A stretch of 64,000 nt of DNA from Ahrensia sp. (GTDB lineage: Bacteria > Pseudomonadota > Alphaproteobacteria > Rhizobiales > Rhizobiaceae). Positions 1 through 64,000 of this stretch are shown here, piece after piece. Location of the stretch: NCBI GenBank assembly GCA_002706335.1, contig PAKZ01000039.1, positions 62,001-126,000 of the forward strand, written 5' to 3'. Within the stretch, counting starts at the first letter, position 1; the number at the start of each line of letters is the position of its first letter. The translations under genes and the position numbers were made by a program. A model generated the notes under the pieces. The model did not search any database, was not told where the DNA came from, and saw nothing but the letters and a program-made list of their open reading frames with translations.

Positions 1-576
1 TCGGTCACCGAGGAGGCGGCGGCGATCGTCGCGGCGAAGAAGAATTTGCGGCTGCTGACGGCGGGCACGCTCGCCGATCCTCGCGCCCGGGGCATCCTGG
101 TCAAGTCCGTCGCCGGCGGTTTCCTGAAGCAGGAGCGCGACAACGCCGTGGTCGACGATCTGGATCTGAAATGCGTCACGAAGCGCCAGCCGAGCGAGGC
201 GGAGCTCGCTGACATGAAATTCGCCTTCCGCGTCGCCAAGCATGTCAAGTCGAACGCCATCGTCTATGTCCGCGACGGTGCGACGGTCGGCGTCGGCGCC
301 GGTCAGATGAGCCGAGTCGATTCCGCTCGCATCGCCGCCCGCAAGGCGGAGGACGCGGCCGAGGCGCTCGGTCTCGCCGAACCGCTGACCAAGGGCTGTG
401 TGGTGGCGTCGGACGCGTTCTTCCCCTTCGCAGACGGGCTTCTCTCAGCCGTGGAAGCGGGCGCGAAAGCGGTGATCCAGCCCGGCGGCTCGATGCGTGA
501 TGACGAGGTGATCGCGGCTGCCGACGAGCACGGCATCGCCATGGTCTTCACCGGGGTTCGGCACTTCCGGCACTAG
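1..576 (+). CDS. purH: Bifunctional purine biosynthesis protein PurH, C-terminal part
   Basis: The reading frame is already open at base 1, so the start lies outside the window. The visible 191 residues are the end of the AICAR transformylase domain of PurH, which catalyses the last two steps of IMP synthesis (formyl transfer to AICAR, then cyclisation). Seen: a run [15 protein letters not shown]-like ([16 protein letters not shown]), a [11 protein letters not shown] segment and the ending [11 protein letters not shown]...[14 protein letters not shown], which is the usual PurH C-terminus. The gene ends normally at TAG. It converges on the MFS transporter gene downstream. Confidence 0.95.
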
Positions 577-581
577 TGCAA

Positions 582-669
582 TTCAGGTTTCGGTTGAAAC
601 ATCTGCAACGGAATGCGCGTTCGAGCCAAGGGCGAGAGGCAGCGCATTTCGATTCCGCTGCAACCTGAA
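582..669. repeat. Nested inverted repeat between convergent genes
   Basis: Outer arms TTCAGGTT (582-589) and AACCTGAA (662-669) are perfect inverted copies. Inside them AATGCGC (612-618) pairs with GCGCATT (642-648). The element fills most of the gap between purH and the MFS transporter gene. No U-run follows either arm, so it is not a standard intrinsic terminator; it may be an extragenic palindrome or a bidirectional transcript end. Confidence 0.5.
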
Positions 670-683
670 ATGCATAGCGCCGG

Positions 684-2054
684 TCAGGTTCTTGATCTTA
701 CCGGGATCAGGAACAGCATGCCGATGACGAACAGGGCGAGGATCGGCGTGATGCCGATGCGCTGGCTGTCGAAAGCGACCGTAACCACGCCGATCGCCCA
801 GGGCGCCAGAAACGCCGTGGCGCGCCCGGACAGTGCGTATAGGCCGAAGGCCTCCCCGACCCGTTCGGGCGTCGACTGGTCGACCAAAAGAGGGCGGGAG
901 GACGATTGCAGCCCGCCGCCGGCTGCGCCGATCAGCGCGCCCGCGAGATAAAAGGCGATGTCGGGAAGACTTGAACCTTCCCCGACCGGCAGGAACAGCA
1001 CCTGCGTTTCCGAGATCGAAATGACCAGTGCGCTGGCGAAGATCAGCACGAGGATATTGGCGACAACGACGGTCTTGGTGCCGATACGCGTATCCAGCCA
1101 GCCGGAGAGGATGCTGCCGCCGATGCCGGTAATGCTCGCGAGAATTCCGAAGACGCCCAGTTGCAGCGTCGTCCAGCCGATCACGCCGACCGCATAGATG
1201 CCGCCGAATGTGTAGAGGCCGTTCAGCGCATCGCGATAAATCATGCTCGAGACCAGGAAGGAAAACAGACTCCGTTCCTTCGAAATGTTGCGGATGGTCT
1301 GCCACAGGTCGACCAGGCCCTTCCGGAGCGCACCGGATATGCGTTCGCGCCGCGGCGCGTCCGGTGTGAACAGAAACAGCGGAATAATGAAGACGATGTA
1401 CCAAATGGCCGTGAGTGGGCCGGATGCCCTGTCGCCCTCGAATTGCGCGGGGTCTAGACCCAAGATCGGAGTGATACCGATCAGTGTCTTGCCGGCCTCC
1501 GGATCGGCGACCATCAGCAGCAGCATGGCGATGAGGCAGATAAGCCCGCCGGCGTAACCCAGCGCCCAGGCGTTGCCCGAAAGGCTGCCGAGCTTTTCGC
1601 GGCTGACGAGGCCAGGCATCATGGCATTGTTGAAGACGGCGGCGAATTCGAAGCCGATCAGGGCTACGACGAAAGCGGTGAGCCCGAAGATGATCGTCGC
1701 CTGATCCGCCGCCGGCGGCACATACCAGAGCGCAAAGATACCGACTACGGCCAGGACGGAAAAGCCAAAGATCCACGGCTTGCGGGGACCGGTCGCGTCC
1801 GAGATAGCGCCGAGGACGGGCGACAGGACCGCGATGATGAGCCCGCCGAGCCCGGCCGCGAAACCCCAGACCGCCTGGCCGTCCGTCGGATTGGCCGCGA
1901 CCTGTCCGGCGAAATAGGGCGCGAAAATGAAGGTGATGATGAGGGTATGGAAGGGTTGTGCCGCCCAGTCGAAGAACATCCAGCCCAGAATGCCCTTGCG
2001 GCTGACGGCCGGCTTGCCCCCTGCCGGCGTGTCATCGGATACCAGCACGGTCAT
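684..2054 (-). CDS. MFS transporter, UMF1 (Atg22-like) family
   Basis: 456-residue polytopic membrane protein with about 12 hydrophobic segments. The N-terminal sequence GWMFFDWAAQPFHTLIITF, followed by FAPYFAGQVA, is typical of the UMF1/Atg22-like branch of the major facilitator superfamily, often annotated as an exporter of unknown substrate. I chose the ATG at 2054 (MTVLVSDD) because the upstream in-frame ATG at 2108 would run into the glutamate dehydrogenase gene, which ends at 2074. The 19-bp gap to that gene suggests co-transcription. Substrate unknown. Confidence 0.85.
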   Translation of the reverse strand: MTVLVSDDTPAGGKPAVSRKGILGWMFFDWAAQPFHTLIITFIFAPYFAGQVAANPTDGQAVWGFAAGLGGLIIAVLSPVLGAISDATGPRKPWIFGFSVLAVVGIFALWYVPPAADQATIIFGLTAFVVALIGFEFAAVFNNAMMPGLVSREKLGSLSGNAWALGYAGGLICLIAMLLLMVADPEAGKTLIGITPILGLDPAQFEGDRASGPLTAIWYIVFIIPLFLFTPDAPRRERISGALRKGLVDLWQTIRNISKERSLFSFLVSSMIYRDALNGLYTFGGIYAVGVIGWTTLQLGVFGILASITGIGGSILSGWLDTRIGTKTVVVANILVLIFASALVISISETQVLFLPVGEGSSLPDIAFYLAGALIGAAGGGLQSSSRPLLVDQSTPERVGEAFGLYALSGRATAFLAPWAIGVVTVAFDSQRIGITPILALFVIGMLFLIPVRSRT

Positions 2055-2073
2055 TGCCGCCCAACTCCTGTCA

Positions 2074-5000
2074 TCAAGATACGAGGTCTGCCAGAAGCCC
2101 GGCCGCAACGGTCAGGCGCGACACGGTCAGCCCGCCCGAGGTCGTCATGTCGCCGATCCGGTCCTGAACGCGCCCGATGCGCAACTCGTTGGCGTCATGC
2201 CATTCCGCCGCCGCGGCGCGGGCCGATTTCTTGGGACCAGCCGCCGCGAGCGCCGCATTGGTGATGGCTATACGCGCCGCGTAGATGTTGTCGAGCGCCC
2301 GGTTCTGCGCCAACCCGTCGAAATAGTCGTCGGTCGACAAATCGTAGGCCAGCCGTTCGAGGCGGCCGATGCGGAACATCTCCGTCACGGCAAACATCGC
2401 TTCCGCCGCATCCAGAACGGACCGCCCGGTGGTCTTGGACACACTGAGGATATCCGGCGTCATGGCGAGGATCGGCATCAGCGCGATCCGCTTCGCGACT
2501 GAGTCGGCCAATCCGTCCTGCGTCAGCGACTGACGGCGTTCGTCGACCCAGTCGACAAGATAGGCGGGCATGACCGACGCGAGTTTCGGTTCCAGCGCCC
2601 TGGCGGCGTCGCGGAGCGCGGCGACGGACCCTTCGAGCGGCGCATGGCTTTCGCCGGTCTTGATGAAGTGGCCGGTCGCCTGGCGCAGTGCGTTGCCCAG
2701 TTCCTCGTAGATGGCGAGCTGGCGATCGCCCGGGATCTGGTTGTCCAGCGCATCGACGGCGGCGTAAAGCGGCGGGAAGCCATAGGCGTCGCGTACCGCG
2801 ACATGGGCGCGCACGATGCCGCTCGGCAGCATGCCGGTCGCGTCTTCGAAACGGCTGATCAGCGACGTGCCGCCGCGATTGATCGCCTCGTTGGCGAGTT
2901 GCGTGGCAATGATCTCGCGGCGCAGCCTGTGGCTTTCGATCCGCTCGGCGAAGTTCTTGACCATGCGCGGCGGGAAATAGGCCATCAGGTCGGCATGCAG
3001 ATAAGGATCGTCCGGCAGATGGCTTTTGACGAGGTCGTCGAAAAGGACGATCTTGGCATAAGAGAGCAGTACGCCGATCTCGGGACGGGTCAGCCCTTTT
3101 CCGGATTTCTTGCGGTCGGCGATCACCTCGTTGTCGGGCAGGAACTCCACGGCGCGGTCAAGCGCGCCGCGCTCCTCCAGATATTCCATCAGGCGCTGTT
3201 GCAGCGACAGGATCGCCAGGCCGCGTTTTTCGGCGAGCGAGATCGCCAGTGTCTGGTGGTAGTTGTTGTCCAGCACCAGCGCGGCCACCGTCTCGGTCAT
3301 TTCGGCCAGCAGCTTGTTACGCTTCGGGCGCGGCAGGGTGCCGTCGTCCATGGCCGGCTTCAGCGCGATCTTGATGTTGACCTCGACGTCGGAGGAGTTG
3401 ACGCCCGCGGAATTGTCGATGGCGTCCGAATTGCACTTTCCGCCATGCAGCCCGTATTCGATACGGGCGCGCTGCGTCATGCCGAGATTGGCGCCCTCGC
3501 CGACGACCTTCGCGCCGACTTCGCGCGCAGTGACGCGGATCGTGTCGTTTGCCTTGTCGCCAGCATCCGCATTGGTCTCGCTTGAGGCGCGGACATACGT
3601 GCCGATGCCGCCGAACCATAGAAGTTCGGCCGGGGCTTTCAGGATCGCGGTCAGGATCTCGTTGGGCGAAGCCTTGGTCTTGTCGAGGCCTATCGCGTCG
3701 GCCGCCTCTTTCGAAAGGGTGATCGATTTCTGCGAGCGCGGGAAGATGCCGCCACCCTTCGACAGTGTCTTGACGTCGTAATCCTGCCAGCTCGACCGCC
3801 CGAGGCCGAACATGCGCTGGCGTTCGGCATAGCTCGTCTTCGGATCGGGGTCGGGGTCGATGAAGATGTCGCGGTGATCGAAGGCGGCGATCAACCGGAT
3901 TTGCTCCGACAGCAGCATCCCGTTGCCGAAGACGTCGCCCGACATGTCGCCGACGCCGACCACGGTGAAGGGTTCGGACTGGATGTCCTTGTCCATCTCG
4001 CGGAAATGCCGCTTGACGGCTTCCCAGGCGCCGCGCGCGGTGATGCCCATCTTCTTGTGGTCGTATCCGGCAGAGCCGCCGGAGGCGAAGGCGTCGTCGA
4101 GCCAGAAGCCCATTTCCTGCGAAATCGCGTTGGCGGTGTCGGAGAAGGTCGCCGTCCCCTTGTCGGCTGCGACGACGAAATAGGGATCGTCGCCGTCGCG
4201 GCGCACGGTCAGTGCCGGAGGCACGACCGTATCGCCTTCCAGATTATCGGTCACCGAGAGGAGCGTCGAAATGAAGGTGATGTAGGCGGACCGGCCCGCT
4301 TCGAATATCTCGTCACGGCTGCCGCCGGTGGGGAGGCGTTTCGGAAAGAACCCGCCCTTGGCGCCGACCGGAACGATGACCGCGTTCTTGACCTGCTGCG
4401 CCTTGACGAGGCCAAGCACCTCGGTGCGGTAGTCCTGCGGCCGGTCCGACCAGCGCAATCCGCCGCGCGCGACGGGGCCGAAGCGCAGGTGCACGCCTTC
4501 GACCTGCGGTCCGAAGACGAAGATCTCGCGAAACGGCTTCGGATTAGGCAGATCCGGGATCGCCCGCGAATCCAGCTTGAAGGCAAGCGAACTGCGCAGC
4601 TTTCCGGCCGGATCCGGACTGAAATAGTTGCTGCGCAGGGTCGCGTCGATCACCGTCAGGATCGAGCGCAGGATGCGGTCGTCGTCGATCGACGGAACAT
4701 CGGCGAGCTGGTCGGCGATCGCCGCGCGGATATGCTTGGCCGTGACCTCGGTGTCTTCCTTCGGGTCATCGTGGCGGACCGGATCGAACAGCGTTTCGAA
4801 CAGATCGTAGAGCTGGCGCGCCAGCAGAGGATGGCGGATCAGCGCGTCGGCGATGTAGGTCTGGCCATAGGGCGTGCCGGCCTGCCGCAAATAGCGGCCA
4901 TATGCGCGCAGTACGGTGACCTGTCGGCAGGTCAGCCCGGCGGCGAGCACGAGCCCGTTATAGGGATCGTTGTCGCTTTCTCTGTTCCAGACCGACAGAA

Positions 5001-6885
5001 AGGCGTCCTCGAAGATGACGCCGTCATCGTCCAGCGAGATGGACTTGCCGGACTGGCTCTCGATCTGCATTTCGTGCAGCCAGACGATGTTGCCGAGCTT
5101 TTCGGACACATCGATGGCGTAGGTCAGTTCGCTGATGACCCTGAATCCCATATTCTCAAGCAGTGGAACACGTTCCGACAGGGCGACGGGCGAACCGTAG
5201 TGATATATGCGCAGCCCGGCTTCCTTGTGCGACTTGCCGGTCGGGCGGAAGAAATCGACATCGATCGGCGATGTGGCGGACAGCCGCGCGATGCGTTGCA
5301 GGTCCTGAACAGCCTGGGCGGGCAATACTGTATCGCGATAGGTCTCCGGGAACTTCGCGTCGCGCAACGCCCGCGTCGCCGGGCTGACGCCGTCCGCGGC
5401 CAATTCTTCAATGAAATGGTCGCGCCAGGTTTGCGTCATCGAATCGATGTCGGCTTCGAGCACGGCCTGCGCCGGTGTTGGCGTCTTGCCCTCGCGACGT
5501 CCGATGATGAAATGGACACGCGCCAATGTTCCTTCCGGGAAGGCAGGATAGAACGCCGAAATGTGTCCCTGATATTGTTCGGCGAGATAGGCGGCGATGC
5601 TTTCGCGCGCTTCGGAATCGTAACGATCGCGCGGCACGAAGACGATGACCGAGACGAAGCGGTCGAACGGGTCGATTCGCGACAGCACCCGCACGCGGGG
5701 CCTGTCGGCAAGCGCCACGATGGCGAGTACATTGTCTGTCAGCGTCGGAACGTCGATCTGGAACAGCTCGTCGCGCGGATAGGATTCCAGCACATTCATC
5801 AGCGCCTTGCCGGAATGGCTGTCGGGATCGAAATGCGACCGCTTCATCACGCCGTCGATCTTGGAGCGCAGATAGGGGATGCGCGTCACCGAGCGCGTGT
5901 AGGCCGTCGAGGTGAACAGGCCGACGAGGCGCAGCTCGCCGCTCAGCTTGCCGTTCTCGTCATATTTCTTGATGCCGACATAATCCATGTAAGAGCGACG
6001 GTGCACCCTGGATTTGATGTTTGCCTTCGCGACGATGAGGATATTTTTCGAGGTCAGGAATTCGCGGATCTGCGGTGTTGTCGTCACCGGCTCGTCGCCG
6101 CGGCGCATGACGCGCACCGTCGGATCGGACAGGATGCCAAGGCCGTCCATGTCGGCGCGCTCGAGCTGGCCGCTCTTCTCACCGCCGACATAGTCGTATT
6201 CGCGGATGCCGAGGAAGGTGAAATTGTCGTCGCGCAGCCATTCCAGGAAGGCCAGTGCCTCGTTCGCATCGGCTTGCGAGACGGGCAGGACTCGGGTCCT
6301 GAGCTCGTCCATCACAGAATCGAGACGCGTCAGCATGGCCCGCCAGTCGCGCACCGCCGCCTTCACCTGTTCGATGATGTTGGTGAGGCTTTCCTGCAGA
6401 GCATCTGCGGTTTCGCTGGTCAGGTCCTCCAGCATCACGTGAATGACGCTGGTGCGGATCGTGCCTTCTTCCGCTACGCCCGTCGCGCTGCGTTCGACCA
6501 GCTCAAAATCGGGACCATGATGCTTCACGTCGAAGATCGGATGCACAACGAGCCGGACATGGTGCGACATGTCGTTGATCTCGCCCATCACCGAATCGAA
6601 CAGAAAGGGCATGTTCTCGTTGACGACCGAGACCACGCAGCAATTGGGTGCGCAGGCCGGCGCGACGCGAACCACCGAGCCGCCGCGTGCGTGGCTTGCC
6701 AGTGCGTCGGCGGTGTGGAGCAGCGCCTTGGCCGTGCAGGACGGATCGACGAGCGCCAGATCGTCCTCATGCGCCTCCGAGATCAGCGCATGCACCAGTT
6801 TCGTCGTTCGCTCATCCGGAGATTCGAGATGCCCGATAACGGCGTCGATGTATTTTTTCGCCGTGTCGCTTGCGTTCTTGGCCAA
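2074..6885 (-). CDS. NAD-specific glutamate dehydrogenase, large (180 kDa) class
   Basis: 1603 residues, the normal length for the large NAD-dependent enzyme (called GdhB or GdhZ in different bacteria) that deaminates glutamate to 2-oxoglutarate. The long N-terminal half is regulatory. The catalytic core follows, with RFGPVARGGLRWSDR, QQVKNAVIVPVGAKGGFFPK and VGVGDMSGDVFGNGML; an all-helical tail completes it. The start codon appears to be TTG (6885), preceded by a strong GGGAGGGG ribosome-binding site; no ATG is nearer. The gene is divergent from the small membrane protein gene at 7067. In Caulobacter the orthologue links glutamate metabolism to FtsZ assembly; whether that holds here is unknown. 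Confidence 0.96.
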   Translation of the reverse strand: MAKNASDTAKKYIDAVIGHLESPDERTTKLVHALISEAHEDDLALVDPSCTAKALLHTADALASHARGGSVVRVAPACAPNCCVVSVVNENMPFLFDSVMGEINDMSHHVRLVVHPIFDVKHHGPDFELVERSATGVAEEGTIRTSVIHVMLEDLTSETADALQESLTNIIEQVKAAVRDWRAMLTRLDSVMDELRTRVLPVSQADANEALAFLEWLRDDNFTFLGIREYDYVGGEKSGQLERADMDGLGILSDPTVRVMRRGDEPVTTTPQIREFLTSKNILIVAKANIKSRVHRRSYMDYVGIKKYDENGKLSGELRLVGLFTSTAYTRSVTRIPYLRSKIDGVMKRSHFDPDSHSGKALMNVLESYPRDELFQIDVPTLTDNVLAIVALADRPRVRVLSRIDPFDRFVSVIVFVPRDRYDSEARESIAAYLAEQYQGHISAFYPAFPEGTLARVHFIIGRREGKTPTPAQAVLEADIDSMTQTWRDHFIEELAADGVSPATRALRDAKFPETYRDTVLPAQAVQDLQRIARLSATSPIDVDFFRPTGKSHKEAGLRIYHYGSPVALSERVPLLENMGFRVISELTYAIDVSEKLGNIVWLHEMQIESQSGKSISLDDDGVIFEDAFLSVWNRESDNDPYNGLVLAAGLTCRQVTVLRAYGRYLRQAGTPYGQTYIADALIRHPLLARQLYDLFETLFDPVRHDDPKEDTEVTAKHIRAAIADQLADVPSIDDDRILRSILTVIDATLRSNYFSPDPAGKLRSSLAFKLDSRAIPDLPNPKPFREIFVFGPQVEGVHLRFGPVARGGLRWSDRPQDYRTEVLGLVKAQQVKNAVIVPVGAKGGFFPKRLPTGGSRDEIFEAGRSAYITFISTLLSVTDNLEGDTVVPPALTVRRDGDDPYFVVAADKGTATFSDTANAISQEMGFWLDDAFASGGSAGYDHKKMGITARGAWEAVKRHFREMDKDIQSEPFTVVGVGDMSGDVFGNGMLLSEQIRLIAAFDHRDIFIDPDPDPKTSYAERQRMFGLGRSSWQDYDVKTLSKGGGIFPRSQKSITLSKEAADAIGLDKTKASPNEILTAILKAPAELLWFGGIGTYVRASSETNADAGDKANDTIRVTAREVGAKVVGEGANLGMTQRARIEYGLHGGKCNSDAIDNSAGVNSSDVEVNIKIALKPAMDDGTLPRPKRNKLLAEMTETVAALVLDNNYHQTLAISLAEKRGLAILSLQQRLMEYLEERGALDRAVEFLPDNEVIADRKKSGKGLTRPEIGVLLSYAKIVLFDDLVKSHLPDDPYLHADLMAYFPPRMVKNFAERIESHRLRREIIATQLANEAINRGGTSLISRFEDATGMLPSGIVRAHVAVRDAYGFPPLYAAVDALDNQIPGDRQLAIYEELGNALRQATGHFIKTGESHAPLEGSVAALRDAARALEPKLASVMPAYLVDWVDERRQSLTQDGLADSVAKRIALMPILAMTPDILSVSKTTGRSVLDAAEAMFAVTEMFRIGRLERLAYDLSTDDYFDGLAQNRALDNIYAARIAITNAALAAAGPKKSARAAAAEWHDANELRIGRVQDRIGDMTTSGGLTVSRLTVAAGLLADLVS

Positions 6886-6992
6886 TGTCCCCTCCCGTCC
6901 GGTTCATGGCTCTTTACCGCTCATGTTTGGCGTTACCATAACAAAGCGACTGCTCGATGCAGCACATTTCTTTTTGAAGTGCGCATTGCGGA

Positions 6993-7017
6993 TTTCGCGG
7001 CGGCGGTTGCCGCGAAA
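6993..7017. repeat. Perfect 9-bp hairpin upstream of 7067 gene
   Basis: TTTCGCGGC (6993-7001) and GCCGCGAAA (7009-7017) are perfect inverted copies around a 7-nt loop, 49 bp before the next start codon. No U-run follows. It lies in the divergent promoter region between glutamate dehydrogenase and the pdxY pair, so it could be an operator or an mRNA leader hairpin. Confidence 0.4.
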
Positions 7018-7066
7018 GATCGTGAGAGATAGTGTCCGCGCGGTTCAGACAATTCGGCGACAAGCC

Positions 7067-7324
7067 ATGGCCAACAAACATCCCGACGACCTGGCGCGCG
7101 AGGCAGAAGCCCGCAAGACGCTCGAGCGCGTCGCCGTCGATTCCGAGGTAATCGGCCAGTCTACGCTTGCGCGCACAGTCAACCGGGCGCGGTCGCACAT
7201 GGCCGCCGACGATGCGGATCCCGAGGACAAGGTCGAGGTATGGGGCCGGCGCGTGGGTAGGGGTCTGTCACTGATCGTCTTCCTGATCCTGGCTGTCTGG
7301 CTCGTCGGTTATCTGAGGCGATGA
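7067..7324 (+). CDS. Small single-span membrane protein upstream of pdxY
   Basis: 85 residues. The first 60 are charged and predicted helical (MANKHPDDLAREAEARK...), then one hydrophobic segment (GLSLIVFLILAVWLVGYL) and a short RR end, so the charged part is probably cytoplasmic. The start is the ATG at 7067; earlier in-frame codons lie in the promoter region. Its stop overlaps the pdxY start in ATGA, which points to translational coupling with the pyridoxal kinase. I do not recognise the family. Confidence 0.75.
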   Translation: MANKHPDDLAREAEARKTLERVAVDSEVIGQSTLARTVNRARSHMAADDADPEDKVEVWGRRVGRGLSLIVFLILAVWLVGYLRR

Positions 7325-8208
7325 GCGAAGCAGGGGCACCCTTGCGGCCCGCCGTGGTCGTTATATCGAGCCATGTCGCGCGGGGATCCGTCGGCAACCG
7401 CGCCATCGTTTTCGCGCTCGAATCGCTAGGCTTCCCGGTCTGGTCGGTGCCCACGGTGACGCTGCCCTGGCATCCGGGGCACGGACCCGCGCCTCGGATC
7501 GTGCCGTCGGCGTCGGACTTCTCCGAATTCATGGAAGCGCTGTCATCCTCGAAACATCTCGGCGAAGTTGGCGCGGTTGTGACCGGCTATCTCGGCGCGG
7601 CGGAACAGGCCGGACCGATTGCGGATTTCATCGCCGAATTGCGGCGGGTCAATCCGGAGGCGCTGCATCTGTGCGATCCGGTCATCGGCGACCGGGGCGG
7701 ACTCTATGTTCCCGAGGCGGTCGCCGAGGAAATCCGCGACCGGCTCTTTTCGACCGCCGACATCGTCACGCCGAACCGTTTCGAGTTCGCTTGGCTGACC
7801 GGCGCCGAAGTCGATAGCAACGCCGCCATTTGCGCCGCCGCGGTGGATGTGTCTGCCCGGCATGTCATGGTGACGAGTGCCCATGCGATGCTCGCTGGCG
7901 GTACCGCCAATCTGTTGATTAGCGGCGGTGCGGCGCAACTCGCCGAGCATCGCCAGATCGAAAATCCGCCCAACGGGCCGGGCGATCTGATCTCGGCGCT
8001 GTTCCTGGCGCATCTCCTGTCGGGAGCGCCGGTGCAAAAGGCGCTGCAACTGGCGACGGCATCGGTCTTCGAACTCGTCGCCAGCGCTTGCAAGCGCGGC
8101 GCCGATGAACTGATGCTGGAGACGGACCAGGAAAGCCTGTCGCGGCCTATGGCCATGGTGCAATTGCGCCAGTTGGCGTTGGCTTCATCCCAACGAAAGC
8201 GCGTTTGA
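7321..8208 (+). CDS. pdxY: Pyridoxal kinase, PdxY type
   Basis: 295 residues with the ribokinase fold of PdxK/PdxY. It phosphorylates pyridoxal to PLP in the salvage pathway. Seen: N-terminal VVVISSHVARGSVGNRA (the substrate lid region of the family), the switch-like YLGAAEQAGPIADF, CDPVIGDRGGLYV and VTPNRFEFAWLTG in the middle, and the C-terminal NPPNGPGDLISALFLAHLL, which replaces the common GTGD anion-hole motif with GPGD. Start at 7321 overlaps the upstream membrane protein stop. Confidence 0.88.
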   Translation: MSEAGAPLRPAVVVISSHVARGSVGNRAIVFALESLGFPVWSVPTVTLPWHPGHGPAPRIVPSASDFSEFMEALSSSKHLGEVGAVVTGYLGAAEQAGPIADFIAELRRVNPEALHLCDPVIGDRGGLYVPEAVAEEIRDRLFSTADIVTPNRFEFAWLTGAEVDSNAAICAAAVDVSARHVMVTSAHAMLAGGTANLLISGGAAQLAEHRQIENPPNGPGDLISALFLAHLLSGAPVQKALQLATASVFELVASACKRGADELMLETDQESLSRPMAMVQLRQLALASSQRKRV

Positions 8209-8279
8209 AGTCTTGCGCTCAATGGTTTGATGCGCTGCAATAACTTGAATGCGATATTCCGCCAAGGTATTGCCGATCC

Positions 8280-8999
8280 ATGACGACATTCCCGCAAAAA
8301 CTCCTCGACGGTTATCAGGGCTTCCTGCATTCGACCTATCGCAAGCGCTCCGATTCCTATCGAGAGCTCGCCGCAGCCGGCCAGAGGCCGGAGGCGCTTG
8401 TCATCGCCTGCTGCGATTCGCGCGCGGCGCCGGAGATCATCTTCGATTCCGGGCCGGGCGAGATCTTCGTCCTGCGCAATGTCGCCAATCTCGTGCCGCC
8501 TTATAATGCCGAGGGCCGGTACCGGTCCTCGGTCGCGTCGATCGAGTTCTCTGTGGTCAGTCTTGGCGTGCAGCACATCGTGGTTATGGGGCACGGGCGC
8601 TGCGGCGGCGTCGCCGCCGCGCTGGACGAGCGGCGCGATGCGCTCGATCAGGGCGATGCGATCGGCCACTGGATCAGCCTTCTCGATCCGGCCATTGACG
8701 CGGTAGCCCGTGGCGACGGCGATGATCCGATCCGCCATGTCCATATCGATCAACCGGACGTCGCGCATGCGCATCCCGGCCACGATCCGCGCCAGACCGC
8801 AGTGGAATGCATGTCCGTCCGCAAGTCGATCGAGAATCTTCGCACCTTCCCCTATGTGCGCGAGCGCGAGCAGGATGGCCGGCTCACCCTGCACGGCGCG
8901 TGGTTCGACATCTCGGAAGGCGTGCTCTGGATCTACGATCCCGACAAGGACGCCTTCGAGCCGGCCGTTGCGATGTCGGGCCTGCGCCCCAATATCTGA
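8280..8999 (+). CDS. Beta-class carbonic anhydrase
   Basis: 239-residue cytoplasmic zinc enzyme that interconverts CO2 and bicarbonate. The zinc ligands of the beta class are present: CCDSR (Cys44, Asp46 with Arg48) and GHGRCGG (His105, Cys108). The family stretch EIFVLRNVANLVPP is also seen. Length matches other proteobacterial enzymes. It stands alone, with 71 bp separating it from pdxY and 71 bp from the next gene. Confidence 0.93.
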   Translation: MTTFPQKLLDGYQGFLHSTYRKRSDSYRELAAAGQRPEALVIACCDSRAAPEIIFDSGPGEIFVLRNVANLVPPYNAEGRYRSSVASIEFSVVSLGVQHIVVMGHGRCGGVAAALDERRDALDQGDAIGHWISLLDPAIDAVARGDGDDPIRHVHIDQPDVAHAHPGHDPRQTAVECMSVRKSIENLRTFPYVREREQDGRLTLHGAWFDISEGVLWIYDPDKDAFEPAVAMSGLRPNI

Positions 9000-9070
9000 A
9001 CTCGCTTCCGTTCTTGCGCGAAACGCTCTAGGTACACGGGTGCGAAACCGCAGCCGGAAAGGGTCCGTCC

Positions 9071-9472
9071 GTGTCGAATATTCCCCTGATGATCGTCCCC
9101 TTCATTCTCTACAATCTGGTGATTGCGGGGCTTGCCGGTTTTTCCGGCGCGGATCCTTGGGCAACGGGTATTCTGAGCGTGACGATGCTGTCCGGCGGGG
9201 TCTGGCGCATGGACCTGGGCGATGCGCTTATCGCGCTCGGCCTGATCTTCATGTTCTTCGAGATCCTCAAATCGACGCGCACCTCAAACGCATCGGTGCT
9301 CGACCATCTCCTGTCGACCTTCGTCTTCATCGCCTATCTGATCGAATTCCTTGTCGTGGGTGGTGCCTCGACGTCGGTATTCTTCCTGCTGATGGTGATG
9401 GCCGCCATCGACCTCATGGCCGGTTTCTCGGTGTCGATCCGGTCCGCCGGCCGCGATGTATCGTTCAACTAG
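9071..9472 (+). CDS. Small four-span membrane protein of unknown function
   Basis: 133 residues with about four hydrophobic segments: PLMIVPFILYNLVIAGLAGF, the region around DLGDALIALGLIFMFFEILK, HLLSTFVFIAYLIEFLVVGG and VFFLLMVMAAIDLMAGFSVS. A conserved-looking FFEILKSTRTSNASVLDH loop joins helices two and three. I do not know a function. Its TAG stop overlaps the stop of the convergent GlcG-like gene in a shared CTAG. Confidence 0.8.
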   Translation: MSNIPLMIVPFILYNLVIAGLAGFSGADPWATGILSVTMLSGGVWRMDLGDALIALGLIFMFFEILKSTRTSNASVLDHLLSTFVFIAYLIEFLVVGGASTSVFFLLMVMAAIDLMAGFSVSIRSAGRDVSFN

Positions 9473-9897
9473 CCGGCATCGGCGGAAAAGCCAGCCGCCT
9501 CGGTACCTGCAATGGCGCAGATTTCGTCATTGTCTGAACTGTCGCCGGTGACGCCGACGGCGCCGACAATCTTGTCCCCGTCCTTGATCAGCACGCCGCC
9601 CGGCACCGCGACGATCTTGCCGCCCGAGACATTGGACAGGCCCTCGAGGAAATGCGGGCGGGTCTCGGCCTGGTTGTGCAGCCAGCGCGAACCAACGCCG
9701 AGCGCCAGCGCGCCATAGGCCTTCCCGGCAGCTATCTCGAACCGCATGAAGGAGGATCTGTCGGAGCGCTGGAAGGCGACCAGGTGCCCGCCGGCGTCGA
9801 GTACGGCGGCGGACAAGGGTTTGATCCCCATTTCCGCTCCCTTGGCGAGCGTCGCCTCGATGATCGTGTTGGCCTTTGCGAGGGACAGTGTCGTCAT
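9469..9897 (-). CDS. GlcG/HbpS family heme-binding-like protein
   Basis: 142-residue protein of the GlcG/HbpS (DUF336) family: MTTLSLAKANTIIEATLAKG, VLDAGGHLVAFQRSD, PGGVLIKDGDKIVGAVGVTG and a final DEICAIAGTEAAG. Members form small alpha/beta oligomers; some bind heme, others accompany glycolate or diol metabolism, so the role here is open. I chose the ATG at 9897, preceded by AGAGAA, over the one 63 bp upstream because the family starts here. It is convergent with the membrane protein gene. Confidence 0.82.
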   Translation of the reverse strand: MTTLSLAKANTIIEATLAKGAEMGIKPLSAAVLDAGGHLVAFQRSDRSSFMRFEIAAGKAYGALALGVGSRWLHNQAETRPHFLEGLSNVSGGKIVAVPGGVLIKDGDKIVGAVGVTGDSSDNDEICAIAGTEAAGFSADAG

Positions 9898-9979
9898 GGT
9901 TCCGGTTCTCTCGGTTGTTGCGGTTTCAGATCGGAATTGCACTGCGCCGAAGCCCGGCAAGGATCAACCGCCGATCTTG

Positions 9980-9995
9980 GGAAAAGTGTTTTTCC
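9980..9995. repeat. Short hairpin GGAAAA/TTTTCC
   Basis: Six-base arms around GTGT in the gap between the GlcG-like gene and phaR. In the minus-strand direction it lies between the end of phaR and the GlcG-like start. Too weak to call a terminator with confidence. Confidence 0.25.
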
Positions 9996-10038
9996 ACGGC
10001 CATCGCACCAACCTGCCGCTGGCGCGGTCATATGCCGG

Positions 10039-10059
10039 TATCGCAGCCGTATGCTGCGA
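10039..10059. repeat. Hairpin downstream of phaR
   Basis: ATCGCAGC (10039-10046) and GCTGCGAT (10052-10059) form a perfect 8-bp stem with a 5-nt loop, 35 bp beyond the phaR stop. There is no U-run, so if it ends the phaR transcript it would be as a 3' stabiliser rather than a classic terminator. Confidence 0.4.
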
Positions 10060-10093
10060 TGCGGCCATGGGCGGTTCTTCGGTAAAGAAATCC

Positions 10094-10696
10094 TTACTTG
10101 TCGAGGGAATCCAGCTTGCGCTGCATCGCGGCGATCTGCTCGCGCATCGACTTCAAATCGTCGGGCGACGACTTCTTCTCCGGCGCCGGTTCGGCCTCGG
10201 TGCCGCCCGCATCGGAGGCTCCGGCGGCGAAGGGCGAGAACATCTGCATTGCGTCGCGGAACATCTCCATGTTGCGGCGCGTCTGCTCCTCGAGCATCTG
10301 CTGGCTGGACGCCATGATGTCCATCGGCGTCTTGCCGACCATCGAGGTCATCTGTTCGCGGATGCGCTCCTGCTCCTTCGAGAAAAGCGCCATGGAATGT
10401 TCCAGATAGCTTGGCAGGACCATCTGCATCTGGTCGCCGTAAAACGAGATCAACTGGCGCAGCACCGAAATGGGAAGCATCGCCTGTCCGGTCTTGCCTT
10501 CCTGCTCAAAGATGATCTGGGTCAGGACCGCATGTGTCAAATCCTCGCCGCTCTTGGCGTCCTGGACGGTGAAATCTTCCCCGTCCTTCACCATCTTGGC
10601 GAGGTCTTCTAGCGTCACATAAGTACTTGTGCCTGTATTATAGAGACGGCGGTTTGCGTATTTCTTTATGACGGTCGGCTCGCCGTTGTCTGCCAT
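10094..10696 (-). CDS. phaR: Polyhydroxyalkanoate synthesis repressor PhaR
   Basis: 200-residue regulator that represses phasin and PHB genes until PHB granules titrate it. The N-terminal DNA-binding domain (IKKYANRRLYNTGTSTYVTL, about residues 9-68) and the following PHB-accumulation domain repeats are clear; the C-terminus is an acidic linker plus a coiled coil (MREQIAAMQRKLDSLDK). Start at 10696 has a GGGAGAG site. It is divergent from phaA, the usual rhizobial arrangement, so the 237-bp gap probably holds operators for both directions. Confidence 0.95.
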   Translation of the reverse strand: MADNGEPTVIKKYANRRLYNTGTSTYVTLEDLAKMVKDGEDFTVQDAKSGEDLTHAVLTQIIFEQEGKTGQAMLPISVLRQLISFYGDQMQMVLPSYLEHSMALFSKEQERIREQMTSMVGKTPMDIMASSQQMLEEQTRRNMEMFRDAMQMFSPFAAGASDAGGTEAEPAPEKKSSPDDLKSMREQIAAMQRKLDSLDK

Positions 10697-10788
10697 GTCA
10701 TTGCTCTCCCGTTTCGGTGCGCTTTTTTGTGCGCGTTCCGTATGCTCAAAATACTAGTGACAAAATCTCGACATATCAAAGCGTTTGT

Positions 10789-10797
10789 TGCACTGCA
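10789..10797. promoter_or_regulatory. Candidate PhaR-type operator TGCACTGCA
   Basis: A short TGC-rich palindrome (TGCA C TGCA) within GTTGCACTGCAGCC, midway between the divergent phaR and phaA genes. PhaR of related bacteria binds TGC/GCA-rich palindromes. Match made by eye only; one site of this length could be chance. Confidence 0.3.
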
Positions 10798-10933
10798 GCC
10801 AAAGGCGTAGGAACAAGAGCTAAATGGCGTTTGCGCGACCAGCGGATTATTGCCGCCATTGTGTGTTGCGCGCCGCGCGATAAGATAACGTAACGACACG
10901 GCATTCGCCGAACAGGAAAAAGGGAGTTTCCTC

Positions 10934-12109
10934 ATGACTTCAGTTGTAATCGCCAGTGCTGCGCGCACACCCGTCGGATCTTTCAACGGCGCTTTCGCGA
11001 ATATCCCCGCCCATGAGCTGGGCGCGGCCGCGATCAAGGGCGCGCTGGAGCGCGCCGGCGTCGAGGCGGGCGAAGTCGACGAGGTGATCATGGGCCAGAT
11101 CCTCGCCGCGGGCGAAGGGCAGAACCCTGCACGTCAGGCATCCATGGCCGCCGGCTGCCCGAAGGAGACGACCGCCTGGGGCCTCAACCAGCTCTGCGGC
11201 TCCGGCCTGCGCACAGTCGCTATCGGCATGCAGCAGATCATGACCGGCGACGCGAAGATCATCGTTGCCGGCGGGCAGGAATCCATGTCCATGGCGCCGC
11301 ATTGCGCGCATCTGCGCGCCGGCGTGAAGATGGGCGACTGGAAGCTTGTCGACACAATGCTCAAGGACGCCCTGATGGATGCCTTCAACGGATATCACAT
11401 GGGCAACACCGCCGAGAATGTCGCGCGCCAGTGGCAGCTCTCGCGCGACGAACAGGACGCTTTCGCCGTCGCGTCGCAGAACAAGGCGGAAGCCGCCCAG
11501 AAGGCCGGCAAATTCAAGGACGAAATCGTCCCCTTCACGGTCAAGACCCGAAAGGGCGAGACCGTGGTCGCGGACGACGAATACATCAAGCACGGCGTGA
11601 CCATAGACAGCGTCGGCAAACTTCGCCCCGCCTTCGACAAGGAAGGCACCGTGACGGCCGCCAACGCATCGGGAATCAATGACGGCGGCGCGGCCACCGT
11701 GCTGATGAGCGAGGAGGAAGCCTCGCGCCGCGGCATCACGCCGCTCGCGCGCATCGTCTCCTGGGCGACCGCCGGCGTCGATCCGTCGATCATGGGCACC
11801 GGACCGATCCCGGCTTCGCGCAAAGCGCTGGAAAAGGCCGGTTGGTCGGTCGGCGATCTCGATCTCGTCGAGGCAAACGAGGCCTTCGCCGCACAGGCCT
11901 GTGCGGTCAACAAGGATCTTGGCTGGGATACGGGCATCGTCAATGTCAATGGTGGCGCGATCGCGATTGGCCACCCGGTCGGCGCATCGGGCGCACGTAT
12001 CCTGAACACGCTGCTGTTCGAGATGAAACGCAGCGGCAAGAACAAGGGCCTTGCCACGCTTTGCATCGGCGGAGGCATGGGCGTCGCCATGTGCGTGGAG
12101 CGGATGTAA
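10934..12109 (+). CDS. phaA: Acetyl-CoA acetyltransferase (beta-ketothiolase)
   Basis: 391 residues. Condenses two acetyl-CoA into acetoacetyl-CoA, the first step of PHB synthesis. Catalytic residues are in family positions: Cys88 ([11 protein letters not shown]), His347 ([16 protein letters not shown]) and Cys377 ([11 protein letters not shown]). The ATG at 10934 follows AAAAGGGAG. Together with phaB, 120 bp downstream, it forms the precursor-supply operon; the PHB synthase phaC is not in this window. Confidence 0.97.
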
Positions 12110-12122
12110 GAACAAAAGAACA

Positions 12123-12207
12123 GCGAATAGTGAGTTGCGACTAGGGATCGAGAGGCGAACAGGGAACTCCATCGTCCCCCATTCGCTCCTCGTCATTCCC
12201 TATTCGC
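12123..12207. repeat. Imperfect inverted repeat between phaA and phaB
   Basis: GCGAATAG (12123-12130) and CTATTCGC (12200-12207) are perfect inverted copies at the ends of an 85-bp stretch that also carries related GCGAACAGGGAACTCC and CCCCCATTCGCTCC pieces. It resembles the GAATAG/ATTCGC-type intergenic palindromes I associate with rhizobial genomes. It fills the gap inside the operon. Confidence 0.5.
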
Positions 12208-12229
12208 CCAAAAGAGGGAGGACTATTTC

Positions 12230-12955
12230 ATGAGCAGAGTAGCAATTGTCACCGGCGGGTCTCGCGGCATCGGCGCGGCGATTTCGATCGCATTGAAAGA
12301 GGCCGGTTATTCGGTCGCGGCAAACTACGCCGGCAATGACGAGGCAGCCGCCAGGTTCAAGGACGAAACCGGCATTCCGGTCTACAAATGGTCGGTGGCC
12401 GATTACGACGCCTGCGTCGAAGGCATCAAGCAGGTCGAGGCCGATCTCGGCCCGGTGGATGTGTTGGTCAACAATGCAGGGATCACGCGCGACGGGATGT
12501 TCCACAAGATGACCAAGGAAAACTGGGACGCGGTCATCAACACCAATCTGTCCGGCCTGTTCAACATGACGCACCCGGTCTGGACGGGCATGCGCGACCG
12601 CAAATTCGGCCGCATCATCAACATTTCCTCGATCAACGGCCAGAAAGGCCAGGCGGGCCAGGTCAATTATTCTGCGGCCAAGGCCGGCGATCTCGGCTTC
12701 ACAAAGGCCCTGGCCCAGGAAGGCGCGCGTGCCGGTATCACCGTGAACGCCATCTGCCCGGGCTATATCGGTACTGAGATGGTGCGGGCAATCGACGAAG
12801 AGGTGCTTAAGACGCGCATCCTGCCGCATATCCCGGTCGGGCGGCTCGGCGAGCCGGAGGAAATTGCACGTTGTGTCGTCTTCCTCGCTTCCGACGATTC
12901 CGGCTTCATAACCGGCTCGACGATCTCCGCCAATGGCGGGCAGTATTTCGCCTGA
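12230..12955 (+). CDS. phaB: Acetoacetyl-CoA reductase
   Basis: 241-residue short-chain dehydrogenase that reduces acetoacetyl-CoA to (R)-3-hydroxybutyryl-CoA with NADPH. Seen: the cofactor motif TGGSRGIG (8-15), NNAG (81-84), and the catalytic Ser134, Tyr147 and Lys151 in NISSINGQKGQAGQVNYSAA. QKGQAGQ before the tyrosine is characteristic of PhaB rather than FabG. The start at 12230 follows an excellent AGGGAGGA site. Second gene of the phaAB operon. Confidence 0.96.
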   Translation: MSRVAIVTGGSRGIGAAISIALKEAGYSVAANYAGNDEAAARFKDETGIPVYKWSVADYDACVEGIKQVEADLGPVDVLVNNAGITRDGMFHKMTKENWDAVINTNLSGLFNMTHPVWTGMRDRKFGRIINISSINGQKGQAGQVNYSAAKAGDLGFTKALAQEGARAGITVNAICPGYIGTEMVRAIDEEVLKTRILPHIPVGRLGEPEEIARCVVFLASDDSGFITGSTISANGGQYFA

Positions 12956-13013
12956 TCGTTTGTCGGAAGATCTTTGGGCCCCGGCCTTTCGCGGTGTCTC
13001 GCGTCACATCGTG

Positions 13014-13041
13014 GCTCCCGCAGGCGGTTTGTTGCGGGAGC
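13014..13041 (+). terminator. Strong hairpin after phaB, possible transcript end
   Basis: GCTCCCGCA (13014-13022) and TGCGGGAGC (13033-13041) form a perfect 9-bp GC-rich stem. A second pair, CGGGG (13046-13050) and CCCCG (13063-13067), follows. No U-run is present, so it may stabilise the phaAB message or act with Rho rather than terminate by itself. Confidence 0.4.
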
Positions 13042-13074
13042 GGGACGGGGCTTATCCCACAACCCCGCAGGTGG

Positions 13075-13404
13075 ATGATGGTTGACAGGGCTCTTTTTCT
13101 TCTTCCGGCGTTTTTGGTCCTGGCGGCGCCCGCGCGCGCCGATGTTGTCGATGGCAATTGGTGCTCCGGCGACGGGCGTTCGATCAATATCAATGGAACT
13201 TTGGTGATCATCCCGTCGGGGGTTCATGTGCGGGGCGAATATTCGCGCCATGTTTTCCGCTATGTGGGACCGGCCGACGGACCCGAATCGGGCCACGACA
13301 TTCGCATGTTCCTGAATGGCGACAACATTCTGAGGATCAGGCGCTTCATCGACGGTGTCGAACAGCCCGAGGAAGAGTGGAGGCGCTGCAAGCCGATCGT
13401 CTGA
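13075..13404 (+). CDS. Secreted protein of unknown function
   Basis: 109 residues with a clear signal peptide (ALFLLPAFLVLAAPARA, cleavage before DVVDGNWC). The mature part has two cysteines (WCSGDGRS near the start and RRCKPIV at the end) that could form a disulfide and is predicted to be mostly beta. ATG at 13075 or 13078; GCAGGTGG lies upstream. It is convergent with the ABC-F gene, with 3 bp between the stops. Function unknown. Confidence 0.75.
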   Translation: MMVDRALFLLPAFLVLAAPARADVVDGNWCSGDGRSININGTLVIIPSGVHVRGEYSRHVFRYVGPADGPESGHDIRMFLNGDNILRIRRFIDGVEQPEEEWRRCKPIV

Positions 13405-13407
13405 GGC

Positions 13408-15240
13408 TCAGCCGCCCTCGATCTCCTCGCGCAGCATTTCAAGTTCCAGCCATTCCTCTTCCATCGCGGCATGGTGTGTGCGCTTTTCGTCCAGTTCTCC
13501 GGCGATGCGGTTGAACTTTTCCGCATCCTTGGCGAACAGGTTCGGATCGGCGAGTTTCGTTTCCAGCGCAGCAATGTCTCCGGCGAGTTTCTCGATCTCC
13601 GCCGGCAATGTCTCCAGAGCATATTTTTGCTTGTATGAGAGTTTGCCCTTGCCGGATTGCGATGCTTTTGCAGCGGGTTCGGCTGACGGCTTTGACGCTG
13701 CGGGCTTCGCCTTGGGCTTCGGGGCCGCTGTTTCCGCGCCGCGCTGGGCCAGCATGTCCGAATAGCCGCCGGCATAGGCGATCCAGCGCCCCTCGCCGGG
13801 CCTGGTTTCGTCCGGTGCGATAACGGCGGAGACCGTGCGGTCGAGAAAATCGCGGTCGTGGCTGACGAGCAGCACCGTGCCGGGAAAGCCGGCGACCAGC
13901 TCCTGCAGCAGGTCCAGCGTCTCGATGTCGAGATCGTTGGTCGGTTCGTCCAGGACCAGCAGGTTGGCAGGCCGCGCAAGCGTACGCGCGAGGATCAGCC
14001 GCGCCTTCTCTCCCCCCGACAATTCGCGTACCGGGGTGCGGGCCTGTTCCGGACGGAACAGGAAATCCTTCATGTAGGAGACGACATGCTTCTGCTCGCC
14101 ATTGACGATCAGCGACTGACCGCGTCCATCGGTCAGGAAGTGTTCCAATGACTCGTCGGGATCGAGGGCGTCGCGGCGCTGGTCGAGCATGGCCAGGTCG
14201 AGATTGGCGCCCAGACGAATGCTGCCTTCGTCCGGCTGCAATTCGCCGGTCAGGAGCTTGACCAGCGTCGTCTTGCCCGCACCGTTCGGCCCGACAAGGC
14301 CAATACGGTCGCCGCGATGGACGCGCAGCGAGAGATCATGGATCAGTGTTCTGCCGCCGAGCGTCTTGGAGACGTTTTTCGCCTCGATGACCAGCTTGCC
14401 GCTTTCGCGGGCGTCGGCCGCGGCGAGCTTTGCCGTTCCTTCCGGTTTCTGGTGCTCGCCGAAGGCCTTACGCAGCTCGGCCAGTTCACCGAGACGGCGC
14501 ATGTTGCGCTTGCGGCGGCCGGAGACGCCATGCGTCACCCAATGTTCCTCGCGGACAATCTTGCGGCCGAGCTTGTGGTGCTCGCGTTCCTCTTCGTCGT
14601 GGACCTTGTCGCGCCAGTCCTCAAACTCGGCGAAGCCGGCATTATTCTCACGCAGCGTGCCACGGTCGAGCCACAGCGTGCGGCGTGACAGTTTTTCGAG
14701 GAAACGCCGGTCATGCGAGATCAGCACCAGCGCCGAACGCGAGCGGGCAAGTTCGCCTTCCAGCCATTCGATGGCCGGGAGGTCGAGATGGTTGGTCGGC
14801 TCATCGAGGAACAGGATGTCTGGTTCCGGCGCCAGCGTGCGGGCAAGCGCGGCGCGGCGGGTTTCGCCGCCGGAAAGGCCCTGCGGCGCCCGTTCCGGAT
14901 CGAGCCCCAGTTCGCCGAGCAGGTAATCGGCGCGGAACGGGTCGTCGAGCGGCCCGAGTTCGGCGCGCGCATAGGCGCCGATCGTGTCGAAGCCGGCGAG
15001 GTCGGGGTCCTGCGGCAGGTAGCGGATCGTCGCATTCTTCTCCGTGATCCCCTCGCCGCCGCCCGGCTCCGATAGCCCGGCGGCAATGCGCAGCAGCGTG
15101 GATTTCCCCGATCCGTTGCGGCCGACCAGAGCGATCCGGTCATTTGCGTGGACGGAGAAGGACACTTCGGAAAAAAGCGGTGGGCCGCCGAATGTCAGCG
15201 AGAGATTTTCGGCGCGAAGAAGCGGTGGAGATATGGCCAT
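13408..15240 (-). CDS. ABC-F family ATPase (Uup-like)
   Basis: 610-residue soluble protein with two ATP-binding cassettes and no membrane segments. Cassette 1: Walker A GRNGSGKST (40-48), LSGGETRRAALAR and LFLDEPTNHLD. Cassette 2: GPNGAGKTT, LSGGEKARLILAR and LVLDEPTNDLD. An Ala/Lys/Pro-rich linker and a C-terminal coiled coil (EIEKLAGDIAALETKLAD...) match Uup, which binds DNA or ribosomes. ABC-F proteins act on translation or DNA structure, not transport. The exact subclass is an inference from the C-terminal coiled coil. Confidence 0.92.
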   Translation of the reverse strand: MAISPPLLRAENLSLTFGGPPLFSEVSFSVHANDRIALVGRNGSGKSTLLRIAAGLSEPGGGEGITEKNATIRYLPQDPDLAGFDTIGAYARAELGPLDDPFRADYLLGELGLDPERAPQGLSGGETRRAALARTLAPEPDILFLDEPTNHLDLPAIEWLEGELARSRSALVLISHDRRFLEKLSRRTLWLDRGTLRENNAGFAEFEDWRDKVHDEEEREHHKLGRKIVREEHWVTHGVSGRRKRNMRRLGELAELRKAFGEHQKPEGTAKLAAADARESGKLVIEAKNVSKTLGGRTLIHDLSLRVHRGDRIGLVGPNGAGKTTLVKLLTGELQPDEGSIRLGANLDLAMLDQRRDALDPDESLEHFLTDGRGQSLIVNGEQKHVVSYMKDFLFRPEQARTPVRELSGGEKARLILARTLARPANLLVLDEPTNDLDIETLDLLQELVAGFPGTVLLVSHDRDFLDRTVSAVIAPDETRPGEGRWIAYAGGYSDMLAQRGAETAAPKPKAKPAASKPSAEPAAKASQSGKGKLSYKQKYALETLPAEIEKLAGDIAALETKLADPNLFAKDAEKFNRIAGELDEKRTHHAAMEEEWLELEMLREEIEGG

Positions 15241-15348
15241 GACGGTTTCTGATCGAACCGGAGCCTTCTCCGACGCGCGGAGATAAAATGCAAGAGCAGC
15301 GACACGCCTTCAGACGTGCCGCTGCTTCGTCAAGCGTTCAGCCGATGC

Positions 15349-15603
15349 TTACGGGCACTTCGCGATGAAGACGGTGCCGTCCGGGCGCCGGTAACGGCAG
15401 TTGCCGTCCGCAGCCTTGCCGAGCAGGTAGCCGCCGACACCGCCGATGAATGCGCCGATTGCTGCGCCGCCGAGGTCTCCGGTGGTCACAGCACCGATCG
15501 CGCCGCCGATCGCGGCGCGGCCGGTGGCGGTCTGTTCAGCAGTGGTGCAGCCGGCCAGGGCGCCGACAACCGTAAGCACGGCAATGGTTTTCGTGAGTTT
15601 CAT
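15349..15603 (-). CDS. Small glycine-zipper lipoprotein
   Basis: 84 residues. The signal peptide ends in the lipobox LAGC (Cys19), so the protein is probably lipid-anchored. A glycine-zipper segment (AIGGAIGAVTTGDLGGAAIG...GGVGGYLLG) could insert in membrane, and the tail NCRYRRPDGTVFIAKCP has two cysteines. The ATG at 15603 has a strong AAGGAG site. The upstream sequence holds a perfect CRP-like palindrome and a -10 element at the class II spacing (15630-15672). Confidence 0.85.
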   Translation of the reverse strand: MKLTKTIAVLTVVGALAGCTTAEQTATGRAAIGGAIGAVTTGDLGGAAIGAFIGGVGGYLLGKAADGNCRYRRPDGTVFIAKCP

Positions 15604-15629
15604 GGGCGATCTCCTTTTTTCCCGTTTCG

Positions 15630-15672
15630 ACAATAGGCAACAAATAAAAGCCCAATTGTGACAAGTGTCACA
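15630..15672 (-). promoter_or_regulatory. CRP-like site and class II promoter of the lipoprotein gene
   Basis: TGTGA-N6-TCACA (15657-15672) matches the E. coli CRP consensus core perfectly. On the minus strand it is followed 21 bp later by TATTGT (15630-15635). A start site 7 nt beyond that hexamer (about 15623) puts the centre of the palindrome at -41.5, the class II activator position. The site overlaps the stop codon of the upstream thiamine diphosphokinase gene. Which CRP/FNR-family protein binds is unknown. Confidence 0.55.
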
Positions 15673-16339
15673 CCGGACCCGCCATGTTGTCAAACCGGCA
15701 AATCGCCACAGTGGTTCCCTCGCGCAATAAAATTTCCAATCCGTTTTCCGCGACATTGGACAGCGTCAGCGTCGAGCCGAAGGGCACTTCGACATCGTCG
15801 AGCGGCCATTTGGCGTTCCTGACCGTCAGTCCCGACATGGCGGTGAAGCCCGGTATGGAGAAGAGTGTACCGGCCGGCCAGTCGGGTCGCAGGAGGCGGC
15901 CAGGAAGCAAGGGCAAGGCTTCCTCCAGCCCGGATGTCAGCATGACCCGCAAGGCGGGCCTCTCGATTGCGAGGCTCGTCGCCCCGGCGAGATTGAAGAA
16001 GGCGTGGTCGCTGCGTTCGCCGCCCAAAGCGCCGACCAGCACCACCTCTTCCGCGCCTTCGTCCAGCGCGTGGCGGATGGCGATCTCGCCGTCGGAAACC
16101 GCCTTCTCGCTCGGGTAGCTCTGGCGGCGTATCGTGCTGAAACGCTGCTCCAGCGTTTCGCCGGCGGAATCGAAATCGCCGAGCCATAATTCCGGTTCCA
16201 ATCCAAGCGTTTCGGCATGGCGTATTCCGCCATCGGCGGCGAGCACGCGACATCCGTCGAGCTGGGTCCGGAGCCTGTCGGTCGGCGTCAGGGCGCCGTC
16301 GAGCAGGATTGCGAAGCGGGAATGGGAAGTGGCTGACAT
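15668..16339 (-). CDS. Thiamine diphosphokinase
   Basis: 223 residues. Transfers pyrophosphate from ATP to thiamine to make TPP. Seen: ILLDGALTPTDRLR, the AADGGIRHA and WLGDFDSAGE motifs that bind substrate and magnesium, and GALGGERSDHAFFNL. I chose the ATG at 16339 (MSATSHSRF) because the family starts there; the ATG at 16390 is an alternative, and neither has a strong ribosome-binding site. It is divergent from the TPP-riboswitch-controlled thiamine transporter genes, so import and activation sit side by side. Confidence 0.9.
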   Translation of the reverse strand: MSATSHSRFAILLDGALTPTDRLRTQLDGCRVLAADGGIRHAETLGLEPELWLGDFDSAGETLEQRFSTIRRQSYPSEKAVSDGEIAIRHALDEGAEEVVLVGALGGERSDHAFFNLAGATSLAIERPALRVMLTSGLEEALPLLPGRLLRPDWPAGTLFSIPGFTAMSGLTVRNAKWPLDDVEVPFGSTLTLSNVAENGLEILLREGTTVAICRFDNMAGPV

Positions 16340-16474
16340 CGCCAAGCAGTAGCGTGCGATCAGGGGATCGCCAAGACTCGTTTGAAACATGGCTCGTTTG
16401 AGCCAGGGATCGTTTGACCGCTTTGAATGTTGACCTCTTGAAGTGAGCGCGACGGGCTTCTACAAGGGGCTTGC

Positions 16475-16558
16475 TCTAACGGGGTGCTGCGCATGCAGCT
16501 GAGAGGCGAAAGCTAACCCGTCGAACCTGATCCGGTTTGCACCGGCGTAGGGATTAGA
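16475..16558 (+). promoter_or_regulatory. TPP riboswitch (THI element) upstream of thiB
   Basis: Conserved TPP aptamer blocks in order: GGGGTGC (16481-16487), GCTGAGA (16498-16504), AACCTGATC (16524-16532) and GCGTAGGGA (16545-16553). The P1 ends TCTAA (16475-16479) and TTAGA (16554-16558) pair. The aptamer ends 62 nt before the thiB start, in which no clear intrinsic terminator is seen, so control is probably at translation or by Rho. Confidence 0.95.
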
Positions 16559-16620
16559 CGTCATTTTCCGGTTCCACGGACTACGCGCCTCTATCCCGAT
16601 CTGAACGAAGGAGGTGCGTC

Positions 16621-17622
16621 ATGCACAGACTGACATTATTCGCCCTGTCCACCGCCGTCCTGGCGGGTTTTTCGCATGTCGCGCAGGCACAGGACAAGCT
16701 GACCGTCTACACCTATGAGAGCTTCACGGCCGAATGGGGCCCGGGACCGAAGGTGAAGGAAGCATTCGAAGCCACCTGCGCCTGCGAGGTCGACTTCGTC
16801 TCGGTCGCCGATGGCGTCGCATTGCTCAACCGGCTGCGGCTGGAGGGCGGGCGCACCGATGCGGATATCGTGCTCGGTCTCGACACCAACCTGACGGCCG
16901 AGGCGAAGGACAGCGGCTTCTTCGCGCCCCACGGTCTTTCGACCGATGCGATCGATATTCCGGGAGGGTGGTCGGACGACACTTTCATCCCATTCGATTA
17001 CGGCTATTTCGCCGTTATCTACGACACGGATGCAATCGAGAACCCGCCGACGAGCATGCATGATTTCCTGAAAGGCCGGGAAGGCATGATCGCCATCCAG
17101 GATCCGCGGACCTCGACGCCGGGTCTCGGCCTGATGCTGTGGATCCGCAAGATCTACGGCGACCTGGCGTCCGAAGCCTATGAGGAACTGCAAAAACGCG
17201 TCCTGACGGTGACGCCGGGCTGGTCGGAATCCTATGCGCTGTTCACGTCAGGCGAAGTGCCGATGGTGCTCTCCTACACGACCTCGCCCGCCTACCACAT
17301 GATCGCCGAGGGAACGGATCGCTATCAGGCGGCGGAATTTTCCGAGGGCCACTACATGCAGATCGAGGTCGCGGGCATGACGACCAAGGGCGCCGATAAT
17401 CCGCTCGCCGCGCAGTTCCTCGAGTTCATGATGAGCCCGGCCTTCCAGGACGTCATTCCGGAGACCAACTGGATGTTGCCTGCCGCCGCGACGTCAGAAC
17501 CGCTCGACCCCGTTTTCGACAAAATGGTCCATCCGGAAAAATCGCTGCTGTTCACGCCCGAGGAAGTTGCCGAGAACCGTGAAGCCTGGGTGGAGGAATG
17601 GCTTGAGGTGATGAGCCGATAG
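16621..17622 (+). CDS. thiB: Thiamine ABC transporter, periplasmic binding protein
   Basis: 333 residues with a signal peptide ([19 protein letters not shown]) followed by the family start [19 protein letters not shown]. Further family signatures are [30 protein letters not shown] and [13 protein letters not shown]. It delivers thiamine or its phosphates to ThiPQ. GAAGGAGG precedes the ATG. First gene of thiBPQ, under the TPP riboswitch. Confidence 0.95.
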
Positions 17623-17629
17623 AGCCGAA

Positions 17630-19276
17630 ATGGCGTCAATGATGCGAAAGCGGTCGGGGACGGACATGGCGGCCTTGGTGGCCGCCCTGTTCCTCGTTCT
17701 GTTGGCGGGCGGGGCATTCCTGCCGCTTTTGCTGACGGCGCTGCCCGGCGCGGGTGGCAGATTGACCGACGCGCTGGGCGATCCGGTGATCTGGCGAAGC
17801 TTGCGCTTCACGCTGGTACAGGCAGTTCTCTCAACTGGCATTTCCTTGCTTCTGGCGGTGCCCGTTGCCGCGGCTCTGCATGAGTTTCGCGGCTTTCCCG
17901 GCCGTAATCACGTCCTGCGACTTTTCGCATTGCCGCTGGCGCTGCCGCAGATCGTGGCGGTTCTGGCGATCGTCGGTCTCTATGGCCAACGCGGTGTCTG
18001 GTCGCGTCTGGCCGAAAGCGTCGGCCTCGATTTCCCGTCGATCTACGGCCTGACCGGCATCCTTATCGCGCATGTGTTCTTCAACATGCCGCTCGCCGTT
18101 CGCATCGCGCTGGGCGGCATGGCGTCGATGCCGGCCGAATATGACCGGCTGGCGCATCAGCTCGGCATGGGCTTTGCCGCGCGGTTCCGCCATGTGTTGT
18201 GGCCGTTCATGCGCCCGGCGCTGATGTCGTCGGCATCGCTTATCTTCATGCTCTGCGTGACCTCATTCGCCGTGGTGCTGACCCTCGGCGGCGGCCCGCG
18301 CGCGACGACGCTGGAAGTGGCGATCTATCAGGCGCTGACCTTCGATTTCGATGTCGTCCGTGCGATCCTTCTTGCGCTGGTCCAGGTCGTGGTGACTGCC
18401 TTTGCCTATTCGCTGCTGACCAGGGCCGGCGGTTCCGTCTCTTCCGGCTTCACAGTCGGCGCGCTGAGGCCTTTCGCGGTGCGGCACACGCCGGGCGGCT
18501 ATCTTGCCGCGGTCCTTGTCGTCTCGTTTGGCGTTCTCTTCGTGCTGACGCCGTTCGTCTTGATCGTCTGGCGGGGCCTCTCGGCGGATCTTGCAGGCCT
18601 CGTGCTGCAAGACAGCGTGCGCCGCGCGGTAACGACCAGCCTGCTGCTTGGAACGCTGTCGGCGGTGCTTGCCGTCATGCTGGGCCTTGCTTTTGCCGCG
18701 GGGGTGACGCGTCGCGCGGCTGCGCGGCGGTTTTCGGGGCCTCAGACCGGTGCAGAGCGGCTGTTCGGGCAGATGTCGAGCCTGATCCTCGTCGTGCCGC
18801 CGGTCGTCATCGCGGCGGGCTGGTTCATGGTCATCCGCCGTTTCGCGGATGTTTATGCCGCCGCTCCGGTCATGGTGGTGACCATCAATGCGGCGATGGC
18901 GGTACCATTCGCCATTCGCCTTTTGCAGCCGGCGGCTTTGAGCGCGGCGGAGCGTTACGATCGCTTGTGCCGGCAATTGGGGCTCGAAGGGTTTGACCGG
19001 CTGCGCCTCGTCACCTGGCCATTGCTGCGTCGGGCGATCTTTCTCGCCTTCGCCTTCTCGCTGGCGCTTTCGCTTGGCGATCTCGGTGTGATCACCATCT
19101 TCGGGTCGCAGGATGTGCAGACGCTGCCCTATCTCATACTGCAGCGCATGGGCAGTTACCGCACCCAGGATGCGGCAGGGCTGGCGCTGCTGCTCTGCGT
19201 CATGACGATGGCGCTGATGATGATTGCCGATCGCGGCAGCGAGCCGAACAGGGCGGAGAGGACGGATCGGTCATGA
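17630..19276 (+). CDS. thiP: Thiamine ABC transporter, permease
   Basis: 548 residues, a fused permease with about 12 membrane spans and two binding-protein-dependent transport domains. Each half carries an EAA-like loop that contacts the ATPase: EYDRLAHQLGMGFAARFRHV and ERYDRLCRQLGLEGFDRLRL. The ATG at 17630 lies 7 bp after thiB, and its end overlaps thiQ in ATGA. Confidence 0.94.
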   Translation: MASMMRKRSGTDMAALVAALFLVLLAGGAFLPLLLTALPGAGGRLTDALGDPVIWRSLRFTLVQAVLSTGISLLLAVPVAAALHEFRGFPGRNHVLRLFALPLALPQIVAVLAIVGLYGQRGVWSRLAESVGLDFPSIYGLTGILIAHVFFNMPLAVRIALGGMASMPAEYDRLAHQLGMGFAARFRHVLWPFMRPALMSSASLIFMLCVTSFAVVLTLGGGPRATTLEVAIYQALTFDFDVVRAILLALVQVVVTAFAYSLLTRAGGSVSSGFTVGALRPFAVRHTPGGYLAAVLVVSFGVLFVLTPFVLIVWRGLSADLAGLVLQDSVRRAVTTSLLLGTLSAVLAVMLGLAFAAGVTRRAAARRFSGPQTGAERLFGQMSSLILVVPPVVIAAGWFMVIRRFADVYAAAPVMVVTINAAMAVPFAIRLLQPAALSAAERYDRLCRQLGLEGFDRLRLVTWPLLRRAIFLAFAFSLALSLGDLGVITIFGSQDVQTLPYLILQRMGSYRTQDAAGLALLLCVMTMALMMIADRGSEPNRAERTDRS

Positions 19277-19998
19277 CCGGGAAAGAACAAGCGCTTGCCT
19301 GCGAAGATCTGCGCTTTCGCTATGGCGGCGACAGCGCCGAGATGCGTTTCGACTGCGCATTCGCCGAGGGAGAGATCACGGCGCTGGTGGGGCCGAGCGG
19401 TTCGGGAAAATCGACCTTGATCAACCTGATCGCCGGATTCGAGATCGCTGTGTCCGGCAAGATCCGGTTCGGCGAAAGCGACATCACGCGCGCACCGGTC
19501 TCGGAGCGTCCGGTTTCGATGGTCTTCCAGGAGAACAATCTCTTTTCGCATATGCGGGTCTTCGACAATGTCGCGCTCGGGGTCGCGCCGACACTGCGGC
19601 TCAACGGCGAGGAACGGGATCGCGTCGAGGCGGCGCTCGTTTCCGTTGGCCTGGCGGGTTATGGCGCGCGCCTGCCCGGGGAGTTGTCGGGCGGCGAACG
19701 CCAGCGCATCGCGTTGGCGCGGGTCATCGTCCGGCGCAAGCCGATCCTGCTGCTCGACGAGGCTTTCGCCTCGCTCGGCCCGGCGCTGCGTGGCGAGATG
19801 CTCGACCTGCTTTCATCAATTCATGACGAGAGGCGCATGACCACCATCATGGTGACTCATTTTCCGGAGGATGCCCGGCGCATCGCGGCGCGAACCGTGT
19901 TCCTTGCCGACGGGGCCGTTGTCGCCGAGGGTCCGACCGGCACGCTGCTTGATCATGACACCGCGCCCGATGCGGTTCGGTCCTATCTGGGCGGGTAG
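19273..19998 (+). CDS. thiQ: Thiamine ABC transporter, ATPase
   Basis: 241-residue ATP-binding subunit. Walker A GPSGSGKST, Q-loop MVFQENNLFSHM, signature LSGGERQRIALAR and Walker B ILLLDEAFASLGP are all present. FQENNLFSH is typical of ThiQ. It overlaps the thiP stop by 4 bp, completing a thiBPQ operon. Confidence 0.94.
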   Translation: MTGKEQALACEDLRFRYGGDSAEMRFDCAFAEGEITALVGPSGSGKSTLINLIAGFEIAVSGKIRFGESDITRAPVSERPVSMVFQENNLFSHMRVFDNVALGVAPTLRLNGEERDRVEAALVSVGLAGYGARLPGELSGGERQRIALARVIVRRKPILLLDEAFASLGPALRGEMLDLLSSIHDERRMTTIMVTHFPEDARRIAARTVFLADGAVVAEGPTGTLLDHDTAPDAVRSYLGG

Positions 19999-20236
19999 GC
20001 CGAAACGGCCGGGTCGGCGCGACGCGGTTTCGCCAAAATTGGCTGGCAAGCGAAACGTGAAGGAACGGCGCTCGGGCGTCGTGCTCCGGCAATGGACTTG
20101 TGACTGGCATGGTGTTGCTTGTAAGTCGGTTGCGAGAACGGGCGCGCCCGTGTCGATTCGAGCGACGGATAGCGATAATCCGATGATGGGCAGGATGATC
20201 ACTTTGGCAACGGCGGCGGGCCGCCGGGATGTCGTG

Positions 20237-21697
20237 ATGCGCCGAGCGAAACTCGCGCTTGTGGCGGCGCTTTCGCTTGCCGTCACGTCCTGCGAAAGCA
20301 TGACCGACATTTTCGGTGATGCGGCGATCAAGCCGTCGAACAGCCCGGTCATCGCCGAGAATGTGCGCACCGGCAAGCTGGCCAGGGTGGGCGCTGCGCA
20401 ACATCCGAAAATCCTCGCAACCTATGGCGGCGAATATTCCAATCCAAAGCTGGAGCGCATGGTTGCCGGCATTGTCGGCAAGCTGGTCACGGTCTCCGAC
20501 AATCCCGGCGAAGTTTATCAGATCACCATCCTGAACTCGCCGAACGTCAATGCCTTCGCGCTTCCGGGCGGGTATCTCTACATTACGCGCGGCCTTCTGG
20601 CTCTCGCCAATGATACTGCGGAACTGGCGGCGGTTATCGCCCACGAGATGGGCCATGTGACGGCCAATCACGGTATCCTGCGCCAGCAGAAGGAAGCCGA
20701 GGTCGAGCTGGCGAGCCGCGTCGTGTCCGATGTTCTGGCGGACAAGGATGCTGGACGGCGCGCCTTGGTGCGCGGCAAGCTTCGCCTTGCGCAGTTCTCG
20801 CGCAATCAGGAACTGCAGGCCGACGCGATCGGCATACAGACGATCGGGGAGGCCGGTTTCGATCCCTATGCCGCGGCCGACTTCCAGAAGACCATGGCTG
20901 CCTATATGGAGTTCCGGAACAAGTCCGGCGACACAGACACCAGCCTCGATTTCCTCGCCACCCATCCGTCGACGCCGCAGCGCATCGAACTGGCCGTCGG
21001 CCACGCGCGCAAGTTCGGGGGGCGCGGTCAGGGCGAGCGCGACCGCGACGCTTATCTGGCGGGAATCGATGGCATGCTGTTCGGCGATTCCCCGGAAGAG
21101 GGTTATGTGCGCGGCCAGAGCTATTCGCACGCCGCGCTTGGCATCACCTTTACCTTCCCGCAAGGCTTCGAGATCGACAATCGCGCCGAGGCGGTGCTCG
21201 GATCACGCGAGACGGACAATGCCGCCGTCCGCTTCGACGGCGCGGATGTGCCGGCGAGCCAACCTCTTGCCACCTATATCGCCAGTGGCTGGGTGGAGGG
21301 CCTTGATCCGACCTCGATCCGCATGACGACGGTCAACGGCTTGCAGGCCGCGACCGCCCGCGCCTCCGCCGATCAGTGGGATTTCGACATCACTGTCATA
21401 CGCGCGGGGGGATCCGTTTATCGCCTCCTGACTGCGATGCCGCGCGGCTCGGTCCAGTTGGGTCAGCTTGCGCAGGAGGTGCGCGGAAGTTTCCGACGGC
21501 TGTCTTCGGCGGAGAAAAGGGCGCTCAAGCCGCTGACGCTGCAAGTCGTAAAGGCGGGTCCCGGACAGACCGAACAGTCTCTGGCTACACGCATGCGAGG
21601 CGTATCTCGCCCCCGCGAACTGTTCCGGGTGCTGAACGGACTGGAAGGCAACCAGACGGTGGTGACGGGCCAGTCCTACAAGATCGTCGTCGATTGA
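20237..21697 (+). CDS. M48 family metalloprotease lipoprotein with C-terminal LysM-like domain
   Basis: 486 residues from the ATG at 20237, chosen because it gives a clean lipoprotein signal (MRRAKLALVAALSLAVTSC, Cys19); ATGs at 20183 and 20186 would add a poor N-terminus. The zinc motif HEMGH lies at 136-140 in AAVIAHEMGHVTANHG, with the third ligand region NQELQADAIGIQ after it. The last 55 residues resemble a LysM-like fold (LATRMRGVSRPRELFRVLNG). It resembles BepA/LoiP-like envelope quality-control proteases with an added wall-binding domain. It converges on rpoH with 4 bp between stops. Confidence 0.88.
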   Translation: MRRAKLALVAALSLAVTSCESMTDIFGDAAIKPSNSPVIAENVRTGKLARVGAAQHPKILATYGGEYSNPKLERMVAGIVGKLVTVSDNPGEVYQITILNSPNVNAFALPGGYLYITRGLLALANDTAELAAVIAHEMGHVTANHGILRQQKEAEVELASRVVSDVLADKDAGRRALVRGKLRLAQFSRNQELQADAIGIQTIGEAGFDPYAAADFQKTMAAYMEFRNKSGDTDTSLDFLATHPSTPQRIELAVGHARKFGGRGQGERDRDAYLAGIDGMLFGDSPEEGYVRGQSYSHAALGITFTFPQGFEIDNRAEAVLGSRETDNAAVRFDGADVPASQPLATYIASGWVEGLDPTSIRMTTVNGLQAATARASADQWDFDITVIRAGGSVYRLLTAMPRGSVQLGQLAQEVRGSFRRLSSAEKRALKPLTLQVVKAGPGQTEQSLATRMRGVSRPRELFRVLNGLEGNQTVVTGQSYKIVVD

Positions 21698-21701
21698 TCG
21701 C

Positions 21702-22568
21702 TCAGACCGACTGAAGCGCCGCCATGTCCGGATTGCCGCGTTCCAGTGCGCCTCGCAGTTTTTCCAGCGCGCGGTTTTCGATCTGGCGAACGCGTTCCTT
21801 GGAAATGCCCAGTTCGACGCCAAGCGATTCCAGCGTCGCGCCGTCCTCGGACAGGCGGCGGCGTTTTATGATGCGCTTTTCGCGATCATTGAGGATTTCA
21901 AGCGCCTTGCGCAGCCAGTCGGAACGGCGCTTTTCGTCGATTATCTCCTCGACAATCTCGTCCTGCAAAGGGTGATCATCGACCAGGAAATCCATCCTTG
22001 CCGAGCCGCCTTCTTCATCCGATACAGGTGCGCTGAGCGAAGTGTCGGGCCCGGACAGGCGGGCGTCCATCAAGGCGACATCCTTCTCCGAAACGCCGAG
22101 CGCGTCCGAGATCTGACGATGGATCGACGATTGCGCAGGTGTCGCTCCGGATTGGGCCAGGCGGGCGCGCAGGCGACGCAGATTGAAGAACAGTGCTTTC
22201 TGCGCCGAGGATGTGCCGCCGCGCACGATCGACCAGTTGCGCAGTATGTAGTCCTGCATGGAGGCGCGTATCCACCATGTCGCATAGGTCGAAAACCGCA
22301 CTTCGCGCGCCGGTTCGAAGCGGGCGGCCGCCTCGAGCAATCCGACATGCCCCTCCTGGATCAGATCGTTCATCGGCAGACCGAAGTTGCGGAACTTCGA
22401 CGCCATCGAGATAACCAGGCGCATATGGGCCGTGGTTATCTTGTGGAGAGCGTCCTGATCCTGCTTCTCCTTCCACAGGACGGCAAGTTCATGTTCCTCG
22501 TCGCGTTCGAGATAGGGAGCACTCATGGCCGCCTTCACCATGGAACGTCTCGTCAGCTCATAGCCCAT
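21702..22568 (-). CDS. rpoH: RNA polymerase sigma-32 factor (RpoH)
   Basis: 288 residues, a group 3 sigma factor for heat-shock or stress promoters. Region 2 spans about residues 40-115 (NDLIQEGHVGLLEAAARFEP, FSTYATWWIRASMQDYILRN). The RpoH box QKALFFNLR at 123-131 identifies the family. Region 4 ends with SLGVELGISKERVRQIENRA. An AGGAG site precedes the ATG at 22568. Rhizobia usually have two copies; the divergent N-terminus suggests RpoH2 but I cannot settle that by eye. Confidence 0.9.
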   Translation of the reverse strand: MGYELTRRSMVKAAMSAPYLERDEEHELAVLWKEKQDQDALHKITTAHMRLVISMASKFRNFGLPMNDLIQEGHVGLLEAAARFEPAREVRFSTYATWWIRASMQDYILRNWSIVRGGTSSAQKALFFNLRRLRARLAQSGATPAQSSIHRQISDALGVSEKDVALMDARLSGPDTSLSAPVSDEEGGSARMDFLVDDHPLQDEIVEEIIDEKRRSDWLRKALEILNDREKRIIKRRRLSEDGATLESLGVELGISKERVRQIENRALEKLRGALERGNPDMAALQSV

Positions 22569-22705
22569 GCCGCTCTCCTGTTCGCTGGGAGTTGCAATTA
22601 TTAATCCAAGATACGCCTTTTTGTGGCATTTGGATCACGTTTCCGATGCACGGCCCGTCAATGCCGGGTGAACGCCGCGGGCGCGCTCCGCTAAGGCTCT
22701 GTCCC

Positions 22706-22738
22706 AAAACAAAAAACCCGGCCACAAGGACCGGGTTT
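22706..22738 (-). terminator. Intrinsic terminator of carD
   Basis: On the minus strand AAACCCGG (22731-22738) pairs with CCGGGTTT (22714-22721) around a short loop, followed by TTTTTGTTTT. It lies 27 bp after the carD stop, in the right orientation. Confidence 0.85.
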
Positions 22739-22764
22739 CACGATTTTGTGAGCGGCAGAAAGCG

Positions 22765-23340
22765 TCAGGCAGCTTCTTCCTGCGCATCGGACTCGTCGTT
22801 TTCCGCCTTGGCGCCGCGCTTCGGACCCTTGTTCAGATTGGTCTCGATCAGGCGGACGGCCTCGGTGTCTGAGATCTTGTTGACCGCCGCGATCTCGCGG
22901 GCCATGCGGTCGAGAGCCGCTTCATAAAGCTGGCGCTCGGAGTAGGACTGTTCCGGCTGGTTGTCGGCACGATAGAGATCGCGCACGACCTCTGCGATCG
23001 AGATCAGGTCGCCGGAATTGATCTTGGCGTCATATTCCTGGGCGCGGCGCGACCACATGGTGCGCTTGACGCGGGCGCGGCCCTGCAGAATCTTCAGCGC
23101 GCGCTCGACGAAATCGGGCTCGGACAGCTTGCGCATGCCGATCGACAGCGCCTTGGCGACCGGGACCTTGAGACGCATCTTGTCTTTCTGGAACTCGACC
23201 ACGAAGAGTTCGAGCTTGTGGCCCGCAACTTCCTGTTCCTCGATCGCGGCAATCTGGCCTACGCCATGCGCCGGATAGACGATGAACTCGTTGGTCTTGA
23301 AACCCTGCCGTTGAGACGTTTTCTTAGAGGCAATCGCCAT
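22765..23340 (-). CDS. carD: CarD family transcriptional regulator
   Basis: 191 residues. The N-terminal RNA-polymerase-interacting domain is clear (FIVYPAHGVGQIAAIEEQEV, then HKLELFVVEFQKDKMRLKVP), followed by a helical DNA-binding domain. CarD/CdnL binds polymerase beta and stabilises open promoter complexes. I start it at MAIASKKTSQRQG (23340); the ATG at 23418 would add a non-conserved stretch. The C-terminus is acidic (ENDESDAQEEAA). It has its own terminator. Confidence 0.93.
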   Translation of the reverse strand: MAIASKKTSQRQGFKTNEFIVYPAHGVGQIAAIEEQEVAGHKLELFVVEFQKDKMRLKVPVAKALSIGMRKLSEPDFVERALKILQGRARVKRTMWSRRAQEYDAKINSGDLISIAEVVRDLYRADNQPEQSYSERQLYEAALDRMAREIAAVNKISDTEAVRLIETNLNKGPKRGAKAENDESDAQEEAA

Positions 23341-23540
23341 GCTTTGCTTACTCCCAGTCGGGTAGCCGGCCGAAACCCGAAAGGTCAGCCGACTTTCTTG
23401 TTTTCGCCATGTCAACACGCGCGCAAGCGCTGTGACCGGAGCCCGAATTCGGTCGACAAGACCTACCCGATTGACTACCGGTTACAGAGGCGTTCCTTCA
23501 TAGAGGGAGCGTCAAACAGCCCAGAAGCGTGACGTGCAAT

Positions 23541-23556
23541 GACATTTTTAAATGTC
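23541..23556. repeat. Palindrome GACATTT-TT-AAATGTC
   Basis: Perfect 7-bp arms around TT, about 200 bp upstream of the carD start. Its size and symmetry fit a dimeric regulator site. Confidence 0.45.
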
Positions 23557-23624
23557 TAGCACAAAAATGCGCGTTTTTCAATGCGTTGCATAAAATAAGG
23601 GCTGCGACGCTGTCGCCATCACGT

Positions 23625-23649
23625 AATTACCTTTACGTAAATGGTAATT
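23625..23649. repeat. Compound AT-rich palindrome
   Basis: Arms AATTACC (23625-23631) and GGTAATT (23643-23649) enclose a second perfect palindrome TTTACGTAAA (23632-23641) with one extra T. ACGTAA also occurs as a direct repeat at 23621 and 23635. It lies 64 bp beyond the fdxA stop. No U-run, so an operator or RNA element is more likely than a terminator. Confidence 0.45.
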
Positions 23650-23712
23650 TGAAATGCGATTTTCAACATGTTTGGCGCCGCCGCGCGGGGCGGGCGTCGA
23701 TGCGAAGATCCG

Positions 23713-24051
23713 TCAGTCGCCCTGGCCGGGCTCAGGCGAGAAATACTTCTCGTATTTGTTCTCGACGCCATCCATTTCCTTGGCGTCTGCGGGGGAGTCG
23801 CGCTTGACCGTTATATTCGGCCATTTGTCGGCATATTCCGTGTTGATCTGCAGCCATTTCTCGAGACCGGGCTCGGTGTCGGGCCGGATCGCGTCGGCCG
23901 GACATTCGGGCTCGCAGACGCCGCAGTCGATGCATTCGTCGGGATGAATGACGAGCATGTTCTCGCCTTCATAGAAGCAGTCGACAGGGCAGACCTCCAC
24001 GCAATCCATGTATTTGCAGCGGATGCAGTTGTCGATGACGATATAGGTCAC
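23713..24051 (-). CDS. fdxA: 7Fe ferredoxin (3Fe-4S and 4Fe-4S), FdxA type
   Basis: 112 residues starting at GTG (24051), which gives the family N-terminus [10 protein letters not shown] and has TGGAG about 9 nt upstream; the ATG at 24069 would add six residues. Nine cysteines match the Azotobacter FdI pattern: Cys9, 12, 17, 21 and 25 in the first half and Cys40, 43, 46 and 50 in the second ([16 protein letters not shown]). An electron carrier of the cytoplasm. It lies upstream of carD in the usual rhizobial order. Confidence 0.93.
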
Positions 24052-24203
24052 GGGCGGGGCTCCAGACATCGGGCGTCCGGCCCGGGCGGCCGTTCGCGAA
24101 GTTCGGCGGATGGGTACCCACTTTGCCGGAAGCGTGCAAGAGGGCAAAGCCGCGCGGCAGGGAAAGGATTTCGCGCCGATCGCTGTTTGTTTGGAATAGG
24201 GCT

Positions 24204-25535
24204 CTAATTGCCGCCGATCGCGTGGCGGAACGCCTCGAAGGAGGCTTTCGGCGTGCGTTTCTGAGTGTCGTAGTCGACATGGACCATACCGAAACGCTTG
24301 CCATAGCCGAGCGCCCATTCGTAATTGTCGAGCAGCGACCAGCCGAAATAGCCCTTCACCGGCGCGCCGTCCGCGATGGCGCGGCGAACCGCCGCCAGAT
24401 GCGTGTCGAAATAGGCGATACGTTCGCGGTCGTCGATCCGGCCGTCAACGAGATGGTCGTCCCAGGCCATCCCGTTTTCGGTGACGATGATCGGAGTTTC
24501 TCCGGTATAATCGCGATGCAGCCGGGTCAGGAAGCCGTACAGGCCGTCCGGGTAGATCTCCCAGCCCATATCGGTCTTCGGAAGCGGGCCCGGCACGCTT
24601 TTCAGCGATGGCCATGCGGCTTCCGGGTCCGCTGCGACATTTGATCGCGTGTAGTAGTTGACGCCGAGCCAGTCGAGCGGGGCGCTGATCGCCTCCATGT
24701 CCTTCTCGTAACCGTCGGGCATATGCCCGGCGAAGCCTTCGAGGATGACTTCCGGATAGGTCTTGCGTGTGATCGCCTCGATGAACCAGCGATTGTAGAA
24801 GCCGTCATAGCGGGCCGCGGCCGAAACATCTCCGGCGGCGTCGCTCGCCGGGTTCGCATGTTCGAAATTGAGCACTATGCCGAGATTGCCGTGGCCGGCC
24901 GCGCGCATCGCCTCCATCGCGCGCGCATGAGCGAGCAGAACGTGATGCATCGACCGCGCGGCTGCGCGGATGTCGCGCAGGCCCGGCGCATGGATACCCC
25001 AGAAATGGCTGAGCCATGTGACGCACCACGGCTCGTTGATGGTTGCGACCGCCGCCATGCGATCGCCGATCCGGTCCATGACGATTGACGAATAGTCGGC
25101 AAACCAGGATGCGACGTCACGGTTGCGCCAGCCGCCGAGATCCGCAAGCGCCGCCGGCAGATCCCAGTGATAGAGAGTCAGAAAGGGGTTTAGGCCCCGT
25201 TCCAGGGTGGCGTCGGCAAGCCGGTCGTAGAAGTCGAGCCCTTCCGGATTGACGTTCTTGCCGTCCGGCATCACGCGCGCCCAGGAGGTCGAGAAGCGAT
25301 AGGCATCGAAGCCACCCGATCGCAGCAGGTCGAGGTCTTCCCCGTAACGGTGGTAATGGTCGCAGGCGATCGCACCGGTTTCGGCGTTGACGACGTTGCC
25401 GGGCGTTGCGGCGAAGGTGTCCCAATGCGACGGGCCCGCGCCGCCGAAGGATGCTCCCTCGATCTGGTAGGCGGCGGTCGCCGCGCCGAAAATGAAATCG
25501 TCCGGAAAATCGGATCGGCGGAAGGAAAATGCCAT
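24204..25535 (-). CDS. Beta-glucosidase, glycoside hydrolase family 1
   Basis: 443 residues, cytoplasmic (no signal peptide), retaining glycosidase. The N-terminal [15 protein letters not shown], the acid/base Glu168 in TINEPW and the nucleophile near Glu353 in VTENGMAW are present, with [16 protein letters not shown] at the end. Start [11 protein letters not shown] at 25535 rather than the ATG 54 bp upstream. No sugar transporter or regulator lies beside it, and it separates fdxA from the S4-domain gene, which I believe are usually adjacent in rhizobia. Confidence 0.94.
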
Positions 25536-25598
25536 CGGGGCGCCTCGGAATCTCAACTGTAACGTTGCAGTTGCCTTAGCGCGGGCCATCGGACGAGG

Positions 25599-25985
25599 TC
25601 AATCGTCGTCGCCGTGAAGCCTGTCGATGGCGCGGCGTTCCTTTTTCGTCGGCCGCCCTGCGCCCGCTTCGCGTTTGCCGCCGACCCTGTCGAGCGCACT
25701 GTCCGGCTTCGACGGAGGAGGGGGCGATAGATCCTCGTAGAGCAGCCGCGCCTCCGGGGCCGGTCCGCGTCGCGCGCCACAATCCACGATCTTATAGACG
25801 AGGACCCGGCGTTCGAGCGTCACGGTCAGGACATCGCCCGGCTTCACGTCATGGCTTGCTTGCCCAATCTTGGCGCCATTGACCCGAACATGGCCGCCCT
25901 GGGCGAGTTTCGCGGCGAGCGTGCGGGATTTCGCGACCCGCGCGAAGAAGAGCCACTTGTCGATACGCTGGCGGTCAGCGCTCAT
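25599..25985 (-). CDS. S4-domain RNA-binding protein (Hsp15-like)
   Basis: 128 residues. The S4 domain covers the first 60 (RIDKWLFFARVAKSRTLAAKLAQ, then GHVRVNGAKIGQASHDVKPGDVL); the rest is a basic, disordered tail. Hsp15 (HslR) binds stalled 50S subunits with nascent chains. It lies 12 bp after the helicase stop in the same direction, so it is probably co-transcribed with it. Confidence 0.88.
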   Translation of the reverse strand: MSADRQRIDKWLFFARVAKSRTLAAKLAQGGHVRVNGAKIGQASHDVKPGDVLTVTLERRVLVYKIVDCGARRGPAPEARLLYEDLSPPPPSKPDSALDRVGGKREAGAGRPTKKERRAIDRLHGDDD

Positions 25986-25997
25986 TCCGCTTCGGTG

Positions 25998-28900
25998 TCA
26001 CTTCTTCATCTGGTCCTTGAGGGCCGCGAGTTTGGCGAAGGGCGAATCCGGGTCCATCGGCTTTTCGCGGCGCGGCGGCTTGGCCGATGCAAAGGCCTCT
26101 CCCTTGCCGCGCTGGCGGTCGTCGCGCTTGCCGCGGAACTTGCCCTTGCCGCCCTTGTTCCGGTCGTCCCGGCCCTTCTGCTCGCCGTCCGGCCTTTGGC
26201 CGCCGTGATGTTGCCTGCCTTCCTGGCGCTTGCCTTCCTGACGCTGGCCCTGCGGGCGATTGCCGCGCCGGTTGCGGTCGCCGCGCACCTGGTACCAGAC
26301 CATTACCGGCTTCGGCTCCTCGGCCTCTTCCGGCTTTTCGGCAGCCTGTGTCGCGGGTTCTGCCTTCGCCTGTTGGGCGTCAGCCGGTTCCGCCGCTTCC
26401 GCGGTGGCGGCTTCAGGCGCAGGTTCTTCCGGGGCTTCGGGCACTGGCGCTTCCTCGACCGCCGTCCCGGCTGCGGGTTCGGCTGCCGCCGCTTCCATCC
26501 CCTCCGTCGCGGGCGGCGCGGCGTCCGCCTGCGCAGCTTCTTCCGCAGGGGCGGCCTCTTCGGCGGGCGCTGTTTCCGCCGGCGCTGGCGCATTGGCTGC
26601 CTTCAGCGCGGCAAGCTTTGCCTCAAACTCGGCGGGCTCCACCTTGTCGTGGCGATAACCGAGGCTGCCCAGGACCGCTTCCATGTCTTCGGCGGTCGCG
26701 CCCAGGATCGACATCATTGCGGGCGTGACGAAGAAACGTCCCCCGCCGACGGCGCCTTCGGGCAACGCGCCGGATCCTTCGCGCCATTGCAAGGCGGGGC
26801 GGATCAGGTCGGCGAGCCGTTCCAGGATGTCGACGCGCACGGCGCGCGATCCCAGATGACGATAGCCGGCGAGCTTGTAGAAGGCCGTATCGAAAGCAGG
26901 ATCGGGCACCAGAGAGGTGCGGCCGGTCGACAGGAGATGGACAACGTCGCCGTAGCCCGGCTTGTCCTTGCCGTCATTCTGCAGTGCCCAAAGCAGGGTC
27001 AAGAGACCCGCCGGGGCCGGCTTGATCAGGGCCGGCACGAAAATGTGGTAGAAGCCGAAGCGGGCGCCATAGCGACGCAATGCGGCGCGGCCGTCCTGGT
27101 CGAGCGACTTGATCTCGTCGGCGATATCGCGGCGCGGCACGATTCCGAAATTCTCGATCAGGCGGAAGCCGATGCCGCGCGCGATGCCGGACAATTCATC
27201 GGCAAGGCCCAGATCGACCAGCGGCTTGAGGTGCGTCTCGATGTGATGGGCGACGAAGCGCTCGGCGCGCGCGGCGACCCTGTCGCGGGCGGGGCCGGTC
27301 AGCTGTTCGTCGGCGAGCAGGATGACGCGCGGCTTCAGCCATTCCTCGGTCGGGGAAAGCGTCGCCACCGGCTGGCCGAGCCAGCGCAGCACGCCGTCCG
27401 CGCCGAGCGCGAAGTCGCCATTTGGGGCGGCGGCGAACCGGTCGGCGCGCTTCTCGAATTCCGTGGCCAGCGCTTTCGCGGCCGCGGCCTTCACCGCCTT
27501 GGCGTCCTCGCCCTCGGCGGATTTGTCCGCCGAAAACCGGAACCCGTCGAGCTGGCCGACATGGTGGCCTTCCACCGATACATCGCCGCCCGGGCTGATT
27601 TCTGCTTCCATGTTCACATTCTCTCGCAGCCGCTTCATGAGCACGGATGTCCTGCGGTCTACGAAGCGTTTCGTCAACCTGTCATGCAGGGCATCGGACA
27701 GCTTGTCCTCGATCGCACGCGTCTTTTCCTGCCAGTGTAGCGGATCGGCAAGCCATCCGGGCCGGTTCGCGACATAAGTCCAGGTGCGAATCTGGGCAAT
27801 ACGCGCCGACAGCGTGTCTATCTCCCCGTCGGCCCGATCGGCCCGCATGACCTGCTCGGCCATGTAGTCCTCGTCGACATGGCCGCGCCGCACCAGGTCG
27901 AAGAAGATCTGCGAAATGATGTCGGCATGCTGGGCCGGCGCGATCTTGCGGTAATCGGGCAGCATGCAGGCTTCCCAAAGCAGCGAGACCTGTTCTCGTC
28001 CGCCGCAGATGTCGACGACGGCCATGTCACGCGCGAGGAATTCCAGCGCCCGCTGGTCGATGGCGGGAAGCGCCTTGGTCAGTCCCGGGATCTGCGGCGG
28101 CGTTTCCAGCGAATGGCGCAGATCGGCGATGGAGGAAAAATCAAGTGCGCGCGATCGCCATTGCAGCACTTTCACCGGATCGAACTCATGCGACTCGATC
28201 CGTTCGACCGTCTCGTCGCCGAGCGGGTGGGCATAGCCTGAGACGCCGAACGTGCCGTCGCGCATGTGGCGTCCGGCACGGCCCGCGATCTGGCCCATCT
28301 CGGCCGGCGACAGGTCGCGGAAGGCGTAGCCGTCGAATTTGCGCAATTGGGCGAAGGCGACATGGTCGACATCGAGATTGAGCCCCATCCCGATGGCGTC
28401 GGTGGCGACAAGATATTCGACGTCACCATTCTGGTAGAGCTCGACCTGGGCGTTGCGGGTGCGCGGACTGAGCGCGCCCATGACGACCGCCGCGCCGCCG
28501 CGCTGACGGCGGATCAGCTCGGCGATGCCGTAAACCTCGTCGGCGGAGAAGGCGACGATGGCCGTGCGCCGGGGCAGGCGTGTGATCTTCTTGGACCCTG
28601 CATAGGCGAGATGAGACAGGCGGGGCCGGGAAACGATGTCGATGCCGGGCATCAGCGAGCGCAGGATGCCGGTCATCGTGCCGGCGCCGAGCAGCAGCGT
28701 TTCCTCGCGGCCCCGGACATTGAGAATGCGGTCGGTGAAGATGTGCCCGCGTTCCAGGTCGCCGGCGATCTGCACCTCGTCTATGGCGACGAAGGCGGCG
28801 TTGGTCTCCGACGGCATCGCCTCGACCGTGCAGACCGAATAGCGCGCCTTCGGCGGAACGATCTTTTCCTCGCCGGTGATCAGCGCCACGTTGGCGCTGC

Positions 28901-29084
28901 CGACCTTTTCGGCGACGCGGCCATAGACCTCACGCGCCAGCAGCCGCAACGGCAGGCCGATGACGCCGCTCGAATGCGCCACCATCCGCTCGATCGCATA
29001 GTGGGTCTTGCCTGTATTCGTCGGCCCGAGGACCGCCTTGACGGTGTGGCCGGTGAAAATGTCGGAGGGCATTGACTCTTTCAT
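25998..29084 (-). CDS. Suv3-like DExH-box RNA helicase
   Basis: 1028 residues from the ATG at 29084 (MKESMPSD); an ATG at 29072 is equally possible. Helicase domain 1 carries Walker A GPTNTGKT and DEVQ in AIDEVQIAGDLERGH; domain 2 carries TDAIGMGLNLDVDHV and GQIAGRAGRHMRDG. The order matches mitochondrial Suv3 and its alphaproteobacterial relatives. The last 200 residues are low-complexity (Ala/Glu/Pro-rich, then Gly/Arg/Lys-rich) and probably disordered and RNA-binding. Substrate unknown; RNA turnover is inferred from the family. Confidence 0.9.
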   Translation of the reverse strand: MKESMPSDIFTGHTVKAVLGPTNTGKTHYAIERMVAHSSGVIGLPLRLLAREVYGRVAEKVGSANVALITGEEKIVPPKARYSVCTVEAMPSETNAAFVAIDEVQIAGDLERGHIFTDRILNVRGREETLLLGAGTMTGILRSLMPGIDIVSRPRLSHLAYAGSKKITRLPRRTAIVAFSADEVYGIAELIRRQRGGAAVVMGALSPRTRNAQVELYQNGDVEYLVATDAIGMGLNLDVDHVAFAQLRKFDGYAFRDLSPAEMGQIAGRAGRHMRDGTFGVSGYAHPLGDETVERIESHEFDPVKVLQWRSRALDFSSIADLRHSLETPPQIPGLTKALPAIDQRALEFLARDMAVVDICGGREQVSLLWEACMLPDYRKIAPAQHADIISQIFFDLVRRGHVDEDYMAEQVMRADRADGEIDTLSARIAQIRTWTYVANRPGWLADPLHWQEKTRAIEDKLSDALHDRLTKRFVDRRTSVLMKRLRENVNMEAEISPGGDVSVEGHHVGQLDGFRFSADKSAEGEDAKAVKAAAAKALATEFEKRADRFAAAPNGDFALGADGVLRWLGQPVATLSPTEEWLKPRVILLADEQLTGPARDRVAARAERFVAHHIETHLKPLVDLGLADELSGIARGIGFRLIENFGIVPRRDIADEIKSLDQDGRAALRRYGARFGFYHIFVPALIKPAPAGLLTLLWALQNDGKDKPGYGDVVHLLSTGRTSLVPDPAFDTAFYKLAGYRHLGSRAVRVDILERLADLIRPALQWREGSGALPEGAVGGGRFFVTPAMMSILGATAEDMEAVLGSLGYRHDKVEPAEFEAKLAALKAANAPAPAETAPAEEAAPAEEAAQADAAPPATEGMEAAAAEPAAGTAVEEAPVPEAPEEPAPEAATAEAAEPADAQQAKAEPATQAAEKPEEAEEPKPVMVWYQVRGDRNRRGNRPQGQRQEGKRQEGRQHHGGQRPDGEQKGRDDRNKGGKGKFRGKRDDRQRGKGEAFASAKPPRREKPMDPDSPFAKLAALKDQMKK

Positions 29085-29208
29085 GGAGTTCGAATCCGGA
29101 GCGTTCCGGCGGCGGCGAGCCCGAGAGAGGACGATACACGCCTTTAACACGTCGATTCGGCAATTACAGGGCGAAAATTACGCGAAACGCGCCCGGTTTT
29201 ACCGCTCG

Positions 29209-29319
29209 GCGGTTGCATTTGTTTACAACTGGAACGAGTCTGGAACGAATCGGCGACGAATCGCTGACTCTCATAGGTTGCAGCTTTGTTCCGTACCAGA
29301 TGTGGTGGTCCGACTGCGC
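29209..29319. repeat. Intergenic direct repeat, copy 1, with 11-bp iterons
   Basis: Shares GTTTAC, GGAAC, an identical core GGAACGAATCGGCGACGAAT (29242-29261) with CGCTGA after it, then TTTGTTC, ACCA and ATGT in the same order with copy 2. Within it GGAACGAGTCT, GGAACGAATCG and GCGACGAATCG follow one another as 11-bp tandem units, each with one GANTC. Confidence 0.75.
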
Positions 29320-29480
29320 CCCTCTACCAGTTCGTGAATCGCCTTCGTGGCAATGTTCCGCTTGACAGCGGGATTCGTTAACATTCGCGAATGACGGCTT
29401 TGCCCAATGGTTTTTGATTCGTTAACGATTTGAATCCTCTTGATTTTTGCAATCTTTTGTTAACCATGTCCCGGCAGGAA

Positions 29481-29595
29481 ATCGGTGTGTTTCGTTTACG
29501 AATGGAACCGAGACGGAACGAATCGGCGACGAATCGCTGATTCCGCCAGTTTCCGGTTTTGTTCTCACCACATGTAGCGGCTTGCCACTGCCTGC
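29481..29595. repeat. Intergenic direct repeat, copy 2, with 11-bp iterons
   Basis: Second copy, offset 273 bp from copy 1 (core at 29515-29534). Two of its three 11-bp units are identical to copy 1; the first has lost its GANTC (GAGAC). The trailing site is GATTC here and GACTC in copy 1, so the GANTC is kept although its middle base differs. Confidence 0.75.
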
Positions 29596-29677
29596 AAGCA
29601 CAACTTTAGCGATTCATTGTGCGCAGTGAACGGCGTTCGACGCGAAACCGTTAACTTTCGGGGGTGGTGCGTCGCTC

Positions 29678-30379
29678 CTACCCGTCCGGTTTCGAGACGG
29701 CATCGATCAACCGGTAGGCGTCCTCGCTGTCCCAGTGCGCGGGCCCGTTCATATTGGCGACGACGCAATTGTTCTCGTCGACCAGCACGGTGACCGGCAG
29801 GCCGAAAGCGAGGCCGGCCTTTTTCATCGTGTTGAAGGCGCCGATGGACGGGTCGTGATAGAAGCCGAGATGTTCGAGACCGATTTCGTCGAAGAAGCCG
29901 CGAGGCTTTTCGTCCGAACCGCCGTCGACCGATATGGCGACGACCTGGAAATCCTTGCCGCCCTTTTCGGCCTGCAGCCGGTCCAGCGCCGGCATTTCCT
30001 CCCGGCAGGGCGCGCACCATGTCGCCCACAGATTGACGAGGCGCGGCTTGCCGGCCGTATCGGCGAGCGTCACCGGATTGCCGTTGCCGTCATTGAAGGA
30101 AAGCGCCGAAAGGTCGTTCGCCTCGGTACGGTTCGCCATGGCGGCGACCTCGCCGGTCAGGAGAGGCTTCAGCGTCTTGCCGGCCTCGATCGCGGCGGCG
30201 CACTGGCCGCCCGAAGCGGAAGCCAGGAACGCGCCATTGCCAGAAAGCATGCCCCTGGCGTATATCCCGGCCGCGCCCGCGACGATGGTTACGCCAATCG
30301 CGATGGCAACGATTTTTCCGGCGGACAGACGGCCAGAGGCCGGCTTCCCGCCACCTGTTTCCGGGGTCTTCTCATTCAT
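29678..30379 (-). CDS. tlpA: TlpA-type membrane-anchored thiol:disulfide interchange protein
   Basis: 233 residues: an N-terminal anchor ([19 protein letters not shown], about 23-41), then a periplasmic thioredoxin fold with Cys122 and Cys125 in [11 protein letters not shown]. TlpA reduces copper-binding cysteines for cytochrome oxidase assembly and supports cytochrome c maturation. Another cysteine (Cys60) and Cys near DENNCVV may form the extra TlpA disulfide. The ATG occupies 30377-30379, overlapping the divergent argH ATG. Confidence 0.9.
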
Positions 30380-31790
30380 GTCCGACGATACCAACCAAAA
30401 CGATTCCAACAAGATGTGGGGCGGACGCTTCGCTTCCGGCCCTGCGGCGATCATGGAGGAGATCAACGCTTCCATCGGTTACGACCGCAAGCTCTATGCC
30501 CAGGACATAGAGGGATCGATCGCGCACGCCACCATGCTTTCCGACTGTGACATAATTTCGGGAGACGACCGCGACAAGATCGTTCACGGACTGAACACGA
30601 TCCGGTCAGAGATCGAAAAGGGCGAGTTCACTTTCTCGCGCAAGCTCGAAGACATCCACATGAATATCGAGGCGCGGCTGTCGGAACTGATCGGCCCGGC
30701 GGCCGGACGGCTTCACACGGCGCGTTCGCGCAACGACCAGGTGGCGCTCGATTTCCGCATGTGGGTACGCGGCGAGGCCGAAAAGGCGATGGCGCTTCTG
30801 AAGACGCTAATCGAGACGCTGCTGACACGCGCCGAGGAACACCGTTCCACGGTGATGCCCGGGTTCACGCATCTGCAGACGGCGCAACCGGTCACGTTCG
30901 GCCATCACATGATGGCCTATGTCGAGATGTTTTCGCGCGATCGGTCGCGGATGGCCGATTGTCTCGCCCGCTCGAACGAATGCCCGCTCGGCGCCGCGGC
31001 GCTGGCCGGCACCGGTTTTCCGATCGACCGGCACCAGACGGCGAAGGCGCTCGGTTTCGCAGGACCGACGCGGAACTCCATCGATTCGGTCTCCGACCGC
31101 GATTTCGCGCTGGAATTCATGGCCGCGGCCTCGATCTGCGCGACCCATCTGTCGCGCTTTGCCGAGGAAATCGTCATCTGGTCGACGCCGCAATTCGGCT
31201 TCGTCACCCTGTCGGACGCTTTTTCGACCGGCTCGTCGATCATGCCGCAGAAGAAAAATCCGGATGCCGCCGAGCTGGTGCGCGCCAAGACCGGCCGGAT
31301 CAATGGCGATCTGATCGCGCTTCTGACGGTGATGAAGGGGCTGCCGCTCGCCTATTCGAAGGACATGCAGGAAGACAAGGAAGCCGTGTTCGACGCTGCC
31401 GAGGCGCTGGAACTGGCGCTTGCGGCCATGGCCGGCATGGTGGCCGACCTTACAGTCAACGAAAAGGCGATGCGCGAGGCGGCGGCTTCCGGCTATTCGA
31501 CGGCGACGGATCTCGCTGACTGGCTGGTGCGCGAACTGGGCATTCCGTTCCGTGAGGCGCATCACGTCACGGGCAGGGCCGTGGCGCTGGCCGAACAAAA
31601 GGGCGTGCGGCTCGATCGGCTGTCGCTGGAAGACCTGCGCTCCATCCATGACGGGATCACCGAGGCGATTTTCGACGTGCTGACGGTGAAGAAGTCGGCG
31701 GCCAGCCGCAAGAGTTTCGGCGGCACCGCGCCGCAGGAAGTCGGCCGGCAGATCCGCTATCACCGCAAGAAGCTTTCGAAGGAAGGTTGA
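30378..31790 (+). CDS. argH: Argininosuccinate lyase
   Basis: 470 residues. Splits argininosuccinate to arginine and fumarate in the last step of arginine synthesis. Seen: [20 protein letters not shown], the [16 protein letters not shown] motif and the fumarase-superfamily signature [15 protein letters not shown]. The ATG at 30378 gives the expected short hydrophilic lead (MSDDTNQND) before MWGGRF; the Met of MWGGRF at 30414 is an alternative. It is followed by lptM and lysA. Confidence 0.95.
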
Positions 31791-31893
31791 GACCGCCCCG
31801 GCGGGGGTGTTCATTTGCGCGGGAGCGCGCTAGGGAAATTCGAGACTTCGGATCCGGCCTGCGTGGCCGGCGGCATCGGAAAAGGTTGAGACC

Positions 31894-32067
31894 ATGGGTT
31901 CCGGCATCACGCGCATTCTTCTTCTCGTGTCGTTCGCCGCGGCGCTCGCCGCTTGTGGCCGCGCCGGCGATCCGGAATTGCCGCCGGCAGCCGCCGCGGC
32001 ACAGAAGGACAAGCCCGCCGACGCTCCGCCGGAAGACCGGCCTTTCATTCTCGATCCGCTGATCTGA
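31894..32067 (+). CDS. lptM: LptM-like small lipoprotein
   Basis: 57 residues. A signal peptide (ITRILLLVSFAAALAAC) ends in the lipobox LAAC with Cys21; a Pro/Ala-rich linker follows and the protein ends RPFILDPLI. This small lipoprotein between argH and lysA is the usual alphaproteobacterial LptM (YifL) arrangement; LptM helps LptD disulfide maturation in E. coli. Assignment rests on context, lipobox and the FILDPL ending. Confidence 0.85.
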   Translation: MGSGITRILLLVSFAAALAACGRAGDPELPPAAAAAQKDKPADAPPEDRPFILDPLI

Positions 32068-32092
32068 TCAGTCCCATTCAAGGCCCAGTCAA

Positions 32093-32119
32093 GTGAACCA
32101 TTTCTAGTATCGCGACGGC
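32093..32119 (+). other. Remnant of the original lysA N-terminus with in-frame TAG
   Basis: GTG-AAC-CAT-TTC-TAG-TAT-CGC (32093-32113) encodes VNHF-stop-YR, then DG, in frame with lysA. Rhizobial LysA proteins as I recall them begin MNHF-x-YR-x-GVL, so the stop replaces a variable position. Confidence 0.7.
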
Positions 32120-33358
32120 GTGCTTTACGCCGAGGACGTGCCGATCCCCGAGATCGCGGCCAAAGTCGGCACGCCTTTCTATTGCTATTCAACCGCGACG
32201 CTGACGCGGCACTACCAGGTCTTCGCCGATGCTTTCGCCGATATCGACGCACTGGTGTGCTACGCGATGAAGGCCAATTCGAACCAGGCCGTGCTGAAGA
32301 CGCTGGCCGAACTGGGGTCGGGCGCCGACGTGGTGTCCGAGGGCGAGTTGCGGCGCGCGCTGGCCGCCGGCATTCCGGCGGAGAAGATCCTGTTTTCCGG
32401 CGTCGGCAAGACGGCGCGAGAGATGGATTTCGCGCTCGCGGCGGGTATCCATTGTTTCAACGTCGAATCCGAGCCTGAGCTGGAACTTCTTTCGGCCCGT
32501 GCGGTCGCGGCGGGCAAGGTGGCCCCGGTCTCGCTGCGCATCAATCCGGATGTCGACGCGAAGACGCATCACAAGATTTCGACGGGCAAGAAGGAAGACA
32601 AGTTCGGCATCGCACGGGTGCGGGCGCGCGAGGTCTATCGCCGCGCGGTAGAACTTCCGGGCCTCCGGGTTGCCGGCATTGACATGCATATCGGCAGCCA
32701 GATTACCGAGTTGCAGCCCTTCGACGACGCTATCCCGGTTCTGACCGAGCTGGTCGAACAATTGCGGGCCGACGGCCACACGATCGACCATATCGATCTC
32801 GGCGGCGGGCTCGGCATCCCTTACCGGAACGACAACGCGCCGCCGCCCTTGCCAACGAATTATGCGGATATCGTCAAGAAGCATATCCGTCCGCTCAACG
32901 TGCAGGCGATCTTCGAGCCGGGCCGCATGATCGCAGGCAATGCCGGCATCCTCATCGCGGAAGTCATCTATGTGAAGTCGGCGGGCGAGAAGAATTTCGT
33001 CATCGTCGACGCGGCGATGAACGATCTGATCCGTCCGACGCTCTATGAGGCCTGGCACGAGATGTTCCCGGTGCGCGAACCGTCGCCCGATGCGCCGCGC
33101 ATGCGCGCGGACATTGTCGGCCCGGTCTGCGAATCGGGCGATTTCCTCGCCAAGGACCGCGACATGGCGGCGCTGGCGGCGGGCGACCTGATCGCCTTCG
33201 GTTCGGCCGGCGCCTATGGCGCGGTGCAGGCGGGCACTTATAATTCGCGGCTGCTGGTGCCGGAAGTGATCGTCAAGGACGACCGCTATCACGTCGCCCG
33301 ACCGCGCCCGACCTATGAAGACCTGATCGGCCTCGACAGCGTGCCGGACTGGTTCTGA
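32120..33358 (+). CDS. lysA: Diaminopimelate decarboxylase
   Basis: 412 residues from GTG at 32120. Decarboxylates meso-diaminopimelate to lysine with PLP. The PLP lysine is in CYAMKANSNQAV; HIGSQITE, IDLGGGLGIPY, EPGRMIAGNAG and GPVCESGDFLAKDR are family motifs. The frame continues upstream to GTG 32093 (with AAGG before it) and would encode the family lead VNHF-x-YRDG, but codon five is TAG (32105-32107). Translation therefore must start at 32120, where no good ribosome-binding site is seen, unless the TAG is an error or is read through. Confidence 0.92.
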   Translation: MLYAEDVPIPEIAAKVGTPFYCYSTATLTRHYQVFADAFADIDALVCYAMKANSNQAVLKTLAELGSGADVVSEGELRRALAAGIPAEKILFSGVGKTAREMDFALAAGIHCFNVESEPELELLSARAVAAGKVAPVSLRINPDVDAKTHHKISTGKKEDKFGIARVRAREVYRRAVELPGLRVAGIDMHIGSQITELQPFDDAIPVLTELVEQLRADGHTIDHIDLGGGLGIPYRNDNAPPPLPTNYADIVKKHIRPLNVQAIFEPGRMIAGNAGILIAEVIYVKSAGEKNFVIVDAAMNDLIRPTLYEAWHEMFPVREPSPDAPRMRADIVGPVCESGDFLAKDRDMAALAAGDLIAFGSAGAYGAVQAGTYNSRLLVPEVIVKDDRYHVARPRPTYEDLIGLDSVPDWF

Positions 33359-33462
33359 CCGTCATCGTCGCGTTCTGACAAAGCTGTGAACGGATTTCTC
33401 GGTTTTCCGCCTCGCCTTTGCCATGAAGAGTGCTACTCTTTCCGTCAGGAGACACGAGGCGC

Positions 33463-36015
33463 ATGGCAGTCGAACCAGAGCATTACGCCCCGCCGACCCT
33501 GTCGAGCAGGCTGAGGTCCGTCCGGTTCTTCACACGAACCGCAATCATCGCCGAACGGCTTTTGCCGCGGCTGCTGCCGCTCGCCGGTGTGGCGGCTGGT
33601 TTCGCCATCCTGTCTTGGTTCGGACTGTTTCGCTCTGTTCCCGATACGGCGCGCATCGTCGTCGCCGCGGCTTTCGGTCTGGCCGCGCTGGCAAGCCTGT
33701 GGCCGTTGCGGTCGCTCCGCCTGCCGACAGCCTTCGATATCGACCGCCGGCTGGAGCGCGACAACAGTCTCACCCATGCACCGATCACCACCCAGGACGA
33801 TCACCTGTCATCCGGCACGTCGGATGATTTCGCATCCGTTCTGTGGCGCGAGCACCAGCGGCGCATGGCGGCCGGGGTCGAAGGCGTGCGCGGTGCGCAG
33901 ACCAGGACTGATATCCCGGCCCGTGATCCGTACGCATTTCGCGCCGCTGCGGCGCTTCTGCTGGTGACCGCGTTCGCCTGGTCCTACGGCACGTCGGGCG
34001 GTTCGATCGGCGATGCGTTCCGCAATCACGACGTAGCCGAAGTGATCCCTCCGCGCATCGACGCCTGGGTGACGCCGCCCGCCTATACGGGCATGGCGCC
34101 GTTGTTCCTGACCTCGGAGCAGAATGCCGAAAAGTCGGATTTCACCGTGCCGGCCGGCAGTGTCGCGGTCGTGCGCATCGCCGGCGGCAGCGGCAACGAG
34201 ACGGTCACATGGCCCGAGGCGCAGACCCCGCTCGGCACCAAGGCCGAGGATGGCAAGACCGAGCCGGCCACCTCGCGGCGTTTCGAAGTCACGATGGAGA
34301 ATTCGGGCGCGTTGGCGATTTCCGGCGGCAGCGCGGACGAGTTGCGCAACTGGTCCTTTACGGTTTCCCCCGATGCGGCGCCGACCATCGCCTTTGCCGG
34401 CGATCCGGTGCGGGCGGCAAACGGCACCATGACGCTCGAATATTTCGCCGAGGACGATTACCGCGTCACCAAGGCGCGCGGCATCATCGAATTGGCCGAC
34501 GACAAAGCCGAGGTCGCGCATCCGCTATACGAGGCGCCGGAGCTGCCGCTCGCCTTGCCGCGCCGTTCCTCCAAGGACGGCGCCGCCAAGACGATGCGCG
34601 ATCTTTCCGAGCATCCCTGGGCCGGCGCGAAGGTGAAGATGACGCTGGAGGCCGAGGACGATCGTGGGCAGACCGGGCGCAGCGAGACCAGGGAACTGGT
34701 GCTGCCCGGCAGGCCGTTCTCCAATCCGCTTGCCCGCGCGGTCATCGAGCAGCGGCGCAATCTGGCGCTCGACGCCAATGCCGTTCCGGATATTGTCGAC
34801 GTGATCGACACGCTGACGATGTGGCCCGAGGAGACGATCAAGAACGCCAGCTATTTCCTCGGCCTGATCACGGCGCGGTCGCGCATGCTCGAAGGGCAGG
34901 GCAATGACGAAGCGCTGCGCGGCATGGTCGATTATCTTTGGGAGTTCGCCCGGACCATCGAGGACGGCAATCTCTCCGACGCCGAACGTCGCCTGCAGGC
35001 GGCGCAGCAGGCGCTCAAGGAAGCGCTGGAGAACGGCGCGTCCGACGAGGAGATCGAGCAACTGATGGCGGAGCTGCGCCAGGCGATGCAGGAATATCTG
35101 CAGGAACTGGCCCGTCAGATGGAAAACAATCCTGACATGGCCCAGCAGATGCCGGAAAACATGCAGGAAATGGATATGCAGAGCCTGCAGGACATGCTCG
35201 ACAAGATCGAGGAACTCGCCAAGTCCGGCGCGCGCGAGCAGGCGCAGCAACTGCTCAGCCAGTTGCAGGACATGATGAACAACATGCAGATGGGCCGCAA
35301 TCAGCGACAGCAGGGTCAGCAGAATCAGGCCCAGCAGCAGATGAACGAGCTCGGCGAGATCCTGCGCCAGCAGCAGGAACTGATGAACGAGACCTACCGC
35401 CAGAGCCGGCGCGGCCAGCAGGGAGAGCAGGGCGAAGGCCAGCAGGGTCAACAAGGTCAACAGGGGCAGCAAGGCCAGCAACAGGGTCAGAATGGTCAGA
35501 ACGGCCAGCAGGGTCAGGGCCAGGGCGGTCTCGAAGGGCTCGCGCCCGGCCAGCAGGCGCTGCGCGACCGGCTGGAGCAGTTCATGGACGGGCTGCGCGG
35601 TATGGGCATCAATCCGGGCGACGCCTTCGGTGAGGCCGGCCGGGAAATGGGTGAGGCCGGGCAGGCGCTCGGCGAAGGCCAGGGCGATCAGGCCTTCAAC
35701 GATCAGGGTCAGGCGATGGATGCGCTCAGGCGCGGCGCCGACAACATGATGCAGCAAATGCAGCAGGCCATGCAGGGTCAGGGACAAGGCCAGGGCGATC
35801 CGACCGGGACCAACCGCAACGGGCTCGACAGGGATCCGCTCGGCCGGCCGCAGCGTTCCGCCGGGCCGGATTTCGGCGACACGGTCAAGGTGCCCGACGA
35901 AATCGACATGCGCCGCGCCCGTGAGATCCTCGAGGCGATCCGCAAGCGCCTCGGCAACGCGCTGTCGCCGCAACTCGAGAAGGAATATCTCGAAAGGCTG
36001 TTGGAGCTTAACTAG
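33463..36015 (+). CDS. TIGR02302 family membrane protein (DUF4175)
   Basis: 850 residues from the ATG at 33463, which follows CAGGAG; a GTG 33 bp earlier is less likely. Two or three membrane spans lie in the first 200 residues, then a large domain (PPRIDAWVTPPAYTGMAP is typical). After about residue 480 come helical, Gln- and Met-rich repeats, a Gly/Gln tract of about 40 residues built of GQQ and GQN units, and a C-terminal helix (DEIDMRRAREILEAIRKR). Function unknown; envelope localisation is inferred. Its stop is fused with that of the convergent cpdR in CTAG. Confidence 0.88.
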   Translation: MAVEPEHYAPPTLSSRLRSVRFFTRTAIIAERLLPRLLPLAGVAAGFAILSWFGLFRSVPDTARIVVAAAFGLAALASLWPLRSLRLPTAFDIDRRLERDNSLTHAPITTQDDHLSSGTSDDFASVLWREHQRRMAAGVEGVRGAQTRTDIPARDPYAFRAAAALLLVTAFAWSYGTSGGSIGDAFRNHDVAEVIPPRIDAWVTPPAYTGMAPLFLTSEQNAEKSDFTVPAGSVAVVRIAGGSGNETVTWPEAQTPLGTKAEDGKTEPATSRRFEVTMENSGALAISGGSADELRNWSFTVSPDAAPTIAFAGDPVRAANGTMTLEYFAEDDYRVTKARGIIELADDKAEVAHPLYEAPELPLALPRRSSKDGAAKTMRDLSEHPWAGAKVKMTLEAEDDRGQTGRSETRELVLPGRPFSNPLARAVIEQRRNLALDANAVPDIVDVIDTLTMWPEETIKNASYFLGLITARSRMLEGQGNDEALRGMVDYLWEFARTIEDGNLSDAERRLQAAQQALKEALENGASDEEIEQLMAELRQAMQEYLQELARQMENNPDMAQQMPENMQEMDMQSLQDMLDKIEELAKSGAREQAQQLLSQLQDMMNNMQMGRNQRQQGQQNQAQQQMNELGEILRQQQELMNETYRQSRRGQQGEQGEGQQGQQGQQGQQGQQQGQNGQNGQQGQGQGGLEGLAPGQQALRDRLEQFMDGLRGMGINPGDAFGEAGREMGEAGQALGEGQGDQAFNDQGQAMDALRRGADNMMQQMQQAMQGQGQGQGDPTGTNRNGLDRDPLGRPQRSAGPDFGDTVKVPDEIDMRRAREILEAIRKRLGNALSPQLEKEYLERLLELN

Positions 36016-36377
36016 GCGGCCAGCGCCTTGGCGACGGCGGTGCGGATTTCGGCGAGCGTGAAGGGCTTTTGCACCACGTCGACAATGATCGCCGAAAGAT
36101 CGCGGGCGCGTTCGCGCTGTTCGGCATAGCCGGTCATCAGCAGGATCTTCAGGTCGGGATAGGCCTTTGCCAGTTCCTTGGCCATTTCGATGCCGTCCAT
36201 GGTCGGCATGCGGATATCCGACAGGACGAGATCGTAGCCGCCGCCTTTGGCCGCGGCCTTTTCCAGCCCGATATCGCCGTCATCGGCCTGATCGACCGTA
36301 TGGCCGTCGATCTGCAGGGCGCGTGCCGTGAAGGCGCGGACGGAATCGTCGTCCTCGACAAGCAGAATATGCGCCAT
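36012..36377 (-). CDS. cpdR: Single-domain response regulator, CpdR-like
   Basis: 121 residues: one receiver domain and no output domain. The phosphoacceptor Asp is in LVLSDIRMPTMDG, acidic residues in VEDDDS, the conserved Thr in LLMTGYAEQ and Lys in QKPFTLAE. Position beside hpt and length fit CpdR, which regulates ClpXP proteolysis of cell-cycle proteins. The ATG at 36377 overlaps the hpt TGA (TGATG). The CpdR name is from context; a different stand-alone receiver is possible. Confidence 0.7.
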   Translation of the reverse strand: MAHILLVEDDDSVRAFTARALQIDGHTVDQADDGDIGLEKAAAKGGGYDLVLSDIRMPTMDGIEMAKELAKAYPDLKILLMTGYAEQRERARDLSAIIVDVVQKPFTLAEIRTAVAKALAA

Positions 36378-36925
36378 CAGGCGTCTCCGGTAACGATGCC
36401 GACATAGGGCAGTTCGCGGAAGGCATGGCCGACATCCATGCCGTAGCCGACAACGAAGTGGTCCGGGCATTCGAAGCCGACGAAATCGGCCTGCAGCGGC
36501 GTGGCGGCCTGGCGGCGCATCGACTTGTCGAGCAGCACGCAGATACCGACGCTTTGCGCGCCGCGTTCGAGGATCAGCTCTCGGGCGAATGTGAGCGTCT
36601 TGCCGGATTCGAGAATATCGTCGACCAGCAGTACGTCCCTGCCGGCGACATCGGAATCGATATCGCGCAGGATCTTGACCTCGCCGGCCTCGGTACCGGC
36701 GCCGTAGGTCGACAGCATGATGAATTCGACATCGGGCTCCATGCCCGCATCATGCATCGCCCGCACGAGGTCGGCAGAGAAGATGAAGGACCCCTTCAGA
36801 ACCGAGATGACCAGCAGGCTGCTGTAGTCGCGTTCGGCGATATCCTTCGCCAGTTCCAGATTGCGAGCAGCAATGGTGGATGCCGAATAGAGCACCTCTA
36901 TCCGTTTGCCCCGAACGATCGGCAT
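36377..36925 (-). CDS. hpt: Hypoxanthine phosphoribosyltransferase
   Basis: 182 residues. Salvages hypoxanthine to IMP. The PRPP-binding motif is DVLLVDDILESGKTL, with the flexible-loop sequence FIMLSTYGAGTEAGE before it and GYGMDVGHAFRELPYVG at the end. It lies 4 bp after the upstream membrane protein gene and overlaps cpdR by one base, so a three-gene operon is likely. Confidence 0.93.
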   Translation of the reverse strand: MPIVRGKRIEVLYSASTIAARNLELAKDIAERDYSSLLVISVLKGSFIFSADLVRAMHDAGMEPDVEFIMLSTYGAGTEAGEVKILRDIDSDVAGRDVLLVDDILESGKTLTFARELILERGAQSVGICVLLDKSMRRQAATPLQADFVGFECPDHFVVGYGMDVGHAFRELPYVGIVTGDA

Positions 36926-36929
36926 GATG

Positions 36930-37487
36930 TCAAACCCCGTTGATATCGAATTTCAGGCTGGGCGCCTGCGCATAACCGGGTTTTTTCGGCATTCTCACGG
37001 TAAACGCAAGGCTTTTGCCGGGTTCGAGCGTTTCGCCGCGCGGAACGCGATAGACGAGATTGCCTGTCCCGTCGACCGAACTGAAAGTCAAAAGCACGTC
37101 CGGAACCTGTCGCGAATCTGTCGTGGCGTTGCGCACCTTGGCGCTCACCGTCGTCACATCCGGGCGGATCAGCCGCTCGCCTGCCGGATCCTGGACCACT
37201 TCGAGCGCCAGTATCGCGGGCTCGGAGGGCGATCCGTGCAATAGTACGTGGCCGCCGGACACGAGAAAGGCGGCGATGGAGGAAAACAGCACCGACAGGA
37301 TATAGGCGATCTGCGCTCGCCGGCTGGGCAGATTCCGGCCGGGCGGTTGCGATTTCAGGATGTCGATCTGGTCGTCGGGCACCTGTCTGGCGGCGACGGC
37401 CTTCTTTTCCCGCACCTTGCGGACCGGATGCCGGTCGTCCTCGTGCCGGATTGTCTCGAATTCCGCATCGATAATGTTGTGCGCCAC
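36930..37487 (-). CDS. Single-span membrane protein, DUF3426-like
   Basis: 185 residues. A charged cytoplasmic N-terminus (MAHNIIDAEFETIRHEDDR), one membrane span (IAYILSVLFSSIAAFLVSGG, about 70-90) and a periplasmic beta-rich domain (LALEVVQDPAGERLIRPDVT, then PDVLLTFSS and RGETLEPGKSLAFTVRMP). In related bacteria the gene next to ftsE encodes an MJ0042 zinc-ribbon plus DUF3426 protein; no zinc ribbon is visible here. Function unknown. Divergent from ftsE. Confidence 0.7.
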   Translation of the reverse strand: MAHNIIDAEFETIRHEDDRHPVRKVREKKAVAARQVPDDQIDILKSQPPGRNLPSRRAQIAYILSVLFSSIAAFLVSGGHVLLHGSPSEPAILALEVVQDPAGERLIRPDVTTVSAKVRNATTDSRQVPDVLLTFSSVDGTGNLVYRVPRGETLEPGKSLAFTVRMPKKPGYAQAPSLKFDINGV

Positions 37488-37660
37488 ACCCGCACTCCCA
37501 GATCACCGGACCGCGGAACGCGGAACCGCCATGATTGTGTTCTACGCGGCCTTGGTTAATCGAAGGTTTTGGCGGGGCGTTCCGATATGCTGTCGGTTCC
37601 ATTTGCGCTTGTGCTGTTTTAAGCCTTCGCCATGCAGTTCTTGCGATTCGGACGGCGCGC

Positions 37661-38320
37661 TTGATCAAATTCGAGAATGTCGGACTGCGCTACGGGATGG
37701 GGCCGGAAGTCCTGCGCGACGTGTCCTTCTCCATCCCGAAACAGTCGTTCCAGTTCCTGACCGGTCCGTCCGGCGCGGGCAAGACGACATTGCTGCGCCT
37801 TTTGTTCATGTCGCTGCGGCCGACGCGCGGCCTGATCACCATCTTCGACAAGGACATGGCGACGATCCGGCCGGAGGAATTGCCGCTGCTTCGGCGCCGC
37901 GTCGGCGTCGTCTTTCAGGACTTCCGCCTGCTTGACCACATGACGATCTACGAGAATGTCGGCCTGCCGCTGCGGGTGCGGGGCAAGGAGGAAAGCTCCT
38001 ATCAGCACGATGTTCTGGAACTGCTCAAATGGGTCGGCCTCGGCGAGCGCATTCATGCGCTTCCGCCGGTTCTGTCCGGCGGCGAAAAGCAGCGTGTCGC
38101 GATTGCGCGAGCACTGATCGATCAGCCGGAAATCCTGCTTGCCGACGAGCCGACAGGCAATGTCGATACGCCGATGGCGCGCCGGCTGTTGCGGCTTTTT
38201 CTTGAACTGAACCGCCTCGGCACGGCTGTGGTCATCGCCACTCACGATCTCGGATTGATGGACCAGGTCGATGCGCGCCGCATGATCCTTTCGAACGGAC
38301 AGCTTGAAATCTATGAGTGA
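37661..38320 (+). CDS. ftsE: Cell division ATP-binding protein FtsE
   Basis: 219 residues. With FtsX it forms an ABC-type complex at the septum that activates cell-wall hydrolases. Walker A GPSGAGKTT (35-43), signature LSGGEKQRVAIAR and Walker B ILLADEPTGNVD are present. The family N-terminus (MI-x-FENVGLRYGMG) places the start at TTG 37661; earlier codons in the frame are not conserved. A 10-codon frame starting ATG 37632 ends in a TGA that overlaps this TTG. Confidence 0.92.
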   Translation: MIKFENVGLRYGMGPEVLRDVSFSIPKQSFQFLTGPSGAGKTTLLRLLFMSLRPTRGLITIFDKDMATIRPEELPLLRRRVGVVFQDFRLLDHMTIYENVGLPLRVRGKEESSYQHDVLELLKWVGLGERIHALPPVLSGGEKQRVAIARALIDQPEILLADEPTGNVDTPMARRLLRLFLELNRLGTAVVIATHDLGLMDQVDARRMILSNGQLEIYE

Positions 38321-39344
38321 GCGCCCGAGCATCAAGATAAAGCCAGGAACGGGCCGTTTGCCGCGGCTGAAGCTGACGGGAGGCAAGTCCGCCAGCGGCG
38401 CGCGCGTGCCCGGGCTCAGGGTGCTCGCGCCGATCGTGCCGCCCGCCAATGTCACCGGGCAGGCGCTGATTCTGGTGATCGCGATCATGTCTTTTCTCGC
38501 CTGCATCGCAGTCGGCGCCGTGTCGCTGGTCAACAAGAGCGCCGAGACATGGCAAAGCCAGATCGCGCGCGAGGCGACCATCCAGATCCGGCCGGCCGAC
38601 GATTTCGACATGAACGCCGCTCTGCAAAAGGCGGAGGCCATCGCCGAGCAGTTCCCGGGAGTGCGCGGCGCGCGCATCATTGGTCGCGAGGAGACTGTCG
38701 CGCTTCTCGAGCCGTGGCTGGGGTCCGGCCTCGGCCTCGACGAACTGCCCGTGCCGCGCCTCGTGGTCGTGACCATCGACGAGGCCAATCCGCCCGATTT
38801 CGCGAGACTGTCCGCGACGATTTTCGAGCAGGTGCCGCATGCCTCGCTGGACGATCACCGGGCCTGGGTCGACCGCCTCGTCGGCATGGCGCGCACGACG
38901 ACGGCGATCGGCATCACGATTCTGGCGCTCGTTCTGTGCGCGCTGGTGCTGACGGTGATCTTCGCGACGCGCGGGGCCATGGCCGGCAATCAGCACATTA
39001 TCGAGGTGCTGCATTTCGTCGGTGCGCGGGGCGCGTTCATCGCGCAGCAGTTCCAGACCCGTTTCCTGCTGTCGGGCATCTGGGGCGGGCTGGTCGGCGG
39101 AGGCGGGGCGGCGGTCGTGTTCATGCTGGTCAGCTGGTGGTCGGCGCGCAACATCATCACGCCGGAAGGCGAGCAGGCATCCGCCTTCTTCGGCGATTTC
39201 GCCATCGGCGCGGGGGCCTATGCCGGTGTTGTCGGGGTGATCATCCTCGTCGGCTTCCTGACGGCGCTGACGACGCGAATCACCGTGCTGCAGACGCTGC
39301 GTGACATAGACGGACGCAGCGCCGATCCGGGGCGGCTGGATTGA
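38313..39344 (+). CDS. ftsX: Cell division protein FtsX
   Basis: 343 residues with four membrane spans, the first at ALILVIAIMSFLACIAVGAV and the last three in the C-terminal half, separated by a periplasmic loop (SQIAREATIQIRPADDFDMN). HIIEVLHFVGARGAFIAQQF is a family motif. The ATG at 38313 overlaps the end of ftsE by 8 bp, indicating coupled translation. Confidence 0.92.
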   Translation: MSERPSIKIKPGTGRLPRLKLTGGKSASGARVPGLRVLAPIVPPANVTGQALILVIAIMSFLACIAVGAVSLVNKSAETWQSQIAREATIQIRPADDFDMNAALQKAEAIAEQFPGVRGARIIGREETVALLEPWLGSGLGLDELPVPRLVVVTIDEANPPDFARLSATIFEQVPHASLDDHRAWVDRLVGMARTTTAIGITILALVLCALVLTVIFATRGAMAGNQHIIEVLHFVGARGAFIAQQFQTRFLLSGIWGGLVGGGGAAVVFMLVSWWSARNIITPEGEQASAFFGDFAIGAGAYAGVVGVIILVGFLTALTTRITVLQTLRDIDGRSADPGRLD

Positions 39345-39448
39345 ACAGCCGGAAAACCGAAGGTTCAAATCGATTTTGGCCGCTTCCCGCGGCTCGGGCC
39401 ATGCTTTTTGCCTATGCCGCGCCCCAATTCGGCGGTATCGCATTTTGA

Positions 39449-40177
39449 ATGAGTGACGCGACTGACACCGAGAAACATGGTGGATCGGCAGATTTCATGG
39501 GGGCCGCAATAGTGCGAAAGCGGGAGGCTTCTCGCCGAAGGAGCCGGATTGTCCGTATCGCGGCAATCGCCTCGGCCCTGTGTCTCGCGCTCTATTTCGC
39601 CGGTTTCGCCGTCTTCCTTTCAGAGGTTTCGTTCTATCGCAAGGACGTGCCGGACAGCCGCGCCGACGGCATCGTCGTCCTGACCGGCGGCGTCGCGCGC
39701 GTCGATGAGGCGGTAAAGCTGCTCAACGAGAAAAAGGGCGAGCGACTGCTCATCAGCGGCGTGCACCCTTCCGCATCGAGGGCGGTTCTCGCAAAGACAT
39801 TCGCCGTCGACGAAGACCGGTTCAATTGTTGTGTCGATGTCGATCACGAGGCGCTCGATACGGTCGGCAATGCCGTGGAAACCGCCGACTGGGTCGCCGA
39901 GCACGGCTATCACTCGCTGCTTGTCGTCACCAATGATTACCACATGCCGCGCAGCCTGCTGGAGTTGCACAGCGTCCTGTCTGATGTCGAGCTGATCCCG
40001 CATGCTGTCGTCGCCAGCCAGCATCAAAACGGTACGGCGGCGGAGCAGGCGAGCCGCTACCGGGTGCTGCTCGGCGAATACGTAAAATACTCCGCTGCCC
40101 GGCTTCGCACGCTGGTGACGCCGATTTCGGGGCCGGGCGACGATGTCCACAGGGCGGCGCTGACGGCCTCCGAATAG
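39449..40177 (+). CDS. YdcF/SanA family protein (DUF218)
   Basis: 242 residues with one N-terminal membrane span (IAAIASALCLALYFAGFAVF) and a DUF218 domain facing outward: GIVVLTGGVARVDEAVKLLN, RLLISGVHP, TVGNAVETADWV and LLVVTNDYHMPRS. E. coli relatives ElyC and SanA act in envelope integrity. The reaction is unknown. It follows ftsEX in the same direction with a 104-bp gap. A second ATG at 39497 is possible. Confidence 0.85.
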   Translation: MSDATDTEKHGGSADFMGAAIVRKREASRRRSRIVRIAAIASALCLALYFAGFAVFLSEVSFYRKDVPDSRADGIVVLTGGVARVDEAVKLLNEKKGERLLISGVHPSASRAVLAKTFAVDEDRFNCCVDVDHEALDTVGNAVETADWVAEHGYHSLLVVTNDYHMPRSLLELHSVLSDVELIPHAVVASQHQNGTAAEQASRYRVLLGEYVKYSAARLRTLVTPISGPGDDVHRAALTASE

Positions 40178-40256
40178 CGCTTCGTCCCCTTAAACCTTTG
40201 CGTTGCGCGGCGCCGGCGTGTATCGCGTGACCGGATTTGTCCGAACGCATCCGGGT

Positions 40257-41069
40257 ATGAGCTTGCTGGTTCTTCGATCCTTCCTCTTCAATTTCCTGTT
40301 CTACGCGGTCACGCTCATCGAGATGATCGTGTTCTCGCCCTTCTTCTTTCTCGCGCCGCGCAGACGAGCCTGGTTCGTGCCGAAGTTCTGGGCGCGCACG
40401 CATCTGTGGCTTATGAAGGTTGTCGTCGGGACAGACCATGTGGTGATCGGCAAGGAGAAACTGCCCGAGGGAAGTTATATTCTCGCGCCGAAACACCAGT
40501 CCGCGTGGGACACATTCGCCTGCCTTCCCTGGTGGCCGGACCCTGTATTGATTCTCAAACGCGAACTGATGTGGGTGCCGCTGTTTGGATGGTATGTCGC
40601 CAAGATGGACATGATACCGATCGACCGCGGCAATCGGTTCAAGGCGATCGAATCGGTCAATCGCGGCGCATTGCGTGCCGTCGCGCAGGGCCGCCAGATC
40701 ATGATCTATCCGGAAGGCACGCGCCGCCCGCCCGGCGCGGACCCCAAATACAAGATGGGTGTCGCCAATCTATATGAGCGGCTGAACGTTCCGGTCGTGC
40801 CGATCGCGCATAATGCCGGGCTTTTCTGGCCGCGGCGCTCCTTCATGCGCTATCCGGGCATGATCAAGGTCGAGGTGCTCGATCCGATCATGCCGGGGCT
40901 CGACCGGGAGACGTTTCACAAGACGCTGGTCGAACGCATCGAAGCGGCCTGCGACCGGCAATTGCTCGAACTGGCGGACGATCCGAATGCGCCGCCTTTC
41001 CCGCAGACCGCGAAAAAGCGCGTCGCCGAATTGAAGGCGGAGGCGGTCAGCCGAACTGGTGCGGTGTGA
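40257..41069 (+). CDS. plsC: 1-acyl-sn-glycerol-3-phosphate acyltransferase
   Basis: 270 residues. Adds the second acyl chain in phosphatidic acid synthesis. The HX4D motif is His80-Asp85 (KHQSAWDTF) and the glycerol-phosphate motif is YPEGTRRPPG. N-terminal hydrophobic segments (FLFNFLFYAVTLIEMIVFSP) anchor it in the inner membrane. Start at ATG 40257 because the upstream in-frame segment is not hydrophobic or conserved. Its last 23 bp overlap the end of the convergent gamma-glutamylcyclotransferase gene. Confidence 0.9.
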   Translation: MSLLVLRSFLFNFLFYAVTLIEMIVFSPFFFLAPRRRAWFVPKFWARTHLWLMKVVVGTDHVVIGKEKLPEGSYILAPKHQSAWDTFACLPWWPDPVLILKRELMWVPLFGWYVAKMDMIPIDRGNRFKAIESVNRGALRAVAQGRQIMIYPEGTRRPPGADPKYKMGVANLYERLNVPVVPIAHNAGLFWPRRSFMRYPGMIKVEVLDPIMPGLDRETFHKTLVERIEAACDRQLLELADDPNAPPFPQTAKKRVAELKAEAVSRTGAV

Positions 41070-41595
41070 CCTCCATGCGCCTCCGTATGCCGGCGACGAC
41101 ATTTTCCAGCCAGTGATCGCGGATGCCGAGCGTGCGGATATGCTCGGCGGTGTTGATGACGTAATCCTCGTTCGGCCCCATCCCGCCGACCGCGCCGCAG
41201 ACGCGCGTCACCGCGTCCTCGACCTCCAGCCTTCCGGCATATTGGCCATGCGCCCGGTCGGCGACATAGGCGATGCCGGGGACAATCCGTCCGTCGTCGA
41301 GCGCCAGCGTACCGGTTCGCTCCAGATAGACATTGGTGACGAGTTCGCGTTCGCGCAGATAGGCCATGACCGCCTTTTGCTTTTCGCCCTCTACCCGGAA
41401 GGCAACGCCAACACAGGAACCGCCCCGGTCCAGCCCCATGACGAGGCCCGGGCGTTCGGGCGTGCCGCGATGTTCGTAGGAGGCGATGCACAGGCTTCGA
41501 TGATAGCCGTAGAGCCGCGCCCGGCGTCGTTCGACATGCTCGAAGCCCGGCTTCCACATCAGCGACGCGTAGCCGAATACCCAGAAATCTTCCAT
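41047..41595 (-). CDS. Gamma-glutamylcyclotransferase (ChaC-like)
   Basis: 182 residues. The N-terminal DFWVFGYASLMWKPGFEHVE is the ChaC-family substrate-binding loop (YGSLMW type). RRARLYGYHRSLC and PGLVMGLDRGGSCVGVAFRV follow. ChaC enzymes cleave glutathione to 5-oxoproline and Cys-Gly. It overlaps the plsC end on the opposite strand by 23 bp and is divergent from the DUF2125 gene. Confidence 0.88.
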   Translation of the reverse strand: MEDFWVFGYASLMWKPGFEHVERRRARLYGYHRSLCIASYEHRGTPERPGLVMGLDRGGSCVGVAFRVEGEKQKAVMAYLRERELVTNVYLERTGTLALDDGRIVPGIAYVADRAHGQYAGRLEVEDAVTRVCGAVGGMGPNEDYVINTAEHIRTLGIRDHWLENVVAGIRRRMEVTPHQFG

Positions 41596-41638
41596 AAGCT
41601 CTTATTCATTCCACAATCGCGGGCGATGGGCGTCTAAC

Positions 41639-42640
41639 ATGGCAGAGAAGAAAGAAAAACCGCGCTATAATGCCGGCCGCCGCATTCGCTGGCTGGGCGT
41701 GGCGATCGTCGTCGCCGTTATCGCCTATTCCGGAGGCTGGTACTGGCTGGCCGGGCAGGTGGAGACGCAGGCATCAGGCTTTGTCGAGGAGCAGCGCCAG
41801 CTCGGCCTCGCCATCGACTGCGCCGACCGCGACGTGCGCGGTTATCCGTTCCGCCTCGAGATCTTCTGCACCTCGCTCGAGGTGAAACGCCCCGCCGAGG
41901 GCCTGAATGTCGAAGCCGGCGCTTTCCGCAGCGCTGCGCAGGTGTACGAGCCGAAGCGCATCTATGCCGAGCTCGACGCCCCGGTTTCGGTCGCCAGCTC
42001 CGTTCTCGGTCGGGTTGAGGCGAACTGGACGCTGGGCCGCGCCACGGCGACGCTTGCCGAGCCGCTGCCGAAGCGCGTTTCCGTCGCGCTTGACAATCTC
42101 GACCTGTCATTCGCCGGGCTGCAAAAGGCGCTGACGGCGACGATTGCCGAGGCTCATATGCGCACACAGGGTGAGGAACTCGATCTTGCACTTCGCTACG
42201 AGGGCCTCACCATTGATCCTCGCCTCGTCGACAACCGCATTCTGCCGGCCCTGTCGGGCGACGCCGACCTCCGGCTGAAGGATGGCGTCGCGCTGGCGAC
42301 GCAGGGTGTTTCGACCCTGCGCGGCGTGGCGGGCGAAATTCAACGCCTCGCCCTGCTGCTGACGCCCGAGCGCGGCTTTCTCGTCAGCGGACCGTTCGAG
42401 ATCGGCGCGGACGGGCTGATCGATGCGACGCTGAAAGTCATCATCGTCGACCCGGCCGGTTTCGCCGCGGCGATGAAGCCGGTATTCCCGGAATATGCGA
42501 GCCAGATCGACATGATCGCGTCGGGGCAGAAACAGCCGGGGCCCGATGGCACGCCGGAACTGCAACTGCCGATCACTATCCGTAACGGCCGCGCCGCGCT
42601 CGGTTTCATTCCGCTCGCCAGGATTCCGCCGCTCGATTAG
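41639..42640 (+). CDS. DUF2125 family protein
   Basis: 333 residues with a single N-terminal membrane span (IRWLGVAIVVAVIAYSGGWYWLAG) and a long beta-rich periplasmic domain. RDVRGYPFRLEIFC is the recognisable DUF2125 motif. No enzymatic signature is visible. It converges on the DUF1993 gene with 12 bp between stops. Confidence 0.83.
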   Translation: MAEKKEKPRYNAGRRIRWLGVAIVVAVIAYSGGWYWLAGQVETQASGFVEEQRQLGLAIDCADRDVRGYPFRLEIFCTSLEVKRPAEGLNVEAGAFRSAAQVYEPKRIYAELDAPVSVASSVLGRVEANWTLGRATATLAEPLPKRVSVALDNLDLSFAGLQKALTATIAEAHMRTQGEELDLALRYEGLTIDPRLVDNRILPALSGDADLRLKDGVALATQGVSTLRGVAGEIQRLALLLTPERGFLVSGPFEIGADGLIDATLKVIIVDPAGFAAAMKPVFPEYASQIDMIASGQKQPGPDGTPELQLPITIRNGRAALGFIPLARIPPLD

Positions 42641-42652
42641 CCCCGGAAAGCT

Positions 42653-43168
42653 CTACTCTGTGTAGCGCCCGCTGATGAAGTCCGGCTTGCTCACCGGAAC
42701 GCCGTTGTGGCGCAGTACGGCGAAAGCCATCGCGACATGGAAAAAGAAATTGGGCAGGGCGAAGCTCAACATATATTCGCGCGTGGTGAAGGTCACCTCG
42801 TGCTCCGGCCGGGTGAGCACGACCTTCATGTCCTCGCGCCCGTCCATGGCGTCCCTCGGCACCGCATCGAGATAGCCGAGCGTGCGAACGATACGCGCTT
42901 CAAGATCGTCGAACGTATTATCCGTCGCCGGAATGTCGAGTGGTTCTGTCGCCGCGACCCGCACCGCCGTCAGCCTTGCGGCATCGCAGGCGCTTTGCAC
43001 CTGGCCGATCAGCGACGGCGTGTCCGGATATAGGCTGGAATTCAGGATCTCGTCATGCTCAAGCCCGGTTTCGTCCGCCCAGGTCCGCGCCTTTTCGAGA
43101 AAGGCGGACATGTTCTGCAGCGCGCGTGAAAAGACCGGAATGCTGACATCGTAGAGCGAGAGGGTCAT
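42653..43168 (-). CDS. DUF1993 family protein
   Basis: 171 residues, all-helical (DinB-like four-helix type). Family motifs SLYDVSIPVFSRALQNMSAFLEKA, LYPDTPSLIGQVQSACDAAR and the C-terminal YMLSFALPNFFFHVAMAFAVLRHNG are clear. Function unknown. It lies 29 bp after tyrA in the same direction and may share its transcript. Confidence 0.85.
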   Translation of the reverse strand: MTLSLYDVSIPVFSRALQNMSAFLEKARTWADETGLEHDEILNSSLYPDTPSLIGQVQSACDAARLTAVRVAATEPLDIPATDNTFDDLEARIVRTLGYLDAVPRDAMDGREDMKVVLTRPEHEVTFTTREYMLSFALPNFFFHVAMAFAVLRHNGVPVSKPDFISGRYTE

Positions 43169-43197
43169 GGACGGTCTTTACTGGCTGTGGAGGCGGT

Positions 43198-44151
43198 CTA
43201 ATCGCCGTCCTTCACATTGACGCCGGCGATTTCCGGATGGCGCCCGAAGTCAGGGGCGTCGACCTCCTGTCCGGCCTCGATGATCGAGCGGCGCACTGCG
43301 CGGGTTCGGGTGAACATGTCGAACAATTTGTCGCCATCGCCCCAGCGGATCGCCCGTTGCAGTGAGGCAAGGTCTTCGGAGAACCGTCCCAGCATCTCCA
43401 GGATCGCGTCCCGGTTGGAAAGACAGACGTCGCGCCACATTGTCGGGTCAGACGCGGCGAGACGCGTGAAGTCGCGAAAACCCGATGCGGAATATTTGAT
43501 GACTTCCGACTTCGATACCGCTTCGAGGTCGTCCGCCGTGCCAACGATATTGTAGGCGATGATATGCGGCAGATGCGAGACGATGGCGAGCACACGGTCG
43601 TGATGCTCCGGGTCCATGGTCTCGACCTTTGAGCCGCAGGCGGTCCAGAAATCGGTCAGCTTCGCAACCGCTGCGGGATCGGCATCCGGCAACGGCGTCA
43701 GGATTGTCCAGCGGCCCTCGAACAGCGAAGCAAAGCCGGCATCGGGGCCGGAATGCTCCGTTCCGGCGATCGGATGACCGGGGATGAAATGAACGCCTTT
43801 GGGCACGTGCGGCGCGACATCGCTGACGACGGTGCCCTTGGTCGAGCCGACATCGGTCAGGATCGCGCCGTTTTGCAGATGGGGGCCGATTTCCGCTGCC
43901 ACCGGTCCGCAGGCGCCGACAGGGATTGAGAGGATGACCAGATCGGCCCCCTTCACCGCTTCGGTGGCGTCCGTCTCGTAGCGGTCGCCGAGCCCCAGCT
44001 CTTCCGCGCGTTTGAGCGTTTCGGCGCGGCGCGTCTGGACGACGATCTCGCCGGCGAGGCCCTTGCGTCGGATGGCATGCGCCAGCGACGAGCCGATCAG
44101 GCCAATGCCGATCAGCGCGACGCGCGCGAAAAGCGGTTCCTTGTCGGCCAT
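43198..44151 (-). CDS. tyrA: Prephenate/arogenate dehydrogenase
   Basis: 317 residues. Oxidatively decarboxylates prephenate or arogenate in tyrosine synthesis. The NAD-binding motif is ALIGIGLIGSSLA; TDVGSTKGTVV, FIPGHPIAGTEHSG and LAIVSHLPHIIAY contain the catalytic His and substrate residues. It starts 3 bp after hisC. This hisC-tyrA pair is common in alphaproteobacteria, where HisC also transaminates aromatic keto acids. Confidence 0.92.
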   Translation of the reverse strand: MADKEPLFARVALIGIGLIGSSLAHAIRRKGLAGEIVVQTRRAETLKRAEELGLGDRYETDATEAVKGADLVILSIPVGACGPVAAEIGPHLQNGAILTDVGSTKGTVVSDVAPHVPKGVHFIPGHPIAGTEHSGPDAGFASLFEGRWTILTPLPDADPAAVAKLTDFWTACGSKVETMDPEHHDRVLAIVSHLPHIIAYNIVGTADDLEAVSKSEVIKYSASGFRDFTRLAASDPTMWRDVCLSNRDAILEMLGRFSEDLASLQRAIRWGDGDKLFDMFTRTRAVRRSIIEAGQEVDAPDFGRHPEIAGVNVKDGD

Positions 44152-44154
44152 CGT

Positions 44155-45270
44155 TCAGGCGCGGCCCATGAACTCGGTCAGTGCGGCGATGACGCCCTCG
44201 TTAGCCTCCGCCGTGCCGATCGTCATGCGCAAGGCGTTCGGCAGGCCGTAGGCGGCGACGGCGCGCAGCACATAGCCGCGTTCGGTCAGATATGCGTCCG
44301 CCGCTTCGGCCGAATGCGCCGGATCGTTCTCGGGGAAATGGATCAGGATGAAGTTGCCGACGCTCGGAGTCACTTTCAGCCCGATCCCGTTTAGCGCGTC
44401 GCTGACCACCGGCAGCCATTTCTCGTTGAACAGCGCGGCTTCGTCGACATGCCGGCGGTCGCGGATCGCCGCCGAACCGGCCGAGATCGCCGCCGAATTC
44501 AGGTTGAACGGGCCGCGAACTCGGTTGAGCGCGTCGACGATGTGGGCCGGACCGTACAACCAGCCAATGCGCAGCGCCGCAAGGCCGTGGATCTTCGAGA
44601 AGGTCCGCGTCATCACGACATTCTCGTTGTCGGAAACCAGCTCGACGCCGGCCGAATAGTCGTTGCGGCGTACATATTCCGCATAAGCGGCGTCAATCAC
44701 CAGCAGGACGTTTTTCGGCAGGCCGGCCTGAAGGCGTTTGACTTCCGACTCCGGAATGTAGGTGCCGGTCGGATTGTTCGGATTGGCGAGGAATACCATT
44801 CGCGTGCGCTCGGTGACGCGCTCGAGGATGGCGTCGACGTCGGCGCACAGATCGGTCTCCGGCGCGACGACCGGGATCGCGCCATTGGCGAGGATCTGGA
44901 TCTTGTAGACGAGGAATCCGTGCTGGGTGAAAATCGCCTCGTCGCCGGGCCTGAGATAAATATGGGCAAGCAGTCCGAGCAGTTCGTCGGAACCGTTGCC
45001 GCAGATCAGGTTGTCCGGATTGAGACCATGCGTCTCGGCAATCGCCTTGCGCAGTTCGTTGGACGCTCCGTCGGGATAGAATTCCAGCGTGTCGGCCTCG
45101 GCCTTGTAGGCATCGATGGCCGCCGGGCTGGCGCCGAGCGGCGACTCGTTGGACGACAGCTTGTGCAGCTTGACGCCCTCCTTTGCCTTGCTCTTGCCCG
45201 GCACATAGGCCGCGATGTCCATGACGCCGGGATTGGGGAGGGGACGCAACGGGGTTTCGGACGCGGACAT
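44155..45270 (-). CDS. hisC: Histidinol-phosphate aminotransferase
   Basis: 371 residues, PLP-dependent class II aminotransferase. [16 protein letters not shown], the [16 protein letters not shown] cofactor region, [15 protein letters not shown] and the PLP lysine in [15 protein letters not shown] are typical of HisC. Next to tyrA it probably also acts in tyrosine and phenylalanine synthesis. Confidence 0.93.
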
Positions 45271-45354
45271 CGCTTCGGACTTTCCTGTAAATGAGGTGCG
45301 ATTGCAGACCGCAGGGCAATAGCGCCCGCCCGTGCAAATGTCGAGAAGTTCGGT

Positions 45355-46086
45355 TCAGTCGAATGCGCGCGCCGCGCCCTGCGGGGCGAGCACCGGAACG
45401 AATACTCTGCGCGACTGGCGCGCGGCGACCGGCAGGCCCTGGAACATGCGCTTGTGCGCCTCGATGACCAGCACGCCGGAGAAGACCGGCCAGAAGCGCA
45501 ATCCCATCCGTTCGATCTGGTAGGAAATGCGCAATAGCGAGCGCACCCTGACCGGCGGGAAAGCCAGCGCTTCCGTCATCGCGCCCGGCGTGAAATTGGC
45601 CTCGCGCAGCAGCTTGGTGATCTGCCCGCGCGAGAAGGGCCGGCCGGTGCCGAAGGGCGTGTGTTCGAACCGCGCCCACATGCCGCGGCGGTTCGGCACG
45701 ACGAGGACCAGCTTCCCGTTCGGGGCGAGCACCCGCCACGCCTCCATCAGCGTCTCGCGCGGATTTTCGGCATGTTCCAGCGCATGCACCATGAGTATGC
45801 GGTCGATGGCGGAATCGGGCAGCGGCAGTTCCTCGTCGAAGACCAGCGCCGAGCGCGACGGGCCGTTGCGCGGCCATTTGATCGCGCCTTGCGCCGCCAG
45901 CATGAAGGACAGCGTGCGTTCCGTATCGCCCTCGAAGCGGTCGAGCCAGGGACGCGCATAGCCGAGCCCGAGCAGCCGCTCATTCGGCATGGGCGACCAG
46001 ATGCGCGTCAGTCCCATGCCGATGGAACGTGTCGCCATCTCGCCGAGCAGGCTGTGATAGAAGCTGCGGATCTCTACGATATCCAT
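45355..46086 (-). CDS. Class I SAM-dependent methyltransferase
   Basis: 243 residues from the ATG at 46086 (MDIVEIRSFY). Methyltransf_11-type fold: the SAM site is degenerate near LLGLGYARPWLD, the acidic loop and motif II are in LPLPDSAIDRILMVHALEHAENP, and motif III is WRVLAPNGKLVLVVPN. The C-terminus is basic (FQGLPVAARQSRRVFVPVLA). Substrate unknown; gene order beside gloB is common in rhizobia. Confidence 0.88.
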   Translation of the reverse strand: MDIVEIRSFYHSLLGEMATRSIGMGLTRIWSPMPNERLLGLGYARPWLDRFEGDTERTLSFMLAAQGAIKWPRNGPSRSALVFDEELPLPDSAIDRILMVHALEHAENPRETLMEAWRVLAPNGKLVLVVPNRRGMWARFEHTPFGTGRPFSRGQITKLLREANFTPGAMTEALAFPPVRVRSLLRISYQIERMGLRFWPVFSGVLVIEAHKRMFQGLPVAARQSRRVFVPVLAPQGAARAFD

Positions 46087-46188
46087 ATGCACTCGCGTCA
46101 CGCTCCCGCCGGTTGCGTCCACCTCCGACAGGTGCAACAAATCCCGTCGCGGGGCAATGGCCGCGATCATGAAAGGGAGTATGCCAGG

Positions 46189-46953
46189 GTGTTGCAGATC
46201 GAACAGTTCATGTGCCTGTCGGACAATTTCGGCGTGCTCATTCACGATCCGGAAAGCGGGCGGACCGCGAGCGTCGACGCGCCCGAAGCGGCTGCAATCG
46301 TCGATCGGCTCGAGGCGAAGGGCTGGACGCTGACGGATATCATGACAACCCATCACCATCATGACCATGTCGGTGGCAATCTCGAGCTCAAGGAGCGTTT
46401 CGGCTGCCGCATCACGGGGCCGAAGGGCGAGGCCGACAAGATCCCCGGCATCGACGAAGCGGTCGGCGAGGGCGACGTCTTCTCCTTCGGTGCGTTCGAT
46501 TTCGAGGTCATCGAGACGCCCGGGCACACCGCCGGGCATATCGTCTATTATTCGCCGAAGGCCGGGCTGCTGTTCGCCGGCGACACGCTGTTCTCGATGG
46601 GCTGCGGGCGGCTGTTCGAGCGCGGCGCGGCGGAGATGTGGTCAGGGCTTTCGAAGCTGAAAGCGCTGCCGGCGGAAACGATGCTCTATTGCGGTCACGA
46701 ATATACGCTTGCCAATGCCCGCTTCGCGCTGTCCGTCGATCCGGACAATCAGGCGCTTCAGGCGCGGTCCGCCACGGTCGAGCGCCTGCGCTCCCAAGGC
46801 AAGCCGACCCTGCCCATGCCGCTGGCGACGGAGTTCAAGACGAACCCTTTCCTGCGGCCCGACGATCCGGCGATCCGCGCCCATCTCGGCATGGCGGACG
46901 CCAGCGACGAGGACGTCTTCGCCGAGATCCGCAAGCGCAAGGACAACTTCTGA
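46189..46953 (+). CDS. gloB: Hydroxyacylglutathione hydrolase (glyoxalase II)
   Basis: 254 residues. Hydrolyses lactoylglutathione to lactate in methylglyoxal detoxification. The metal motif THHHHDH (54-60), FAGDTLFSMGCGRLFEG-like (DTLFSMGCGRLFE) and YCGHEYTLANARFA are present. The start appears to be GTG 46189 after AGGGAG, giving the family lead before CLSDNFGVLIHD; the next in-frame ATG (46210) would remove conserved residues. The cupin gene follows 7 bp later. Confidence 0.93.
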   Translation: MLQIEQFMCLSDNFGVLIHDPESGRTASVDAPEAAAIVDRLEAKGWTLTDIMTTHHHHDHVGGNLELKERFGCRITGPKGEADKIPGIDEAVGEGDVFSFGAFDFEVIETPGHTAGHIVYYSPKAGLLFAGDTLFSMGCGRLFERGAAEMWSGLSKLKALPAETMLYCGHEYTLANARFALSVDPDNQALQARSATVERLRSQGKPTLPMPLATEFKTNPFLRPDDPAIRAHLGMADASDEDVFAEIRKRKDNF

Positions 46954-46960
46954 GGCCGCC

Positions 46961-47413
46961 ATGCAGAATCTCGCCGCCGAGCGGATCAAGAAGGAACTCG
47001 GCCTGAAGCCTCATCCGGAAGGCGGCTGGTATGCCGAGTCGTTCCGCGACAAGGAGGGCGCGGATGGGCGCGGACATTCCACCGCGATCTATTTCCTGCT
47101 GGAAGCCGGCGATGTGTCGCACTGGCATCGCGTCACCGACGCGGCGGAAGTCTGGCATTTCTATGCCGGCGCGCCGCTGGTGATCACCCTGTCGAAGAAC
47201 GGCCATGACGCGCAGGCCTTCCGGCTCGGGGCCAATCTCTCGATGGGCGAGCGTCCGCAGATCGTCGTGCCGGCCAATTGCTGGCAGACGGCGACCTCGC
47301 TCGGCGCGTGGACGCTGGTCGGCTGCACGGTCGCGCCGGGCTTCGATTTCGCGAAATTCGAACTCGCCCCGCCCGACTGGCGGCCGACGCCGCGCGCGCC
47401 GAGGGGGAGCTAG
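46961..47413 (+). CDS. Cupin domain protein (DUF985)
   Basis: 150 residues, a small beta-barrel cupin: LGLKPHPEGGWYAESFRD, the histidines in DVSHWHRVTDAAEVWHFYAG and GCTVAPGFDFAKFELA at the end. DUF985 proteins are sometimes linked to sugar epimerisation, but no activity is certain. Co-transcribed with gloB. Its stop is fused with that of the convergent YhhN gene in CTAG. Confidence 0.87.
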   Translation: MQNLAAERIKKELGLKPHPEGGWYAESFRDKEGADGRGHSTAIYFLLEAGDVSHWHRVTDAAEVWHFYAGAPLVITLSKNGHDAQAFRLGANLSMGERPQIVVPANCWQTATSLGAWTLVGCTVAPGFDFAKFELAPPDWRPTPRAPRGS

Positions 47414-48090
47414 GCCAGAAACACGCCCAGCACGCCGAACAGGATCAGCACCTGCGCGGCGAAATAGGTGATCCAGACCGCCGGGCCGGCGAATTGCCGG
47501 AACGGACTTTCCGCCTTCATCAGGAAGCGTTCCGCAGCGAGGATCGAGTCGGAGACCATGAAGCACGCCGCGCCTGCGACGATCAGACCCGCGCCGTTCC
47601 ACAGCGAGGCCAGTCCCATGATCAGGATCACGGCGACATAGGCGGTTACCGGCCAGCGCAACTCCCCTGTAACGGGAAACAGCCTGCGGCCCATGCCGAG
47701 CGCGACCGCCACCATTGCGACGCCCACAATTGCCAGCGTCCATTGGGGCAACGCGTTGTCTGGCTGGGGAAGCGCGACGAAGAGGACGACATAAGCGATA
47801 TGGCCGGCCAGGAATGCCCCCAGCCCGGCCAGGAAGAAGCGCTTGTCCATCTGTTCGATGGCGAGGAAGAAATCGCCTGCCGCGCACAGCATCAACGCCA
47901 GCGTCAGGAGCCACGGTCCGCCGGCCGAGGCCGACAGGCCGGCCAGCATCGTCACCGACAAGGTTTTCGCGACGACCTTCAGCGGCGTGTTACGGCGTTG
48001 TCCGTAGAACATGTATCCGGCCGCCAGCAGCAGGGCGAGCAGCAGCGTGCCGTTCTCGGTGTTGGTCACTCCGCCTTCAAATGGCAGCAT
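47410..48090 (-). CDS. YhhN family membrane protein (lysoplasmalogenase-like)
   Basis: 226 residues with about eight membrane spans (LTLALMLCAAGDFFLAIEQM, FFLAGLGAFLAGHIAYVVLF). The conserved acidic residues near CAAGDFFL and MVSDSILA match the YhhN/TMEM86 family. ATG 48090 has an excellent GGAGGAGG site, so it overlaps the upstream YddG-like gene by 14 bp. Bacterial activity is little known. Confidence 0.85.
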   Translation of the reverse strand: MLPFEGGVTNTENGTLLLALLLAAGYMFYGQRRNTPLKVVAKTLSVTMLAGLSASAGGPWLLTLALMLCAAGDFFLAIEQMDKRFFLAGLGAFLAGHIAYVVLFVALPQPDNALPQWTLAIVGVAMVAVALGMGRRLFPVTGELRWPVTAYVAVILIMGLASLWNGAGLIVAGAACFMVSDSILAAERFLMKAESPFRQFAGPAVWITYFAAQVLILFGVLGVFLA

Positions 48091-49003
48091 TCTTCCTCCT
48101 CCGCGCCAGCAGCAGATCCTTCGCCGCGATCGCCGCGCCGCCGGTGATCAGCAGGCAGGCAAGTGCGATCGCCCAACTCGCCTGCGACATCCCGACGGCG
48201 ATCAGGATGATGGTCGAAAACAGCGGCGCCGCATAGCTCGACGCGCCGAGCACCTGGATGTCGCCATGCTTGACGCCGTAATCCCAGAAATAGAAGGCCG
48301 CGCCGACCGGCAGCGCCCCGAGCCCGATGACCGCGAGCCACTGCGTCATGCCTTGAGGCCATATAGTCGTTTCCAGCGCCAGATGGGCGAGCGCCGACAG
48401 GATCGCCGTCGCCAGGCAATACCAGGCGACGATGTCGGTGGGCACAGCGGAAAAGCGCCGCGACAGCAGCGAATAGGAGGACCATGTGAACGCCGCGACA
48501 ATGGCGATGGCGTAGCCGTAGAGATATTCCGTCTTCAGCGAGAAGCCTTCCCCGCCCGTGACGATCAGCGCAGTGCCGGCAAAACCGCAGATGACGCCGA
48601 CAAGGTGGTGCCAGCCGAGCCGTTCGCCGGGCATCAGGGCCGAGCCGGTGACGATCAGCATCGGCCAGAGATAGCAGATCAGGCTCGCCTCGACCGCCGG
48701 CGTATGGCGCAAGGCGGTAAAATAGAGGAAGTGGTAGCCGAACAGGCCGCCGATGCCGAGCGCATAGGCCTGCCACGGAATGGCCGCGCGCTGCGCCCGA
48801 CGGATCTTCCGGCGGCGATTGGCGGCAAAGCCGATGGCCGCGCCGATGGCAAAGCACATGGCCGAAAGCTGGAAGGGCGGAACGGCGCCCGAGGCGGCGG
48901 TGAACAGGGCGAGCAGCGCCCACATCAGGACCGCGCTGAAGCCGATCAGCGTGGCGATGAAGCGCTTGCGGTCCGGGGTCTGTTCGGCGGCGATCTCACT
49001 CAT
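48077..49003 (-). CDS. EamA/DMT transporter, YddG-like
   Basis: 308 residues with ten membrane spans in two EamA repeats (GFSAVLMWALLALFTAASGA, AVEASLICYLWPMLIVTGSA, WSSYSLLSRRFSAV, GAAFYFWDYGVKHGDIQVLG). The layout and FWDYGVKHGD motif match YddG, which exports aromatic amino acids in enteric bacteria. Substrate is inferred. It overlaps the YhhN gene downstream. Confidence 0.85.
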   Translation of the reverse strand: MSEIAAEQTPDRKRFIATLIGFSAVLMWALLALFTAASGAVPPFQLSAMCFAIGAAIGFAANRRRKIRRAQRAAIPWQAYALGIGGLFGYHFLYFTALRHTPAVEASLICYLWPMLIVTGSALMPGERLGWHHLVGVICGFAGTALIVTGGEGFSLKTEYLYGYAIAIVAAFTWSSYSLLSRRFSAVPTDIVAWYCLATAILSALAHLALETTIWPQGMTQWLAVIGLGALPVGAAFYFWDYGVKHGDIQVLGASSYAAPLFSTIILIAVGMSQASWAIALACLLITGGAAIAAKDLLLARRRKNAAI

Positions 49004-49064
49004 GACTTCCCGTCGCCGGGCGCGAGCCCAAAGTCAAGCTCTCCGCAAGCGCCGGTCGGGCCGC

Positions 49065-49847
49065 CTATTTCGCCAGGATCTCGAAACGCGTCGCATAGAC
49101 GCGCACCGGGCCGATCTGGGTGGAGGCGGTCGCCCGGAGCGGGGCGTAGACGCCGGTGCCTTCGATCGTGGCGAAGGCGACGTCCATACGTCCCTTTTCG
49201 CGCAGCCAGGCGATCTCCTTGCGGCTCTTGTGGTAGCCGGAAACCGGTTCGAACGTCGCCCGGCACATCACGGCGTCGCCGGTCCGACCGCCGATGGACC
49301 AGGGGACGATCCGCAGGAAGGCGAGCTTTACGTCGAGGCGCATGGCGCCGTCGAAGATCCGGACGGTACGGTTGCAGACCTCGCCAGGCGCGTTCGCCCG
49401 GATGAGGAGGGCGCTGATTGGATCGCTTGCGCCTTTCAGTTGCGCGGCGGTCACCTCGATCCAGTCTTTTCGTTTCTTGACCTTCGGCTCGTTGACCGTC
49501 GAGGCGACGCCGCCATTGGCGAAGCCGATCTCGGTCCGCTGTTTCTCGTCGCCGGAGGTGTAGTTCAGCGTGAACTCGCGCGCCGCGATGCGGTCAGCGA
49601 CGATGTTCCCCGTGACGGTCACGCTGCCGCTGGTCGGCTGGAACAACGCCAGCAGTCCCCTGGCCGTCATCGTGCCCGTCATCTTGAAATGATCCGACCC
49701 GATCTCGGTTTCGAAGCGCGACGTGCCGACGGGCAGTCCGAGTACGGTGATCGCGTATTCGGACCGGTAGACCGTCGTGTCGGCGCTGGAAATTCCTGGG
49801 TGAAGGGCGGCGCAAAGAAAGAGGGCCGCTGCAAGCGTCCGGCGCAT
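49065..49847 (-). CDS. Periplasmic DUF3108 protein
   Basis: 260 residues from the ATG at 49847, with a signal peptide (LAAALFLCAALHPGISSA) cut before DTTVYRSEY. The mature beta-rich domain has YAITVLGLPVGTSRFETEIG, typical of DUF3108 proteins of the outer-membrane beta-sandwich type. Two cysteines, in EVCNRTVRIFDG and AVMCRATFEP, may form a disulfide. Function unknown. Divergent from rpmB. Confidence 0.82.
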   Translation of the reverse strand: MRRTLAAALFLCAALHPGISSADTTVYRSEYAITVLGLPVGTSRFETEIGSDHFKMTGTMTARGLLALFQPTSGSVTVTGNIVADRIAAREFTLNYTSGDEKQRTEIGFANGGVASTVNEPKVKKRKDWIEVTAAQLKGASDPISALLIRANAPGEVCNRTVRIFDGAMRLDVKLAFLRIVPWSIGGRTGDAVMCRATFEPVSGYHKSRKEIAWLREKGRMDVAFATIEGTGVYAPLRATASTQIGPVRVYATRFEILAK

Positions 49848-49949
49848 GGCGTATGACCTTTGATGTGTCCCTTCGCCGCGGGCTTTGCGGCGCAATCGCG
49901 GCATTTCCGTGATCTTTCGCATCGGGACACGCAAAATCGCCCATGACGG

Positions 49950-49978
49950 TTGACGAAAATGCCGGTTGTCACTATAGC
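49950..49978 (+). promoter_or_regulatory. Sigma-70-type promoter of rpmB
   Basis: TTGACG (49950-49955), a 17-bp spacer and TATAGC (49973-49978). This implies a start near 49985 and a leader of about 108 nt before rpmB. It is among the best housekeeping promoter matches in the window. Confidence 0.65.
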
Positions 49979-50092
49979 ACCGTGACTTTTCCGCAGATGA
50001 CGTTTGTCTCCGGCGACGCCGCCAAGTACGGCGCGACAGGAAACGACGTTGGAGCTGTGGTTCGTAGCAACCGAATTCGAAGGTGGAAACCC

Positions 50093-50386
50093 ATGTCTCG
50101 CGCATGCGAATTGACCGGCAAGGCAGTCCAGTCCGGCAACAATGTGAGCCACGCCAACAACAAGACCCGGCGCCGGTTCCTTCCCAATCTCTGCCACGTC
50201 ACGCTGATGTCCGAGGCGCTCGGCCAGAGCTACCGTTTCAAGGTTTCTGCTTCGGCGCTGCGCACGGTCGAGCATCGCGGCGGCCTCGACGCCTTCCTCG
50301 CCAAGGCGAAGGAAACCGAACTGTCGCAGCGCGCCCGTCTGCTGAAGCGTCAGATCGCCAAGAAATCCGCTGGCCAGGCCGCCTGA
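50093..50386 (+). CDS. rpmB: 50S ribosomal protein L28
   Basis: 97 residues, the alphaproteobacterial long form: [37 protein letters not shown] and [25 protein letters not shown] precedes the ATG at 50093. It has its own promoter (49950) and terminator (50415). Confidence 0.97.
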
Positions 50387-50414
50387 TTCAAGGCGTCTGA
50401 CAACGTAATATTCG

Positions 50415-50437
50415 CAGGCCGGTTCGCCGGCCTGTTT
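50415..50437 (+). terminator. Intrinsic terminator of rpmB
   Basis: CAGGCCGG (50415-50422), UUCG tetraloop, CCGGCCTG (50427-50434), then TTTCGTTT. A perfect 8-bp stem with a stable loop, 28 bp after the stop. Confidence 0.9.
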
Positions 50438-50452
50438 CGTTTGGCACTCCAA

Positions 50453-50482
50453 CTGGTGGCATCACCCAGGATAAAAAAATGC
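50453..50482 (+). promoter_or_regulatory. Probable preQ1-I riboswitch on the queuosine-precursor transporter gene
   Basis: P1 is CTGG (50453-50456) with CCAG (50466-50469). The loop holds GCAT and ends CAC just before the 3' strand; the C there (50465) is at the position that recognises preQ1 in known class I aptamers. The 3' strand is followed by an A-rich tail (GATAAAAAAA). The loop GCAT (50459-50462) can pair with ATGC (50479-50482), making the expected pseudoknot directly on the start codon. ACCC-x3-ATAAAAAA matches the Bacillus aptamer, as recalled. Fold checked by eye only. Confidence 0.75.
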
Positions 50483-51120
50483 GTAAGGCACAGTCTTATC
50501 TTCCGTTCATTCTCGCGATGTGCGCGGTCGTCGCCGCATCGAACTATCTTGTCCAGTTCCCGGTCCAGGCGACGCTCGGCGGTATCAATCTCGCCGATCT
50601 TCTAACCTGGGGCGCGTTCACCTATCCCGTCGCCTTCCTTGTCACCGATCTGACAAACCGGCGCTTCGGCCCGGCCGCGGCGCGCGTCGTCGTGATCTCC
50701 GGTTTCGTCCTTGCCGTCGCCCTTTCGATCTGGCTGGCGACGCCGCGCATCGCCATCGCGTCGGGCTCGGCCTTCCTGGTCGCGCAGCTTCTCGATGTCG
50801 CCGTGTTCCAGCGCCTGCGCCAGTCGGCCTGGTGGAAGGCCCCGCTGATCTCATCGCTGATCGGATCGGTGATCGACACCATCCTGTTCTTCGGCGTCGC
50901 GTTTTCCGCCGGCTTCGCCTTCCTCGATACCGGGTTCGGCCTTGAAGACGGTTCGCTCGCCTTCCCGGTGCCGTTTCTCGGAATCGGCGGCGAGGTGCCG
51001 CTGTGGCTGTCGCTGGGCGCCGGCGATTTCTGCGTGAAGATCCTCGTCGCGCTGGTGTTGCTCGCGCCCTATCGGGTGCTGCGCGGCCTTATCATGGACC
51101 GCTCCACGGTTCCCGCCTGA
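50479..51120 (+). CDS. Queuosine precursor transporter, YhhQ/VUT family
   Basis: 213 residues, about six membrane spans. ASNYLVQFPVQATLGGINLA, TYPVAFLVTDLTNRRFGPAA, ASGSAFLVAQLLDVAVFQRL and SSLIGSVIDTILFFGVAF are the family motifs (COG1738). E. coli YhhQ imports preQ0 and preQ1 for tRNA queuosine synthesis. The preQ1-I element covering its start codon agrees with this function. Its stop is 3 bp from that of the convergent phytase-like gene. Confidence 0.9.
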   Translation: MRKAQSYLPFILAMCAVVAASNYLVQFPVQATLGGINLADLLTWGAFTYPVAFLVTDLTNRRFGPAAARVVVISGFVLAVALSIWLATPRIAIASGSAFLVAQLLDVAVFQRLRQSAWWKAPLISSLIGSVIDTILFFGVAFSAGFAFLDTGFGLEDGSLAFPVPFLGIGGEVPLWLSLGAGDFCVKILVALVLLAPYRVLRGLIMDRSTVPA

Positions 51121-51123
51121 TCG

Positions 51124-52131
51124 TCAGGACGGCGCGCCGTCCTGTCCCACCAGCCGGAACTCCAGCAGCAAATTGCGCTGCAGGATGGAATGGTTGTCGT
51201 CGGAAACCAGCGTAAGGCGCGGCGTGCCGTCGGGATCGATGGTGATGGAGAGACCTTCCATATTGTCGATCTGGTAGAGCAGATCGGCCTCCAGAAGGAT
51301 TTCGCCGTCCACCGTCGCGCCCTTTTCGATATCGGCTCCATGGATCCGGCGCAGCCGCATGCCGATGCCGTCAGATATGTTGAAGCGCCGTTCGAGCAGG
51401 ATTATGTCGCCGTCGGGGAGGAAATCGCCATCGGTGATGTCGAATTCGCCGACTCGTTTCACCGAGAATTCGAAGCTCGATCCGTCCTTGCGCCGGACGA
51501 AGGCCATGATGTTGCGGTTTCGGTCGAGGCTTTTTTCGCTGATCCCGACCAGCGCGCCGGCATAGGGCAGCCCTTCCGGCGCGACGGCGATCGTCTCGAA
51601 ACCGCGATTGCTGCGCAGTTCGCGCAAATCCACCGGCGGCTCGTATTGGCGCTGCAGAACCGGAAATCCATCGTCGCCGCGTTTCAGCTCGGCGATCCGG
51701 TGCACGCGTTCGAAACTCACATAGACGTCATCGCCGGATACCGTCATTCCCTCGGCGTCGGTCAGCCATTTGCCCTCGCCGAATTCGCTCATTTCCCGCA
51801 TGGAGACATCGGTTAGCCCGGTCGCGCGTCCGGTCGCGTCGCGCTCGATGCGGCCCTTGTACCAGAAACCCGTATCGGCGACGCCGAGAATGCTCGATTG
51901 GTCGCCGAAGACATGGATTGCGGACAGACCGCCGAAATGGCGTGACGAGGCGTTCATCTCCAGGCCGCCGGCGAATTCGAGCTCGCCGAAGCGCTGTTGG
52001 CTGGAGCCGATGCGGAAATCGGCGATCGGACGCGATGTCACGTCCATCTCGATGGTATCGGGCGCGGCTCCGGCGGCTGACGCGGCGAACAGGACGGCAA
52101 GCCCGAGGGCGCGCAGCGGGCGAAGCAGCAT
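51124..52131 (-). CDS. Secreted phytase-like esterase domain protein
   Basis: 335 residues with a signal peptide (RALGLAVLFAASAAGAAPD) and a beta-propeller-like domain of the 'esterase-like activity of phytase' type: SRHFGGLSAIHVFGDQSSIL, GVADTGFWYKGRIERD, DAEGMTVSGDDVYVSFERVH and NMEGLSITIDPDG. The ATG at 52131 overlaps the cobT TGA (TGATG), so it is translated with cobT, a common rhizobial order. Substrate unknown. Confidence 0.85.
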   Translation of the reverse strand: MLLRPLRALGLAVLFAASAAGAAPDTIEMDVTSRPIADFRIGSSQQRFGELEFAGGLEMNASSRHFGGLSAIHVFGDQSSILGVADTGFWYKGRIERDATGRATGLTDVSMREMSEFGEGKWLTDAEGMTVSGDDVYVSFERVHRIAELKRGDDGFPVLQRQYEPPVDLRELRSNRGFETIAVAPEGLPYAGALVGISEKSLDRNRNIMAFVRRKDGSSFEFSVKRVGEFDITDGDFLPDGDIILLERRFNISDGIGMRLRRIHGADIEKGATVDGEILLEADLLYQIDNMEGLSITIDPDGTPRLTLVSDDNHSILQRNLLLEFRLVGQDGAPS

Positions 52132-54029
52132 CAGCCTGCCTTGCGTTGGCGACTGTCGCGGGCTTTCTGTTCCTCGAACAGGGAGGCAAGCTGCTCGGTC
52201 ATCGCGCCGGCCAGTTCCTCCGCATCGACGATGGTGACGGCGCGGCGGTAGTAGCGCGTCACGTCGTGGCCGATGCCGATTGCCAGCAGTTCGACCGATG
52301 AACGGGTCTCGATCTCCTCGATGACGGCGCGCAGATGCCGTTCGAGATAGTTGCCCGGATTGACCGACAGCGTCGAATCGTCGACCGGCGCGCCATCGGA
52401 GATCATCATCAGGATGCGACGCTGTTCGGGCCGCGCCGCCAACCGTCGATAGGCCCAGGTAAGCGCCTCGCCGTCTATGTTTTCCTTCAGCAGGCCTTCG
52501 CGCATCATCAGGCCGAGATTGCGCCGGGCGCGCCGCCAGGGCGCATCGGCGCTCTTGTAGATGATGTGGCGCAAATCGTTGAGACGGCCGGGCTCCGCAG
52601 GTTTGCCGCCCTTTAGCCATGCCTCGCGCGATTGCCCGCCCTTCCAGGCTCGCGTGGTGAAGCCGAGGATCTCGACCTTGACGCCGCAGCGTTCCAGCGT
52701 GCGCGCAAGAATATCCGCGCAGGTCGCCGCGACCGTGATCGGCCGGCCGCGCATCGAGCCGGAATTGTCGAGCAGCAGGGTGACGACCGTGTCGCGGAAA
52801 TTCGTGTCGCGCTCGCGCTTGAAGGAGAGCGGCGCAAACGTGCCGGCCATTTCGTCGATGATGATGCGGGGCAGGCGGGCAGGATCCAGATAGCCTTCCT
52901 CGAGATCGAAATCCCAGGAACGGTTCTGCTGCGCCATCAGACGGCGCTGCAACCGGTTGGCGAGACGTCCGACAACGCCTTGAAGGTTGGCGAGCTGCTT
53001 GTCGAGGAAGGCGCGCAGGCGTTCCAGCTCGGCCTCGTCGCAGAGCTCTTCCGCTGTAACCGTCTCGTCGAATTCCGTCGAATAGACCTTGTAATCGATG
53101 CCCGACAGGATGTCGTTATAGGCTTGGTCGGGGCGGATCGCCTCGCCGGGCTCCTCGGCGTCGGCGTCGAGGTCTTCCTCCATGTCGTCGGCGGTCGCCT
53201 GCGAGGCGTCCATCTCGCCGGCTTCAGGCTGCTCGCTCTCGGCCTGGCTCTCCTCGGCCTCGGACTGCTCCTCGCCGCTGTCTTCCTGGCTGCCGCCTTC
53301 GGTATCTTCGTCCGCTTCCGGTTCGTCATCGTTGTCGTCGTCGGACTCGTCCGGCTCCTCGCCGGCCATTTCGTCGGCGAGTTCCATGGAGACGAGCATG
53401 TCGCGCACGGCGCGGGCAAAGGCGTTCTGGTCGTCGATCGACGCTTCCAGATTGGCGAAGTCGTCGCCGGCCTTGTCGTCGATCCAGTCGCGCCAGAGAT
53501 CGGCGACGGCGGCGGCGCCGGGCGGCGTCGGCCGGCCGGTCAGCTTCTCGCGGACGATCAGCGCGACGGCCTCCGAAAGCGGCGCCTGCTCGCGCTCGGT
53601 GACGGAAGAAAGATTGGCGCGCGTGAACTTGTCGTCGATCATCGCCGAGATATTGTCGCCGACGCCCTGCATGCGGCGCGCGCCGATGGCCTCGACACGG
53701 GCCTGCTCGACGGCGTCGAAGACCGCGCGGGCATCGGCTCCGTCGGGGGCCGTCTGCGCATGGATGCGCGGATTGTGGCAGGCGGTCCTGAGCGCCATGG
53801 AGTCGCCGACGCCGCGCGTCACCATCACGTCGTTTTGCGTGATGCGCTTCGGCAGTTCGGGCAGCCGCGCATGCTTGCCGGCAAAGGCCGGCTTGTCGGC
53901 CGCGAAGACGACTTCCAGTTCCGGTTCGCCGGCCATGGCGCGCATGCAGGCCGTCACCGCGCGCTTGAAAGGCTCGGTGTCGACCGGCTTGGCCGGCTTC
54001 TTGCGGTAATTGTCGCCGGGACCTGCCAT
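52131..54029 (-). CDS. cobT: Cobaltochelatase subunit CobT
   Basis: 632 residues. CobS and CobT form the AAA+ motor that drives cobalt insertion into hydrogenobyrinic acid diamide by CobN in aerobic B12 synthesis. Seen: the N-terminal domain ([20 protein letters not shown]), a long Glu/Asp-rich stretch around residues 220-300, and a C-terminal von Willebrand A domain with MIDAS motif DNSGSMRG. cobN is not in the window. Confidence 0.95.
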
Positions 54030-54047
54030 GGCTGCCTGCGTTGCCGC

Positions 54048-55034
54048 CTAGCTCAGCACGACGTTCGCGGCGCTTTCGGCCAGTTCCTCGCCGAAGCAGC
54101 GCTGGTAGAATTCCGCCACGAGCGACCGTTCGAGGTCGTCGCACTTGTTAAGGAAGGTCAGCCGGAAGGCAAAGCCCACATCCTTGAAGATGTCGGCGTT
54201 TTCCGCCCAGGTGATGACGGTGCGCGGGCTCATCACGGTCGAGAGATCGCCGTTCATGAAGGCCTGGCGGGTCATGTCGGCGAGACGGACCATGTTGTTG
54301 ACGATCTCGCGGCCCTTGGCGTCCTGGTAGTGCTTGGCCTTGGCCAGGATAATCTCGACTTCCTTGTCATGCGGCAGATAATTCAGCGTGGTGACGATGG
54401 ACCAGCGGTCCATCTGCGCCTGGTTGATCTGCTGGGTGCCGTGATACAGGCCGGTCGTGTCGCCGAGGCCGACCGTGTTGGCGGTCGCGAAGAGGCGGAA
54501 GGCCGGATGCGGGCGGATGACGCGCGACTGGTCGAGCAGCGTCAGGCGGCCGGAGGATTCCAGCACGCGCTGGATGACGAACATCACGTCCGGGCGGCCG
54601 GCATCGTATTCGTCGAAGCAGAGCGCGACATTGTGCTGATAGGCCCATGGCAGGATGCCGTCACGGAATTCGGTGACCTGTTTGCCTTCATGGACAACGA
54701 TGGCGTCCTTGCCGACGAGGTCGATACGGCTGACATGGCTGTCGAGGTTGACGCGCACGCAGGGCCAGTTCAGCCGCGCGGCGACCTGCTCGATATGGGT
54801 CGACTTGCCGGTGCCGTGATAGCCCGAAACCATGACGCGGCGATTGTGGGCGAAACCGGCCAGGATGGCGAGCGTGGTCGCCCGGTCGAAAATGTAATCC
54901 GGGTCGATGTCCGGCACATAGGCGTCGGCGTCCGAATATGCCGGCACCTCCATGTCGACATCGATGCCGAACACCTTGCGCACGTCAACTTGCGTGTCGG
55001 GCATGTTGGCGATGTCGAGTTCCATCTTGTTCAT
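54048..55034 (-). CDS. cobS: Cobaltochelatase subunit CobS
   Basis: 328 residues, AAA+ ATPase. The N-terminus ([19 protein letters not shown]) is typical of CobS; Walker A is GYHGTGKST, Walker [18 protein letters not shown], and sensor 1 [14 protein letters not shown]. It lies 18 bp before cobT in the same direction. The J-domain gene precedes it. Confidence 0.95.
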
Positions 55035-55102
55035 GTCTTTCCTTACCGCGGCGTCTCAAGCCGCATGCGGTTCTTGCTGGCGCTGTTGTTTGACTTCGGC
55101 AG

Positions 55103-55723
55103 TTAGCACAGCCCGGCGGTCTTCAACAATTGGTAGGCTTGCACGACTTCGCGGAAGCGTTCCTCGGAGGCGCGGTCGCCGCCATTTGCATCCGGGTGGT
55201 GCTTTTTGACCAGAGCCTTGTACTGCGTCTTGATGTCCTCGGCGGTGGCGGAAGCCTTGAGGCCCAGCGTCGACATTGCCTTGGCCTCGAGCGGCTTAAG
55301 CTTGCGGACCAGCGGAATGGCGGCATTGGCGCGCCAGTTCGGGTCGCGCATGCGCATGGAGCGCGCGGAACCGGACTTCATGTCGGAAAAGACCGGCGCG
55401 GTCGCGTTGGCGTCCATGCGCTGCGTGCCCATCTTCCATGTAGGCCGATTGCCGGTCAGCGCATCCTTCTGGAACTTGGCGATCTCGTCGTCGCCGAGGC
55501 CGGAGAAGTAATTGTAATTCTTGTTATATTCGCGCACGTGGTCGATGCAGAAATGCAGATACTGGCCCTCGCGGTCGCGACCGGCCGGCGCCTTGTGGGT
55601 GCCGGGCTTCTCGCAACCGGCCCACTGGCAGTTCTGCGCCGTCGATTCCTCGACACGCTTCTTTTTCTTCTTTCCGTCCGGATTGATTCGGATGGAATCG
55701 AAATATTTCGAAGTAGGCTTCAT
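55103..55723 (-). CDS. J-domain (DnaJ-like) protein
   Basis: 206 residues with the J-domain at the C-terminus instead of the usual N-terminus: ASATAEDIKTQYKALVKKHH, then HPDANGG and SEERFREVVQAYQLLK. The HPD triad that stimulates DnaK is intact. The N-terminal part has a conserved CEKPGTHKAPAGRDREGQYL segment and an FCIDHVREYNKNYNYF motif, with a possible Cys/His metal site. It precedes cobS-cobT. Client unknown. Confidence 0.88.
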   Translation of the reverse strand: MKPTSKYFDSIRINPDGKKKKKRVEESTAQNCQWAGCEKPGTHKAPAGRDREGQYLHFCIDHVREYNKNYNYFSGLGDDEIAKFQKDALTGNRPTWKMGTQRMDANATAPVFSDMKSGSARSMRMRDPNWRANAAIPLVRKLKPLEAKAMSTLGLKASATAEDIKTQYKALVKKHHPDANGGDRASEERFREVVQAYQLLKTAGLC

Positions 55724-55862
55724 ATGACCATGGTTATGGGGCGGCGGTCCGCCTCAAACAAGCATTGACAGTGGAAGATTCAACGCGGCAATTGCCGGTA
55801 CAGCGCCCAAAGGGACGCACTGGTTTACCCGTCAAAGCGCAGAGTGGCAAGGTAGGAAGCAA

Positions 55863-56150
55863 ATGGGTCCGATTGAAGAACGCATCGTGAAAAAAATAGA
55901 GGAAGGCCTCGCGCCCGAACGGATGGCCGTGATCAATGAGAGCCATCTGCATGCGGGCCACGCCCACGGTCCTTCGGACGGATCGGGCGAAACGCATTTT
56001 CGCGTCCGCGTCATCTCGCCGGCCTTCGAAGGCTTGAGCCGCATCGAGCGCCACCGCACGCTCAATGCGCTGCTTACCCAAGAAATCGCCGACGGTGTCC
56101 ATGCGCTGGCGCTGGAACCGGCGGCGCCGGGAGAGAATGTGCGCTGGTAG
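55863..56150 (+). CDS. BolA family protein
   Basis: 95 residues. ESHLHAGHAHGPSDGSGETH, FRVRVISPAFEGLSRIERHR and LTQEIADGVHALALEPAAP match BolA, with the conserved histidines that bind Fe-S clusters with monothiol glutaredoxins. Divergent from the J-domain gene; convergent with the cytochrome c' gene (3 bp between stops). Confidence 0.9.
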   Translation: MGPIEERIVKKIEEGLAPERMAVINESHLHAGHAHGPSDGSGETHFRVRVISPAFEGLSRIERHRTLNALLTQEIADGVHALALEPAAPGENVRW

Positions 56151-56153
56151 GTT

Positions 56154-56618
56154 CTAGTCCGCCTTGCGGAAATCCTCGTGGCAGGCGGCGCAAGTGCGGC
56201 CCAGCTCCGCGAAATGCGGCCGGATCTCGTCCACGCCTTGCGCGTTTTCCGCCGCCTGCGAAAGCGTGACAGCCTTGGCTTCGAGTTCGCCGGCAAGACC
56301 GGCGAAGCCGTCCCAATCCTCCCAGATCGCCGGCAAAGCCTCGCTGGGGCCGCTCGTCGAATTCCGCGGGAACATGTCGGTCATCCTGCCGGCATGATCG
56401 GCCATCCTTGCGGCGGCGGCCCGGACGGTTTCGGCGTCGAAATCCGTCTGGCCGCGAATCATCGATCCGACCTGTTTCATGCTCTCGGCGATCTCTTCCA
56501 TCAGCCCCATGCGTTGCTTGACGATGCCTGTCGCGCTGGAGTGGGCGAAGGCAAGGCCCGAAAATGTCGTCAAAGCGAGAGCCGCCGCGGCAAGAGCGGT
56601 CGCGGGTTTCAGCATCAT
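56154..56618 (-). CDS. Cytochrome c', class II
   Basis: 154 residues with a signal peptide (ALAAAALALTTFSGLAFA) and a four-helix body: IVKQRMGLMEEIAESMKQVG, MADHAGRMTDMFP and FAELGRTCAACHEDFRKAD. The heme motif CAACH (143-147) near the C-terminus is the class II hallmark. Such proteins bind NO and may protect against it. It is the last gene of a three-gene set with a class I cytochrome and a 39-residue membrane protein. Confidence 0.9.
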   Translation of the reverse strand: MMLKPATALAAAALALTTFSGLAFAHSSATGIVKQRMGLMEEIAESMKQVGSMIRGQTDFDAETVRAAAARMADHAGRMTDMFPRNSTSGPSEALPAIWEDWDGFAGLAGELEAKAVTLSQAAENAQGVDEIRPHFAELGRTCAACHEDFRKAD

Positions 56619-56627
56619 CTTTTTCCT

Positions 56628-57050
56628 TCAGTGAATTCCGTTGGCGCGTTGCAGCGCGCGCACATAAGTGACGATCTTGTCGATGTCGTCACCGCCGACG
56701 CCCTTGACTGGCGGCATGTCTCCAAAGGGCCAGTGATGCGCCCGCACGCCGCGTTGCGCCGCCATGTGGAAGGCGGCGTCGCCATGGTGGTTCGGTTCAT
56801 AGATGATATGGACGAGAGGCGGCGCGACACCGTCCTGTCCGGCGGCGTTCGTGCCGTGGCAGGACGCGCAATTTGCGTTGAAAAGCGCCTCTCCCGACGA
56901 TGCCTCGGCGGAGAGTTCAGGCACCGTCACCTCGACGAGCGCGGCGCCCGCTGACGCCATCTCGCGGGGCTCCGGCTGCAACGCGAACCGCCAGATCAGG
57001 ATTGCCGCGACAGCAATCGCGGTTACCGCGACGATGATGTTCCTTGCCAA
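56628..57050 (-). CDS. Membrane-anchored cytochrome c, class I
   Basis: 140 residues. An N-terminal anchor (IIVAVTAIAVAAILIWRFAL), then a class I heme domain with CASCH (61-65) and a likely axial Met in WPFGDMPPVKG. GDDIDKIVTYVRALQRANG is the usual C-terminal helix. Located in the periplasm. It starts 9 bp before the cytochrome c' gene, in the same direction. Confidence 0.9.
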   Translation of the reverse strand: MARNIIVAVTAIAVAAILIWRFALQPEPREMASAGAALVEVTVPELSAEASSGEALFNANCASCHGTNAAGQDGVAPPLVHIIYEPNHHGDAAFHMAAQRGVRAHHWPFGDMPPVKGVGGDDIDKIVTYVRALQRANGIH

Positions 57051-57077
57051 GACCAGATGCCTCCCGGGCGAATGCGT

Positions 57078-57197
57078 TTAGCGCGAGCGGCCGAGCAGGA
57101 AGCCGACCGCCATGCCCGCCAGAAAGATCAGGAGCACGATCAGCAGCATTCCGAAACCCATGCCGAAAAAGCCCCCCTCGCCGAAACCGTACATCAT
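57078..57197 (-). CDS. 39-residue membrane protein upstream of cytochrome genes
   Basis: A short frame with an excellent GAGGAGG site 8 bp before its ATG at 57197 (a second ATG is the next codon). It has a Gly/Phe-rich lead (MMYGFGEGGFFGMGFG) and one membrane span (MLLIVLLIFLAGMAVGFLLG) ending RSR. It lies 27 bp before the class I cytochrome gene. No family recognised; coding status rests on the ribosome-binding site and composition. Confidence 0.65.
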   Translation of the reverse strand: MMYGFGEGGFFGMGFGMLLIVLLIFLAGMAVGFLLGRSR

Positions 57198-57262
57198 AGA
57201 GAAGCCTCCTCTTTACGTCGGGTCATAAAGGTTCCAGCCGGTGGAAGCTCAAGCCAAAAAGT

Positions 57263-57856
57263 TCACCGTCTTTCCGCCAGCATGGCGCGGTAGGAACGTA
57301 TCTGCAGAGCGTCCGCCGACAGGTCCAGTTCGTCCGCCAGCGTCTCGATCCGCGTCGCCCAGCCGGAAAGGCTCGCCTCGTCATCTGTCATGACGGCGAG
57401 TTCGACGAAATCTCCGAGGCTCGGCACATGGTCCAGAGTCACGTGGAAATCGCCGAGGAACCATATATCGCGCTGTTTTTCGACGCGATCGATCTCGATA
57501 CAGCCTTGTGCCGCCAGCATGGCGAGCGTCTTGTCGAAATCCTCCATGTCTGTTGCGATACATTCGTCCGGATCCGGCCCCTTGACGAACCAGAGCACCC
57601 GGTTCGAGGGCTGCATCGAGCGCACGACCTGCTGCTTGCCGGCGGCCGCGAGCTGCCCGTCCGGCCAGTCGAGGAAAATATCCATCTCGCTGTTTGCGAG
57701 CGTGAACGGCACGGCGCCGAGGGACTCCAGTCGGGCGCGGATCTCAGCCGGTTCGGATACAGCATATTTGCGTTCGACCTCGAAGCGTCCTTTGAAGTGA
57801 TCGCCCGGATCGGCAAGCATGCCCTTTGCCGCGAGGCCCTGGGAAGGCTCGTCCAT
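57263..57856 (-). CDS. CYTH domain protein (class IV adenylate cyclase-like)
   Basis: 197 residues. The signature FEVERKYAVSEPAEI (ExExK motif) opens the triphosphate-tunnel fold; QQVVRSMQPSNRVLWFVKGP and DIWFLGDFHVTLDHVPSLGD carry the basic and acidic tunnel residues. The family includes CyaB-type adenylate cyclases and thiamine triphosphatases, and the substrate cannot be decided here. Confidence 0.82.
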   Translation of the reverse strand: MDEPSQGLAAKGMLADPGDHFKGRFEVERKYAVSEPAEIRARLESLGAVPFTLANSEMDIFLDWPDGQLAAAGKQQVVRSMQPSNRVLWFVKGPDPDECIATDMEDFDKTLAMLAAQGCIEIDRVEKQRDIWFLGDFHVTLDHVPSLGDFVELAVMTDDEASLSGWATRIETLADELDLSADALQIRSYRAMLAERR

Positions 57857-57890
57857 GGGATTTTCTCTCGAATTGTCCTGCCCGGCTTGT

Positions 57891-59147
57891 CTATACCGGG
57901 CGGATGCGAAGCTTGGTGATGCGGTTCTTCTCGCGCTTCATGACGACGAAGCGCTTGCCGTGAAAGGTGAATGCCTGTTTCTCGGCCGGAATGGTCTGCG
58001 CCTCATGGATGACGAGACCGGCGATCGTCGTCGCCTCCTCGTCGGGCAGGTCCCAGTCGAGCGCGCGGTTGATGTCGCGGATCGGAACCGAACCGTCGAC
58101 CACCACCGAACCGTCGGCCTCCTGGCGCAGGCCGGCGACGTCCACATCGTGCTCGTCGGCGATGTCGCCGACGATTTCCTCGATGATGTCCTCGAGCGTT
58201 ACCAGTCCCTCGACCTCGCCATATTCGTCAACGACGAGGGCGACATGCGCCTTGCGGCGCAGAAAGGCGTCGAGCTGATCGCGCAGCGTCGTCGTGTCGG
58301 GCACGAACCACGGCTTGTTGGCCACCTTCATGATGTCGATCTTCGAAGGCTCGTTGTCCACCGCATGCAGCGCGCGCAGCAGATCCTTGGCATGGACGAT
58401 GCCGACGATGTTGTCGGTCTCGCCGCGCCAGACCGGCATGCGCGTATAGGGGCTTTCGAGGATTTCGGCGACGATGTCCGCCGGTTCCTGGTCGCCATTG
58501 ACCATGCGCATATTGGTGCGGTGAACCATGATGTCGGAGACTTCCAGCTCGGCGAGGTCGAGCAGGCCGCCGAGGCGGTCGCGCTCCTCCTTGATCACCG
58601 AGCCTTCCTTGTGAAGCACCTCGACGGCGCCGCGAATTTCCTCATGCGCGCTGAGCATCGAGGCCGTATCGCTCAGATCGACGCCGAACACCTTGAGGAT
58701 GCGGCGGACGAGGGCGTTGACGAGGCTCGAAAGCGGCCCGACGACGAGGACGAAGCGGCGGATGATCGGGGCGACGGTAAGAGCGAAGCGGTCGGGGTTG
58801 GAGATCGCCCAGGATTTCGGCAGCACCTCGGCGAAGACCACGAGCGTCACGGTCATGGCGATGGTCGCATAGGCGACGCCGGTCTGGCCGAAAAGGGTCA
58901 GGAAGACGCTGGTCGCCAGCGCCGATCCGAGAATGTTGACGAGGTTGTTGCCGATCAGCAGCGCGCCGATCAGCCGGTCCTGGCGGGTCAGCAAGACGTT
59001 GACGGACTTGGCGTTCAGGTCGCCGGAGCCTTCCATGGCGTGCATGCGGGCCCGCGACGTCGCGGTCAGCGCCGTCTCGGAGCCGGAGAAGAAGGCCGAC
59101 ATGGCGACGAGCAGCAACACGACGCCGGCAGTGATCCAGATTTCCAT
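57891..59147 (-). CDS. CNNM/HlyC-CorC family transporter-associated protein
   Basis: 418 residues: a DUF21 membrane domain with about four spans (ITAGVVLLLVAMSAFFSGSE, then ALLIGNNLVNILGSALATSV), two CBS domains (MVNGDQEPADIVAEILES...; LVVDEYGEVEGLVTLEDIIE) and a C-terminal CorC_HlyC domain. Family members are linked to magnesium or cobalt transport. It starts 2 bp after aroB, suggesting an aroK-aroB-CNNM operon. Confidence 0.9.
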   Translation of the reverse strand: MEIWITAGVVLLLVAMSAFFSGSETALTATSRARMHAMEGSGDLNAKSVNVLLTRQDRLIGALLIGNNLVNILGSALATSVFLTLFGQTGVAYATIAMTVTLVVFAEVLPKSWAISNPDRFALTVAPIIRRFVLVVGPLSSLVNALVRRILKVFGVDLSDTASMLSAHEEIRGAVEVLHKEGSVIKEERDRLGGLLDLAELEVSDIMVHRTNMRMVNGDQEPADIVAEILESPYTRMPVWRGETDNIVGIVHAKDLLRALHAVDNEPSKIDIMKVANKPWFVPDTTTLRDQLDAFLRRKAHVALVVDEYGEVEGLVTLEDIIEEIVGDIADEHDVDVAGLRQEADGSVVVDGSVPIRDINRALDWDLPDEEATTIAGLVIHEAQTIPAEKQAFTFHGKRFVVMKREKNRITKLRIRPV

Positions 59148-59149
59148 GA

Positions 59150-60274
59150 CTATGCTCCGATCTTCTCGGCGAGGAAGGACCGCACTTCCGATTCCGGCAC
59201 GTCTTTCGCGATGAAGGACTGGCCGATGCCATGTGTCAGGATGAAGTTGAGCGCGCCGCGCGTCACCTTCTTGTCCTGGCGGATGAAGCCGAGCATCGTC
59301 TCGGCGTCGTGGAGATGGGTCTTCATGGCATCGAGATTTGTCGGCAGCCCCGCCGTTTCAAGATGCGCGGCGACGCGATTGGCATCGTCGGGGCTCGAAA
59401 GGTTCATGCGCGACGAGAACTGGTGGGCCAGAACGAGGCCAATCGCCACACCCTCGCCGTGAACGAGGACCTGCGGATCGTATTTCGCGGCCGCTTCCAG
59501 CGCATGGCCGAATGTGTGGCCGAGATTGAGAAGCGCCCGGTCGCCGGTTTCGCGCTCGTCGCGGGCGACGACATCGGCCTTGGCGCGGCAGGATTCGGCA
59601 ATCGCATGAATGCGCTCCGGCCCGCCCGCCTCGATCTTCGGCCAGTTGGCCTCCAGCCAGGAAAAGAAATCCGGCCTGTCGATCAATCCGTATTTCACCA
59701 CTTCTGCGTAGCCGGCGCGGAACTCGCGCTTCGGCAGCGTGTCGAGAGCGCCGGTGTCCGCCAGCACCAGCCGAGGCTGATAGAAGGCGCCTATCAGGTT
59801 CTTGCCCTGCGGCGCGTTGATGCCGGTCTTGCCGCCGACCGAGGAATCGACCTGGGCCAGAAGGCTGGTCGGCATCTGCACGAACTGCATGCCTCGGCGC
59901 ACCACCGCCGCCGCGAAACCGGCCAGGTCGCCGATCACGCCGCCGCCGAGCGCGATCACCGCGTCGCCGCGCTCCAGCCGGGCATCGAGAATTCGGTAGA
60001 CGACGTCTTGCAGCATCTCGAAGCGCTTGGTCGGTTCGCCCGCCGGCAGGATGATCTCCGCAGCCTCGATGCCGGCCTTTCTCAGGCTTGCCGTGACGGT
60101 CGCCAGATGGTGCTTCGCCACATTTTCGTCGGTGACGATCGCCGCGCGGATGCCCGGCAGCACCGTCGAGACATGTTCGCCGGCATTTTCGAGCAGGCCG
60201 GGGCCGATCAGGATATCGTAGGAACGCTCGCCGAGCGCGACATGCACGGTCTCGGCGGCTGCTGTCATGGTCAT
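59150..60274 (-). CDS. aroB: 3-dehydroquinate synthase
   Basis: 374 residues. Second step of the shikimate pathway, NAD- and zinc-dependent. [39 protein letters not shown] and [14 protein letters not shown] (metal His) are clear. The ATG at 60274 overlaps the aroK TGA (ATGA), supporting coupled translation. Confidence 0.95.
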
Positions 60275-60909
60275 TTTCCGGTGGTTCCCGTCGTTGCGGC
60301 GAAAGCGCCGGAGGTCTCGTTGTCGGACGTCTGTTTGCCGGCCGGCAATTGCAGGAAGCCGGCGATGGCGGCGGCCACATTGGCGGCCATCTCTTCCTTG
60401 GAAATATCCTGCGAACGGACCTCGACATTCGCCAACCGGTAAACGGGATAACGTTCGCTTATCAGCTTCTGCATGACCGCGCGCGGATCGGGCGCGCGCA
60501 GCAGCGGTCGGTTCTGGCGGCGCGAGACGCGCTCCATCAGCAGGTCGAGATCGGCCGACAGCCACACCGAGACGCTGTCGCGGCGGATCGCCTCGCGGGT
60601 CGTCTCGTTGATGAAGGCGCCGCCGCCGGTCGCCAGCACCTGCGGTCCGCTTTTCAGAAGCCGCGCGATGACGCGCTGTTCGAGGGCGCGGAACTCGGGT
60701 TCGCCATAATGCTCGAACAGTTCGGGTATCGTCATGTTCGAGACGTTCTCGATCTCTGCGTCCGCATCGATGAAGGGCAGGTCGAGCAGCGCCGCGAGCT
60801 TGCGCCCCACCGCCGATTTGCCGGCGCCCATCAGACCGACAAGCACGATGGACCGCGGACCGAGGCGGTCATGCACCGTGTCGCAAATGGCTTTGATTTC
60901 GGCGTCCAT
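60271..60909 (-). CDS. aroK: Shikimate kinase
   Basis: 212 residues. Walker A GLMGAGKS (25-32), [36 protein letters not shown] and [18 protein letters not shown] are the family motifs. First gene of the aroKB operon, with a promoter 25-53 bp upstream. Confidence 0.95.
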
Positions 60910-60933
60910 GGCTTGTTTCCGTCACTTTTCCGC

Positions 60934-60962
60934 TTAGCGCATGAACCCGCTTGCGCTGTCAA
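60934..60962 (-). promoter_or_regulatory. Promoter of aroKB
   Basis: On the minus strand a perfect TTGACA (60957-60962), a 17-bp spacer and CGCTAA (60934-60939) as a weak -10. It lies just upstream of aroK. Confidence 0.5.
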
Positions 60963-61058
60963 GAATTGTGAGGCGGACCGAGTTCGCGTTTGATTTTGGC
61001 GGCCGCGCGACGCATACCGGTTCACGAGACGAAAGGCGGCCGTTAAGATGGTATCCCG

Positions 61059-61208
61059 ATGCCTAGCCTGATTCGCTTCCTGTTTACCCTCGCCGTGCTC
61101 GGCGGCCTTATCTATGGCGGCATGTGGGCGCTGGTGATGTATGTCGAGCCCAAGCCGCGCGAGATGAGCGTGCGCATCCCCAACGACCGTATCAATCCCG
61201 ACAACTGA
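61059..61208 (+). CDS. 49-residue membrane protein upstream of xerD
   Basis: One membrane span (LFTLAVLGGLIYGGMWALVM), a short basic N-terminus (MPSLIRF) and a charged tail (VEPKPREMSVRIPNDRINPD). Short proteins of this type before xerD are familiar in rhizobia. No strong ribosome-binding site is visible. Function unknown. Confidence 0.7.
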   Translation: MPSLIRFLFTLAVLGGLIYGGMWALVMYVEPKPREMSVRIPNDRINPDN

Positions 61209-61265
61209 CGGGCGTTTCTAACCGCTCTAACCGCCGGTAAACCTTCGCCTGCCAATATCGCCGGC

Positions 61266-62183
61266 ATGATCGACGCATTCCTTGAAATGATGAGCGCCGA
61301 GCGCGGCGCGTCCGAGAATACGCTCGCTTCCTATCGGCTCGATCTGGAAGACGCGGAGGCTTTCGTGCGCAAGGCCAGCGCACGCAAGCTGTCCGACGCG
61401 ATCTCGACGGATATCAGCGCATGGCTCCAGAGCCTCGACGCCGCGGGCTTCGCGGCCTCGTCGCAGGCGCGCAAGCTGTCCGCGCTCCGGCAGTATTTCC
61501 AGTTCCTCTATGCCGAGAATATTCGCGGCGACGATCCGACCGGCGTTATCTCCTCGCCGAAGAAGGCGCGTTCGCTGCCGAAAGTGCTGAGCGAGGAGGA
61601 GGTCGGCCAATTGCTTGAGCGCGCGGAGGCGGAGGCGCGAGACGGCGAAGCGTCGGCAAGGGTCCGCATGGTCGCCATTCGCACCCGGGCGCTCCTGGAA
61701 CTGCTCTACGCTACCGGTCTGCGCGTCAGCGAACTGGTGTCGCTTCCGGTCAGCGTCGCGTGGCGCGACGATCCGTTCTTCATGGTCAAGGGAAAGGGAT
61801 CGAAGGAGCGCATGGTGCCGGTCACCGATACGGCGCGCAGGGCGCTCGGCGAACATCTGGCCGCCCGCAATACAGACCCGCGCGCCGACGACTGCGCCTG
61901 GCTGTTCCCGGCGGAAAACTATTCGACCCACATCGCCCGGCAGGTCTTCGCCCGCGATCTGAAGGCGCTGGGCGCGCGTTGCGGCATCTCCGCCGCGAAA
62001 CTGTCGCCGCATGTCCTGCGCCACGCTTTCGCCAGCCACCTGCTGCAAAACGGCGCCGATCTGCGCGTCGTGCAACAACTTCTCGGCCATGCCGACATCT
62101 CGACCACGCAGATCTATACCCATGTGCTGGAAGAGCGCCTGCACCGGCTGGTGACCGAACATCACCCGCTGGCGGGCGCCTGA
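61266..62183 (+). CDS. xerD: Tyrosine recombinase XerD
   Basis: 305 residues. With XerC it resolves chromosome dimers at dif under FtsK control. N-terminal core-binding domain ([16 protein letters not shown]), then the catalytic domain with Arg153 ([15 protein letters not shown]), His249 and Arg252 ([13 protein letters not shown]), His275 and Tyr284 ([14 protein letters not shown]). A chromosomal housekeeping recombinase; nothing nearby suggests an integrase of a mobile element. Confidence 0.94.
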
Positions 62184-62264
62184 GCGGGCAAGCGCTCAAG
62201 CTTGACATCCGCCGCGTTTGCCTCCACGTCACGGCCAACAGGGAGACCCATCGGACCTCTTTAA

Positions 62265-63230
62265 ATGTCATTGTACAGCTATCTCGAGTTCGAAAAGCCG
62301 ATCGCCGATCTGGATGGCCAGATCATGGAGCTGAAAAAGCTGCAGCAGGGCGAGAGCGGCGGCGTTGACGTGGCCGAGGAGATCTCGCGACTGGAAAAGC
62401 GTTCGTCGGAAGCGCTGGTCGAGATCTACAAGAAGCTCGCGCCCTGGCAGAAGGCGCAGGTGGCGCGCCATCCCGACCGGCCGCATTGCCAGGCCTATGT
62501 CGATGCGCTTTTCACCGAGTTCACGCCGCTCGCCGGCGACCGCAACTTCGCCGAGGACCAGGCGATCATCGCCGGCTTCGCGCGTTTCGGCGGCAATGCC
62601 GTCGCGGTGATCGGTCAGGAGAAGGGCTCCGACACGCAGTCGCGGCTGAAGCACAATTTCGGCATGGCGCGGCCCGAAGGTTATCGCAAGGCCGTGCGCA
62701 TCATGGAACTGGCTAACCGCTTCGGCCTTCCGGTGATCACGCTGGTCGACACGGCGGGCGCCTATCCCGGCATTGGTGCGGAAGAGCGCGGCCAGGCGGA
62801 AGCCATCGCCCGGTCGACCGAGATGTGCCTCAACCTCGAAGTGCCGATCGTCTCCGTCGTCATCGGCGAGGGCGGCTCGGGTGGCGCCATCGCGATCGCC
62901 ACGGCCAACAAGGTCTACATGCTCGAACACGCGATCTATTCGGTCATCTCGCCGGAAGGCTGCGCCTCGATCCTGTGGCGCGATGCCGCTCGCGCGAAAG
63001 ACGCTGCAACTGCGATGAAGGTCACCGCGCAGGACCTCCTGGCGCTGAAGGTGATCGACGGCATCATCGACGAGCCCGTCGGCGGCGCGCATCGCGACAG
63101 CGCCAAGGTGATGGAGACGACGCGAAAGACGATCGACACCGCGCTGTCCGATCTGAACAAGCTCGACGGCCCGGGGCTGAAAAAGGCGCGGCGCGAGAAA
63201 TTCCTCGCCATAGGCCGCGATCTCGGCTGA
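62265..63230 (+). CDS. accA: Acetyl-CoA carboxylase carboxyltransferase subunit alpha
   Basis: 321 residues. With AccD it transfers the carboxyl group from biotin to acetyl-CoA. [20 protein letters not shown] at the N-terminus, then [40 protein letters not shown] and [20 protein letters not shown] are diagnostic. The ATG at 62265 follows TTTAA, without a strong ribosome-binding site. Confidence 0.95.
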
Positions 63231-63380
63231 TTGTTTGACTATGCGGAACCTGTCATACGGACGCCGCATTTTCGGCTGATTCGTGACGCTGACAATTGCG
63301 TGACCGGGGCCCCTGAAACCTTGCGGTAAGCGATGGTCAACTATAAGCGGGGATCGATGATTTTTCCGAGGCAGTCAGGG

Positions 63381-64000
63381 ATGATGTTCCGACGGACCAT
63401 GCTCGCGGCGACGCTGGCCTGCGTCACCGCGCTTGCCGGTTGCGAGACCAGCGATGTGCTCGACCTGAAGGCCAATGCGCCGATCCCGGAAGACGTGAAG
63501 AGCTTCATGGCGGCCAACGGCATGACCAAGTCTTCGCCGATCATGGTTCGCCTGTTCAAGGACGAGGCCGTCCTCGAAGTCTGGAAACAGCGGGACACTG
63601 GCCGCTTCGCCCTGGTGAAGAGCTACGAGATTTGCGCCTATTCGGGCAAGCTCGGCCCGAAGATCAAGGAAGGCGACCGGCAGGCGCCGGAAGGATTCTA
63701 CTCGATCTCCTTCAATCTCCTGAACCCGAAGTCGCAATACCATCTCGCCTTCAATACCGGCTATCCGAACCGCTACGACCGCGCCAATGGCCGCACCGGC
63801 TCGAACCTGATGATTCATGGCGCCTGCTCGTCGGCGGGTTGCTATTCGATGACGGACGAGAACATCGCCGAGATCTACGCCTTCGCTCGCGAGGCGCTGC
63901 GCGGCGGCAAGCAGGACGCGTTCCAGGTCCAGGCCTTTCCGTTCCGCATGACGCCCGAAAACATGGCCAAGCATCGCAACGACCCGAATTTCGAATTCTG
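63381..64000 (+). CDS. Murein L,D-transpeptidase lipoprotein, YafK-like, N-terminal part
   Basis: The frame runs off the right edge; 206 codons are visible. A lipoprotein signal ends LAGC (Cys21). The YkuD-type catalytic motif is in LMIHGACSSAGCYSMTDENI, with GDRQAPEGFYSIS before it. YafK (DpaA) of E. coli cuts Braun's lipoprotein from peptidoglycan, and others cross-link it; the activity here is not certain. I start at 63381 for the signal peptide; in-frame ATGs at 63333, 63357 and 63384 are alternatives. Confidence 0.88.
   Translation, partial: MMFRRTMLAATLACVTALAGCETSDVLDLKANAPIPEDVKSFMAANGMTKSSPIMVRLFKDEAVLEVWKQRDTGRFALVKSYEICAYSGKLGPKIKEGDRQAPEGFYSISFNLLNPKSQYHLAFNTGYPNRYDRANGRTGSNLMIHGACSSAGCYSMTDENIAEIYAFAREALRGGKQDAFQVQAFPFRMTPENMAKHRNDPNFEF

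Follow-up and report, generated by a model that had tools for sequence, protein, structure and literature searches.

Type III of the class I preQ1 (preQ1-I) riboswitches was reportedly defined by McCown et al. in 2014. A crystallised example is carried by Escherichia coli yhhQ (PDB 8fza) and represses a reporter 6.1-fold with preQ1; according to the same article, type III is almost exclusively gammaproteobacterial (PMC10622847). The initial annotation of the locus studied here had placed the class mainly in Firmicutes and some other Proteobacteria. In the E. coli RNA, changes to the closing G-C pair, U6, C14 or A27 abolish or cripple binding; U7 and C8 build the side and the ceiling of the pocket, with U7 also holding A27 in place, and the closing G-C pair is invariant in the class (PMC10622847). 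The gene it precedes is needed in E. coli to salvage both precursors, preQ0 and preQ1 (PMC5372724), and riboswitches that act by direct occlusion typically have the ribosome-binding site in P2 (PMC10907184).

Here we describe an element on a yhhQ gene of an Ahrensia sp., found in a 64,000-nt stretch of contig PAKZ01000039.1 (the window, meaning the whole stretch that was analysed). The analysis confirmed a 30-nt element at 50453-50482, located on the yhhQ start codon. It is very probably a translational, type III-like preQ1-I riboswitch in which the start codon itself forms P2 and which exerts feedback on uptake. The assignment draws on conservation, covariation, position, the gene concerned and the sequence relation to the E. 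coli riboswitch; from these we infer the ligand, the off direction and the occlusion of the start codon. No alphaproteobacterial or start-codon preQ1-I riboswitch was found in the available text of PMC10622847, PMC11625349, PMC3766115, PMC5372724, PMC12519234 and PMC10907184, a coverage that leaves subscription journals mostly aside.

Anatomy of the element and its surroundings

The element reads CTGG-T-GGCAT-CAC-CCAG-GATAAAAAA-ATGC (Table 1). P1, the CAC preceding its 3' strand, the A-rich tail and the GCAT/ATGC complementarity all lie where the initial annotation had put them, and its reading of the gene as a predicted preQ0/preQ1 importer was borne out; the open reading frame scored 94.4 bits against TIGR00697 (cutoff 50.95) and matched PF02592, and it stayed below the cutoff of NF008406. 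The putative terminator hairpin stands between rpmB and the element and ends 18 nt 5' of it; counted with the T-rich stretch, which reaches 50442, it leaves ten nucleotides in front of the element. An rpmB match was present within the examined stretch of 101 of 102 positive loci (defined below).

Two Rfam hits near the element were treated as chance, both far below the gathering score: STnc390 (E 0.095), which overlaps the rpmB terminator hairpin, and ST7-OT3_4 (E 0.79), on the minus strand over the element. Elsewhere in the window, a TPP riboswitch was detected at 16470-16570 (RF00059, 70.9 bits).

Table 1. Positions in the window of the element's parts and of the neighbouring features.
Feature	Position	Strand	Remark
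P1 5' strand, CUGG	50453..50456	+	pairs with 50466-50469
L1, U5 (invariant) and G6	50457..50458	+	U5 opposite E. coli U6, placed by eye
P2 5' strand, GCAU (anti-start-codon)	50459..50462	+	loop base 7 and the base that follows AUG covary
L2, CAC	50463..50465	+	C50465 placed against the E. coli ligand-specificity cytosine
P1 3' strand, CCAG	50466..50469	+	sequence and structure test
Putative Shine-Dalgarno, AGGA	50468..50471	+	7 nt before AUG; half within P1 3' strand
Linker and A-rich L3, GAUAAAAAA	50470..50478	+	A tract kept in all 24 distinct ungapped 30-mers
P2 3' strand, AUGC (start codon and first base of codon 2)	50479..50482	+	
yhhQ, queuosine precursor (preQ0/preQ1) transporter, 213 aa	50479..51120	+	TIGR00697, PF02592 (Vut_1)
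rpmB (ribosomal protein L28), upstream neighbour	50093..50386	+	TIGR00009, PF00830
Terminator-like hairpin, CAGGCCGG-TTCG-CCGGCCTG, then T-rich stretch	50415..50442	+	read from sequence

Relation to described preQ1 riboswitches

Comparison with the E. coli riboswitch was made by eye; alignments misplaced P1. Both RNAs belong to the same gene, take the form of an H-type pseudoknot and overlap the translation start region, and they have in common the U after P1, the specificity C and the A-rich L3. The closest resemblance is to the UC-type loop, one of three rhizobial loop variants (below), in which the 9-nt loop is identical but for one base (UUCCCUCAC in E. coli, UUCCAUCAC in rhizobia). Taken together with the tails, AAGG in E. 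coli and AAUG here, the two differ by one compensatory pair; the middle C of CCU is exchanged for A and its partner G for U, so that CCU/AGG at the Shine-Dalgarno corresponds to CAU/AUG at the start codon. This near-identity to a crystallised riboswitch on the same gene upheld the proposed link to class I preQ1 aptamers. Counterparts of the E. coli closing G-C pair, U6, C14 and A27, again placed by eye, were kept in all 24 distinct 30-mers from the family, as were the closing pair in the element's own numbering (G4-C14) and A21-A26 (24/24 each). The specificity-position C lay directly 5' of the P1 3' strand in 150 of the 150 matches listed from the family search.

The two RNAs also differ. The rhizobial P2 3' strand consists of AUG and the next base, in contrast to the Shine-Dalgarno AGG of type III, P1 has 4 bp where 5 are read in E. 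coli, and a linker of usually 3 nt precedes the A tract. In loops of the window's type, G6 and G7 stand where type III has U7 and C8, which are kept only in the UC variant, and P2 gains a fourth pair that reaches into codon 2. UU after the P1 5' strand and a pyrimidine-rich loop, the rule for type III, were seen in the UC loops (69) but not in the GG (68) or GC (13) loops among the 150 matches listed. In addition, the element was found in the window's alphaproteobacterial family. With type II of the class (Thermoanaerobacter tengcongensis, Bacillus subtilis) it shares the AC before the P1 3' strand, which is a rule for type III as well and is present in the window and in 129 of the 150 matches listed (CC in 13, UC in 8); the T. 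tengcongensis loop is longer than that of E. coli, and so than most seen here, and the P2 partner here is AUG.

By its fold, the element would be expected to fall under the Rfam PreQ1 model, RF00522, which the initial annotation had proposed as a check. That check came back empty: there was no match in the window or in the organism's own genome, in the latter even at E<=10. The model likewise gave no match on the crystallised E. coli leader, and none at the gathering score on four rhizobial and two other type III-like leaders (L007, L061, L150, L151, L175, L196); at E<=10 it returned matches in 14 of 14 control genomes including E. coli, over the cut-off in 1. Because the E. coli member also goes unmatched, the silence of RF00522 says little about type III. 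When leaders were inspected in E. coli and at the 30 best matches to YhhQ in the phylum's other classes, an E. coli-type leader, GGGUUCCCU..ACCCC with AAAAAGG or a close variant, was present in 28 of these 31 loci (27 by regular expression, L184 by eye) and absent from L191, L192 and L204.

Loop variants covary with the first base of codon 2

Bases were counted in the 150 matches listed when 394 genomes from the window's family were searched at a tolerance of up to 3 mismatches. Three loop variants were distinguished among them: U-GG-CAU (68), U-GC-CAU (13) and U-UC-CAU (69). The base after AUG was C in all 68 GG loops, where it pairs with G at loop base 7, and G in all 13 GC loops, where it pairs with C; in the 69 UC loops it was A 39 times, C 20 times, T 10 times and never G. 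The lack of G is notable because G follows ATG in 31 of 82 long open reading frames, a crude background taken from all frames of the window. Fisher tests of loop against next base gave p values of 3e-21 and 2e-15, which ignore relatedness.

To place these variants on a phylogeny, a YhhQ protein tree was built from 102 leaders and 5 outgroup rows; L045 and L048, which represent the same places as L001 and L020, had been dropped from 104 positive loci. This was a quick tree with 29 open forks, and the outgroup did not fall on one side of a branch. Loop state changed 9 times on it. Across the 38 GG leaders the base after AUG changed 0 times and codon-2 positions 2 and 3 changed 15 times each, so that in these leaders C stays fixed although the encoded residue differs (CTG, CAG, CCC, CGT and others); across the 50 UC leaders the three positions of codon 2 changed 18, 14 and 21 times, and across the 14 GC leaders 0, 1 and 4 times. 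Two pairs of loci with identical proteins and contigs of equal length, each apparently one genome present in two collections (L012/L087 and L061/L159), were kept; without them the GG and GC leaders number 37 and 13. An independent-pairs test had 2 pairs when restricted to starred branches and 4-5 when every branch was counted, too few for significance; none ran in the opposite direction.

Structure was assessed on 24 distinct ungapped 30-mers, the ungapped 30-nt length being that of 93 of the 102 leaders. The pseudoknot paired 92.7% of cells, against 25-47% for slid versions, each helix contained one pair with changes on both sides, and the covariation score exceeded 499 of 500 shuffles; a +3 slide of five pairs had slightly higher covariation (0.051 against 0.043). 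Further pair types did not rise above the shuffles, 482 of 500 of which were as high. Folding without pseudoknots was unremarkable for the window sequence (z 0.66); MFE folding cannot model a pseudoknot. Loop bases 6 and 12 also look coupled; U6 goes with A12 except in one listed row, and G6 with A, C or U.

These data support the pseudoknot on the start codon that the initial annotation had described: the sequence is conserved, and both P1 and the helix between loop and start codon show covariation. The covariation among orthologues that it had named as a check was present in part. In P1 it was contributed within the family by one genome, L150, in which CTAG/CTAG replaces CTGG/CCAG upstream of yhhQ and the G-C next to the loop is kept, and at loop base 7 it extends to the base after AUG. 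CAT and ATG, on the other hand, were present in all 150 matches listed, and because this core is invariant within the family sequences counted, it covaries only against E. coli and its like. In the 102/104-locus set these letters are fixed by the way the loci were picked, since the regular expression requires CAT and ATG.

Start codon and Shine-Dalgarno as P2 partners

The P2 partner was AAUG, and not the AAGG of a Shine-Dalgarno, in all 150 matches listed, and the motif AUG was in frame with yhhQ in 96 of the 102 non-duplicate leaders. Out-of-frame AUGs were seen in one genus, g434, in 6 of the 7 species examined (L151-L156). Here the start codon appears to have shifted downstream: AGGA has been lost from the linker (CCAGCC or CCAGCU), the CCAU/AUGG pairing is retained, and the in-frame start (ATG; GTG in L156, by reading) lies 13-16 nt 3' of the motif's A. 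Given this distance, the UGGA within the motif is well placed as a Shine-Dalgarno, and judging from the leaders it probably serves as one in g434. The seventh species, L157, has an ambiguous start because its AUG is in frame but a GTG follows 15 nt on. That the pairing is kept where AUG is not the start codon argues that the helix, and not only the codon, is under selection. The genus looks like a state between Shine-Dalgarno-based and start-codon-based occlusion.

We consider it fairly likely that the start-codon-based aptamer constitutes a new preQ1-I subtype. Its P2 would comprise AUG and the nucleotide that opens codon 2, and a single compensatory exchange of a base pair (CCU/AGG, CAU/AUG) would separate it from type III; the fourth pair would have been exchanged several times (G-C, C-G, none), and in one genus a Shine-Dalgarno would again be hidden. 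As P2 would then include the first base of codon 2, RNA structure would dictate that nucleotide. The GG pocket of the window may have an altered ligand preference.

Distribution of the element

Genomes were searched with the pattern CTGGTNNCATNNCCCAGGNTAAAAAAATG at up to 3 mismatches, with the reversed pattern as control. In the order, 19 of 397 genomes matched, each with one copy, the window's own genome included; all 19 belonged to the window's family, which contributed 21 genomes to the search, and 0 of 376 genomes from other families matched. The family was taken, from named loci, to be Rhizobiaceae in the wide GTDB sense. The two negative family genomes in this search, of 1.5-1.6 Mb, were both of one genus. 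Within the family, the pattern was found in 337 of 394 genomes and in 94 of 109 genera. The reversed control produced no match in either the order (397 genomes) or the family search (394 genomes). Adjacency to yhhQ was established among the pattern matches for the 36 loci fetched (19 from the order search, 17 from the family search), and held in 36 of 36. One genome, G937, had two copies of the element (G937:C30 and G937:C32).

Among the best 80 named yhhQ loci, of 575 candidates, the element was present in 45 (44 by regular expression, L067 by eye), including Nitratireductor, Mesorhizobium, Chelativorans, Aquamicrobium, Phyllobacterium, Brucella/Ochrobactrum, Hoeflea, Agrobacterium, Neorhizobium, Martelella and others, as well as metagenome-assembled genomes (MAGs) that bear the labels Rhodobacteraceae (L078) and Bauldia (L125). 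The remaining 35 of the best 80 were without it; they included Devosia, Roseibium, Stappia, Cohaesibacter, Amorphus and Ancylobacter, along with three MAGs that carry the label Rhizobiaceae group (L055, L066, L068).

Four of the 57 family genomes without a match were inspected (G007, G009, G010, G011). G007 (L022) had been missed by the family search only for a one-base insertion in L2, which recurs in L101, L119 and L120, and G009 and G010 (L167, L168) have kept yhhQ without the element. In G011, a 1.1-Mb genome (L169), a truncated remnant, CGCTGGTGCTCAAAAAATG, sits on yhhQ at about 1095-1114; this reduced genome has apparently lost the P1 3' strand by deletion. Orthologues that keep the transporter and lose the pairing, which the initial annotation had named as evidence against a riboswitch, therefore do occur, in 3 genomes inside the family and in those inspected outside it.

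Two wider searches returned candidates that were set aside. A UC-type start-codon pattern, blind to the GG and GC variants, gave 10 matches in 349 genomes of the phylum, 9 in the family and 1 outside it (G1334); the latter precedes a recombinase-like open reading frame, by reading of the sequence, rather than yhhQ, and was treated as chance, the reversed control also having 1 match (G1077). A covariance model, R1, run with strict filters and 25 candidates scored per genome, gave matches at E<=0.05 in 83 of 289 genomes of the class. Only the organism's own genome scored high (51.9 bits); the others reached at most 25 bits, the best two (L136, L132) lay inside open reading frames, and these matches were treated as chance.

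A different element on Devosia-group yhhQ leaders

Leaders of yhhQ in the Devosia group carry a different, two-stem element, about 15-50 nt before the likely yhhQ start. It was recognised in L008, L054, L064, L073, L075, L082, L083, L085, L105, L114 and L117, with variants in L080, L108 and L111 and looser forms in L053 and L110. The outer stem shows compensatory changes (GCTGC/GCAGT, GCAGC/GCTGC, CTCGC/GCGAG, GCCGC/GCGGC) and encloses a conserved hairpin, CGGUCUNNUGCCG. Its covariation score was above 500 of 500 shuffles (11 sequences), no Rfam match at the gathering score was obtained in the 8 loci scanned, and a model of it matched 2 of 199 genomes of the order, both of one genus. This element is a candidate for a second kind of yhhQ regulatory RNA.

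Proposed mechanism and competing explanations

When preQ1 (or preQ0) is plentiful, the ligand would stack between P1 (CUGG/CCAG) and P2 (GCAU/AUGC), where it would be read by C50465 and U50457. With the pseudoknot closed, P2 would conceal the AUG and P1 would conceal part of the AGGA Shine-Dalgarno, and for this reason, we propose, the importer YhhQ would not be made. When ligand is scarce, the short helices would open and the 30S subunit could bind. Among the points in favour of this reading, the organism's own genome has a Tgt match (53% identity) and QueF (TIGR03139, 149.7 bits, cutoff 86.9).

The alternative that survives best, which we regard as unlikely, is that an RNA of the same shape does a different job in its GG form: it would sense another ligand (preQ0 preferentially, for example, or another 7-deazapurine), or it would be a constitutive pseudoknot that tunes translation. 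In GG variants the E. coli pocket bases U7 and C8 are indeed G6 and G7, and a fourth P2 pair is possible. In the organism's own genome an E. coli QueC query found nothing, in a search run without a positive control, and PF06508 gave partial matches only, of which two passed the family cut-off and the strongest fell in a QatC-like protein. In the absence of a clear QueC match, the organism may rely on preQ0 taken up from outside, and imported preQ0 may then be the signal. Against a change of ligand or of function, all variants retain the specificity C, U5, the closing G-C and the A tract, and GG and UC variants occur on the same gene and interchange on the tree. The QatC-like protein itself (L174, 751-2124, contig C33 of the same genome) recalls the Qat anti-phage system and scored 108 bits against NF041925 (cutoff 280).

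In place of a pseudoknot, the ribosome-binding site could form a simple bulged hairpin (GGUG/CACC), which is the centroid fold of the window sequence. We hold it to be very improbable; among the 24 distinct sequences, its pair 5-12 is broken in 6 and its pair 6-11 in 15, its covariation score lies below the shuffled mean, and the double change in L150 fits register 3-15, not 3-14.

We attach scarcely any credence to the idea that the element is an operator in the DNA, bound by a protein that regulates yhhQ, with the inverted repeats as half-sites, as might be suggested by the near-palindromic CTGGTGGCATCACCCAG and the high conservation of primary sequence. Two interleaved inverted repeats are locked to the start codon, the loop covaries with the first base of codon 2, the A tract and the 9-nt loop match a crystallised RNA, and the genome contains the pattern just once when up to 3 mismatches are allowed. 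That helices of only 4 bp each arose around a start codon by chance is refuted by their presence in 94 of 109 family genera and 0 of 376 genomes of other families in the order, and the probability left to it is negligible.

Implications for the family

If the preferred reading of a type III-like riboswitch with the start codon in P2 is true, preQ1-I riboswitches extend to most of an alphaproteobacterial family that takes in rhizobia, agrobacteria and relatives of Brucella, and where they escape the standard Rfam model. The element would also be a riboswitch aptamer one strand of which is formed by the start codon and not by the ribosome-binding site. Riboswitches in mRNAs that lack a Shine-Dalgarno have been named a future challenge in a review (PMC11625349); the present element, by comparison, probably still has a Shine-Dalgarno, yet it pairs the AUG itself. 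The preferred reading would further point to an evolutionary route that links occlusion of the Shine-Dalgarno with that of the start codon, and codon choice would be tied to RNA structure.
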